DNA of 64,000 bases, taken from positions 22,849,822 to 22,913,821 of the forward strand of contig NC_134516.1 in NCBI RefSeq assembly GCF_027942865.1. The letters run 5' to 3'. The position numbers and the translations under genes were made by a program. The notes under the pieces are model-generated. The model made no database searches and was not told the origin of the DNA. It was given only the letters and a program-made list of their open reading frames with translations. The stretch comes from Odontesthes bonariensis. Its lineage: Eukaryota > Chordata > Actinopteri > Atheriniformes > Atherinopsidae. Shown here piece after piece: positions 1 through 64,000 of this stretch (position 1 is the stretch's first letter; each line of letters starts with the position of its first letter).

Positions 1-3000
1 ACAAACTGTCTGTCAAACTTTTAACAGGTAAAATAAAGAAGCCTTTATTTGAGGTGATACTTGAAAATAGCAGTGATGTTAAGCCCCAACAATTCAGTGT
101 TCAAGCCTTTTTTGCTTTTTATTAGTTTAAACTGAAATTGACTGAAAAGAGAGTAATCTAACATAGAATATTAAAGCTATAATATTAAGCTCATGTTTTA
201 CCCACTCAGCTATATAAAGAAAGCAAAATTTTGAGCTGGCAGGTTCAAACTTTTGCACGCCACTGTATACATATGCTTGCATGTTCCTTATTCCGTTACT
301 GTCTTTATTTCCCTCCCACCAAACAGCCTAGACGCAAGACAACAGCTGGCGTTGGACATAAAACACACAGTATCTCTGGTGATGTGTTTGAACATAACAG
401 TTCCTCATCAGCAAGAAGATGCTTCCAGTATTCCCACGACCCCCAACCAAATAAATAACCCGCCCCTGCTTGACACCAGTGAGAGTCCTTGTCTCCAGAT
501 GCTCTGCCTGTTTTGAATCTTCCCGCAAGGCCTCCTTCCCCCCATTCTTATAACCGCTCTTATAACCACACCAGAGCCTGGAGAAGAGCACCATTACCTG
601 CGTACAATCAGCACATGCAGACTTATCCACACACATACGGACCAGCACATTCACATAGCCATGATGGATGTCGCTCCCCTCTCGCTAATGCACAAAAGCA
701 TTATCCGTCACCCTCCAGCCCAAAGGAAAGAGATGCTCTTTTAAAATTGACATTCTGCTCTCTGGCAGCGTCCCCAGCAAGCCATGTGGAAGTCAGCCTT
801 GCTGCAGAGCTACTCATGCAGGAAGGTGCCTCCTCTCCTTCCTAATCCTTCTTGAGTGGGGGATCATAAAGGCAGTTTCTAGTTCATTAAATACTTCTCA
901 CTTCATACTCCATTATTCAAACGTGTTCGGGATAAATCACACAAAATGTGCATTTGTGTCTCAAGGCAAGGAATCGTACATGCTAGGAGTACTCTGTTCA
1001 AAACCAGGGTCGAATCCTGGACTAGATGCCACCAGTTCAGATTCTGTTTGACAGAACACATTTAATTTTTGATGTCTTGTTTTTGTCACAATATATTTTT
1101 TAATATCATTTGAAATTAGTAGAATTTTTCTTTGAGTTCTATGGGTTGCTGAGATTGAGAAACATGATAATAGATTTAATTTGTTGATAGAATGCCCCTG
1201 TCAATGAGTGATCTTATTATCAAGTCACTTCTAAAATGCAAACAACTGAGCAAAACACTTACAAACAAAATGACATAACAGTAACACAAATACACCAAGA
1301 CAAAGAGCTGAAACACTTATTCCTATCTACGCTCCAGAGCCTCAATAAAACAACAAAAGGAAGACAAAACAAATAAATCAATTAGTGAATAACAAAGAAA
1401 TCCAACAAAAGGATCAAACCTTTAACAGGTTATTTTAAGATTAGAAATAAAGTGGACTTAAAAAAAAAGGTAAATAGATGCCAAAAATACTGTGCTAAAT
1501 ATAAATAAATAGCTTAAATATATATATTTATCTAAATACAATTAAAAAGAACACATTCAAAAATGAATTGGGCCCATTAAAATGCAAATAAGTCAATCAT
1601 ACATCAAACGGTGGTGAAAACAAATCAACAAAGAGAGTTTAAAAACAAAATTCAGGAGCCAAAGATGGCTGCCAGAGTGTGTTTTCATAGAGAAAAATCT
1701 GCATAATCAATTATAGGCCATATCAACTGAGGGATCATTTTCTTTCAAACTTTAAAGGCAATAGACTCAGTCAATCTTTAAAGTGAGCTCAGACAACCAT
1801 AAACCCTTTTTATCATGTAATCTGTGTGGGGCTTTAAGGAAAGTTCAGGGTCAAGATATTTGAAAGAGTCTCCATTTTTTTTCACGTAGAGATCCATTGT
1901 CAAAATTAAAACCCAATTCGCCCATTAGCACAATAAAAGACTTCTTCTTAGTCAACAGAAGTTCACTTGAAAAAGTACAGATAATGACATTGACCCTTAA
2001 TTGTTAACATGATTACCTACCATGGAAATATGGTGGAAATCCAACATTTTAGATAAAAGGCTGTTTTTCCTACTTTCCTATACTGCTTTCTGCTGTATTA
2101 TTTCATAATGTTCCTATTGATGTGTTTAACAGACTGGTATTATGTTAGGTCCTCTCCATCTGCCTGTCCACTCTTGTTGCTTTATAAACTACAATCCAAT
2201 ATGAAAAATTTAGGTCAATCATTTGTCTCAACATGTGATGTTGGTTATGTTTGTGTGAATCTGTCTCTGAGATGTTACGGGAGCTGATTGGTTGAATACA
2301 GTGAATACACCAAATAGTTCTTGGGTATTTGGAGCCAGTGCTATACAAGATTTGTATGCTCCAGCATCCTTCTTTTGGTTTTGTTGGGTTTTGTCAGAAT
2401 TGTTTTTGTTTTTTTTAATCACAAATTGACATTTACCATACTCTGTCATCCATGGTGACATTGCTGACTATCCTAAATAGAGGATCCCTCCGATATATCT
2501 AATTCTTTATATCATTTCTGATTATTGGGATTTTTAACTGGCATTTGCATCGTGACAAAATGGACCTCTTGTGACAAGTTTCAGCCAATAGATAATGTTG
2601 AATTTGTGCCAACCTCGGTGATAAATAAGGTGAGCCAGCTTAACTTATTTCTACATTCTTCCATTTATTCACTTCACTGTTTTTGGCGCTGCACTTTTAA
2701 TGTGTGTGTTTTTTTGGTTTTTTTGTGAGCTTTTGCTGACCAGCAAGTCAGTGGCTTCTATGAAGCTGTCAAGTCTTGGCATTTCTTTTTATTGGTGTAC
2801 CCGAATAACGTGGAAAACGAACCATTGACCACCATTTTTAAAAGATCTTGTTGCTGCTTGCTCTCATGTTTGTCACCCAAATGACACAAGACTCTAGTCG
2901 TTGAAAGAGTGAGTGGAGCCCAGAGAGGAAAACCGAATGTTTTTTCCAAATCTGGAAAAGTACAAAAGTATCAGTGGTTGACTTTGGATTCATACAGTTC

Positions 3001-5239
3001 AGTCAGATGACAAAATAATTATTATATTTCAGTGAATTTATCTTTGTTTCAAGTGCAACACTCACTGTTCAGTTTTGTCATAAGGAGCTGCACCACAATG
3101 CATTTTACTGACATATGAATGACAGGTCATGTGACTGCCTTTTACCTGAGAAATCTTATGTTCTAATAATATTAGTTTAAATTAATTGAATAATACTTTA
3201 TTAATCCTAAGATGGTAGTTAATCAAGATTAGTTATCATAGAACAGCAATTGTAATTCTGTCCCACCAAAGGCCCATATGTGATTTGCTTTGTCTCTATA
3301 ACATTACCAAACAGTTTTCTCAACAGTAGTGCAGTTTTGAGCTTATCTAATGTTAAAACAACACTTATTCAAACATATAGATGTGAAATACCTATGACAG
3401 ATCAGATATCAATGAAGCTTTTGTACAAAAAGTCAAAAGAGTCTCACAATCTTGTACTTTCATAACATTCTTCACTCTGTGGGCATTCAGATGGCTGCAG
3501 ATTTCCTCTGGATTTAATCAAATCAGTACAACAAACCCCAAATCAGATCATACCACAGCTGTTTCAAACTCACTGAGAGTAAGATTGCAGTTTTTCTGTT
3601 TTATCAACAGTGTTATGATGTTCAGAAGCAGCCATGGTCACGTTATTGCCTCTGTGGCCATCTCTGGGGGTTGTGGATTTGGCAGAAGCTGGATTAAAGT
3701 ATTTGGAGGTCAAACACATCAACCTCACGGCATTTGCAGCAGGGCAATGGAGGGCATGAGGAGCCGGTTACAGCCATCAAAGACTCCACCACTGGCGGTG
3801 GAGTCGACCCCCACATCCCCACAACCTGTGACTGTAATAGAAGACAGTTTAACCTGTGCTGTGGAGACTGAACACATTTTATTCAACAATTTGTTTTGTT
3901 AATCTGCATAATATTAGTCTGTGGAAGCAACAAGTAATGCCATGATGTGAGAGGGCCCCTAGTGGTCTAAATAAGAATATTGTAAGAGGAGAAGTGCTTC
4001 ATGTGTTGCGGGACAAACAAGAGAAATATGAAAGTTAGGGTTTTCATCTTAAACGGCGAGGGCAAGCTGCATTGTTGTGCATGTGTCTGTGGGTGTCAAT
4101 GTAGAACGGCGCTGCTAGTTTTCCAGTCCATTGTACCCACTGTGTATACACAGGTTAGTGCTGCAGCTCTGACAATAACCCTCTGCTTTAGACTATCTGC
4201 CTTCGCATCTGTGACACACTGAGGAGCCACAGACGTTCAGAGCGGTTTCTTTACTCTCTGTTATCTCTGACATGCACACTGTCTCCTTCTCCATCTCTCC
4301 TGTGCTTCCATACCACTCCACACTCATGGCCTCCGTGGCCCCCTTCACCTCCTTCCCCTGTGCCTCTCGGTCTATCTTAGACTGAAGTGAGGTTTCAGTT
4401 CAGTTACAGTGGAGAAGAGCTCCTTTGTGTTTGTCGAGAGCTGTCAGACAGGAGATCTTATCCCCTGTGCTGTTCTCTTCTCAGCAGGAAAGGTGACGGA
4501 GCCGCTTTCGGCAGGCAGCAAGGGTCCGACAGTTCAAACTTGACCTTAAAGAGACGATGTCAAGCTCAGTACTGTGAGCGTGTTGGAAGTCTTTTTTTAA
4601 TGGAGAGCTATGCAAACAGCACTCAATCTTGAGGTTGTTGACTCTGTTCTCAGAGGCTGTTAACCCTGTTCAATGCCTTCTATCAAAGTGTTTAAATGAC
4701 TGAATCACAGAAAATGTGTCATCCGCTTCCTTTCCAATTCTCACCGAAAAATATAAATATGAAGTGTTGCGTCCCTGTATGTATATCAGTTACAACGGAA
4801 AATGCAGTTCCTTGTTCAAAGTATATGCTTGCCAGACCTAAACCTGTATACCGTGTGAAAAGACTGCAAACTCCTTTGCCAATCCAAACCCACAATAGAT
4901 CATGGGTGATTTGTAAGTATCGGATGTAACAAAGGTCAATCTGCCAATGGGCTTTCGGTAAGTTACGAGCTCACAAAGCCCAGTCTTTCAGTGAATACTA
5001 CAATGAGCAGAGTTGAAACCTTTATTGATCAGCTTCAGTACTAATAAGATTGGATGTAGCCCTCCAAACCCCACAGATATTCTTCTCTCTCTAAATCAAC
5101 AGATTAGATTGGCATATACATTCGTCTTATCCCCGCCTGTTACCATTCAAATGTGTCGGGCAGCCTGCGGCAAACAAAGAAAGGAGAATGAGAGAATAGG
5201 TAGGATTGAGCACAAGAAAAGACGCACCTAAAGGATTTA
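1..5239. other. Gene-free left flank
   Basis: No exon chain is recognisable here on either strand. Open frames of up to about 120 codons exist (for example 489-845 and 3585-3902) but they have no recognisable domain, no consistent splice partners and no similarity I know. The stretch is AT-rich, with A-rich runs around 1250-1560. A short box near 1009-1021 resembles a tRNA-type B box (GGGTCGAATCCTGG) and may be the relic of a SINE, but no A box or cloverleaf is seen. A small perfect stem (CTCCACC/GGTGGAG) lies at 3784-3803. A CTCF-like core lies at 3951-3969 and is listed separately. Confidence 0.6.
3951..3969 (-). promoter_or_regulatory. CTCF-like core motif
   Basis: On the minus strand the sequence reads CCACTAGGGGCC, which matches the vertebrate CTCF core CCASYAGRKGGC with one mismatch. 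This is a motif match only; occupancy cannot be judged from sequence. Confidence 0.25.
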
Positions 5240-6090
5240 TAGGGGTCCAGCTGAGGCTGTATGTGGAGGTCCCCACAAAAGGGGAGAGAGATGAGGTTTG
5301 TGATGGGCAGGCCGTCACATCCACTGGGGGACAAAAGAGTGGGGTGACAAGCAGCCGATGGACAGAAGGTCCATTTCCACTCACACAAAAGAACCGGGAA
5401 GATGAAGCAGATTAGCAGCTCTTTATTCCCATTGTGAAGGCTCTAAATGATAAGATTTAGCCCTTTTTCTATCCTTGCCTGTGTCCTGTGTGTGTGTATG
5501 TGTGAGGCAGAGAGAGCGTAAGCTCACACAAGACATCACAAGCTCTTTCATTCTGCCTTTTTTTTTGGCTTTCTATTGTACACTACATCAGGATATGCTT
5601 CACGTTATTTCTTCTCTTCCGTGCAGGTTCATACGCAGACACACGAATGCACTTTTTCTGACGAGTAATTTATTCATCCTCAGAGAAAAGAGAAGATTTG
5701 ACAGATGGTTTTGAAGTCACTTCCCTTCTTTTTTCACTAAACCATGAATTTAAAGTTCAAATGGAGAGGCTCTTATAGCTTAAACCCCCTCATCATCGCA
5801 AGATGATGTTTTTGTGAGTTGTTGAGTAGGAAATTACCCCATCTACCTTCTACTTCTACCCATTGCTACTGGACAATAACGTCAGTCAGTCAGTCAGAAG
5901 CTTTTATGTGGTTTTCAGATGACACACTGTTATTATGTGACATGTCCAGGAGCTGTGTTACCACCTGCATTTATGGTCATCGAGATCTTACAAGAGCTCA
6001 TTCAAAAGATTATGTTGTATAAATTAGTTCCCTCTGATCATGTCTTTGTATTTAGTGCCATCTACTGATTATCTTCCAATATTACATGGC
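5240..6090 (+). repeat. Direct repeat block A, copy 1 (diverged)
   Basis: This block is repeated in the same orientation at about 7677-8400. Matching stretches occur in the same order: a 'gggagagagatg' segment, 'cagccgatggaca' with 'aaggtccatttcc', 'attcccattgtga', 'gataagattta' followed by cccttt, and at the end 'gccatctactgat'. Between these anchors the copies have drifted and differ by many indels, so the duplication is old. No coding frame is shared by the copies, and I do not recognise the block as a known transposon. Its placement relative to the broken ABCB6 copy suggests it is the upstream flank of a tandemly duplicated ABCB6 unit. Confidence 0.65.
6055..6070 (-). promoter_or_regulatory. 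CTCF-like core at end of repeat block A1
   Basis: The minus strand reads TCAGTAGATGGCAC, one mismatch from the CTCF core CCASYAGRKGGC. The same core is kept at the matching place in the second copy of the block (8361-8375). Confidence 0.3.
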
Positions 6091-6339
6091 CTTGTTGTAA
6101 TGGTTTATCTCAAGATTTCAAACAGTCCAGATTATAAATAGCATAAACAAAAGATGAGTTGCTAAAAGTTCAAGCGATTTTAAAATATGTATTTCAGCTC
6201 TAAATCAAGTGATCTGACAAAAATAATCAATCAATGATCAAGAAATCATTTTCATGAAATACAGTCATTCGTATTTGTAATTAAATTTCACAAGCTCAAA
6301 TTAAAACATATAATGATTAGTTTTAATACTGGATGGAAA

Positions 6340-6640
6340 TAATTTGCGGTCAATGACTGTGTGACCTGTGGGTGTTGAGTTTAATCCCTTGAGTTCTTTG
6401 CAGGCCTTTCCTCTTTCCACCTTTAGTTGACCCAGTAAGTCAAAAAGCACACCCTGTTGGGTTGAGGTCAGGTGACTGACTCGGCCATTTAAGACATTTT
6501 TATTTATTCGCCTTAAGGACTTCTTGAATCATTTTTGTGGTATGTTTTTGGTCAGTCCACCAAGAACCCACCATCTGCTCCCATAGATCTGTGGCACAAC
6601 TCACTTCACATATGTATGTTCCCTGCATTAGTTATATGGT
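6340..6640 (-). mobile_element. Tc1/mariner DNA transposon fragment, decayed
   Basis: Read on the minus strand, 6452-6490 encodes KWPSQSPDLNPTG, the conserved block near the last catalytic acidic residue of Tc1-type transposases (usual form WPSQSPDLNPIE). The flanking minus-strand sequence continues the family pattern, with a DxPKxxxK-like stretch upstream and CAF followed by a lysine-rich stretch downstream, but stops interrupt it (one follows CAF directly). No terminal inverted repeats are apparent, so only an internal piece of the transposase region survives. It lies between repeat block A1 and the ABCB6 relic. Confidence 0.7.
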
Positions 6641-7189
6641 GCACTGAGGTCAACACTCATCGCTTTTGTGCTGCTGTCGGGGTTTAATGTTTAATATCTG
6701 TATTTACTTTACAACACAGTTCCTATTGCTAAGGCTAACTGCCTCTTTGTGAAGCAACAAATACCTTAACCGGCACGTTTTTTTTGCAGAATGGTCCTGT
6801 ATCTCTTACATTCACTGCCTATCTCTTTGCACCATTGTCTGCTGACGGACAATTATAACACTGTTTACATCATTATGTGCTATCCATACTGTTATTTAAA
6901 CTGTTTATAGCTTCACTGGTTCTTGTTACTCTTCCATGTTGTAGTTAATTGTGAATAATTATTTAACCCTATTGGACTTTGATCATACTGGTTGTGTCTT
7001 TATTGCTTCATTTATTATTTATTTTATCTTATCTGTTGCTCTAATATGTATTGTATCATGGCATCCAAGCTGTGCTAGCGCAAGACGGTTTTGCAAAAAC
7101 AATACAGATATCAATGTATATTAGAACTTGCAAGTAATACAATGTTGTCCTTAATATTTCTGTTTGTAACTGTGTGTGTTTACAGAAAG
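6641..7189. other. Spacer between Tc1 relic and ABCB6 relic
   Basis: No gene is recognised. The stretch is AT-rich. If the upstream ABCB6 copy was once whole, its body should have lain in this interval; no exon similarity is visible here, so most of it appears to have been deleted or replaced. Confidence 0.5.
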
Positions 7190-7620
7190 TCTGTAGTTAT
7201 TTATTTGTCTTCATTGGATTTTTTCAGGTAAAGCAAACATCTCTGAAAGCTTTTATAGCAGTCCTGAAAAGATTGCGGCTATTATGATGAGTTTTACAAC
7301 AGAATCTCTCTGTGGAGTACATCTGCTCTGGAGACACAAAACACAAATGATTTTTCATCGTCTTCGGAGCAGAAATTATTCTGATTGTCAGCGAGGGCTG
7401 GATTGCTGAATGAGGATAGAAAGTGCTTCTTCTTGACTAGTTCTGAAAGACTCACATATGTATACATCACACCTTTGTGTTCATTGAACTGTGAGTAAAT
7501 GTCACTTTCTCCATGCAAAATGAAAATGTGAAAATAGCTTTTTTTTTTCACAATAAAGCAGACTGTGGAAAGACAGGTCATGGAGAAGAGGAATGGTGCC
7601 GTAATAAAATTGAGCAGGTA
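7190..7620 (+). pseudogene. Decayed partial duplicate of ABCB6 3' end
   Basis: The sequence matches the intact ABCB6 downstream at several points in order. An intron-acceptor-like tract and 18 identical bases at 7228-7245 match the start of ABCB6 exon 15 (VKQTSL). A 'ctctctgt' acceptor tract followed by TSALETQ-like sequence near 7318-7340 matches exon 17 (TSALDTQ). Bases 7357-7414 read IVFGAEIILIVSEGWIAE, then a stop, against [19 protein letters not shown] of exon 18. Bases 7571-7617 match the ABCB6 3' UTR at 16797-16838. Much of exons 15-16 and all of the H-loop region are missing, and frames are broken. Intron-edge sequence is retained, so this came from DNA duplication, not from a retrocopy. 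Confidence 0.85.
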
Positions 7621-7676
7621 CAGTATTAACACTAACAATGTTGTGCGACTCTATACAATTAATTACACACGTAAAG

Positions 7677-8400
7677 GGTTTCAGATGAGGCTATATATGG
7701 GAGAGTCCTCTCAAAGGAGAGAGAGATGGAGTTTGTGACGGGCAGACCATGACATCCTGGGGGGTAAAGAGTGTGGAGTGACAAGTGGCCGATGGACACA
7801 AAGTCCATTTCCTTTTCGCAAAAAAATGCGGAGATGAGGCCAATGAGCAGCTATTTATGCCCATTGTGATGATAAGATTTATCCCTTTATCCGTCCCAGT
7901 TTCTGAATCTCAGTCTCTTCTGTATGTTTTTTCTTTCTTTTTGAAAACTGCATCTGGATTTCCTCTGCTTTTTCTACTTTCATATGCAGCTGCAGGCACT
8001 TTTATTGAAGAGTCCTTTATTTATCCTAACGGGAAAGAGAGATTCTTCTTACCAAACTAAATGTGCAGTTTGATGAGGAAAACATTCAACTCAAAGATGC
8101 AAATGTGCTTTATGGGAGGAGAGACACCCCTATCTACTCTACGATATTGTTAATCCTGCACTCAGTGGTATCAGTAGCTATTAATAGATATACTGTTATT
8201 AATAATGTACCTCAAATTGTAATTGTGTGTGGGGTTTTTTCAACAAGAAGTTTTTTTCCTCACCACCTGCAATTAGTCAAATGGAGGATGTATTGTCTCT
8301 TCTTCTTACACTTTCTCATGGCATTCGCTTCTCTCCTCAGACTAGATCTCGTGTTTATATTGCCATCTACTGATCATCTTGCAAAATTTCAAGCTATAAC
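7677..8400 (+). repeat. Direct repeat block A, copy 2 (diverged)
   Basis: Second copy of the block seen at 5240-6090, in the same orientation and with anchors in the same order. It begins immediately after the last similarity to the ABCB6 3' UTR in the relic and ends about 300 bp before the ABCB6 promoter region. This order (A, broken ABCB6, A, whole ABCB6) is what a head-to-tail duplication of an 'A + ABCB6' unit would leave. Function, if any, is unknown. Confidence 0.65.
8361..8375 (-). promoter_or_regulatory. CTCF-like core at end of repeat block A2
   Basis: The minus strand reads TCAGTAGATGGCA, one mismatch from the CTCF core. It is the counterpart of the motif at 6055-6070 in the first copy of the block. 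Confidence 0.3.
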
Positions 8401-8539
8401 TTGACCGAGATGATCAGTGCTTTCATACAACCCTTAGTAGAATTACATAGAGTTTTGGAGTAATTCAAAGTCACGCGAATATATCCATGTGTGTCTAATA
8501 TTTCATGTTATTTCAGCCTTTTTTCCTTCCCCGTCCCTG

Positions 8540-8933
8540 TTCAAAAGCCGATTAATCTGTTCCGTGTCCATCCTCTGGGGGGCGCTGAAGTCCACCGTAC
8601 GCGCTCAGACCCTGTTGCGTAAGCGTCGATTGCCGAGTCATGGATAGCTGTTGTTTAACACACACGCGACAAGGACGACCACTTTCGGAACATGAGTGCA
8701 CACAGTTTGTGGACAGCGCGATGACAGACGCGTAGTTATGTAGTTTTCTGTTCTCTTAGCAGCGTTAAACGTAACAATTGGTCATTTGTGTGAAAGAGGT
8801 GTCCTCCGGACAAAAAGCCGGCTAACAGCTAACAGAAGGCGGACTCTCGTTTTCCAGGAGTAACCTCTGCTGCTGAGCGCCTTCGTTATTTTGAAGTTGA
8901 GAGCAGCCTGTTTGTGTCTACCTGCCAAGTGAG
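8540..8933 (+). promoter_or_regulatory. abcb6: ABCB6 promoter and 5' untranslated exon
   Basis: A locally GC-richer stretch with many CpG steps lies just upstream of ABCB6. It includes a CTCF-like GGGGGGCGCTG element at 8576-8586. A donor-like GAG/GTAACA sits at 8931-8936, and the first coding exon has a good acceptor (cccccag) ending at 9312. I infer a non-coding first exon ending at 8933 and a 379-bp first intron. The exact transcription start is not visible; there is no clear TATA box. Confidence 0.5.
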
Positions 8934-9320
8934 GTAACAGTACCCTCAAATATGCGTTAACGGTGCGCAATTCTTGATGCGTCTTGTCCGTTAAGCTGCA
9001 CAATGTGTTGTAAATGAGCTATTAACCGGTGTGCACCTTGACTTTCGCGTGGGTTTCTCTGAACTGCACTGCACTGCCCTCACATTTTGATAATGTGTGC
9101 TATATTGGTGATGTGATGGGTTTTATATTTTTAGCAGCAAAGGGATGTTGAGCCTCTTAAATGACCGTGTGTAGCAGTGTGTTAGCCAGTTGTGCTTGTG
9201 TGGTGTTAAACTGAGGGATACTTGCTTTTCTCCCTTTTTAAAAAGCTGTTTTATTATTTGTGAATATACATTCTGCTGCTGCCCCTGTAGTAAAATCCTT
9301 TCTGTCCCCCAGTTGCAGCC

Positions 9321-12300
9321 ATGGTGTTCATGCGGAGCTACTGTGAATCAAATGCCTCCATCTCCCACACCTGGGTGGATGAAGGCATCTCCCCCTGCTT
9401 CTACTTTACACTGGTCCCCACCATCCTGCTCACCATCGCCTTTTTCCTCGGAGCCCTCCACCACATATGCTACCAGAAGTATGGCACCACAATGGAACCC
9501 AAGTACATCCCACGCTCCCGTCTCTATGGTTTCCAGCTGGCCATCTCAGTCCTGCTCCTGCTTCAGTTTCTGGGTGGGACGGTGTGGCAAGTTGCCACTG
9601 CAGGAGAGCTTCCGGGATATGTGGTGCTGTACGGCTCCTTTTCTGTGGCGGGATGGGCCTGGGCTTCAGCCACGCTCAGGGTGGAGAGACGGAGGGTCCT
9701 GCTGATGGACCGGACAAGGGGACACAGCACTGTCCTGCTGGTGTTCTGGGCCATAGCTTTCTCAGCTGAGAACTTAGCCTTTGTGTCCTGGTACAGTCCT
9801 CACTGGTGGTGGGGCCTGGAGGACACTCAGCAGCAGGTGAGGAAAGAATGAACGTCACATAAGATCTAGTTTTTGATCAAATCGAAAGAAAGTAGACCCA
9901 ATAATGCTTGTTTTTTTTGTTTCATCAATCTATAGCTTTTAAAACTGTGTAATGTCCATCAGCATTACTGATTTAGTTTTACCAGTGTTGATCCAGGAGT
10001 GTGCTTAGTCATTATGATAAAACTCCCAGCAGTGATATTCTAGTGAGTCAAAGGTTACTTATTTGTTTAGGATAAGTAGAGACACTCCTCTCTGAGCTAT
10101 GCAAACGGTCTAAAACATAAAGGATTATGTTTACACCCAAACAGCTCGAGATTTGTGTGGTTTTGGTTTGGTCTGTTTTTTTTTTTGTTTTTTTTTGCTG
10201 AGTCATTGCCATGTCAGACTTTCTCTTCCTAAACTCCACCCGGTTAGCCAATTAAAACACAAGAGAAAATCTTGCTCCTCCCACACTGAGTCAGAGCAGC
10301 AGGCTCCACTTTGTGTTTTCATACCTGCAAGCATGACTTGGCAGTTTGTTTGTTTTTTTCCTTTCTTTTATAAAGCTTTTGTCCAAAACTGAAAAAAGGG
10401 GTTTTATTATTGTTATTATTACTATTATTATACACCAGTGCCCTGCAAACTACATATCAGGCTTTTGCTTAATTCGATCCATCATTGCATTATGTCTGAA
10501 TTTTAGTGTAATTTGAATTAACAGCTTACCACTACCAGTTGATTTAACCAGGTCATTAAGGCTAGTTGGTTACTGTTACATAGCTGCGTTATGAGTATTG
10601 AATGGTCACATCTTCACTCCTGCACACTGTTTAACTTTGACGTGGAATCCATGTTGATCTGCTTGTAAATGTCTCTGAACCCGTCAGGTTAAGTTTGCTC
10701 TGTGGCTGATCCGCTACAGCGGCACCGGTCTGCTGTTCTTCATCGGTCTTAAAGCTCCGGGGCTGCCTCGAAGACCTTATATGCTTCTGATCAATGAAGA
10801 TGAGCGGGACGTGGAAAGCAGCGGACAGGTAGAGATGCTTACGTGGTCTTTGTGAGCTTAATAGTGAGTTGATCGTTGAAGATCGTTTCTTTGTGAGACA
10901 GATATTTTAAAAAAAGAAACATACAGATTTGTTTTTTTTAGAAACACTTCTGCACTTTTCTGGAAATGGGTTTTGGGTTTACTGGTGTATGTTTCTGTAC
11001 CTCAGAATCTATTGGGGAGAACAGAAGAGAACCTCTCCACCTGGCAGGATTTCAGGAAGAAGGTCCGCCTGCTTCTCCCGTACATGTGGCCTCGAGGCAA
11101 TATCATTCTCCAGCTTCTGGTCCTCTTCTGTTTGGTACTACTGGGAGTCGAGAGGGCTATTAATGTCTTTGTACCCATTTACTACAAAAATATCGGTATG
11201 TGAAGCGTCCTCTTTACCTTACCCTGCTGGCTCTTAATTTAAATGGCGTCTTTCCGTAGTGACATTGTTAAAACAAACCTGCGCCTCAGTTTAGTGGAGG
11301 TTAGATATGGTTTCATTTGTTCCTATGCTTGGCTGCGTGCCATTTTTCTTCTCTCATTTACCCTGATCTCTCTCCAAGTGAATGAACTGACTGATGGCAG
11401 CAGCTGGCGCACTCTGGCCACCACAGTGTGTATTTATGTGCTGCTCAAGTTCCTGCAGGGCGGAGGGGCAGGTAAACCTCACTCATTCATGTTCTGGACA
11501 CTATTATAAAGTGAGCTCTGTAGCATCGCATAAACAGCCCGAGACCTTACTTAACTCTTTGTTCTTCTCCTCCCAGGCGCGTCAGGGTTTGTCAGTAATA
11601 TGCGCTCCTTCTTCTGGATCCGTGTGCAGCAGTACACCAATCGGGTGGTTCAGGTTCGTCTGTTTGCCCACTTGCACTCGCTCTCTCTACGCTGGCATCT
11701 CGGCCGCAAAACCGGCGACGTGCTGAGAAGCATAGACCGTGGCACCTCCTCCATCAACAGTTTGCTCAGGTGAGACGTCACTGGCGTGGGTTTGTTGGTT
11801 ATAGATCTGATGATTCATTAATGGAAATGTCTTTATCAGAACCTTAGGTTTAGCAAATCAGTATGACTTAGCAGCACTAGGTTTTGTTTGGACACTGTGA
11901 CACTTTTCATTTGAGATGGAAGATGAAATTGACTCCTCTATCCGTGTTCTTTCACAGTTACCTTGTGTTCAGCATCTTTCCAACCATCGCTGATATTGTC
12001 ATTTCCATCATCTACTTCGTCACTTATTTCAATGCCTGGTTCGGCCTTATAATCTTCATCTGCATGACCCTCTACCTCAGTAAGTGGGGCATGCTTAACC
12101 AAAGCAACTTTATTGAATGACATTTTAATATGAATCGGACAATATTTAAGTGTGTAGAAGTTTTCTCACTGCTTGTCGATGTCCCTCAGCCCTGACCATC
12201 ATCATCACCGAATGGAGAACCAAGTACAGACGAGACATGAATCTGCAGGACAACAACGCCAAGTCCAAGGCTGTGGACTCCTTGTTGAACTTTGAGACGG

Positions 12301-15300
12301 TACATCAAACATTTTGCCTTTTGGTTGAGACTCGCAAAAAGAAAGTTAAAGATGCGAATGAGTCAAAGTCAAAGTTTGAACAATTGTTTTGCCTCTTAAC
12401 AGGTGAAATACTATAACGCAGAGAACTACGAGGTCAACCGTTTTGAGGATGCCATCTTGAAATACCAGGTAGGTCAGAGGTATTTATTAATCACAAGCAA
12501 AGCACAAGAGACGCTAGAGCTTTTTCTCCAACAAAATACTGAAAACACCCACTGAAAGAATGTTTTGTTGTAGTTTGACCGGAATCAGAACAGGTATGTT
12601 CAGACCGATGTCTCGTTAACGCTGCTGTCACAGCTCAGCTGAACAAGGTGCTGGCCAGACTATCCGCTCATATTTATGGCAGTTTCAGCTTCGAAACTAA
12701 GACGGAAAGAATAATGCTCAGAGTCGCTTTCATCATAGCAACACATGCCCGGTTTAACCCGGTTTAGTCGGTGGAGGTGAAAGCTGCTCAGAAGTTGGAA
12801 TAAAGAACTGGATTGTATCAGCTTAAGCATCAAGTCAAACTAGAAGAACAACAAAATTGTTGGAAACCAAATCTAAGCAGAGATTAAGGAGCTACCTTCT
12901 GCTTTTCATCCTCATATTGCTCTGATTTCACTTCTTGGGGAAAGTTTATAGGTTGTGTCCGTTAGCGTGCATTTAATGTTTATCGTCTCCTCTTATTTTA
13001 GGCTTCAGAGTGGAAGACTCAGGCATCGCTGGCCTTTCTCAATCAAACGCAGAACGTCATCATCGGCTCAGGGCTGCTGGCGGGCTCCTTGCTCTGCGCC
13101 TACTTTGTCACTGAAGGAAGGTTCAAGGTGCTGACACAGACATATTTCAACATCTAGACGCCATCTTTGAAAGCACTTGTCCTTTTTAATATAATATCTC
13201 GAAACAAGTTAACATTTCTTTATTTTTTACCGTATGTGAGGAATAACTGCGCTCAATTGACTTGTTCAGCGTGCCAGTGAATACTGCCCTCTCGTCTTAG
13301 GTTGGAGATTTTGTTCTCTTCGGCACATACATCATCCAGCTGTACACTCCTCTCAACTGGTTTGGAACTTACTACAGGTAAGACAAGGCTGAGGAAGCTT
13401 GAAGCTATTTCAAGCTTCAAGCGATTTCTCTGCAGACTAATACACTGCACACCTCTAATCGGTCACATATCATTAAGAGGCTTTTTTTTAGGAATATTTT
13501 GCTTAGTCTGCCTCATTATCAGTCATTATCGTCTAAATATTTGCTCACATGAGCATTTAAGCCTGAAGTGTTGTTACACACTTGATGTCTTCCCTTTCTT
13601 TCTGCAGAATGATCCAAAATTCTTTCATCGACATGGAAAGCATGTTCAAAATATTTGAGGAGGAAGAAGAGGTACATTTTAAAGTGTGAAGTATTTGCAG
13701 TTGTCGTTTCAGTGCTGTGCTTGGAGCTTTCTTCACATTCTGAATGTATCTGCTTCTGCAGGTGAAAGATGAAGTAAATGCTGGGAATCTGCTGTATAAA
13801 CTGGGAAGAGTGGAGTTTGAGAACGTTTACTTCAGCTACACAAATGGGTTTGTTCAACTTTGCTTTGATGCTTTTGGTAAAAAGCTGTGCACAAAGTTTC
13901 CCTGCTAATTGTGAGAGATGAGCAGCCTTTAAATTGTTTTGTTTTACAGCAAGGAGATTCTCAAGGATGTTTCCTTCACAGTTCTTCCAGGACAGACGAT
14001 TGCGCTGGTATGACAAATATTAGTTCGATTTTTACCCTTTCATTAGTGTTATATTAGGTGTACGCTGTATGATGATTATTTTCTGCTATTCTCCCCAAGG
14101 TGGGACCATCTGGATCGGGGAAAAGCACAATCATGCGACTGCTTTTCCGTTTCTATGATGTTCAGGGAGGCTGCATTCGCATTGATGGTCAGGATATCTC
14201 CAAAGTAAGTGTAGGGCACCACAGCAACTGCAAGAGATTATGGAAAAAGTCCAAATTAAATAGAAAATATAGTCAAAATCGCAAGGAATTCACATATGAG
14301 AAGTTTGTTACATAGTATTTAAGACTGAAGTGTACTTTTCATAATCTTTATGAATATTTTGATCCTTGACATTCAACTCTGTTACACAACATGATAAATC
14401 AAAGTAAGTTTAAGTCAAATTGACACATAGAATCAGTAACAGAATGATGTTATGTTGCTGCATGATATGCATCAGAAGCTGCTGTACATTAATTAAAGCA
14501 ATACTCCGGAGTAGATTCAACCTGGGGTCATTTGAACCGTGATATCCAGCCAAGTAGCCCACCCGCAGTTTTTTCGATATTGGCTGAACATCAGCTGAGT
14601 TACTGAGTTATCCCGAATAGCTTCGTACAAGGGTTAATGGAACCTGGCAGTATCTCCAAAATTACCACACTAAAATCACATGCCATGACACCAAACTTCT
14701 ACAGTAGTACAAATATGGTCTGTACTCACAAAACGATGCATTTGGAAGTTTGAAAATAGTCCAGGAGTTTATTATTATCAACACAAGCCTGATAGCCTTT
14801 CTGCTGCTAAAGCTGCGTCGACGTCACTTCCTTGATCTGGGAGCTTCAAAGTAAGATGAGGGTTGATCTACTACTGTAGACAACAAAGCAAGGCTGCTCA
14901 ATTTCTCCATTGATAAAATAATTTCCCAACTCTACAACATAAAAATTCATAAAAAAAACATGTAGAATATAGCATATACTTTGTTGTCTACAGTAGTAGA
15001 TCAACCCTCATCTTACTTTGAAGCTCCCAGATCAAGGAAGTGACGTCGACGCAGCTTTAGCAGCAGAGAAGCTATCAGGCTTGTGTTGATAATAATAAAC
15101 TCCTGGACTATTTTCAAACTTCCAAATGCATCGCTTTGTGAGTACAGACCATATTTGTACTACTGTAGAAGTTTGGTGTCATGGCATGTGATTTTAGTGT
15201 GGTAATTTTGGAGATACTGCCAGGTTCCATTAACCCTTGTACGAAGCTATTCGGGATAACTCAGTAACTCAGCTGATGTTCAGCCAATATCGAAAAAACT

Positions 15301-16654
15301 GCGGGTGGGCTACTTGGCTGGATGTCACGGTTCAAATGACCCCAGGTTGAATCTACTCCGGGGTATCGCTTTAATGTGCAGCTGAAGGCATCAGCCACTT
15401 GTGAGCGTAAGTTAGCCCCATTCTCTCAGGAATGCCAGGAGTAATAGATGCTGTTTTTACAGGCATTCTACAGTCATTACTTTGTCTCTCCTCAGGTAAA
15501 GCAAACATCTCTGCGAGCTCATATTGGCGTGGTTCCCCAGGATACTGTGCTCTTCAATGACACAATCAGGGATAACATCCGCTATGGTCGCATCTCAGCC
15601 AGTGACCAGGAGGTGGAGGAGGCTGCTGTAGCTGCAGATATACACGATAAAATCATGGCCTTCCCCGAAGGTAATCCCTCTTTTTTTATATATTCACCTT
15701 AAAGATTTGAACTTAATACAAAATGCCTCCCCTTTGTGATTTGTACTCAGTTGTACTCATCTAAAGAGAATGAATATATTCTAAACTGGACTGCGAAGCA
15801 CCGACCATCAGTTTTGAAATGAAGGTGGAGGGGCTGTGTCTTATCGCTGAATAATTGTAATTGTAGCCATTCACCTGTGTTTGTGTCTGTTAGGTTATGA
15901 TACACAGGTGGGCGAAAGGGGTCTGAAGCTTAGTGGAGGAGAGAAACAGAGGGTGGCCATCGCCAGAACTATCCTCAAAGCACCACAGATCATCCTTCTC
16001 GATGAGGTATCTGACGTATTGCACTATGAATGTGCACTGGGTCTTATGACTTTTATCTATGGGACAGCATTTAAAAGCTTAAAGTCCCTGCTGTTATTTG
16101 AAATCTGATAACCCAGTCTCTCTGTAGGCTACATCTGCGCTGGACACACAGACAGAGCGCAACATCCAGGCCTCTCTGGCTAAAGTCTGTGCCAATCGTA
16201 CAACAGTTGTTGTAGCCCACAGGTAACAGATCCCTGTGATTCTATTTATTTCCCCCCAAAAGGTTCAGTTTTGTTTAGTTTTTTTTTCCAACTGATGGGT
16301 CCATTTTGTGTACACAAAAGGCTGTCCACCATTATCGGAGCAGACCAGATTCTGGTTATCAGCGATGGCCGGGTCGCCGAGCGTGGACGGTAAGTGTGGC
16401 TTGTTGACCTGCCTCTCTAAATATTAAATATGTTGCACATTCTTCTGTTCTCTTAGCTGTAAGTAACACCCATCTATCTATCCATCCATCCAAGACACGA
16501 TGAGTTGATGCTCAAAGAAGGCCTGTACGCAGACATGTGGTCGAAGCAACAGCAGGGCCAGGACTCAGATTCCTCCTCAGATACCGAAGCTAAAGATCGC
16601 AAGTCTGAGAAACTGCAGCCACCGTCGACCTCATCAGGCCACCCTGGGCACTGA
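9321..16654 (+). CDS. abcb6: ATP-binding cassette sub-family B member 6
   Basis: Half-size ABC transporter linked to porphyrin/heme handling in mitochondria and endolysosomes. Nineteen coding exons join in phase to 852 codons (human about 842): 9321-9836, 10688-10828, 11006-11195, 11379-11471, 11577-11769, 11958-12079, 12190-12299, 12403-12468, 13002-13127, 13301-13377, 13608-13671, 13762-13847, 13950-14007, 14100-14204, 15496-15670, 15894-16006, 16128-16222, 16321-16389, 16495-16654. Exon 1 encodes the hydrophobic N-terminal TMD0 typical of ABCB6. Exons 3-10 encode the core membrane domain. Walker [10 protein letters not shown] is at about 616-624, signature LSGGEKQ at 720-726, Walker B IILLDE at 740-745, and the H-loop histidine at 776. 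All ATPase motifs are intact. The ATG at 9321 follows a cagcc context eight bases into the exon. Intron 14 carries a large fold-back element. Confidence 0.97.
14493..15374. mobile_element. Fold-back (long inverted repeat) element in ABCB6 intron 14
   Basis: Two arms of 396 bp each (14493-14888 and 14979-15374) are reverse complements with about six differences by eye, all transitions, and no indels. They enclose a 90-bp AT-rich spacer. Both outer ends read TTAAAGC, so TTAA lies at each border; this fits a TTAA target duplication of piggyBac type but could also be part of the inverted repeat. There is no coding capacity, so it is a non-autonomous element. The near-identity of the arms means recent insertion or recent arm homogenisation. 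In the pre-mRNA it would form a hairpin of nearly 400 bp between the Walker A exon and the next exon. Confidence 0.92.
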
Positions 16655-17815
16655 ATGTATTTATTATTATACAAACGGCCACATTTTTTTACTCCCCCTT
16701 TTTAGAAAGTTGATACTTTGTTTAAAAGTGACAGAACACTGAAAGAGGTGAGAAGGTGTTATTTATTTTTGGGATTTTCCAACTAAATGTGCAATGCCAG
16801 GTCATGGAGAAAAGGGACGGTGCCTTAAAAAGTGAGGTGGCGGAAACACTATGTGCAAATATCAACGTACACACTTGTTAAAATGTCTCGTAGCTCTGGT
16901 TGTACCAAAATTTTAATCTGGAGGATATTAGCAATAAATTCAAAGTGTTAGCTCAAGTAAAAAGACTGGTGACATCATAACTGCATTTAAATACAAAAGA
17001 ATGAGCAGGTTTTTAGATTTTAAGCTGAAAACATACTATTAGATGCTCCTCTATTGTTTATTTATGTTTTGTTATTTAGCATGAGAATTGGTTGATTTGT
17101 GTTACCCGTCATAAACAAAACTGGCTTTTTATTTTGCCCGGTGGAGCTTTAAATCGTCTGACTCAAAAGGGAATGCAAAAATGGAAAAAGAAATCAAATT
17201 CCAGCCTCGGTGCGTCGTGTTAAGTTGAGAAGCTGATGATTCTGTTTCCTACAGAACAATATATGAATGAGTCTGGAGTCTGTGTACAAGCTGTCAGGGA
17301 TTTAGTTTTTTTGTTTTTAAGCTTTTGGTTGTTTAATTTTGAGCTAAGCTGTTTTTTAAAGTGATACTGTTTTTAGGAGACGTGTGAGCATTTGTTCACA
17401 CTTCAAACGTTAAGTTAAGGTGAAATGATTGTCTGATAATGTCAATTATATAGTCAATAACCTGTACATATAAAGTCATAAATGCTGTTTTTGACATATA
17501 TTTATGGAGTTGTACAATCCATGTCTATCTGCCATTGGCAGTTAAACTTAAGACTTTTCACTTGGCTGACAGCTTTTTGCTCAACTGACTATTCAAAATG
17601 TCTGTACTGAAAATACATACTATTATACTTAATCGTCCACACAGTAAGAATACTCTTACTTAATATGTGCTATGTAAGTGTACAGTATACAGTCATACCC
17701 AGCATTGCTGTATATCATTTGCTGTCTTATGTCTACCTCACAGAAGGTGTCCATTATATAACTGTGTAAATACTCAGATTTGTCTTGCAATTTCGGAATA
17801 AACAAAAGTTTTTTT
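16655..17815 (+). promoter_or_regulatory. abcb6: ABCB6 3' UTR with polyadenylation signal
   Basis: AT-rich non-coding sequence follows the ABCB6 stop. A canonical AATAAA lies at 17797-17802; an earlier one near 16934 could give a shorter transcript. Bases 16797-16838 are the segment also present in the upstream ABCB6 relic. The next gene starts only about 370 bp past the distal signal. Confidence 0.6.
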
Positions 17816-17999
17816 CACATGTTTTCAGGCTATAAAATCAATAGCTAACCCTCTCCGATGCAGTTATTTAAAGACGCTGTAAACTTTAATAATTTAAAAT
17901 TTAAAAAATCTGAAGCTTTTCATCAATGAAAACCCCATAACTTTAATATTTGCATGCAGAAGTTGGAGCTTCTTGTACTTGTGAAACTTGTGTAACAGC

Positions 18000-18169
18000 G
18001 CGCCACCCTGCACGTGTATGTGTCTGGAAAAGGAAGTAAACAGCTGGAGGATTCGTCGTCACTGACTGTCCCCGCTTAGGGTGTGTTTCAAGCTGAGCTT
18101 CACCGAACAGGCGGGGGCAGGCCGGGCAGACGTCTTTTTCCATATTCGGTGGACTAATGCGCAGTAGAT
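18000..18169 (+). promoter_or_regulatory. cnppd1: CNPPD1 promoter / 5' UTR
   Basis: A short CpG-richer, GC-richer stretch directly upstream of the CNPPD1 start codon, contrasting with AT-rich sequence on both sides. No TATA box is obvious. The promoter must be compact, because the ABCB6 poly(A) signal is only about 370 bp upstream of the CNPPD1 ATG. Confidence 0.45.
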
Positions 18170-20908
<2,739 letters not shown>

Positions 20909-22200
20909 AAAGAGATCGCAGCTCGTCAGCCTGCAGCGATCAACTCTGGAAAACTGAACCAGCATTGTTTTAACGCCTCCTCAACTTCTCTTAAGTCATG
21001 TTTTTTTTTGTTTAATTTTACAGATGTAGAATGCAGGTGCACTTTTCAGATGGGGTGAGTTGAGACAGCATAGGGTGAAAGTACATTTATAGTGCAGTGG
21101 TGCAGAATAAAACAAAAGCAAGACGGTGCGATAGATGCTCTTATTTTTTTGTTTTACTGCAGCTATCACAGGATGTACGGAGATCATTTAATGTTTTCTT
21201 CAGTAGCAACAAAACTGTTTTGCTGCTCTCATCAGATCTGTCAGATGTGGATGAAGGGCCTTTGGTGATGAATGTGTTTTGAGTTATTATATTACAGCCA
21301 TAATGTTTAAAGGCGTTAACTACTTGGCATGTTGATGAAAGTGTGTGAAGGTCGCACGGCATATCTATTAGTTGATGGCTTCGCTGTAAGTTTTCTTTTA
21401 CTTTTAATGATCCGGCTGTATAAGAAGAAGGGACTAAACTCATTTATTGTACACTTTGCTCACCCATATGTATGCCTTGTTGCCATATGTTCTTCATGCA
21501 CATCCGACTCTGTTCAAATGTATGCGTAAAGCACTGATTTTTGTACACCACGTACATTCTTTTCTTTTTGTTGCAAAGCCTGTCCTTGATCACTTTCCTC
21601 TCCATGTAAGCGAAGGTATCAGAAATGGGAAGTAGACAGTAGAGTGCAAATATCACTGGCCTCAAAGAAATTAAAAACAACTTATAGTTTTTTATATTTA
21701 GCATGTTCTCTCTATAGTCAACGATATTCACCAGAATTTATGTGGCGACAGGATGGCACGTGGTTTTATAGCTGCTTTCCTGTCACAGGGTTCTGACCAC
21801 ATTTTCTCCTCTGTGTTGAAGGGATGGGTTCCAGGGGTTTCACGCAGTTCCTCGCTGGTTTTTGGTTTTGTGTACGACACGTTAAAGGTTAACTGCTGCG
21901 TTTTATTTGCCGGTGATGTCTAGAATTTGCACATCTGGCTCTGTTTTGATCTAAAGCATCTGTCAGCAGCTCTGTCTCCATGTTTTTGAAACGCCAGAGA
22001 GAAATTTAGAAAAATAATTTTTATGTGGCCGTTTACACTTAAACATTTACTTTGTTATTGAACCCCTTGAGAAAAAGGCTATGAGCATTTGAATTTGATA
22101 CACTTTGGAGCACAGAAACATTTAATTTTGTACACAGTGTAAAATGAAAATGGCGTCAAATGTATAGAAAAACCCAGAATTAATAAATGCTTTTCTTTGA
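20909..22200 (+). promoter_or_regulatory. cnppd1: CNPPD1 3' UTR with polyadenylation signal
   Basis: Long AT-rich untranslated region after the CNPPD1 stop. AATAAA lies at 22182-22187, and a possible earlier signal (AGAATAAAAC) lies near 21107. No other gene is seen in this stretch. Confidence 0.55.
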
Positions 22201-22817
22201 GCACTTTTGTTTGTTGTTATTTGTTTTTCTCTTTGAAACACGACTCACAGGTTGATGCCCAACAATAAGCTTGGTTAGTTTGGTCATTTTTTATGTGACT
22301 TTGACATTGCATCCATCTTGAAGTCATGTTCCGCTGTGCGAGTGTTACGCCAATCTGCAGTGGATAGCCTCAGGCAAATTTGTCTAATTTACTTCTCCAG
22401 GCTAATGTATATAAACATTTAAGAAGGCACATTAATGATGAGTGTCTATGGACAAGGAGGCAGATATCTTGTTATGGTACAACATGGAGGGTCCCTCCCC
22501 TTGAACCAGTGCCAGCTTCTTTTACCCCTCCCCTGCCTCGACCCTGGCTTGACATTCCACTGGAGAGCTCCTAATATAGACCCAACTGCTTTGTAGAAAA
22601 GGGTAACAAACCACTCTCCGGCGTTTGCTTCTTTGAAATCAGCTTTTTTCATGGAGTTATGGAGCCTCTTCCACAGGTGAAATGTTATTTTGGGATGACC
22701 ATAATCAGGGGGGGTTCATGAAGTTAAAGCTATTATTGAAACAAGTAGTCCTGTGAAAGGATTTCAAACCGTTTTGAAAATCGTTATGTGGAGAATGTTA
22801 CACTTGATGTGTTGTAG
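22201..22817. other. CNPPD1-PRKAG3 spacer; PRKAG3 first exon unresolved
   Basis: The PRKAG3 start codon should lie here or in the adjacent 3' UTR region. One candidate, an ATG at 22650 with a donor at 22677, gives the wrong phase for the next exon. An ATG run at 22435-22460 has no convincing donor. I therefore leave the first exon uncalled. Confidence 0.5.
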
Positions 22818-25800
22818 GTGTCATCGTCCGAGGAGAAGCAGAGAATTCAGAAGCAAGGTACGTTTCCAAAGACTGGCTCATGTTTGCTATTCTATTGGAT
22901 CGCATAAATGTGCAGATGTGGCGAATTTCGGTGTCCTGTTGGTGTACATTTGTCAGCATGTATGTGAAGCTGTGTGCATTGATATTTTCACGTCCATACG
23001 TAGTCCCTGTGAAAACAGTGTATTGATCAGCTGTTGTATTTTCTCGTAGAGGCTGATGCCACAGTCTACTTAAATTTCATGAAAAGCCATCGTTGCTATG
23101 ATGCCATTCCAACCAGCTGTAAACTGGTCATATTTGATACCACACTACAAGTAAGGTCACAGCTTTTCTAAAAGCTCTTTCTATTAAAAAGTTCTATTAA
23201 AAACATATGCTCATTTTCAATTTGATAGGGACAACGTGTTTCTAAAAGGTGGGGCAGGCAACAAAATATTGGCAATCCAATGCCAGAATCAATAAAGTAT
23301 CTAAAGAAATGAGGGGGATAAAAGCCCCCGGTGGATAGTCTTATAACTGATCAGATTAATAAGCAGGAAGGGATCATGACTGGGTATAAAAGAGGGCATC
23401 CCACAGACACTGGTGACATCCTTTTCCCGAAAGGAATTGCTTATTTCAGCAGAAACATGGCTAAACTACGTTTAACTTTTTCAAAGGGACAATAGCCTTT
23501 CTTGGTTTCATTTATAGGCTTTAAATAGTTTAGAATATTTGCATTAAGTTATCGCTTATATTGTACATCCTATACAGCCTCTAGCCTGTTGGAGGTACAA
23601 CATTGTATTCATTTCTCTGACTGTGACTTTATTTACTCACAAAGGTGAAAAAGGCCTTTTTTGCACTGGTTGCAAATGGCTTGAGGGCTGCGCCTCTATG
23701 GGACAGCAAGTTGCAGAGATTTGTGGGTGAGATGCCAACTTTTCTCCATGAATGTACTGACAACTGTCAGTTCAAAAGAACAAGGATATGCATCTTTCTC
23801 TGCCACAGGTATGCTGACTATCACAGATTTCATCAACATCCTCCATTGCTATTACAAGTCTCCCATGGTGAGCATGAGTATACCACACTTTAAAGCCATA
23901 TATCTTATTCTATGCATAATGTTTGTGGAGTTATTATGTCACTATTTTAGAAAAGCATTATAGATCCTTTTCCATTCTGGTCTCTGTGCCAGATTTATGT
24001 TGTTTCTAATCTCGTTTTGGTCGTTTTATCACTCATTTTGGGGATTTTGTGTCTGATGTGGATGATCTTGCATCATTTAGTAATTTTGCCTCTCTGTGTG
24101 GTTGTGTTTCCCCCATATGTTTTTTGCTTCATTTAGGAGGTTTTGCATCAATTTCTGGTCATTTGGCATCTCTTCGTGGCTCATATTCTCCTCATTTTTG
24201 CAGATTTTTGTGGTTCTGTGTTTTATAACTCTGGTGGTTATGGGTCACATTTTGGTCCTCTTGCATCTTTCTAGACATCTCTGTGTTTCTTTTCTTTTTC
24301 TTTTTTCAATTTTGTGTCATGTTAGAATTAATGTGTGACTCGTTCTGGTTGCTTTAAATCTCCAATGTGTCACATTTGAAACATTCGGTCATTTATTTCT
24401 CTTTGTTTTCTTTCCCTTTGTGGTCTTTTTGTCTCTTCGTAGTTGTCTCTGTCGTACTTTGGCCATTTTGGATATTTCGCGATATCTTTTTGGGATATAT
24501 GTTTATATGTCTGAGATAAGTCAGAGGCACTTCCTGGGCCCCTGGGCATGTGCCTACTGGGCCTGCTCATAGATCTGTTCAAGGAAGCACCAATATCATA
24601 GATCACATGGATTGTTAGTTGACAGATTGCTCATTATTGTAGGCCAAAGACAGTAATGAAGAAGATAAAACCAAGCTTTATCAGTCAGTGAGAGTTAGAG
24701 GAGTTTTTTTAGGCACGAGCTGCCAGTTTTTGGATCTAAAACTAGTAACTCATATGTTGAGTTTTCCCTCCGAAGGTCCAAATGTATGGTCTGGAGAGCC
24801 AGAAGATTGAGACATGGAGAGGTGATTCACTTCGAAGTAAATAACCAGCACAGATAAATGGCATTATCTCTATGCGTGCATCTCAGTGAATTTCCATTTG
24901 AGCTCTCCCTGTTCTTCTATCCAGATGTCTACTTACAGTATCCCAATCAGTTCCTCATTAGTATTTCTCCAGAGGCCAGGTGAGTGCACACATCAGTTGG
25001 TGTGAATTCCACTTGTCTATCCGTCAAAGCAGTAAATTCCTCTGCTATCTCTTCCCCTACTTTAGCCTCTTTGATGCCATCTATTCCCTACTCAGACACA
25101 AGATCCACAGGCTACCTGTGATCGATCCAGAGTCTGGGAATGTCCTGCACATTCTGACCCACAAAAGAATCCTCAAGTTCCTCCATATATTTGTGAGCCT
25201 AACCTGATGTTTATGTCTGTAAATACCCGATGGCGTGCATGGTCTTAAACTACCGTTTGGTGTTTGGAGACTTTCAGGGTAAAAAGCTTCCCAGGCCAGC
25301 GTTCATCCAGAGGCAGATCCAGGAGCTTGGGATAGGAACTTTCAGGAACATCGCCACAGTCCAGCAAACAGCATCACTTTATGATGCCCTCTCCATTTTT
25401 GTGGAGAGGCGTGTGTCAGCACTGCCGGTGGTGGATGAACAAGGTATACGTTCTTACAGTAAGCGTTTTCATCTACCTGTAATTATCAGCGTCGGTATCG
25501 ATTTCAGCATCCAACAATTTATTTTCTCAGGCAAAGTGGTAGCACTCTACTCAAGATTTGATGTCATTGTGAGTATTGTAGAGATTTCTAGTTTAAGACT
25601 CTATTCGTCACAGCACGTTGCCGCCTCCCTTCTTCCTTATCATAGGAGAGTTTGCTGTCTTTCTCAGAAATGATCTGTTTACTCCATGGCAGAATGTAGC
25701 AGCCGAGAAGACTTACAACAATCTGGACATGACCATGCAGGAGGCCGTTCGCAGGCGCACATGTTACGTTGAGGGTGTGATCAAGTGCCGTCCGGATGAA

Positions 25801-26033
25801 ACTTTGGAAACAATTATTGACCGAATAGTCACAGCTGAGGTAAGTGTTTCCCTGACCTTTATCAGATTTCCGATCACAGCGTAAAGGAAGATCATTCGTT
25901 TGCTTCCTTCTCCCAGGTCCATCGGCTGGTCCTGGTGGACGGGGCCGATGTGGTAAAGGGCATCGTTTCTCTGTCAGACCTGCTGCAGGCCATGGTCTTA
26001 ACCCCTGCAGGTATTGATGCCCTTTTGTCCTAG
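22818..26033 (+). CDS. prkag3: AMP-activated protein kinase, gamma-3 type subunit (5' end missing)
   Basis: Nucleotide-sensing regulatory subunit of AMPK. Eleven exons join in phase: 22818-22857, 23050-23150, 23645-23726, 23809-23867, 24776-24821, 24925-24979, 25066-25192, 25278-25443, 25531-25568, 25693-25839, 25917-26033, giving 326 codons without the start. They cover all four CBS repeats. Family landmarks are [87 protein letters not shown] and VHRLVLVD. The C-terminus [21 protein letters not shown] matches gamma-3 (SDILQALVLSPAGIDALGA) better than gamma-1 or gamma-2. The visible N-terminal segment before the first CBS motif is short (about 20 residues), unlike the long extension of mammalian gamma-3, unless more exons lie upstream. 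The intron at 23868-24775 holds a degenerate tandem repeat. Confidence 0.93.
23225..23470. repeat. Possible degraded DNA-transposon-like repeat
   Basis: Inside the PRKAG3 intron the stretch containing 'gggtataaaagagggcatcc' has the look of a dispersed fish repeat I associate with non-autonomous DNA transposons. Borders and terminal repeats cannot be seen. Weak call from recognition alone. Confidence 0.3.
23985..24600. repeat. Degenerate ~21-bp minisatellite-like dispersed repeat, copy 1
   Basis: The PRKAG3 intron here is built of imperfect T/G-rich units resembling TTTTGTGTCTCTTTGTGGTCA, for example 'gttttggtcgttttatcact', 'attttgcctctctgtgtggt' and 'ggtctttttgtctcttcgta'. It ends in a unique tail containing 'cctgggcccctgggcatg' and 'gggcctgctcatagatctg'. 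The same unit type and tail occur in dispersed copies in many teleosts. A second related tract lies at 53985-54330. Confidence 0.6.
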
Positions 26034-26530
26034 CACTGGACAACAGTGGCCCCCCGTTCCTCCTTTACTGCCTGCTTGAGTCCTGGAAGCGCATCAGATC
26101 AGGTGAGCTCAGGAACCTCTTTCACACCCCAAACAACCCCCACACTCTGTGGTCTGGTCACAGACAAATAGAGCTCTTATTTAGGAAACAGTCGAGAAGC
26201 ATTCTTGCTGTAGTTCACGCAACCTCGGCAGCTTGACTGATGCATTGCTTCATATTCTAAGGATTCCAGATGCTGATTCAATTCTTATGGTTGGTATTCG
26301 TGTCTTTCAGGAATTGACATGAGACAAAAATGTGAGATGACAAGTGGTGGACAACTTCCCTGCCTGTGATGCTGATGTTAAGACATTAAAATGTCTTCCA
26401 CGATCAATGACTTTGCCAACTATTAATAGACAGTTCATAGAGGTTTGATGCTCTAATGCATCTTCCGAGACCCCCAGTAATATTGGCTTTGTTTGCTTAT
26501 TATGATACTCTATGTCTGTAATAAATTTAT
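26034..26530 (+). promoter_or_regulatory. prkag3: PRKAG3 3' UTR with polyadenylation signal
   Basis: Non-coding sequence after the PRKAG3 stop; a canonical AATAAA lies at 26520-26525. A donor-like gtgagc near 26102 with an acceptor-like ttcag near 26310 may mark a 3' UTR intron, but this is not certain. Confidence 0.5.
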
Positions 26531-27684
26531 ATCAAAAGCTGCTGGTGAGTTGTCTTTTTTTCAGATTGCATCCTGAAAAACTCCAGAATGTGTCTTACAT
26601 GGGACATATAAGACACATTTCACCTTTATGTAACATCTCTACCACCCAGAAGGAACCACATGGTGGTACACTCTGGCTTTCTTTAACTCTGTCCCCCATA
26701 CACGGTAAACAAGGAAACACGTGACTACATTTTTTTTTCTTATCTATGACGGCCTTATGATCGGACCGCCCCATCTGTGCGCCTATCATTGCAACATCAA
26801 GTTGCAAAAATATATTTAGAATGAAAGCGGAAGAGAATGTTTCCTTCAAAATAAAATAGCTTTCCTGCAACGTCTCATTGGAATCTGTGTAAGGAACTGT
26901 GAAAATCAAACAGATGTTTATGCTTTCAGTCAGAAGTGGATGAGTAAGCATGTGTCATGACTGATAGCATTTGGGCCTAAGTGTGGGCCAGATTCCTGCG
27001 AATGCTGTGAGGGCCATACGGGGGCCAAAAGGCACAAAGAAAATGCAGATTTGAGCCATGTTGGTAGATGTGCGGCCGAGCTTAGGCAGCTGCTTTCACC
27101 CTGAGTCATTCTGGCCTAAATGCAGGCTAAAGAAAACTAAGGGACATAGCCATGTTTGGCCAAAACTTACATTTTTATGAGGGAAGTCATGGCAAAGATT
27201 CCTTCCAATCTGAGAATTTACATATCATGGCAGAAGAAGCGTAGTCTAAAATTCTCAGTTGGGACATGCAAAACGCATGAATAGCACACTTAGGGCTGTG
27301 ATGGCAAATAAAAACCTTTCCACCAGTTGCGACAAAAAGGTCGGAATAATTTTCAACGCTTGCATTTTTAATTTGATAAAAGGAACACAAACCCAGATAT
27401 ACTTAAAATGTTCATCACAAGTAAGACCATATTTTCCAATCTTGGTACTGTCGTTTCCATTCAGAGGAACTTAAAAGCCAATTAGATGATATTTATGAGT
27501 CAATATTTATATAGGAATTTATTATAAGAATGTATAAGAATATTATAAGCTCTGTATAGACTTTTTTGGTTTGTATGTTTGGTTCTGTTCACTACGTTTT
27601 GGTTTATTTATTTTATCCACCATTAATAAATATAGATAAGTACTAGTTTTAAAGATTTTCTATGGTTGTAAGTTCGTTTAACCT
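26531..27684. other. PRKAG3-RETREG2 spacer
   Basis: No gene is recognised. Around 26970-27150 there are repeated 'ggcc'-centred words (gtgggccag, gggccatac, gggggccaa, ctggcctaa, ttggccaaa) that look like remains of a dispersed or tandem fish repeat, but unit and borders are unclear. The rest is AT-rich and featureless. Confidence 0.4.
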
Positions 27685-27708
27685 CTACTTGTGAGCTTGC
27701 TGCGCTTT

Positions 27709-27776
<68 letters not shown>

Positions 27777-27960
27777 CTTTATTCATCCCAATTTGGGAAA
27801 TGATTGTGTTGCAACAGCGTACAGTATAAAAGATATGTAAACAATTAAAGGAAAAACAAGCAAATAGAATAGAATAAAAATAGAGAATAAACATCAGTAT
27901 ATAAAGCTTATAATAAAGCTCATAATAAAGCTTGGATTTCATAAAGCAGTATTCACGGTC
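27685..27960 (-). mobile_element. 3' tail of a non-LTR retrotransposon (CR1/L2-like) with GATA microsatellite
   Basis: Read on the minus strand, the sequence runs through a GCTGTTGCAACACAATC-like stretch and then GGGATGAATAAAGTATC into (TATC)n. This is the characteristic 3' end of teleost CR1/L2-type LINEs or their SINE partners, which finish in a short tandem repeat. The repeat has grown into a pure (GATA/TATC) microsatellite at about 27710-27773 (about 16 units). The 5' part is not present or not recognisable. It sits about 130-400 bp upstream of the RETREG2 start codon. Confidence 0.65.
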
Positions 27961-28090
27961 CATGCATTTAATCTATCTTATTTGAAAAGTCTCCACCGGA
28001 AGCTAAAGTTTATTTAAGTCCGTCCCACTTGACGCTGATCTTTCCATATACCCCGTGATCTCCAAAACAACATAACAAAGTAGGGGAAAC

Positions 28091-31000
28091 ATGGCGAGCG
28101 GAGAGGAGGCAAGAAGACGCCCCTCCATAACCTCCTCCTCGGTTGGCCTGGAGGATTTCTTCCCCGCCGGGACGTCGGAGGAGGCTTGTGGGGACGGGAA
28201 TCCGGAGCTGGAGCACTTGCGGCAGCGTCTTCAGGCTTGGTTATCGCAGTACGAACCCCTGCTGCTATGGGTGCAGAGGCTGCTGGTGTGGGAGAGGCCG
28301 CTCTACAGCATCTCTGCCGCCCTGACACTCAACACATTATTCTGGTACTCGTTGAGTCTTTGTTTATTCATGGTGCCACCATAAGGCTTGCTCCGAAGCT
28401 CAGCATTAGCTCACTGGCTAATGTCAGCGAGGATATTACGAATGAATGTCAAGATAAGTTAGCTAATCCCACGTCTTTAGCCTAATGCTAACGTAACGTG
28501 CATGCCAGTTTAATTTCGTTTTTGTCAGCGCGGAAATGTGGAGTCGTGTCTGTAAAAGAAAAGTTCAGCAAATTTGACAACGAAAGTTATTTTGAGTTTT
28601 TACACCTGTCAGCTGCGTATTTTTAGCAAACTCCCATGTCATGCTGAATTACCCAGGCCTTGCTCAGTGGCAGAGCAGCACTTTCTCCTGTCTCATATTC
28701 AACACCAAGTGCTCGGTGGGTGGACAAACACGGCGGAGCTCCGATATGAAAATGTGTCTGCATGTTTACGACAGTTGGTTTGCTTTGTGTGCCCACAGGC
28801 TCCTGTCCTCCACCTCTCTGAGGCCCTTGTTCCTCCTGAGTGTGTCCCTGCTGGGACTAATGCTGCTGGAGAGGTGGAAGCCCAAGTTGCCCATCATCAC
28901 TGGTGAGGTGTAGCGTCATTACTGTCATTGCTCTGAATCAGTAAAGTGGACATTTTCCCCTCACATAACCAGCGTCCGGGTGTGTGATTTTTAGTAAATG
29001 ACTAATCAAACACACTGTGTTGGATATGTATTATTGAATGTGTGTTTGTATTGAGGGTGTACGCTCGTAGGGTCAGAAAGGTCAAAGGGATTCTCTTTGA
29101 TTTAAAATCACATTTTGAACTTCTGAAACGCACCATTTGGCTAATGATCTGCTTCTAATGTGGGTTTTTCCTCTCCTGCAGTTCAACATGCAGAGCCTCC
29201 CCCTGTACAAAGGTGTGTACACAACAAACTTTCAGTATTTAATGTTATGTTTATATTATATTAGTCAAATGTCCCAGTGTGACTCTTGTTGTGTTAAGTT
29301 TCCTGTCGAGTTGAGTCTGAGGTATTTTTGTTCACCTGTGTGTGTCTAACTCCATTGTTATTACATCAACAAGGAATGCTACCACTCCCCAAGCATATCA
29401 GTCCAATTTGAAACACTTTAAACATAGACAAATATTCTTTTCAAATGCTAATTTAGTCTTCCTTGTGTCTGTTTTTTTTGTTTTTCTTGTTTGAACACAG
29501 TGAATCCATGAGTCCAGAGCAGCGTCTGCTCAGTATTCCTGAGCTGAGCCACCACCTCGCTGAGAGCTACCTGACCAGCTGCCTGTACGTGCAGGAGATG
29601 CTGCAGTACAAGCAGCAGAACCACGGCAAAGTATGGAGTGACTGTGGCCAATTATTACACATGGTTTTTGAAAGGAAATGTGAGAGAAATTCTGTGTGAG
29701 ATATTTCAAAATGTTTTCTGTTTTCCAGTTCTGTGGGATGATGTGCAGTGGCTGTTTTGTACTCGCTGTGGTCGGACATTACGTTCCAGGAATCATGATC
29801 TCTTATATTATAGGTGAGTCACTTCATGCTAATTGACATGCAGGGACTCTGTTGGACTGTCTGGTTGTCATGACAGACTGAGGGTGTGTGGTTATGAGTA
29901 AAAATAGCAAACACAGGTGTAATGAGATCAACTGCAATGTTGGACTTGCATTTTGATATTTGAAAGGAGGCCATATACTAAAATAATAAGCTCTTTGATC
30001 TTTCGCTTTTTAAGTCCTGAGCGTGCTGCTGTGGCCATTGGTGGTTTACCATGAACTGATTCAGAGGATGTACACCGGCTTGGAGCCAATCATGATGAAA
30101 CTGGACTACACCATAAGGGGAGAAACCGAGCACCGCAAACATGACAAGAGGAGTGAGTGATAATAGACACACCCTTCATGTTTGGGACAATCGTGAAAGG
30201 ACTTAATCATGCAAGAAGGCTTTGTTGCATAGAACTCTGAGTCTCTTTATTTTTCCTGTTCCTAATACAAACCTCAGACTCTTTACAAACACCCCTATCT
30301 GCCAGAATGTCATTCTGCCTTTAAATCAGTTCCCCTCAGTCATTTGTGGCTTTTGCAAAGCATATGATGACATGTATTTTCCTCTCCAGCGTGTTGAAAG
30401 TGTGAATTTGTGTTTTTCACAGAGGTAAAGAAGGAGATGGAGGAAGGGGACGAGCCCAGAGCAGAAACAGAGAGTGAGAGCGAAGAAGAGGAGGAATTGT
30501 CCTGTTTTGCTCCGACGGTATGGACACACCTGACAGATCTACTTGCGGTACATGGGAAGAAAGCTTTGTGGGGGCATGTGTTGCTTAAAAACTCTTAAGA
30601 TTTCTGTTAGAAGCACCAATACCGCCCAGAGCCGGATTTAAAGCGTGCCGAGGTCAGCGCTGACCTCTATGAATGCTGCCAGATGTTAATGCAACGGAAC
30701 TCTTGTGTTGTGGCTGATGACTTTAGGGATTATCTTTCAAAGATGATCACATGTCATGAGTGCAACTTAGAGCTGTATACGTCTGTAGGTCGGTCCTGTC
30801 AATGACAAAGTTGATGTTATACCATGTATCCAGCCACAGGGTTATTTCCAAAGACGGAGAAAGCAGAAAATGAAAAAATTGTACACATAAATTGACCAAA
30901 CTGAGTCTTTTTTTATGGTGTTTGTTGAACACTTTAACTGGTGTGCGTCAGAACTCTACGGCTTTGAGCTAACACCTCTGCAGCAAGCATCTAATAACAA

Positions 31001-32655
31001 CGTCTGTGACCAAAGTAATCCAGAAACGGGTCCACAGTCCTTGTACACGTTCTATGAAGCACGATAGAGATCCGAGTAATGGCCATTCTTCGCCATCTGC
31101 TTTGTCTTTGAAGACCGATCCAGGCTCATGTGTAGTAGATGCTTGCATTGCTTGTAGTCATAAACTTTTGGGCCGCACACGGTCAGCTGCAAAGGGACCA
31201 GGTGAACCATTGTGAACAGGTGCAGATGATGAAATATACGCCTCAGAGACCAAGCAGACAAGGAAACCATGATTTTGTTTTGAGTACAAACTCAGCAGAA
31301 CATGTGCATACATGCATTCTACTGGGGTACTATCTGGCATATAAGCACTGAACACTATGCAAAGAGGTCGGGGTGCTCAGTCAAAATACTGCAAGTAGCT
31401 CAGCTTTGAATATCATGAAGAGTCTTTCAGTCCCTGAAAGTCACAGACCCTGTGAGTTTGTGCATATTGTCACATGTGTGTAGATAAACCTTTGATACTT
31501 GAGAGAGATATCTTCATCCTTTCATTGGAAGTTTTTCTTTTCTTGTTATGGACTGTTGATGGTACATTTATCCTGTGCTCAGGTGGATGTGAAAACGACA
31601 GCTCTGGCTATGGCCATCACTGACTCCGAGTTGTCGGATGAGGAAGCGTCCATATTGGAGAGTGGAGGGTTCTCTGTGTCCCGAGCCACCACTCCTCAAC
31701 TCACCGACTTATCTGAAGGTAAATCTCACTCATGTCAGTGTCACACTTGAGTTAATACCAAAATAGAATGATTTTTTTTCTTGATCATAGTTCAGTGAGG
31801 CTCGCTTGTTTTTTCTTCTTGTTTTTTTTTTTAAACCATCTCCTTTCTGTTATAGACTTAGACCAACAGAGTTTACACAGCGACCCAGAGGAGTCCTATC
31901 TGCGGGACCTCCCTGAGTTCCCCTCGGTTGAGGAGTTCCCGTCCATCGAGCACAGTCTGCTTCACTTTCCTCTGCGAGGCCCAGTCCAGGGAGACGGAGC
32001 GCAAGCTGGTACCCCGTCAGAGGGGGAACCGTTGAGCCCTGCCACCCTCCTTATCCAGCACCTGGCATCTCCTCTGCACTTTGTGAACACACATTTCAAC
32101 GGTCACGGACGACCACCTGGTGGTGAGGAGGGCACACTGCCTGTTCCGGGCGTGCGAGTGGAAGCACGGAGGCAGGAGGGAGAGGAGGAGAAGGAGGCTG
32201 CAGTAACCCATGGTGCACAGCAGTCCCTGGAGGCGTTGAGTGAGGAGATAGTGAGCACCGCCATCTCCACTGTGGTGCAGAACACTCTGTCGGCCCTGCT
32301 GCGTTCCAGCGAGGCCAGCGAGGAGCCCACCCTGGCTGAGTTCCTTCCCACTGAAACCCCACCGGGTGCTCTGGAGACCCCCACCCAATCCACCGACACC
32401 GCTGCTGACACTACAGTTACTGCAGTAGGGGCGCTGAGCCCCGACGAAGACCCGGAGGAGGCGGTTACAACGGAAAGCGGCCCTGGCGAGGAGTTTCCAG
32501 ATGACACACTTGTGGCGACCGAGGAAGAGGACTTTGAGCTTTTGGACCAAAGTGAACTGGAGCAGCTGGATGAGGGGCTGGACCTCGGCTGTGACAGACA
32601 GGTGGGGGGAGGAGCTCCAGACACGCCTCCATCGCCTCAACACCCTCAGTCATAG
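28091..32655 (+). CDS. retreg2: Reticulophagy regulator 2 (FAM134A)
   Basis: ER membrane-shaping protein of the FAM134 reticulon-homology family, implicated in ER-phagy. Nine exons join in phase to 590 codons (human about 543): 28091-28344, 28799-28902, 29182-29212, 29501-29630, 29729-29813, 30015-30152, 30423-30517, 31583-31718, 31856-32655. The N-terminus is Ser/acidic. Exons 1-6 encode the reticulon-homology domain with paired hydrophobic hairpins (for example [55 protein letters not shown]). Exon 7 is strongly acidic. The last exon encodes a long disordered tail ending in an LC3-interacting motif, DFELL at about 550-554, within [16 protein letters not shown]. The 31-bp third exon is very short but keeps phase and good splice sites. 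The ATG at 28091 follows ggaaac. Confidence 0.96.
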
Positions 32656-34575
32656 CTGCCCAGCTGCCCCTGCCTTTTACCCCCACATTCAGCTGTTTTT
32701 GTTTTTATTTGTACATTAAAACTACATCATATTCATACACTATATAGAACACATTAATCAAGGAGTTTGGCATTTAATACTGTTGGTTGGCGGTTGTGTG
32801 ATACTTGGTGCGTTCTGCCTCCATGGCCTCACATTTCAAGATCCCGCTCAGCTTTGGTACCCGACTTGTTCCTTGTCCGCTGACCTGATATTGTCACGTT
32901 CAAGGCAGACCTTGGATTAACAGATATGGAGACATCATTATTGTTTGTGTCTCCTAGATTCAATAATGATGCCTTTATTTTGTGATGCCTTAGCTACTGA
33001 ACCCAACCACCATGTTTTCACTGAAAAGCAGATGTTATCGCGATGGTTTAAGAAAAGAGAAAATGTTGGATATACAGTATAACTAATAATATATGCTATA
33101 AATTATTTTATTTAATGCCCAGCTAATGAAACTTTATTAAAAATCTTTAGGGGGGTGGGAGGGGTTGGGTTTAAAGTATATTTTATCCCTTTGGTTACCC
33201 ACATTGATTGTGAGTGTGTTAACACACATTGTGTGTCAAAGTGTATGTTGTGGTGAAATATTCCCAGAGTTAGACGAGGAAAACATGAATCCCCAACTGT
33301 ACCTCCCGAGTTTTACAGTTTAAAAAAAATATATATCTTCAGTCACTCGTTGCCTGAAAGTTGAATCTTTGACATTCGTGGATGTTGGTAACTGGTAGAT
33401 TTATACACATAAGTGACTTTCATGAGTCGGAGAACAGCTCCTTTGTTTCCACTCTGTGATGGATGCCACATTTTTATTGTCATCTGTAAAATATAGTTCA
33501 GCTCATACATCCATGTGTAATCGATCCATATGTGGCTGAATTTGCTCTTGACCCTAACAATATATTTAAAGGAAAACATGTTAGATAGGCCCGTGTACTA
33601 TTTGTACATGTACAGTCATCATTGGGATATGTATATCAACCAAACCTTTGTTCATGCATGCGGCGCATCACGCATGTGTTAAAATTAGAGGTCTTTTTAT
33701 TACAGTTAGTTAGGCTCAACACTTGGATTACAGATGTTGTATCTGGCCAATGCAGAGGGGGGAAAAAAATGTGCAAGAATATATAGAAAGAAAAGAAAAA
33801 AAAAAAATCAACATTTGGCTGTATGAAAAGCCTATTTCCCCTTTTCTAAACCACATCCAAAGCTCAGGGGTGGGTTGTACAAAGTGAATATAACATTGCG
33901 GAATATGTATCCTGACCTGTCGTAGTGCACTGTATTTGTACTAACCTTTCCTCTTTTTTTCCCCCACCCAGTTGTGTTATAGTATCGACACGCTAAGCAA
34001 AGAGGAAGGAAAGTGTATTTTCTGCATGTAAAAACAGCACTCTGTTCAGGTTCTCCTTGTCAGCTGGCAAAAGTACTGCACAATTTGTTGAATGCTTCTG
34101 GTTAAAAGACACCATTAGATTCAGTTTGTTTGCTTCTTTTCAGTACCTGTGACGAAAATAACAGTTTGATGTTTTGAGGTCGACCCAACTGTTAATAAAG
34201 ATGGGTGGCAAGTGATAACATCAGATAAAGAGAACGCTATTAAGAGACTAGTTTGTGTTAGGTCGTTCTGTGTTTTATGTTTAAATACTGCTTGTTCGAG
34301 CTATATACAGATATATATCTATATAGATATACATCTGTAGATATATATGAAAGAATTAACAAACTGTACAATTTGAAGAAAAAAAAAAGGAATATATTTT
34401 CTAATTTCTCCTTTTTCCATAAAGTACTCAGTTTGATCTTTTACGTCTGAACATATAAATGTGATTGACGAGTTTCGCAAAGCTGATGAGATTTGTTGTC
34501 ATTCAGCTGGTTTAAAAAAATAAATAAATAAATAAAACTGCACCTCCACCTTGTGAAAGTAAGAGAATAAAAGGA
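32656..34575 (+). promoter_or_regulatory. retreg2: RETREG2 3' UTR, several polyadenylation signals
   Basis: About 1.9 kb of AT-rich sequence between the convergent genes RETREG2 and MDH1B. Poly(A) signal candidates on the plus strand are ATTAAA at 32715-32720, AATAAA at 34194-34199, a run of AATAAA at 34518-34537 and AATAAA at 34565-34570. If the distal ones are used, the RETREG2 3' UTR would end within 100 bp of the MDH1B stop codon, so antisense overlap of the two 3' UTRs is likely. Confidence 0.5.
34303..34342. repeat. 40-bp AT-rich palindrome in RETREG2 3' UTR
   Basis: Two 20-base arms (34303-34322 and 34323-34342) are reverse complements with two mismatches and no spacer, centred on a perfect ATATCTATATAGATAT core. 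It could extrude as a cruciform or fold as an RNA hairpin in either 3' UTR transcript. Confidence 0.7.
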
Positions 34576-34653
34576 CAAACTGAAACAAACATAAGACGTG
34601 GCCATGCAAATTATCTGCCTTTCATCACTCCAGTCGGCTTGTTTTATGTCTTG

Positions 34654-37131
34654 TCAGCCATCTTTGTTCATGACATCACTGCAGCTTTCTAATCCAAGTT
34701 CCTTTTCCTAGGGAGGAGAAGAAAACCATTTGCATAAAAGCTCTAAAAACCTTGCTCATTAAGTCTTAAGTGATAACAAATGTGTTTTATCTAAGAAAAT
34801 GGGTTTCACAACATCTGGTTTAGCATTGTGACAAACCTGCTGCAGTTCGTTTGCACAAAGCCCGAGTCTCTCCTTCAGCTCGTCTCCAACAGTGACGTCC
34901 AACAGCGGGGACCATTTACCATCTGTAAGTGTAACCGGAACTGAGAGCACGATGCCATCTGGGAGATCACAGAGGCCTAGAAGTGGATAGACAGTCGTTT
35001 AAGCGCAAATGGATGCAGACTTTTACATATGAATTCCTTTTACTGGGCTGTTTCCTAACCTGGGCAAAGTACACCAACAGAAAGGACCTCAGCTGGACTA
35101 CAAGAGCCATTCCAAGCTTTCAGGACTTTGAGGATAGCATTGGCGGATGATGCGGCAGCTGCTCGGCCAGTCTTTGAAGCCACGGCTGTGCGCTGATGAA
35201 GCACCAGGTGTTGAAAGTCTGTTTCCACCCATTTACTGGCAAGACAAGTAGATTGTTTGCTGTTTTATTCCAGCACAGGTTGCAAGGCCACTTGTATTGT
35301 GCAATCAGTGTTTGCACAGGCTTGTATTACAGCAAAGTACTGTTTGGTGGGCAGTGTTGTAATTTGATGATAGGTCACTGTGACACCATGTCATGTTTGT
35401 TTTGCCTACCAAAGCACCTGCTGGGTGGAGTAAAACAATAACTGCATTCACAAGGAAATAACCACCGGGATGTTGGACGCAGGCGCCTGAAGCACATTTG
35501 CATATTGAAGCTTGCTGAAATGTCAATGTTTTCCATTTCAACAGACCTGTCGTGAAAAATCTTGAGGACTGCTTGGGAGAAGAAAGCTGGCCCTTTGATC
35601 GCCCCATCATAGTTAAAAATCTTCGCCCTCTGCAGGTCGACGTAGAAAGTGCCGCTTATGTTTCCCCACACGATGACGTCTGTGACGTCTGCATCAGAAG
35701 AAAGGGCAAATCGTGCATGTAAGGTGCTTGTACCAAGATGAAGTGGAAATACAGAGAAATCCAAAAAAAGATACCTGATGATCTCACTTTCATCTTCTTT
35801 GCAATTATGGCCCTGGCTTGGTTCTCCAGCTGTGTTGCAGAGGCAACAAACTGATGGCTGTCGATGGAGCGTGCGGCGTCTGCCAGAAGTGCGCATCTCA
35901 GGTTGACGAATGAGTCACCAGAGACGATCGCCTTCACCTGCTTGTTGGCTCGTGTGTCAATTAGATGTCCATAGTCTCTGTACCGCTCTGAGATTTCTCT
36001 CACTCTTTCCTTCTTTTCCTCGTCACTGTTGTTCTCTTCGGTTTTAAAATCGTCCAACAGCAGGATGACATCTGCATCGTGGAAAGCTTGATCCAGATCT
36101 GTGTGAGTCGTCACCTGGAAATGTATGTCTTTTTGTCATGTGACGTTATTAAATCATGAAAAACTGTGGAAAGTAATGTACCTGATAGAGCATTGGGAGT
36201 GCCAGGTCCTCAGTCTCCTGTCTCAGCTCCTGCAACTCCCCCGCATCCCCCTCCAGGTCCAAGAAGTGTAGGCTGATTGCAGTAACTTTGGGGAACACCT
36301 CAGGAGAAAGCACGCAGGGAATCAAGACATGGCAGGTTGGGCTGAGAGCTCTGAAAAGACAAACCAAATCTATCAACACTTTGCTCTTAAATCTTTTTCT
36401 GTTATCTTTTTTTTTTTATTCATAGATGAATAAAAACCTACCCAGTGATCCATATGTGAAGGTGTTGAATAAGACCGAGTCGGTGCTTTTCCTCCACAAT
36501 GAGGCTCATTTGAGTCTCCAGATTCTCTGCAGCAATTCTAAGCATCGTATCTGTGGGCATGTCTGATGTGATGCCATAGTACTCCTAAACAAGCATTGAT
36601 TAAAGCTGTTTGTTTCCATTCAGCAATTATTTTTAGTGAGAGGGAAGAAAAACAAAAACCTTTTGGTTTCTACCTGGCAGTGCTCCAAAAAGTCACAAAA
36701 GCCCCCTAAGAGCATCCCTCTGCCGCCTTGTTCCACCAGCTCCCTCCAAACCAAAGGAGAGTCATCGTGTTTCCAGTCATTTGTCTTGCAGGTGGCATCC
36801 AGCCATTCCTTTTAGAGGTCCAATAGCATTGAAATTACAGGAGCACCACCAAAAAGATGCAAATAAATGAGGATTTTTTTTTTATACTGATATAAAATAA
36901 GATCGATTACCTTCCATTCACCTGGCAGGATGGAGATCTTGTGGACCCTGAAGTTGGGCAGAGATCGTTGCAGAGCGTCTGCCAAAAGCTCTGCTTTGGC
37001 AAAATAAGGGCAGTCTGCTTTGCCTGTAGAGGTACAAATTGTAGAAATGTGAGATGCGTTTTGAAATACAGACAAACGTCCTACGATCAAAACTAAAAAC
37101 AAACGTTACCAGCGAGCACAAACTTAGCCAT
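34654..37131 (-). CDS. mdh1b: Malate dehydrogenase 1B, catalytic residues replaced
   Basis: Ten exons join in phase to 477 codons (human about 518): 37131-37110, 37023-36911, 36808-36674, 36584-36442, 36350-36182, 36114-35775, 35688-35547, 35235-35060, 34976-34837, 34707-34654. The N-terminal part ([20 protein letters not shown]) is the MDH1B-specific extension. The rest follows the cytosolic MDH fold, with [36 protein letters not shown] and [20 protein letters not shown]. The active-site histidine of GNHSS is Ile (about 318), the LDHNRAKA stretch is QLENQARA, and the glycine-rich NAD loop is GALSPTC. Human MDH1B shows the same kind of losses, so this is a family trait and the protein is probably not a malate dehydrogenase. 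I placed the last exon at EKELGLESC, which fits MDH C-termini, rather than reading through the donor at 34837. Confidence 0.94.
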
Positions 37132-37868
37132 GGAAAGCGTGTGTTGCTAGGAGACCGTGAACGTTGCACGTTTTAGGGTCCGTGTAGCAAACAAATTAAG
37201 AAAAAAAAATTGTTTTTAAAAATATTATGATATTTGCTAAACCTCTAAAAACATGCACTAGTGATTTATGATATACGTTGAACATATTATAATTCCAGTG
37301 GAAATGATTTCTACCGCTGACAGTTCGTGATGGACATGTTTACAGGGGGACACAATACGGCAGCGCACACGTCGTTTGCCTGCATGTGAGAAAGCTAACG
37401 TGAACTGAACTTTTTCAATTTGTAGCCCAATGTAGCCTTACGTATTCTCGCTGAACGACGTTTTTACTTCAACTTCACGTGGCGTAGCAAGTATAACGCC
37501 TTATTTGATGTAGTTTGTATGTTTTTGCGTTTAATTGAATATGTATGAAAAAACTAGCTAACGACAGTCGTTTCATAGCTTCAAGGAAGCGGTCTGTTGA
37601 CCTTGTTAGCCGGATAGTCATCTTAACTGTAGTGTAACCCTATTGTCAGACAATAATGTAAAGTGGGGACCTTTAGATAGGCAATGTCAAGTGTAATTAT
37701 AAGAGTAATATAATGTTTTCCGATCTATTGCGACACCTTCTAATTTCCCATTCATGTCAGTGTTTGTAACTCCACAAACTAGTTATGTTGAAATGAATTG
37801 GTACATATTTACCTTTTAGTTTGATTTACCACCCAGTTTAGCGTCCCCTTAATCACTAGAGAGCTACA
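37132..37868. promoter_or_regulatory. Bidirectional promoter region MDH1B / FASTKD2
   Basis: The two start codons face away from each other across 737 bp. MDH1B and FASTKD2 are also a head-to-head pair in mammals, so a shared promoter is likely. No TATA box stands out. A CpG-containing patch at about 37330-37510 is the best candidate core. An AT-rich run at 37190-37250 lies on the MDH1B side. Confidence 0.6.
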
Positions 37869-40800
37869 ATGTCTGTCTGGATGACTGAGGAGGCCATGAA
37901 ATGGTCCCTGCGCTTTTGCTGCCGCAAGTCTCTATGGCAACAACGCGGTTTCCTGGTGACAGCATCAAGTCGGGACACTTCTTTTCCCAGTCAGCCGCAT
38001 GCACGCATTTGGGGCCCAAGGCTTAACCGGCTGTGTCCTTCCAGGAGGCTTGCCAGTGCACTAAGGTTCTACTCGCAGGATAAAAATCACAGTGGTGAAC
38101 TGGAGGGGGGCAATCATGCCACCTCCAAATTGACTGAACTGCACCAGCCTGCTGAGATCCAGTTTGATGAGACAGACTCAGAGCAGAAACAGAAGAGATC
38201 CCCTTTCTTTGACCACCTGCAGCGCTGTGGCTCTCCATCAGATGTGTTAGACCTTACCTGTAAGTACTCGCCCGCAGGTCGCCAGATCAGCAACTGCCTG
38301 ACCCAAATGTGGTCCTCCATGAAGAAGATGTCTGAAGATCAGCGGCGCTATGAGTTGCAGCTAATGTTCGAGCATCCTGCATTTGAAAACCTCATGCAAA
38401 AGGCGTTCAGTTCTGTTCAGCACATGCGCAACGATGACATAGTTTACTCTCTCCTTAGCATGGTCAATTTGGGTGTGCCTCAACATAGCCGTGTGGTCCA
38501 GACTTTCCTTCGAACCAGCCAGGTAGGTGATCAAAGATTGTGCTGAAGCAGGCAAAGATGTTTTCATCTTTACTCTAATCTATTTTATTGTGCACCAACA
38601 GGAGAGACTGAATGACTTTGATGAGAAGTGTCTGTCCATCTTGTCTTCCTGTCTGGAACATATGGAGGACGGTCCCAATGTGAATGCTCTAAAGGAAGGC
38701 ATGAGGTATCGAATGATGGAGCTAGAAATTTGAGAATTAGTTATTTAGAAATGGTTAAGAGTAAGAAAATGATCTTGATTTTTTTTTTTTTTTTTTTTTC
38801 CCCCCAACTTTATAGCCACTTTACGCTGACAATTACTGTTGCTGTATCTTAGGCTGGTGGTTGCGTCCCATCTTCCTGAGATCAAGAATGTAATGGCTCT
38901 CCAGACCATGATGCGCCTGTTGGGAAAAGATGTCCCAAAAGAGCTCAAATTGAAACTAGAGGTCAGTTCATGAGTCTTGGTTCTGACCATATATGGCATT
39001 CATATTCTTGTACCTTTGTCTGTGTTTGTCTGAGTCCACGCAGTGTTTTCACCTCTTCTGTACAGAAAAAGGCCTTATCAATGACAGACCAGTTCAGCCT
39101 TCCCAATGCTCAGTACATGATCTCCACTATGGCTACAATGGGCTTCTACTCCAAACCGCTGCTGGATGTCTGCGGTAAAAAAATCACAGGTGAAACCTTT
39201 TCAACAAGAAAAATCTCGAGAATACCGTTAATTATCGTCTGAATTTAAGGAAATTTAGCAAACATTAGGACAAAAGATTTGTAAAAAGATTTTCACCCAT
39301 CATTTAATATGTGTGTTCTTTCCACGTCTCTCTTCTCTGGTAGAAAACCTTCATGGCATACCTTTTAACAGATTATTTAACGTGCTGCAGTCCTGTAAGG
39401 AGCTTCTCTACAGAGACTTGGATCTGCTTACTGGCATTTCAGACTATGTAGCCTCCACGCTCGACATATGGACCAACAAACAGGTGATGCAACAGACAGC
39501 TGTCTTCTGCCACACTTTCTTTGTGAATTTCAGATATTCATAAACAAAGTCCCGCTCTGTTTGCAGCTGCTCCTCTTCTTGTCTGTGTTTGAGGACCTCC
39601 TCTTCTGCCCCACTGCCTTAATAGAGGCTTATGCCGAGAAAGTGATCGCCAAACCGGATGCCCTCACACTTAAAGACCTCCTGTGTGTCCTCAAGGTGTA
39701 TTCCTCTCTAAACCACGATCTTCAGCACCAAAGGCAAAAGTATGTTACCTGCTTTTTTTTTGCTTTTTTTCATGACTCGATGATTTCCATGAAATGTACT
39801 AACATAACTATTGAAAATGCTAATTTTTGTAGTGGTGTTGTTAAAGTATAGCACCTTCATCTGTCAGGACCATTTCAAAGAAGATCAAAAGTTTTCTTGT
39901 GCAAATTTCATGAAGAATTTCATCATTTCTGCAGATTGTACTCAACTGTTTCATATGAAGGTAGAGTGGAAGCACAAAGAAAAGGCCACAGAACCTAAAA
40001 CAACTTTCTGGTCTGCGTTGAAAAGCCAAAGGTTTCGCTTGGGTTTAAAGAAACGTGGTGGAGATCAACAACAAGCTTATTTATTCCACAGCTGTTAACA
40101 CTTTGGTGGGCATTGTAACTTAGCTATTGACATGACAATTGGCAACAATAGCTCAGCATGTTAGAGAAACAAAAATAAAGACCTTAATTAGACAGTGATG
40201 GCAAAATTCTTGGAAGAGCGTGTCGTCTTCAGCCATCAGAAACTCTTAAATCACCTTCGTGATTACCTCAGAATGATGTACTATCAGTAAATGCTCCTTT
40301 AACTTAAGCTCCTGGTGCTGGTTAGGTTTGAAGTCTTCTCTGTGCTTCCTGCTGCTTCAGGTTCCTGAATAGCCTCAGCCACGCCCTCAGCTCCTACCTG
40401 CCCAAGATGTCTGGGATGCAGTTGCTAAAAGGCATCTACTGTCTCTGCCTGATGGGCCACTTCCCCTCAGGATTGCTGGAGAAGCTCCTACAGAGTAGCA
40501 CACTGGAGCAGCTCGCAGGTAAGCCAAATGAACATCTGGCAAGTTTGATCAGACACTGCTTTGTGTACTTGACTTTCATCCCCTTGAACATCCTGTATTT
40601 CTCCTCAGCGTTAAAGTCTCTCAAGAGTCGGGACAGAATGTTTCAGACGGTGGATCTGTGCCTCCGTTTTGACCGTCCTCCTCTCCCGCAGCCCCTGACT
40701 GTCCCCTCGATGGTCCTGGGAAATCCCACCCCCAGCAGTCCATCGGTTAACTCGTGGCTCTCACAGGGGCTCCAGAGTGTGCTGGGGAATCAGGCAAATT

Positions 40801-43800
40801 CAGTGCTACAGGAGATGGTGGTGGTGGAGAACTTCTACCTCATAGGTAAAGACAGAATCTTGAAGAAAGGGAGATTTTTGATCTCGGAGTCTTGTTGCAA
40901 AAATAAAAAAAAAATACACTTTTGATCGATAAAGTGATCCTTTCTGTTGCGTTTTTTTCCTTTAAATGTGAATCAGTGATGCCAGCAAGCTCCTGTGTTT
41001 GTGTCTACTCTCAGATGGTCTTATAACCAAACCTCTGCCAAACCAAACCTCTGTGACGGAAGCAAGTAGCTGTGCAGAGGACATGCTTTCTCCAGCAGAG
41101 AGCAGTGAAAGGTAAGTAGATGCAAGCAGTAGTTTGCGGTTAATATCACCAGACTCAATACAGTAAAGCTGCAGTCAGTGTTTTTTCTTTCTTTTTTTTT
41201 CTAATGGTGCTCACGTCTTGTTTGATAAAGTGTGATGCTGTCAGTCTGTGGCTTTCTGCTGCCTACACACTTTTTTTTAAGTTTCCCGATAGTGTGACTC
41301 CCTATTACCAAATATCTGATTGCTTTGCATGCAACAGAAAAACATACAGGCTGTATTTCCAACTAATACGACCATATAAATGCCATTAAAAGAAACTAAA
41401 TGTTTATTACAAAAATGGCTAAAGAAGGGAATGTTTCTATACAGATTATATTTCACATCACATTTTGAATCCAGGTCTATTTCAGTTAGTGAGACACAAA
41501 GTCTTAAATAACTGGCAGGATCTCCACAGCCATTAGAAACCTGTAAAAGTCATGAAATTATAAGTTGTTGAGTTTTGATGTTTTCAGGAAGATCGTAATG
41601 AAGTCAAGTTCGTTAGTTTACCCTTCAGTTCATATCTTTAAAGGCTGTGAGTGAAACATCAGTTCTATAAACAATTAGTCATTTGTACATTATTTTTCAG
41701 ACATTCGTACAGTGGTATCTGTGTAGCATATGTTTAGTTTAATTTTGCTTCAGTTTTTGTGCACTTTCTCATGCAAATAAGTCGAATTGTGCGTCCCTTT
41801 TACGTGCATTTTTATGTGGCTTTTTCAAGGGAAGTATTCGTTTAATTCCATGTAATATCGTCATAGTCTTTTCTTGGACCGTTCTCTTCTCTTTTCTTTA
41901 ACCTCTCTTTTTTTTCTGGACGAAATTAACTGTAACCATTTCTCTACATGTCACCTTTGTGCAAATTCTCACAAATGGTTTTAATGATGTGAAAACGGAT
42001 TCTCAGCAGTGACGGCTTTTCTGAGTAAAGACTAGAAGTTTCACATCATATATTACAGGCTGGGGTGAAGGAATTTATCCAGGCCAGTTGTGCTGTGCTG
42101 TGAAATTTCACTTCTAACGTAGCACAACAGAATTGTATCTAATTAACAATATGCCTTTAAACTTATCGGTACCACAAAACACATTTATCTGTGCTTCATA
42201 AAACAATTATCATCTTTGACAACCGTAACATTAACATCTGAAGACTCATTCGAAGAACAACATTTCACACTATTTCAACTGTAATGCATTTGTAGCATGA
42301 TTTATTTCCCAACTGATGGGATTGCATGAAATAAAGCTTCTGATTTAAAAACTTCCTGTCTTGGACAGTTGCAGGTTTACAAGATGAAGTTTGAGAGGGT
42401 TTTTGGTCTGAGTTGGAAAGTTTCATTCAACCTTGACTGGCACTCGAAACACTCGGCTGCTGTTCTGACTGATTCTTTACTCACAGAGTTGGTCGTTTGC
42501 TCGATTCAGTGACAGACTAGAGATGGGGAGTCTCTGCCCTCCCGCCACAATTTCTCCAGAAATGCCATAGTCCAGATAACCTTTTCTCTTTAGAAAATTA
42601 AACGTGCACTTTAGTGGTTGTAACTTCGAGAATATAGTAATTATATTAATGAATCCTCCTCGTAACTCACACACGTCTGTCACGCCATGGGACTCTTGTT
42701 TTTAGTTTTATGTTTAGGTTATGTTTTTTGTGTTCAGTTCATGTCCAGGTTTTGAGTTTTAGGTTTTGCCATTAGTTCATTCCCCTCACCTGTTCATTCC
42801 CCACCAGCTGCACCCACTCACTTACCAATCACTCACTCCCTATTTAGTTTCCAGTCTCCCCACTCAGTTGGTCGGTTCTTCGTTTGTTACTCATGCCCTG
42901 TTTGTTTAACCAAGCCTTGCCATCGACCTCACCTGTTTTTCCCATGTTCCTCGTTCCTCACCAAGTGAAGTATTTATTTATTTCTAAGCCATGCCAAGTT
43001 CTTTGTTTAGTTTGCCACAGTTGTTTTTTGGATCCGGCTCAGCCGTGCCTTCTGTTTGATTTATTGTTTTGTTAAATAAACCCAGTTCTCCTTTATAAGT
43101 CCGCATCCGTGTCCTACCTTCACCTTCCCCACCACACCTACCTGACAACATTGAGCCAGAATCGGAGTGACGGCAGCACCGTTGGTTAGGGCGGTGCGAC
43201 GTCGGCTCGATGTGCACGAGGCGGGATTGTTGAGATTCTTTCTCTTCAGCGCAGTCATCTTCACGGACTGCCGTGATATTGCTGCTCTTTTGCGCCAGCC
43301 ATTTTTCACCTTGCGATACTACGAGGCCACATGATGACGCCCTTCGTCAGGCCCCTCTGATGTTATTGTCGCGGTCCAAAGTTTGGGCCGTCTTGACAAT
43401 GTCCATAAATGTATGACGTATGATATTACAACTTTAATGAATTTTTTGGGAAGAGGCGGAGGAGGATTAGTTGCCTGTCAGTCGGAAAGTCTGTGGTTTG
43501 ACTCCCGGCTTTTCGGGCCACATGTAGAAGTGTCCGCTGAGCCCCAGGTTGGCTGTGATGTGCCCATCGGTGTGTGAAAAAAGCACTGTGTGGCCTGTAA
43601 CATTGTAGAGATTTAAGACATGTTGTATGAATGTGAGCGTCTGAATAGGTGAATGTGGCTTGTAGTGTAAAAGCTCTGTACAGTGCATTTAGCATTTAAA
43701 TCTAACATACAATGTATTATAGCACATAAAAATGAACAAAAACCAAACTACAACACCTACTCGACTCAGTTGCACTGTGGAAAGTCAGTTACTTCATTTA

Positions 43801-44802
43801 GACAGAATTTTTCATTTAAATTTGGTCAATTAAAACCATTGAAACACAAAAACTTTCAGCAAAACCCAATCGATGATAATCCTACTGGGTAAAGTTCTGT
43901 CGCTAAATGTGTGTCGGATGAAGTCATTTTCACTGAGACGATGAAACCACAATCTTCTCAATCTACTTTTCAGCTGTGATGTTCCTCACATCAAACCTTT
44001 GCCTCCATCCTGTCATGTCTGTACTTGAATTCAAATTTTGACCTTTTTTCAAGCTCACAAATGACTTTCTTCATTTTTCTAGAATTGCAGTAATTTCGGC
44101 TCCAAACTCCGGCTTTTGCTATGGTACGTCAAATCCCCGCGGTCCCCTCGCTGTCAAGATCCGTCATCTGAGGCTCCTCGGATACACCCCTGTCCTGGTG
44201 AGACTTCAGTTCTCTTTAGTTCTGAACACTTCAAAGTTTAATGCTGTTTTTGGGGGTGAAGAGCTTTTCTCTGTCACCTCACTTGCGTCTAAATCTGGTT
44301 TCTTATGCAAATATCTGAACTAGTTTCAAAGTTGAAAACGCTTTTGCTCTCATAGAAGCGGTGTTTATCAGCAATTTACTCAGTAATGCTTCATTTTCTA
44401 TAAATAACTCGTTTCACTTTAGTGTCATAATCTCAAAGCTCATGCCCTTATAGTTTGTTATAGAGTTTTAAAATCCTCAAGTTAGGAAGGGAAAATATTT
44501 TCCATCCATTTGTATGAATAAAGTTAATAAAATACTTCCTTTTCATAATACTGTCTCTGATTTATTCTCCTACCTGACAGTTTACATCGCTATACCTCAC
44601 TTACATTGACTCAAATCTGTGCACTATACTCCTGCTCTGTTACAGTAAGGCTTATTTTTACCCTAATCCTGTCCTCAAGGTCAAAGAGCGGGATCTACAC
44701 TCTGCGACTGAGGAGGGGAGGACGGACATCCTCAGAGGACTGATTTTTCCAGAACACCGCACATTAGAAACACAAGCTAAAATGGAGCACCTGGGATCTT
44801 AA
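37869..44802 (+). CDS. fastkd2: FAST kinase domain-containing protein 2, mitochondrial
   Basis: Mitochondrial RNA-granule protein needed for 16S rRNA and mitoribosome assembly. Eleven exons join in phase to 677 codons (human about 710): 37869-38522, 38602-38705, 38853-38961, 39066-39189, 39344-39483, 39567-39739, 40361-40518, 40609-40845, 41015-41111, 44083-44197, 44680-44802. The N-terminus is rich in Arg/Ser and poor in acids up to about residue 65, as expected of a mitochondrial targeting sequence. The FAST_1/FAST_2 helical region covers the middle exons. The RAP domain is in the last two exons (about 600-660: IAVISAPNSGFCYG, AVKIRHLRLLGYTPVLVKERD). An in-frame ATG five codons downstream could also serve as start. 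Intron 9 (41112-44082) is far larger than the others and carries an LTR and a SINE-like unit. AATAAA lies at 45010-45015. Confidence 0.95.
42678..43147 (+). mobile_element. Solo LTR, copy 1 (LTR retrotransposon fossil) in FASTKD2 intron 9
   Basis: About 470 bp, beginning TGTCACGCC and ending TGACA, so the ends form the short TG...CA inverted repeat typical of LTRs. A poly(A) signal (AATAAA) lies about 70 bp before the end, as in an R-U5 junction. A near-identical copy lies 4 kb away at 46692-47166. The superfamily (Gypsy-like or other) cannot be fixed from an LTR alone. No coding interior is recognised; the 230 bp to its right (43148-43380) may be leftover interior or unrelated. High similarity of the copies suggests a fairly young family. 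Confidence 0.7.
43455..43690 (+). repeat. tRNA-derived SINE-like repeat in FASTKD2 intron 9
   Basis: The head reads 'ttgcctgtcagtcggaaa' followed by a B-box-like 'gtggtttgactcccgg', then a body with 'cccatcggtgtgtga', 'gaataggtgaatgtg' and 'gtgtaaaagctctgta'. This order matches a very common teleost dispersed repeat with a tRNA-like 5' end and a tail related to 'gtaaagcgctttgag'. It is diverged and has no clear target-site duplications. Confidence 0.6.
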
Positions 44803-45903
44803 AGACGGCTGGCGGTGTGCACTGGAAGCGAGGAGCCACACGAGGCTCGGGTTTTGTTGTGCTGCTCAAAAGTTTGTAATGTTTACCATGGAAATAAGTA
44901 TTTAAAGCGGTTGCCTCTGGATGGATTTGCTTAAAACCAGTTGAGTAAGACATAAATTGTTGGTGTTCTTGCTAATAGTGAGACATGTGATTTATATCCG
45001 GTGAGCAAAAATAAAGCCTTCACAAAACATTAACTTGTTAAGTTACTTTGTGATTCTACTGCTATTATGTCCGCAATTAAATGATAAATGTATCATTTGT
45101 CTGGAGTCGTCTGTCTCTAAACAGCAAGTGAAACAACGTGCTGATCCTGTGAGCTTGCAGTAGCAGTTGAGAGAGACGGTGCAGCTGAATGAAACCAATA
45201 AAAGCAGGGTGAGCGGTTGCAGTAACTGCAAGGTGAGCAACGTAAAGGTGGAGTGCCTTTGAAGCTGCCACATCTGCAGAAAAGCACCAGCGAGGAAAAA
45301 GATAGAGGGAGGGAGACAGGAAATGGTGCAGCTTGTTATTGTTCAAAGTATTTGCTCCTGCTCGTATTTCTGCTTTTAATTTGCCTCTGCGATGTTGAAC
45401 TTGTTATTTTCCCGATTTCTCAGAAATAAGAGCCTGCAAACCTCACACGATGTGAGGACATCTTGGAGGCTTTTTCTTAAGAGCTGGTGTGTTTTCTTCT
45501 TTTTTTTTTTTTTTTTTAAATCGTAACCACTTCTGATCCACAGGGTAATGCTTAGTGAACCCTTTAAATGTGGTTAAGTCCCCCTACATTCAGACGCCAC
45601 CACCTGTTTCGACCACAGACGGAGGGGTTCCCAATAACAAATCAGTGACAGATTCAGTGAGCGAGCGAGTGAAACAGGAAGTGAGTCAAACAGAAACTTC
45701 TTTATTTTTTAATTATTATTTCATACACCTACAACTCTACAGGAGCGGTTGCTTTTGCTGTGTAGACACAAAACTTACTTGGTAACAAAACAAACTTGCA
45801 AAACAGATCAAACATATGTAGGTAGAGCTCACAGTAAGCTTCTACAAAGACACCCAGTGTGCGAGGGGATAGCCGTGAAAGTGGTCCATGAAAGCATGAG
45901 TGA

Positions 45904-48900
45904 TCAGAAGTAGCGCGGTGCAGGATTCTGAACCGTTTTTTTCTTCTTGCGGTTCCGGGGCGCTATGGGTTTGGTGTTTATGTAGTCACTCTGGGAATCT
46001 GCCCCCTGCAACTTGAACTGAAAGACACATGAGGACAACTGAGCATCTGCATTTCATCTGTTGGTTTAAGGATAATAAAGAAACTGCTACGATATTTTCT
46101 ATTGACAATGGGGCCATGTCAGGGATATTTAGCAAGTGTGGCTTTCATTTTGTAATTTAAAGGTTTTATGAAATGGGATTTTAAAATACTGATGCCAGCA
46201 GTTGAGAATTACAAAATACACTTGAAAAAGTGTTCTGTTCTTCGAATAACTGACAGAGTTGACAAAGTTCATTTAAAACTGTTTGACCATCTTGCTGGGG
46301 GCCCTTTCCCAATTAAAAACAACAAAAACAGTGGAACAAGTTTTGAAAAGCAAAGCTGGACCTGTGACATATTTCTACAAGCTACAACAAAATCTTGCAA
46401 TGTTTGTTGTAATAAATGCTAATTAACAGGTAATAAAGCCCCTAAAAGCTGTGTCAAGCACCAGAAACATGCTTATTGTTAGATAATAAGCACATTTTCT
46501 TATACTAGCATTAGGTAGCTGATGAGTATCTTCAGTATTTTCACTGTTATGGACAAAAGCATCCACGATGATGATGAGCAATCGAATTACACTCGGATTA
46601 TAAGGGCAGGGCCATTAAAACGTGTGCATTTATCAATCTGCTGCATCTATTCACCATCAATTATTTCTGCATGAAATGCTGTTAAGGCTTCTGTCACGCC
46701 ATGGGACTCTTGTTTTTAGTTTTATGTTTAGGTTATGTTTTTTGTATTCAGTTCATGTCCAGGTTTTGAGTTTTAGGTTTTGCCATTAGTTCATTCCCCT
46801 CACCTGTTCATTCCCCTCACCTGTTCATTCCCCACCAGCTGCACCCACTCACTTACCAATCACTCACTCCCTATTTAGTTTCCAGTCTCCCCACTCAGTT
46901 GGTCGGTTCTTCGTTTGTTACTCATGCCCTGTTTGTTTAACCAAGCCTTGCCATCGACCTCACCTGTTTTTCCCATGTTCCTCGTCCCTCACCAAGTGAA
47001 GTATTTATTTATTTCTAAGCCATGCCAAGTTCTTTGTTTATTTTGCCACAGTTGTTTTTTGGATCCGGCTCAGCCGTGCCTTCTTTTTGATTTATTGTTT
47101 TGTTAAATAAACCCAGTTCAGTCCACATCCATGTCCTACCTTCACCTTCCCTACACCATTCTGACAGAATAAATAACTTGGAAGGAAATAACAGGTATCA
47201 TGGGAGGTAAGGTGAGGTCAAGAGTCCCATGGCGTGTAAGAGCAGGGCCATTAAGACGTGTGCACCCATCAATTCTTTCTGCATGAAATGCTGTTAAAGC
47301 TTCTGCCTCTTCAAAGTCGAGTCTGCCTTGTGCGGTCAGCTGTTATGCAGCATAATGCCATCAGCTGCTCGTTTTTGTGGTTTGCGGCCTGTCAAACGAA
47401 CCTCTGGTTGGGCAGAAGCGTTACACGGTGATGTCGTAAAGTGACAGAAGTGAAGCCGAAACTAGAAAAACAGTTTGAACATCTTCTGTGGGATAGAGTA
47501 ACGTCTTGTGTGAACTTCAGGCTTTGACAAAGTACAAAAAGCTACATTACACATTGATGAGATATGTAAAACGTGCAAGGAACGGACAAAAATGTGAATG
47601 AAACCTCACACATAAAGTCAGTAATTTACCTGGGTCATTGCCATTTATGGGGAGAGAAAATCCTGTATTTATGTGTCAATATCTCTTGTAATAGATGGGG
47701 AGCTATCAAAGGCATAATCAACTGTTAATGAGAGTATGATAAAGTATTTTTTAACCTTATTCGAAATACTGTTCTTGCTTTAGACCTTTGGAAGCTGCAA
47801 AATGTCTCACCAAACTGGCAATAAAAGCATAATTAGGCATGTGTTCATCTTTACATATCAACCAAATAAGAAAAATCCAAAGAAAGTATTGAAATTATAG
47901 GAAAGTTATTGAATATTTTGAATGTGGTCAACATTATTAACAGTTATCTTTTTTTGAATGCTTTAAGTTGTAACATTTAATCTTTGATAAAGGAAGGGGA
48001 TGATAATGATCGTAAATCTCTAACGAGCACTTAAAGGGAACTTTAAGTGTCAGGGGAAAAAAACTAGCAGTGAAACGACATGTTTGTTTTACCTTAAATC
48101 CAAGATAGAAATTTTCCTTTCCATTTTATAAGGACACCTGTTTTTAAACTTTTCCTCTCAGTTTGTATTCCGCTCAGGTGCATCTTACCCAAAGGACTGA
48201 TGCAACGATGGTGGCCGTGAGGCTGTAGGTGCTGAGAAGTACAACCACTGTAATCCAAATCCATGGAGTTCTCTCAGGAATGTCTTCTTTATTTCTACTT
48301 TCTTCTTTTGTATTGCAGGTGGGCTCACATGTACAGTCTTCTCCTGGAAGAAGCACATTGACGAAGTGTTTAGTAGATTCTTTCTGAATGCACACCAATT
48401 GTAGATGGCCTTTGGTTCAGATCTCAGCAACTCATTGCAATATTTACCTTCTACAAGGACCTGGATCTTCGGACCATCTATTTTTGAATAGGGTGGAGGG
48501 AATGTGATGGCGGCCTCACATTTATATGTTGTGTTGCTTGCTCCATTAAGGTTGAAACCTGTCAAATTATCCTCCTCGTTTATCTGTAGTTGCGGATTCA
48601 ACCCCCGGAGTAAGCTTTCTTGAACGGACCAAATCAGGTCCTGGTTTTTAAAAAGTTTAAAGGTCACATCTCCTTTCTTGGTTGGGCACGGCACAAACAC
48701 GGGCACGTGGCCTTGTCTGGGGGCGCAGTAGGTCGTCGTCTCTTTTGGGAGGGGGAAAAAATGTGACAATGAATCAGGATGCAATGTTTATCTTCAAATC
48801 TTCTTAGAAAATACCACTTTATAAGAAATTGTCATGAAATGAAGCTACTGCCGAAGGGATTTTAGAGCTGGAGCCGCTTCACGTTGCCCGCGTCTTTGTA

Positions 48901-49779
48901 ATCAGCACCTTGCAAAGGAAACGGCTGCATAAAGGGCCCAGCTCCTGCAAAGATGGATGCATTTGCTTCGATTCCCCTAACTGAAATTCAGACTTTGAGA
49001 CTCGTCATTTCAGAGCAAACTCCACCCCCGCAATGGAATTTGTTTGATACCGGCACGTCTAAGCACATTTACCCCTTTCAGCCACGTTGAGCGTGAAAAA
49101 CAGAAATTTGAGGTGCGAGTGGCACACATGAGTCAGCCGCCGAACGGGTTGCAGTTCAGGAAACTCCTGCTGAATGTAGTGCTGTTGAAATTTGTCTTCA
49201 CAGCTGTTGCCTCTCAATAAGTCGTTTTTAATTAGATGCGTTGCCACTCAAGAATACATGTATTTAGCCTGAATTAAGAGACTGAAAGGATAACGTTAAC
49301 CTATGGTTCAACTGAATTGATAATAACTGAGAATGCATCCAGTATATGTTTGTTTAAATCTGACTTTCCCATGTTTTAAGCTCAACCCATATCTGATTCC
49401 ACTGTTTTATTTAACACATTTAAGTACATTACAGTCTCATGTTTAACAGTACTGGTAATTAGGGTTTTAACCTCAGTGTTTACAACCTAGTCATCCCACT
49501 CTAACCACACATGCACCAGTCCCTTAGACTGTAACCCAGAAATAACTTTTTACTATTAAGTTGGTTGCATTTTCTCACCGATTTTTGCCATTAGTAATAA
49601 TAATCTCAAATGAGTAGACATTTCTAGTAATAACTGCTACTTGGATTCTAATGACTGTGATGGTTTGTACGCCCATAGGTTGCCTTCAGCTTACCATTGC
49701 TGCTGTTGGGGCTCAGACACTGAGCAGAATAAGATGACATGTAGTACAAGAAGATCACGAACATCCAGCAAACCTTCAT
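45904..49779 (-). CDS. cd28: T-cell-specific surface glycoprotein CD28
   Basis: T-cell costimulatory receptor that binds B7 ligands. Four exons join in phase to 215 codons (mammalian CD28 about 220): 49779-49695, 48741-48448, 48343-48189, 46017-45904. Exon 1 is a signal peptide (MKVCWMFVIFLYYMSSYSAQ). Exon 2 is one IgV domain with C47 and C103 as the likely core disulfide, an extra C34, and N-glycosylation sequons at 28, 87 and 98. The ligand motif reads FPPPY (109-113) against mammalian MYPPPY. Exon 3 holds a stalk with three cysteines (EDCTCEPTC, 128-136) and a membrane segment at about 154-178. Exon 4 is a short basic tail with SDYINTKP (188-195), aligned with SDYMNMTP of CD28. The tail supports CD28 rather than CTLA4. 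A minus-strand AATAAA lies at 45701-45706. Confidence 0.93.
46601..46691. repeat. Short direct duplication flanking the second solo LTR, left copy
   Basis: The segment from 'agggccattaaaacgtgtgc' to 'gaaatgctgttaaggcttc' abuts the left end of the LTR. It is repeated in direct orientation at 47243-47312, where one part is shorter. See the right copy and the LTR entry. Confidence 0.75.
46692..47166 (+). mobile_element. Solo LTR, copy 2 (LTR retrotransposon fossil) in CD28 intron 3
   Basis: About 475 bp, starting TGTCACGCC and ending TGACA, nearly identical to the copy at 42678-43147 and in the same orientation. The AATAAA-containing end is preserved. No simple target-site duplication is visible at its ends. 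It does not form one element with copy 1, because conserved FASTKD2 exons and the CD28 tail exon lie between them. A 20-base inverted piece of the LTR start recurs at about 47219-47238, just right of the element. Confidence 0.7.
47243..47312. repeat. Short direct duplication flanking the second solo LTR, right copy
   Basis: Matches the segment directly left of the LTR at 46601-46691, in the same orientation. It reaches 'ctgttaaagcttctg' and continues into unique sequence, whereas the left copy is cut by the LTR after 'ggcttc'. The pair therefore brackets the LTR plus about 76 bp. Confidence 0.7.
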
Positions 49780-51474
49780 CACGGTCTCTGCTTCTTCTGT
49801 TTTGTTTTTTCTCTTTGCACCGACAGCATGAACTTTCCTCCAGCAGAGTGGGATTCTCCCTTGTCACCTGAGACGTGGAGCAGCTCCTCCGGCAAACTCC
49901 ATGAGCTGGTACACTGCGGGGGAATCTGATCCGTTACCCTAAAATCATCAACCCCTGGTTCTACACGTGTTGTTTTCACTTTAGCGCCTCATGTCCACGC
50001 TCTGCCTCTGAGTGAAGCACTCCCACGGTGCTGCAGTGACTGAACCTCACGTATGCCCTCTTGAGAGAAAACATCCTGTGACAGAGAATACCGCCTCTTC
50101 TCAAGTTTCCGCTCTCTCCCGGAGTTTGTGATCTGCTGCGGCCTGTGTGTAGTTCATTTAGGATTTGTTTGCACCGAGGTGTTGTTGTGGAGCAGTTCCT
50201 CTTTCTCCTTCCTTTTCATTTGGCAGGCGCATATGACTGTCCCTCCAACTGTTGCTCTAAATCAAAAGTATTTTGCTTTAATTGTTTATTATACATTGTA
50301 TCATTCTGCAGCTGTGAGGGAAATGAAAACTACACAATTAGTACAGAAAAGCACAGAAGAAACATAAAAAACATCTGCTTGTCATTACCTCTAAGCACCA
50401 CTGTTAAGATGATGATACTTGGAAGAATTTGATATATATTTTGCATGAAAGAATAGAAGTTGGTTGTTGTTGCGACAGTGAAAATTTTTTAAAATCAACA
50501 TCATACAAATTTGGGGTGGAAACGTGCACTGCAAGATTGGTTGTACGAAATACACTGCGATCGAAGACCACGTTGACCAAAAAGTGCAGTGACCCTGTCT
50601 GTGTACCATGTGCACGAGCTCTCTGAACATGCTGATTAGCAGCAGCAAGTGCTGAGCTGACATTTGCTGAAAGCCAAGGTGTCACTGCAGGAAACGCTGA
50701 CAGTTAGAGAAAATACATGTATGAGAAACTAATGGGACTCTGTCTAAGCAGCATGAGTCATTGCACAACAAAAAAAAAAGCACAGGTGAAAGACGAGATG
50801 TGAGGAGCAGTGACTGTCTCCTTAAGATTGTTGAGTGTCTGGTTGTGTTAGTAAAATGCATAGACTGTTAAAATTCAGTCTTTTATCCAATCTATGCTAA
50901 TAAGGAGTCATAGTCATAAATGTGCAATGTACTTTTAGGTCCACTAGATGGCAACAAAGCTCTTTATTCCTGTGAGTCTGTTGATGACAAAGTCTACAAA
51001 TTTAAGAAAAATACAAGTTTTTCACTGCGGCAGGCGTTTTACGAATAGAGCAGGTGTTTGAAAACATGTATATTGTGTGGAAACACATGGTGACAAACTT
51101 ATGGGAAGGGGGAGTGGGGGGGATTGCAGCATTTTAAAGATAAAAAGGCTGTGTGTAAATCCAGATTAGAAAACCAGTGAGAAACGTCTCGTAATACCAT
51201 ATACTAATGACATGTGTCTGCATGAATAACAATAATCTCCTAATCTGGAACGTGCACCCCTTGTCTGGGGGTTGGTTTGCGGCTTTTAAGTGAGCATCAG
51301 CAGGATCTCCAGTGTGCACTAATCTGACCGCTTTACATTACTTACACTTGACATATAAAAGCCACGTACAAACTATCTGAATGATTACTGTTGATCTGGA
51401 TGCATGTGGAAAGCTACTGGATGCTTGATGCTGCATTCAGTGTTTCCCCTTTGACTTTTTACTGTCAGTTAAAT
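49780..51474. other. CD28 upstream region
   Basis: No gene is recognised between the CD28 signal-peptide exon and the LINE fragment to the right. The CD28 promoter should lie in the first few hundred bases to the right of 49780. No convincing TATA box or long open frame is seen. A perfect CTCF-core match at 50941 is listed separately. Confidence 0.5.
50941..50955 (+). promoter_or_regulatory. CTCF-like core motif, exact match
   Basis: CCACTAGATGGCAAC matches the vertebrate CTCF core CCASYAGRKGGCR without mismatch. It lies between the divergent CD28 and candidate RAPH1 promoters, where an insulator would make sense. Motif evidence only. Confidence 0.4.
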
Positions 51475-51780
51475 GCATGTCTCTCCACCGATGTTATTGA
51501 ACACCAGTTGAAGATCCATCTGTTCTCCTTGGCTTTAAATTGCACTTAATGCTCTTAGTTTTTCCGGGTTTTAACTTGCAGTAAGGGACTCGTTTTGTAT
51601 TCGCTCTTACTTTGTGTTCTCTCTTTTTTTTTCTCCTTTCATGTGTTTTTTTTTGTTAGATCTCTGCTTATTTGTCTGTTTTACTGTTGTTATTGCACCT
51701 TAACGTACGTGCACACCACTCTGAGCAGCTGTGGCTGTCTTAAATGTGCTTTATAGCTCAATTTGATTTAATTTTCAGTC
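51475..51780 (+). mobile_element. LINE 3' end fragment
   Basis: The frame at 51507-51548 reads QLKIHLFSLALNCT then a stop, close to the LKTHLFxLAFN ending of teleost non-LTR retrotransposon ORF2 proteins. It is followed by a 3' UTR-like stretch ending 'aatgtgctttatagctcaat' and 'ttgatttaatttt', the usual finish of these elements. Only the terminal 300 bp is present. Confidence 0.55.
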
Positions 51781-52289
51781 TGTTAGATATTAACTGCTAT
51801 TGTTGTTGCTTTTTATTTGGCCCAGTTATGGTTGTACCCTAAGGAGCAATGTGGCTAAATTTATGGTGAATTTGAAAACCTACCGCTTTACAAAACAACA
51901 GAATACACATATATTAATCAAAACAAAAAGAGAGAGGGACGTTTTAATCGTTCATGTTGTTGATTTTGTTTGATTATGTTTGTAGCCTCTGCTTTGTTGT
52001 CATGTTTTTAAAATGCTGGTGGGTTTTGCACTAATGGTTTTGCACTAATTTTCACACAACATCTTTGTCGGTTTCAAGGGACCCCTGCCACACAATCAGC
52101 TCTTTTCCATCGCTTCAGTTTCAGCAAATCCAGGAGCGCCGAATCACAGAACGCCGCTGAAAAGAGCATACAATCGCGTTATACGGTCAGTACAAGTTAT
52201 GCCATCTCATTTCCAGCCATCTGCCTGTGATTGCAGCCAAGTCATTCTGCACAGTTTCGACGTCACATATTTCCGCCCGCTCCTGGGCT

Positions 52290-52566
52290 GGACAGGAAAC
52301 GGCGGAGACGCGCACGCGCAGCGTGTCACCTCGGCAGCTGCGGGAGAGAAGAATGGGAATGGGAATAGATTTGTGGATTGCAGGCGAGAAAAGTGTATGG
52401 AAACATGAGAACAACGGGCAGTTTTGACTAGACTCCTATTCGAAACAGACAATCATACATAAAGAACCAGGAGTTGTTTTTTTCCCCCCACCACCGTGGC
52501 AGGGATATTTACTCTTATTGGAGAAGGCAGCGGGAGAGAAGAACCTCTTTGTGATCCCATTTCACT
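52290..52566 (+). promoter_or_regulatory. Probable CpG-rich promoter and untranslated exon 1 of a rightward gene (RAPH1 candidate)
   Basis: A CpG-rich patch (around 52270-52345) precedes about 220 bases that end in a consensus donor, CACT/GTAAGT, at 52566-52572. No long open frame starts here. In mammals RAPH1 (lamellipodin) lies head to head with CD28, the same divergent geometry as here, so RAPH1 is the best guess. The name rests on gene order only; no RAPH1 coding sequence is in the window. The left boundary of the exon is approximate. Confidence 0.45.
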
Positions 52567-53267
52567 GTAAGTGGAATTTTTTTTAATGCTATTCCGACAT
52601 GCTGTGGTTTTCTGTCCACCTTTTCCTCTCCCTTTGCTGAACCCTATTCGCAGAACAGGAGCGTGATGGATAACAGAAATGTCGGCTTATTTTGACATGT
52701 ATTGTTGGCAGCCCATCCCAGACTGTGACCTCAGCAAAGGAAACGCAGAAGTCGCTATCAGACTTCTTTAAAACTAAACCTCCAGGTATTATTTTTTTTA
52801 CACAGACCCGTGTCATTGTCTGTTTGAAAACGTGTTTTCTGCGGCCGGGTGTTTGAATGAGGGGGTTTGTGTGTGTGTGTGTGCCCCCCCACCCCCTACA
52901 TGTACGGCCATTAAACAGTCCCTTTCTTGGGGAGAAAGGGTGTGCAGCAGAGCCGCATCTCTCCGGGGGAGTGTCAGTCTATCATGAGCTTATTCTTCTC
53001 GTGTGTATTTGCTGGTGTTTGTTGCCAAAAAAAACCGAGCCCTGTGATGCTATGGTGGAGGTCTGAAGTCAGTTTTTTTTTTTTTTTTTTTTCCGCCTGC
53101 ATCCAGCTGAACAGAAAGATGTAGCGTGAGTCTCCACCCTGTTCAGCGGGAGGAGGCTATGAGCTTCTGCTTAATGGCCGATTGGTCGCGGTAATGTTTA
53201 TATCTGGCCGGTGCAGTTTTTTTACAATACCAGATTTGATGTCTTTAACAACTTTTAAGACGAGTGG

Positions 53268-53268
<1 letters not shown>

Positions 53269-53299
<31 letters not shown>
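53269..53299. repeat. (TG)n microsatellite
   Basis: Pure dinucleotide repeat of about 15 units in the long intron-like region. Confidence 0.9.
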
Positions 53300-53300
<1 letters not shown>

Positions 53301-53984
53301 AGTGTCAGTGTGTTGCAGCCTTTCACTGCGGCCCGTGCACACCGTGTTTAATTCCCTTTGTTGGATGACGCCTCTGGCAGCAGATTGGATAACATGTCGC
53401 CTCTTTGACCAGTGGCTATCTTCAGTTTAATGCTCTCAGCCAATAGACACGGCCCGAGTCTCCCCAAACTCCTGCGTTTGTGGCTTTGTTTGGTTTGCAG
53501 TGAAGCCTGAAAAGTTGGGAGTTCAAGCACATGTTTGTGTGTTGGGACTGTGCTGCTGCTCCAAGTGTTCAGAGTTGAGAAGGTTATTATTATTTTTTTT
53601 AGAAATGATTTAAGATCATCTGCCTCCTCTTTCCTCTTGACTTGGCTCTCACTCAGACATGTAACACCTGGGAGCATATCACCCTGCAGTGACTGTGGAG
53701 TTCAGAGGTGATTTGTAAAGGACCTCCCCACCTTACTGCTGTCTGGCCGGCTGCCACGTCTCTCCACACTTTCACCCAGTAAAGATTTGGGTTGTTATTT
53801 ACACGGTCAAGGCTGCGTCGATGGACTATGGAGCAATAGGCACCTTGGTGGGGAATGTTACAACGTTCCTTGTCCATCCGAGTGAGGACCACATGAGACC
53901 CAACCACAAACTGCATATAGGATTTGTGTTTCCTGTATTTTGCATCTTTTGATGGGCATTTGTCTCCATAATTGTATATTAGTT

Positions 53985-54330
53985 TCTTTCCTCCTATTTT
54001 TGTGTCTGAGTTGGCATATCTTTGTTTCAATCATTCAGTTTCTCTTTAATGTCACATTTTAAATCACACTGGGTCCTTTTGTGTTTCTCATTTTCTTTTA
54101 ATTTTTGTCTTTTTTGTGTCTTAATTAGTCAACTCCTAAGTCTGTTTATATATAAAAAATGCCCCTACATATGGGACATCTGGTCTCTTTGTGGTTATTT
54201 CAGGTCTCTTCATTTCCATCTCTTTTGCATCTCATTAAGGTTTTTAAATGGGAGTTATATTTCTGGCGTAAGACTCTGGACCCACTGTCTCCTTTGGCCC
54301 CTCAGACTGTTTTATGGTTGGCTGGCTGAG
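53985..54330. repeat. Degenerate ~21-bp minisatellite-like dispersed repeat, copy 2
   Basis: Imperfect units such as 'ccttttgtgtttctcatttt', 'gtcttttttgtgtcttaatt', 'ctggtctctttgtggttatt' and 'catctcttttgcatctcatt' match the unit type of the tract at 23985-24600. It ends in a unique tail with 'actctggacccactgtctcc' and 'tttggcccctcagac', as in dispersed copies of this teleost repeat. Confidence 0.5.
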
Positions 54331-57300
54331 CAATCTGTGTCTTGTCTCTTTAATTTATAGGTGAACACAACAAAACAAACAGATTTTTCTCCAGAAAAAA
54401 AAGCCACTAAACAGCCACTTGGCCCAGCCTTTATTCCCCACAGTGGCATTATAATAGACTGTCTGTGTCCTTAAGGCGCGCTTGATTTGCATCCACAAAG
54501 CACTAGACTAGAAGCACATTATTCTGGGCATGGAGACAGTGCAGCAACAATGCGGTCCATTCGGTTACAGTGCAGTTAATGGGTTGAAAATAACCGCTGG
54601 CCTTCTGCCTTCAGGCACATGCCTTTAAGCTTATATTTCTTGAGAGAAAAATAGCAGTTTGGAGTCACATTTCACTCTTTGTCTTGTCAGACACACTGGA
54701 GAGGACTGACATGAAAGATGCCAAAAACATCTGGAAAACCCAGCGATATATTCATTTGGGAACTGTTAGCGGTGGCCCTTTCCTCTGCTGTATCCCATTA
54801 TGAAACCATTTCTGAAGAATTTAATTATAAACTGGTCGCACAAAAACGAAAGTCTGATTTTTTTTATTTTTTTTTCTTCTTTCTTTTTGATGTTTGTGGC
54901 ACTTTTTTGGGTTTGAGCTGCACAGAATGAGAAAGTACGATGGAGCCCAGTTCCTGTTTGGGCTCGTCCTGAGTCGGAGCGTTGGGGCAGCATGGTACAC
55001 GGCCCAGTCATAAAAAGGCCAGTCATGGAGATAAAACACATGTTCGGAGGTGCAGTGTCATTTCACTGCTTCTGTTTAAAAACCTTTTTGTGAGAAGGCT
55101 TTTAAAGAGAGAACCTGAGGAAAGGGGTTATGTATATTGGGAGAAATACCAGCACCTCAACAAAAATATGCAGCCAGAAGGTTTTCTCATTCACTCGTGC
55201 TGTCTTGTTTTGCCAAAACAGGAAGGAAAAGAAAAGTTTCCAGCATTTATCCCTCCATAATCTTGTTTTTTTTGTATAGTTTGATGTCCTCGGGACGTAG
55301 TTGATGAAAAACAGTTGTCAGAGAAATTTTAAGTTTGAGGAATGATCCTGAAGCGCGGCGTGCTTTGAAAAAAAAAAAGATGATTGAAAAGCTATTCTTG
55401 GGTTTTGTGTGCATAACCGCTCGCTTGTCTTTACGTCTGTCAGCACTTCGCTGGTTCTGCCGTGCAGGTTGTCCGACTCCCCGTGTCCCTGGGCATGAGA
55501 CCTCCGTACACAAAAGCTCCAAAGACGAGGCCGGGGGGTGCCGATGGGAGTCGGTGTAAGCTTACCCAGGTTGTGTTACAGCCGGGGGTGTAGGTGGGTG
55601 AAGGAGGGCAGGGGGGGGAGGATGGCACTTCAAACGCCACCCACCCTGATGGAGGGCTGGAGGGCAGAGTGCAACCGGATATTCCTACACTTGTAGGAGA
55701 TGCATGGCTTGGGTTGGGGAGATGAGAATAAACTGGAAAATACCACCAGCTGCATCAAGGCACATTAGCTCCTTGATGCCAGTAAAGACGGGGGGGCTGT
55801 GTGGGAGAGAAAATGCAAGCGCAGGGTGTGCCCCCCCCGCCTTGTCACAGGCACATGGCCCCGGCCTCTATAGGGCCTTGTTCTGGTAACATTTTGCTGA
55901 CCTTTGGTGGCAGCTGCCCCTGCCATTTGCAAACAAAGACAAATGGCTAGTCAGGCTGCCTATATCCAGCAAAACCTCTACTGTTCCAGATAGAGTCGCT
56001 CTTCCTGCTGACCTTTACATATATATACTTAGAGACTTAGGGCAGCGCCATGTAGCGCCAGGAAATCAGCGCTTTCAGATCCAGATATGACGACCTCTTT
56101 TGTGATGATTGTTTTCTTTTCTTTCACAGTGAAATTTGCAACAATAAGGCTTTGCAACCTTAAAAAAAACAAACAAAAAAACTGCTTTTATTATTTTAAT
56201 GTAACACTGGGAAGTGAGAAGTCCTGCACTAAAGCAATGAATAAATGGACACTGCAGCCTGTTCTCTGTATGCAACACCACTGATCGGAGGAGGCAGAAG
56301 GAGGCCATCCACCTCTCCTCCTCCCCATTCTCCTCCTTTCTTTCTTTCTCTCTCTCTCTCCTTTTGGGCACTGCATGATCTCGGTCCTTGTTCGGCAGGT
56401 GCACTCAAGCACACGATAGAATACTTGCTGCTAAAGATACAAACTGCAAATACTGACCCACAGTTGGATCCGTTTGCCATGTTGACATTTCAGATCTACT
56501 CCAGTTTATCTGTCCTTACAGCATCTTCCTTCCATTTCCCTATATTTGATCTCATCAGCCATGATACAGTCGCATCCTGCTGTATTGTGTAGCCGTTGAT
56601 TGTCCCTTTGTTGCGACCTCTTTCACGTACAGTTTATTTAGGCTGCTTCAGCAGCTATTAATCACTGTGACTCTGACAGAAACAGGTGGCTGATTCTCAC
56701 TGCTGTGTTTTGGTGAGGACACCCCCACCCCCCTTTCCTCCTCTACTGTTTTGCACATGGCTGGTTTCAATCATGGCTGCAGAAGTCAGTCTACATTAGC
56801 TAAAAGGTGGATATGACTGGCGACTTGGGAGCTTTGTGAAAATCTTCGAGCGCGGCACATCGATTGCTGCTCTCTTTAGCACATGCACTCAGCATGATCA
56901 ACACCTGAGCCGGTCGAAGCCGTGGGGTTAGTTTTTGTTGCACCTGTCTATAAGCCAGGCTTCGCACAGTTGAGTAATCGCCCTGAACCCGATCTTGAAA
57001 AATAGAATCTCATCCCAGCGGGAATTCTTGGCTGAAATTCCAGCCGCTGCGTCGGATGAGCGCGAGGAGAGCACGGAAGGGGGAGGTGATTGATTGTTTT
57101 TGGTTTCTCTCCTCACAAGTTTAACTCCAGAACAGTCCTGGAATGGGTTGGTGGATGGCGTGGGGTGTCCGGGTGGATGGACAGCCTTTAGAGTTCAATG
57201 ACAGATGATGGCTCTGACTTGGAGACGGCACAGAATGCTGAAGGCGAGCTGGAGCAGAGTGCCAACTCAGAGGAAATATACATGGGCTGTCTGGCTGCAG

Positions 57301-60300
57301 CACCCACTGAATAGGAAATATATCATAGACCTGAGGTGATGAATGAGCTGTCTGCTGGAAGAATTACTGCATGCAGACGGAGAAAGTGGATTTATACCGT
57401 ACTCCCTGGACTGCTTTCACACGCACTCTTTTGCATCCTCAATTGAATTAAGTGACCCATGCTTTACAACAGATCACAGTCATGCTTGCTTGAGGTTCTG
57501 GCATAAGCATCAGCACGGCCACGAGCGGCGCGTCCTCTCTGCTCCACGTCTGAGCAGAGTTCACTCGGTTCCCATGAAACCACAACAGCAGCTTGGGTGT
57601 CTGCGTGATGGCTTTGCGTGCGGGGCTGATGTGTTTGTTTGCCCTTTGGCCATCTCTCAGGACACTTGCATTACAGTTCAGCACAGATGAGCGTTGAGAA
57701 AGAAAACGGCACACGCGAGTGCAAACAAATTAGCCACGTACTGTTTGCTCTCGCTCCGCTGTGAAATGCCTGCCTCTTGGCCCGAAAATGTTTGGACGAC
57801 TCCTGTTTAGAGCATCTTGTACGGTTGCTTTCTAGCCATTGAACTCTGGGTTACATTCCAGTGAAATCCTCTGAGAATTCAGCATTATCCACTGCTTGGA
57901 AAACACTAACAATGGCAGCTTTATGAGACTATCCCAGGGAGTCAGGGATGCGGCTGCAACAGATTGTGTTATTTTGTGGGATTCTCAAGGAGATGCAGGT
58001 TGGTGCCATGTGAAAGGTTTGTTGGGTTCATGTTTGTGTAGGATGACACTCAAGGCTCGAGTCATTTGAATAAAGAAAAAGAAAATAAACTCAAACTTAA
58101 ACTTGCCGTGCACAGAGTTACAGCCAGTGAGAGTGCAAAGACGTAGGCTGAGGGGACAAAGACACTGCCTCATGGACTGAATCACCAGGAGCTGTTTGTA
58201 TTATATTGAGGTGTTAATGAGAAGAGAGAGATTTGTCTGCACGACAGCTGGAACTCGAGGTGTGTTTTATCCCCCGCTGCAGATCGCTCATGTGGTGAGA
58301 ACACCCCGAGACTTTAAAACCTCCAATCACAAGCCAACAACGGGTGAACAAGAACCTATCCCAGTGACACTGAAGGTCATGTAGTCTGAACTTGGCTTTA
58401 AGAAGAAATGTCACAGTTATGTTTAATACCAGGCCAGAGAGCACCTGCCCCACCATTTTTAATCAGTCAGGGGATCAGAGCAAAACCAAAGCTTTTAGGA
58501 GAAGTAGCTTAAAGAGACGGAAGCTGCGGTAAAATGAAGCTTAATTGGTCGGCAGAAAGTGCCAAGAGATGTCATAGGAATGTACACCAGGAGGAAATGT
58601 ACTTTTACAGGCACGTAGACTCCAACAACAGAATTATGAGCATAATATGGGCTCTTGAAGTTATGCTCTTTTTGAATTTTTTTTTTGCTTTGAAAGTTAT
58701 TCTGGAACAGTACATGCACGCATTGTGAGCAAAAATGGGTGCACCCATACATTATTGATCTGATCCAAATGTTTCAACTGTTTCTGTGTAACAAACCAGC
58801 ACTCCACTAAAAACTGGGGCCGTAGAGGCTTGTTTTAGTCATTAAATATGCACTGTAGCCTACTTTCGCCCCCTTAGATCTTTCAACTCCACTCACATCC
58901 ATAAGCAGGAAAGTTGCCCCAGCTCATGTTCTGAAACGTGAAGGGTTGGAAAGCGGCCTGCACTTTGTCAAATTGCCGAGGGTTACCAGGCTCGCTGCTC
59001 ATCACCATGTCACCGTTGACTCCACAACTGAGCGAGCTGCCAAACCGACTTTGGGAAGCGGGAGGACACTTGTCAGGAAGAGGTTGAACATGTGAAATGG
59101 CTGCAGGGAAGAAGCAGCACATGGAGAGGGAGGTTTCTGAGAACCTGAAAAACATTATTGATTGCAGCTGATCTCGTATGAAATAGGACAACGTGGAAAT
59201 ACTGAAGTCATTCTTTATTTTCCTTGCTTTCCCTGCCAATGTCTGGAAGTCGCAGCGTTTTCTGGCGCTGTGCTTGCACTGAAACAGCCTGATGTTGGCA
59301 GGCTGCTCCACTTTTCTTCCTACGTCAGGGTTCATCTAGGACACTGAAGGAATCTCGAGTTTCGCTGCAGTGACCTACAATGCAGAAAGAATCCGGCCAA
59401 CGAAAAACAGCCGTGCTTTCCGTGTTAGAAGTGGAATGGCATATTTTGGCAACAGAATCCCTTGACGGTTAGTCAAACCTACATGCTTAATCTCACAAAA
59501 TAGTGCTGTGCGTGTGCATGTGTGACTGCCTCTCTTCAAATCTCATTGACTAATACCCTGGCAGCTTTGAAAGTGACTGTGAGGCTCTATTGAGTTTCTG
59601 GGTTAAGTTAGTGGCTGAGTAGCTTGCTAATCCTTCTCTGCTCGGCTGATCTTCACTCTCTAGTGATTCCTGCCCTCTTGCTTGGCACAATGCTTCCGTT
59701 GGCGCTCAGGCAGGGGTTACAGTCGTGTTTGCGGTTTGCCAGGTTGACCTCTCGCTGCTGGTGGTGATCCCAATGAAGGGATTATTGGGCTGAAACCCTA
59801 AATGAGGAGTGAGATTTCTGTCTTTTAAGCTGATCAGCCGTGTTCAAGCTGTGCTAATGATGAGGTTTGAGAGTGAACCGATTGCCTTCGCACAAGCACT
59901 TCACCACAAAGGACTGTTTTGATCCAACAAGAGAGGAACAGGTCCAAATGTACACTAACACCAGAGGCATGTCATCATGTAACTCTGTATGATGTGTGTA
60001 ATTTCCAATAAACCCCATAGGCTGCGAGCCAGCCAGTGGGCCCTCCATGGGATCCCACTGGTCATCGTGGGAACATTCCTGACGCAGCATTATTCCATAA
60101 TTCCCACCATGTGTGGTTTTTCCAGAGGCAAGCGCTCTCTGCAGAGAGCGTGGAGAATCCCACTGAGGAGAGGAGATGGGCCGCTCGTAATCGCATCCAG
60201 ACATCACTGTGTATGAGTGAGAGGAGCTAAATATAAATGATCGTAGTAATTCAGTGAAATGATGTCTTCTTCGCCACTGGTTGAAGCTCATAAAGAGAGC

Positions 60301-63300
60301 GGGTTGTGTGTTTTGTCCCAGCAAAGGGGCTCATTTTTCATCATGTTGATTTTCCCATGGGACGAAGTATGAAGACCTTTGAGTGTAGTCGGTAAAATTA
60401 GGTATAAACGCCTGTAGATTTGTTCATATTAGGCAGAATTCCAGTCAACGTGCTAGTATCCTGTATGTAAATAGTAAAAAGGTCTCTTCATTACTTGAAG
60501 AGAAATTACTTCTTTTGCTTTGGACTTTGTATCTTTGCAGTTCCACAAAACACTGAGGAAAAGGCCAGCGCCCCAAAAATCTACCTACGACCTCTTTCAC
60601 ACGGAGCGTTTGAAGCTCTACTTCACACAAAAGCAGATGATTTTCACGCTTGACAGTCAACGACTTTTTTTGCGTTGACCCAAAAGAGAGGTCGGGCAGC
60701 CCAGTGCTTGAGAATAAAAGCAGCTGCACTTAACGTGGAGCGAAAACAATGCGCTGATCAATACTAATGGGCCTTCCCAGCGAGGATTGTCTTAGCAAAC
60801 CATCAATCGGCTGACTGATGGTTTACCTCGGTGCCCCCACAGAAATGCTCAGGGTCACTGCTGAGGCCTGAGGCTGGGGGCAAATTTTCATCGATAAATG
60901 CCTGATTTGAGCTGTTGTACTACAGATCATTAACTGAGGAGGGTGTCTGTTTTATTAAATGAATGTGAGGTAACTTTTTTTTTTCCTTATTTGTGTATTA
61001 CGTATGAGAAAAAAAAACGCTTATTTAGGAAGGTGACACATTTGCAGATACGATCCTGTAATGAATAACAAGAATGAGTGTGAAGCTTCTTTAACCATCA
61101 TTGTGTAATCTTTGTGGCGTCACCACTTTTTTCTTTTCTTTTCTATTTATTAGCATCGTCAGTGAGTTTCTATAAACTGCCATTACAGTTAGACTGAACA
61201 AATGGACCCAAAGAATGATGCAAGGCAAGTATTTTAAGGCCCTATTGTATTAGATCGTGTGCTTCCTGTTGTTTTGGCTGCACAGTTAAGCCATCAAAAT
61301 TTGGCTGAGGTTCAGATTTAGGGGGATTATGCTAAGCATGCACAAGCTGTACAGGTGCATGCATCTCCTCTTCGGCTTTGTTTATTCTGCGCTTTAAAGA
61401 AGACCAGTTATCGCCCCGCTTAGACGTCAGAGAGCTCATCAGATCACGTTTACCATCTTATTCTGGACGTTCTGTTCATTACTGTGAGCATTCAGACTAT
61501 GGGTCATGCTGAAGTCGCGATTGTTGATATTTTAAAAAAGAAAAAAGAGATGTTTTTAACCAATGTACAGTCTGAAATGCTCATGCACTAGGCATTTAGC
61601 TCTGCCTTCTTGCTCATTTGCTGTACTTCCCCTTCAACAATCCTGTCTTTATTTCCCACCGTGACATCATCGTCAGCGCCATGCCCTCCTTCCCACTTCC
61701 TGCCCCGGCAGGAAATGAGCCGCCCTGAAGGAGTGCTGTTAATGGGGGGAAGCGTTGGTGGACAAGGACACACCTGTGTCCACTACACTGGACTCTTGTG
61801 TTTCCTCTGGATCTGTTGTTGAAGTGGGGCACCAATCTAGGCCACATGAAAAGTCTGTTGAGCTGGCTGACGACGGTTATACACAGAAGTACTCTTTTTG
61901 GAGCCGTGTGTGTGTGTTTTTGAACGTTGGTGCCATCGACCTTTGGTCAAGGGAGAACATTGTCTGAAGAGCATGTCTCTGTGCTTTTTTTTTTTTAAGG
62001 CACAGACATATCAGACATCTTTAGCATAGAGTTTAAAGGGGAGTTTTTGTTGTCATGATCTTCTTTTTTACAGCCACAGCCCCTTGATCATAAGCTGGTG
62101 GTGTCGATGGTCGGTGCGTGTGTCGCAGGCATGCCTTTGTTTTCAGCCTTGGAGCAGCTGTTCGCCGGCTCCTGCGCTGTTGTGACTGAAGCGACTGTGT
62201 TCCCTGCAGCTGCAAGGCTCCATGTGTCACTGCCACACCTGTTCAATAGAATTGTGTTGACTGAGTGATATCACACGTTCACTCTGTGTAATTTCTAACA
62301 AAGGCGTGGAGGGTGTTGGTGGGTTGACCTGTAATGAGAGCAGGGATTATGTGTGTGTCTGTACTTTTTTACAAACATGGAAGGATGACAGGCATCTCGT
62401 TCTCATTCTGACACTCTCCAATTGTTATAAAGAGTCTGTTTGCTGTGAAAACACACACACTCGCAGGCGCACGCTTTTTTTTCTTTGCCCAGAGAGGGGG
62501 CCACATGCTGTGGCCCAACAACCGTTGGTGTGTAGAAAAAAAACGAAAGGAACAGCTGACACCAGCGGGAACAGCTTCTCAGTAGTTCGCCACAACATCA
62601 GCTGCTTACCTCTCACACACAGAAACCCCAAAAGTACACACACACACACCCCTAAGCCAAATCATAGCAGTGATATTTCCTGGCCAGCTCATCCCTTCGT
62701 TATTTTCTACCTTCAGACCAGGATTCAGCTTCTAGATCATTTTACATTTTAAAAAATGGGCTCGTGATGAGTCGGCACTCTTGTGAGTGAGTTAATGATT
62801 TGCTGAAACGTTCAAAGCTGGTCAGCGTTGTTGAAATCTGCAGACCTGTGAGTCACGGTCAATGCACACGTAAGAGTTTTGACAAGGTTCTTACTCTGAC
62901 TCATGTTTATAATTGTTGGCCTTGGGTGGCAGCATGCTTATTAAGCTCTGTGTGCGTGTGCTGATGTGAAAGCGTCAAAGTAAAAGGAAGGCGGCCTCTG
63001 CAGCCGAATTGTTTTAAGCTAGCAGTAGCGAGAGAGAGTTTATAATGAAGACTGAATTGCGCTTGATTGCTTTCAGAGCTTTGCGATAAGTGTCTGTCTG
63101 GCTGTTCATGTCATTTAGTCTGTGCTTAGTTAAGACCCCCGCTCAAGCACCCTTCACAGTTAATCCTCCGCATTCTTATGACAGTGAAATCACTCTGCTC
63201 TCCTCCAGCTGCCGAGTCTCTCAGTTCTTCTGCATTGCTGAGAGAACAAACACAGGCGATCTATAATGTTTGACTAATGGCCTTCATGAGGTTATGCTGC

Positions 63301-63338
63301 CGGAGACCTAAAGATTTTGTTTTTCCTCTTTTTCAGGG

Positions 63339-63420
63339 GATAAAAGCCCAGCCGCAGAGTGGAGTGGTGGTTTCGTCTGACCTTTAACCTTAATAGGAAG
63401 GAGGGAAAGCCACTTCAGAG
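63339..63420 (+). other. Probable untranslated exon 2 of the rightward gene
   Basis: An 82-base segment has a strong acceptor (cctctttttcag) on its left and a consensus donor (CAGAG/GTAAGT) on its right. It contains no ATG, which fits a 5' UTR exon. Together with the donor at 52566 it suggests a transcript with at least two untranslated exons that continues past the window. Confidence 0.45.
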
Positions 63421-64000
63421 GTAAGTGTTCCTGGAAACTGAAGTGAGTAAGTGGTGGCATTGCTGCTTTTTGTGGGTAATGAACTCTTAAGTTGGGGAAA
63501 AAGGTAAAAACAGTATTGACGCTGCTGCTGCCAGTAAGCTTTGCGAAACTCCCGCCTCCTTGCGCAAATGTCACAGAGATTCCAAGGAAGTTATATTTAA
63601 GGTGGTCTCAAATACCATGTTTATTGCTGTGCCACTAGCATGCGAGTCTGAGGCACGACGGTCATGTGCTCAAGCCGCCATCATCTGTCATGTCACTGCT
63701 TTACGTTTTTAACTAAGTGACGTCCCCCAGCTGACAGCGTTGATCTGTGATGTTTGGTGTAAAAAAACTCCACTGTGGAAACTTCTCCCCCAAAAAGCCT
63801 TGATTGGGAAGACCTTGTAAATCAAAGCCAAATGAAAGAGAAGTCGAGCCTCTGAGGGTTCTTGTCAGTCTTCCTCGCCGAAGGAGATAATTCCCGACTT
63901 AAGTGGAACCATGTGAGGCCGAATCATGGCTGTGGTTTGAATGAAGAGATTTTCCTCACAGTGGGCTTTTATTCACTCACTATCACAGATCTGCATTTTT
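63421..64000. other. Right-end sequence, no feature
   Basis: Intron-like sequence after the putative untranslated exon. No exon, repeat or motif worth calling is visible. Confidence 0.5.

Follow-up and report, generated by a model that had tools for sequence, protein, structure and literature searches.

A head-to-tail tandem duplication at the ABCB6 locus of Odontesthes bonariensis with a nearly erased upstream copy

The intact ABCB6 gene and the two units

The window, which is the whole stretch of 64,000 nucleotides analysed here (C16:22849822-22913821 in the 945-Mb, 187-contig assembly that was searched), contains an intact-looking ABCB6 gene and, upstream of it, the features listed in Table 1. 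In the ABCB6 model (9321-16654), all 18 introns have GT-AG borders and the frame is open with no stop. The 852-aa protein has the Pfam domains MTABC_N (the N-terminal five-TM region), ABC_membrane and ABC_tran. Its closest solved structure in the PDB is the ABCB6 chain 8fwk (1151.8 bits), which, like other such ABCB6 chains, we take to be the human protein.

Intron 14 of this gene harbors a palindromic element that is presumably transposable and does not belong to the duplication. The ends of the palindrome read TTAAAGC...GCTTTAA, as would fit a TTAA-target element, and near the ABCB6-like gene on C17 that is described below there is a related copy of it (94-96% in pieces; stretch L030).

Table 1. 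Features of the ABCB6 locus, in window positions, with their counterparts in unit 2
Feature	Position	Strand	Counterpart or description	Support
Block A, start of unit 1, copy of ABCB6 upstream sequence	5212..5485	+	7655-7903 (Smith-Waterman); blastn pair 5238-5474 with 7672-7896	Smith-Waterman 237
Block A continuation, unit 1	5535..5698	+	7907-8044	E 1.6e-6
Last clear upstream homology, unit 1	6031..6086	+	8335-8391	E 1.2e-5
No detectable ABCB6 homology	6214..7174	.	Expected place of promoter and exons 1-14	Local alignment
Tc1/mariner-like transposase scrap	about 6420-6620	-		Pfam DDE_3, weak
Relic: intron 14 end, acceptor, exon 15 start	7175..7256	+	15452-15524	E 6e-7
Relic: intron 16 end, exon 17 start	7278..7338	+	16090-16150	E 1.2e-5
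Relic: intron 17 end, exon 18, part of intron 18	7341..7498	+	16312-16466	E 1.6e-12
Relic: ABCB6 3' UTR	7453..7634	+	16680-16851 (Smith-Waterman); blastn pair 7453-7614 with 16680-16836	Smith-Waterman 82
Head-to-tail junction between units	7615..7671	.	3' UTR match ends, A' begins
Block A' and continuation, upstream region of intact ABCB6 (unit 2)	7655..8391	+		Smith-Waterman, blastn
ABCB6 (abcb6a), intact-looking	9321..16654	+	19 coding exons, 852 aa, ATG to stop
Palindromic element, intron 14 of intact ABCB6	14492..15375	.	397-nt arms, 98% complementary, 90 nt between

Sensitive blastn of 4900-7700 against 7600-17900, with the extra row from the 7600-7700 overlap of query and subject excluded, gave seven same-strand, collinear blocks between unit 1 (about 5212-7634) and unit 2 (about 7655-16851), with E values from 1.3e-39 to 1.2e-5. 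Three of the blocks lie upstream of ABCB6 and are followed by pieces of exons 15, 17 and 18 and then by the 3' UTR block, which overlaps the exon 18 block by 46 bases in unit 1. A reversed-sequence control produced no match at E 0.05, and none of the 16 control segments (2.8 kb each, downstream of 18500) had one at E 1e-3. When Smith-Waterman scores were tested against 300 dinucleotide shuffles per comparison, no shuffle equalled the real alignment for A/A', for the upstream stretch beyond it, for exons 15, 17 and 18 or for the UTR; the maximum among the A/A' shuffles was 43. When 4000-20000 was searched against the window at E 1e-3, only the intron 14 palindrome and the A/A' and relic/ABCB6 matches came up. 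There was no third unit at E 1e-3 in the 9,822 bases adjoining the window upstream, and no RNA family at E 0.1 in 5000-9400. The order proposed in the initial annotation, namely block A, ABCB6 3' relic, block A' and whole ABCB6, was reproduced by self-comparison of the region.

Conservation is uneven along the upstream alignment. The first five bins (5212-5508) had an identity of 0.79-0.86 and the later ones mostly 0.59-0.77, with one 26-column bin at 0.92. Block A was identical at 200 of 246 aligned sites versus 393 of 562 at later upstream sites, and this difference (Fisher p 0.0007) has to be read with the fact that block A was singled out because it is well kept. Part of the contrast is an alignment effect, because shuffled sequence reaches an identity of 0.62-0.69 in the same gapped alignment. 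For the same reason the K2P distance of 0.385 for 5540-6213 is unreliable; among the other distances, the exon 15 piece has the lowest K2P value (0.16) and exon 18 plus intron 18 the highest (0.45). It is quite improbable that block A is better preserved than the rest of unit 1 because it serves the surviving ABCB6 as a backup regulatory element.

The ABCB6 relic and the unit junction

All four relic pieces scored well above their best shuffle in Smith-Waterman alignment: 57 versus 33 at the exon 15 edge, 57 versus 31 at the exon 17 edge, 79 versus 35 for exon 18 plus intron 18, and 82 versus 42 for the 3' UTR. Together with blastn E values of at most 1.2e-5, these scores uphold the significance of the ABCB6-like matches, on which the initial annotation had made its reading depend. 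That annotation had called for alignment of the relic with exons 15-19 and the 3' UTR; pieces of exons 15, 17 and 18 and of the UTR are indeed present, whereas exon 16 was not found (score 19; 199 of 300 shuffles as good) and exon 19 was not detected by alignment to the parent. A tblastn search of the window with the ABCB6 protein at E 1 placed all 15 rows within 9300-16700 and none outside, and the relic is therefore visible at the DNA level only. In the whole genome, 7190-7620 matched only itself at E 0.001, a search for which the relic/parent matches are too short.

Several defects are visible in the relic. The intron 14 end retains its CAG acceptor, but exon 18 is interrupted by an in-frame TGA and neither of its splice sites survives: the acceptor AAG has become ATG and the donor GT has become GA. 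In exon 17 the homology breaks off at ACACA and resumes at another ACACA where intron 17 ends, as if the DNA between two short repeats had been deleted. To polarise residue changes, the 8fwk chain was used as the outside reference at 33 residues in two ungapped stretches (11 in exon 15 and 22 in exon 18). Twelve of the 14 polarised changes fell on the relic and two on the parent (p 0.013), as expected for a dead copy. In exon 18, codon positions 1, 2 and 3 differ at 10, 4 and 10 of 23 sites (Fisher p 0.036 for position 2 versus the rest). The smaller number of changes at position 2 is a weak hint of some constraint, in the relic or in the parent.

The relic UTR match ends at 7614 by blastn or 7634 by Smith-Waterman, and A' starts at 7672 or 7655, respectively. 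The resulting interval agrees with the junction at 7620-7677 that had been predicted beforehand. The sequence upstream of A did not match that upstream of A' (score 27; 19 of 100 random sequences as good), nor did the UTR beyond 16851 match the sequence beyond 7635 (score 23; 27 of 100 random sequences as good). Such unmatched outer flanks are what one head-to-tail junction at this place predicts. The AATAAA motifs of the parent, at 16933 and 17797, lie past the detected copied part. Because homology stops before them, the upstream copy may have been born without a normal 3' end and perhaps never functioned well, although the AATAAA motifs at 7552 and 7603 in the relic weaken this idea.

Between the kept ends of unit 1, no trace of exons 1-14 was found in 6200-7200 by alignment to 8500-15470 (best score 51; random maximum 60; 7 of 100 as good), and the promoter part alone likewise gave no match there (score 31; 62 of 100 as good); the 100 random sequences in these tests were matched in dinucleotide makeup. 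The transposase scrap in this stretch matched Pfam DDE_3 at E 0.0056 with 17 bits, below the curated cut-off of 28.6, and it contains a WPSQSPDLNP motif that we take to be typical of Tc1/mariner transposases. A weak inverted repeat at 6691-7114 (30 nt, 77%, 364 nt between the arms), inside the dead copy, may mark an old mobile element.

ABCB6 genes elsewhere in the genome and in other fish

A search of the genome with the ABCB6 protein gave 59 matches at E 1e-5, many of which were other ABC genes. Among them was a second, diverged ABCB6-like gene at C17:37994419-38041586, about 47 kb long (stretches L026, L028, L029 and L025), the pieces of which match residues 230-780. In the 73.7 kb fetched around this paralogue, no counterpart of the N-terminal exons (1-2) or of exons 18-19 was found at E 1. 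The counterpart of exon 5 lies in two parts (residues 314-340 and 340-377; L026:6788-8654), and the roughly 1.7 kb between them appears to be an extra intron or an insertion relative to the C16 gene.

The C17 paralogue was rejected as the source of the relic. Unit 1 had no match in eight C17 stretches at E 1e-3, and the relic (7150-7660) had none in L025 or L026 at E 1, unlike parent exons 15 and 17, which do match these two stretches; with C17 exons 18-19 not found, this comparison is effective for the exon 15 and 17 pieces alone.

A second teleost ABCB6 (ABCB6-2 or abcb6b) appears in PMC3655950, PMC9354906, PMC11574312, PMC4458048, PMC4825979 and PMC4607974. According to Liu et al. 2013 (PMC3655950), there are two ABCB6 genes in catfish, zebrafish, fugu, stickleback, Tetraodon and tilapia and one in medaka and cod, and the pair is ascribed to the fish-specific genome duplication. 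The ABCB6 counts seen in tables of PMC4825979 and PMC4607974 nowhere exceed two, and PMC4825979 has zero in one column. The published lengths in channel catfish are 660 aa for ABCB6-2 and 869 aa for ABCB6-1, and in striped catfish 650 and 852 aa, respectively. The shorter catfish ABCB6-2 would fit a C17-type gene without the N-terminal region, and we infer that the second ABCB6 published for fish is more likely to correspond to the C17 paralogue than to the relic. Because unit 1 is unmatched on C17 and the published counts are at most two, the relic is best seen as a third copy; the lost upstream gene was probably an extra tandem duplicate of the C16 gene and not the second ABCB6 of the surveys. 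Literature searches listed no article whose title concerned such an ABCB6 relic, which is weak evidence of absence.

Origin and decay of the upstream copy

A tandem duplication with a near-erased upstream copy is well supported. Head-to-tail duplication of the upstream region together with ABCB6, as initially proposed, is borne out by the strand, by the order and by the UTR match ending where A' begins, and these three features fit one head-to-tail duplication followed by deletion. We assign a probability of roughly 0.92 to the reading that the downstream ABCB6 was kept and that the upstream copy is a near-erased unprocessed (duplicated) pseudogene. The two units lie on one strand, in one order, with one junction of unit end to unit start. 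The relic has significant similarity to a parent that is still open, keeps intron edges and the gene flank (block A), and shows the TGA, the lost splice sites and no detectable exons 1-14, 16 and 19. According to this scenario, a segment from about 5212 to partway through the 3' UTR (about 16836-16851 in the parent) would have been duplicated head to tail. The downstream copy would have remained a working ABCB6, while the upstream copy, presumably complete at birth and shedding parts later, would have lost its reading frame and splice sites. Serial deletions would have taken exons 1-14, 16 and 19 and most of the intron sequence, and other sequence would have come to lie within the copy.

Origin as a retrocopy (processed pseudogene) of ABCB6 mRNA has next to no probability. 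Several relic introns are absent or short, as a retrocopy would have them, but the edges of introns 14, 16, 17 and 18 are present and the relic adjoins copied upstream sequence; a processed pseudogene would have neither introns nor upstream sequence. Because intron sequence adjoins exon sequence, the relic was copied from genomic DNA, in line with the earlier assertion that it was not made by retrotransposition. It is also very improbable that A and A' represent two insertions of a dispersed transposable element, with no connection to the ABCB6 pieces, a case that the initial annotation had raised against its own reading. Repeats do insert at this locus, as the intron 14 palindrome illustrates, but 5200-6220 matched only itself and A' in its own assembly at E up to 1, and the comparison of 4000-20000 revealed no further A in the window. 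Block A thus lacks the many genomic copies of a dispersed element, within the limits of a search that skips very common words and in which absence of a match is no proof of rarity.

The remaining alternatives accept a copied ABCB6 and concern its past. We consider it unlikely that the upstream copy was incomplete from the outset, with block A joined to the ABCB6 3' end by a single complex rearrangement that left out exons 1-14. The absence of any trace of these exons in the roughly 1 kb between the kept ends is the same picture that such an event would leave; however, the kept 3' part has separate gaps of its own (exon 16, exon 19, and a piece of exon 17 together with most of intron 17), which calls for further deletion, and homology upstream of the gene grows weaker in the direction of the promoter, a pattern that gradual decay would give. 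It is rather improbable, on what can be read from the relic, that the copy served for a long time as a functional second abcb6a and was lost in one lineage only, which would be the loss of a porphyrin-transporter paralogue envisaged in the initial annotation. The fewer changes at codon position 2 of exon 18 and the conservative nature of several replacements would fit such a past, but exon 18 first positions differ as often as third positions, the residue changes are concentrated on the relic, and each of the eight teleosts listed in PMC3655950 has at most two ABCB6 genes, one of them probably of the C17 type.

With duplication and subsequent decay as the preferred reading, the locus offers a clean example of how a duplicate transporter gene arose and died, its duplication junction still legible. 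To the one or two ABCB6 genes counted in fish surveys it adds a probable third, made in tandem. Annotated gene counts miss events of this type. A functional bearing would arise only if block A were a retained regulatory element or if a related fish kept an intact pair.

In kind, a decayed tandem copy of ABCB6 is a common, ordinary event. Like the second teleost ABCB6 (abcb6b), the relic represents a second ABCB6 copy in a fish, but the likely counterpart of abcb6b here is on C17 and shows no DNA-level match to unit 1. With duplicated (unprocessed) pseudogenes the upstream copy shares its adjacent, head-to-tail position, the intron edges, the copied flank, the broken frame and splice sites, and the open parent. 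It differs from other members of this class in that decay is far advanced, with three exon pieces and a UTR piece left, and is the same in kind.
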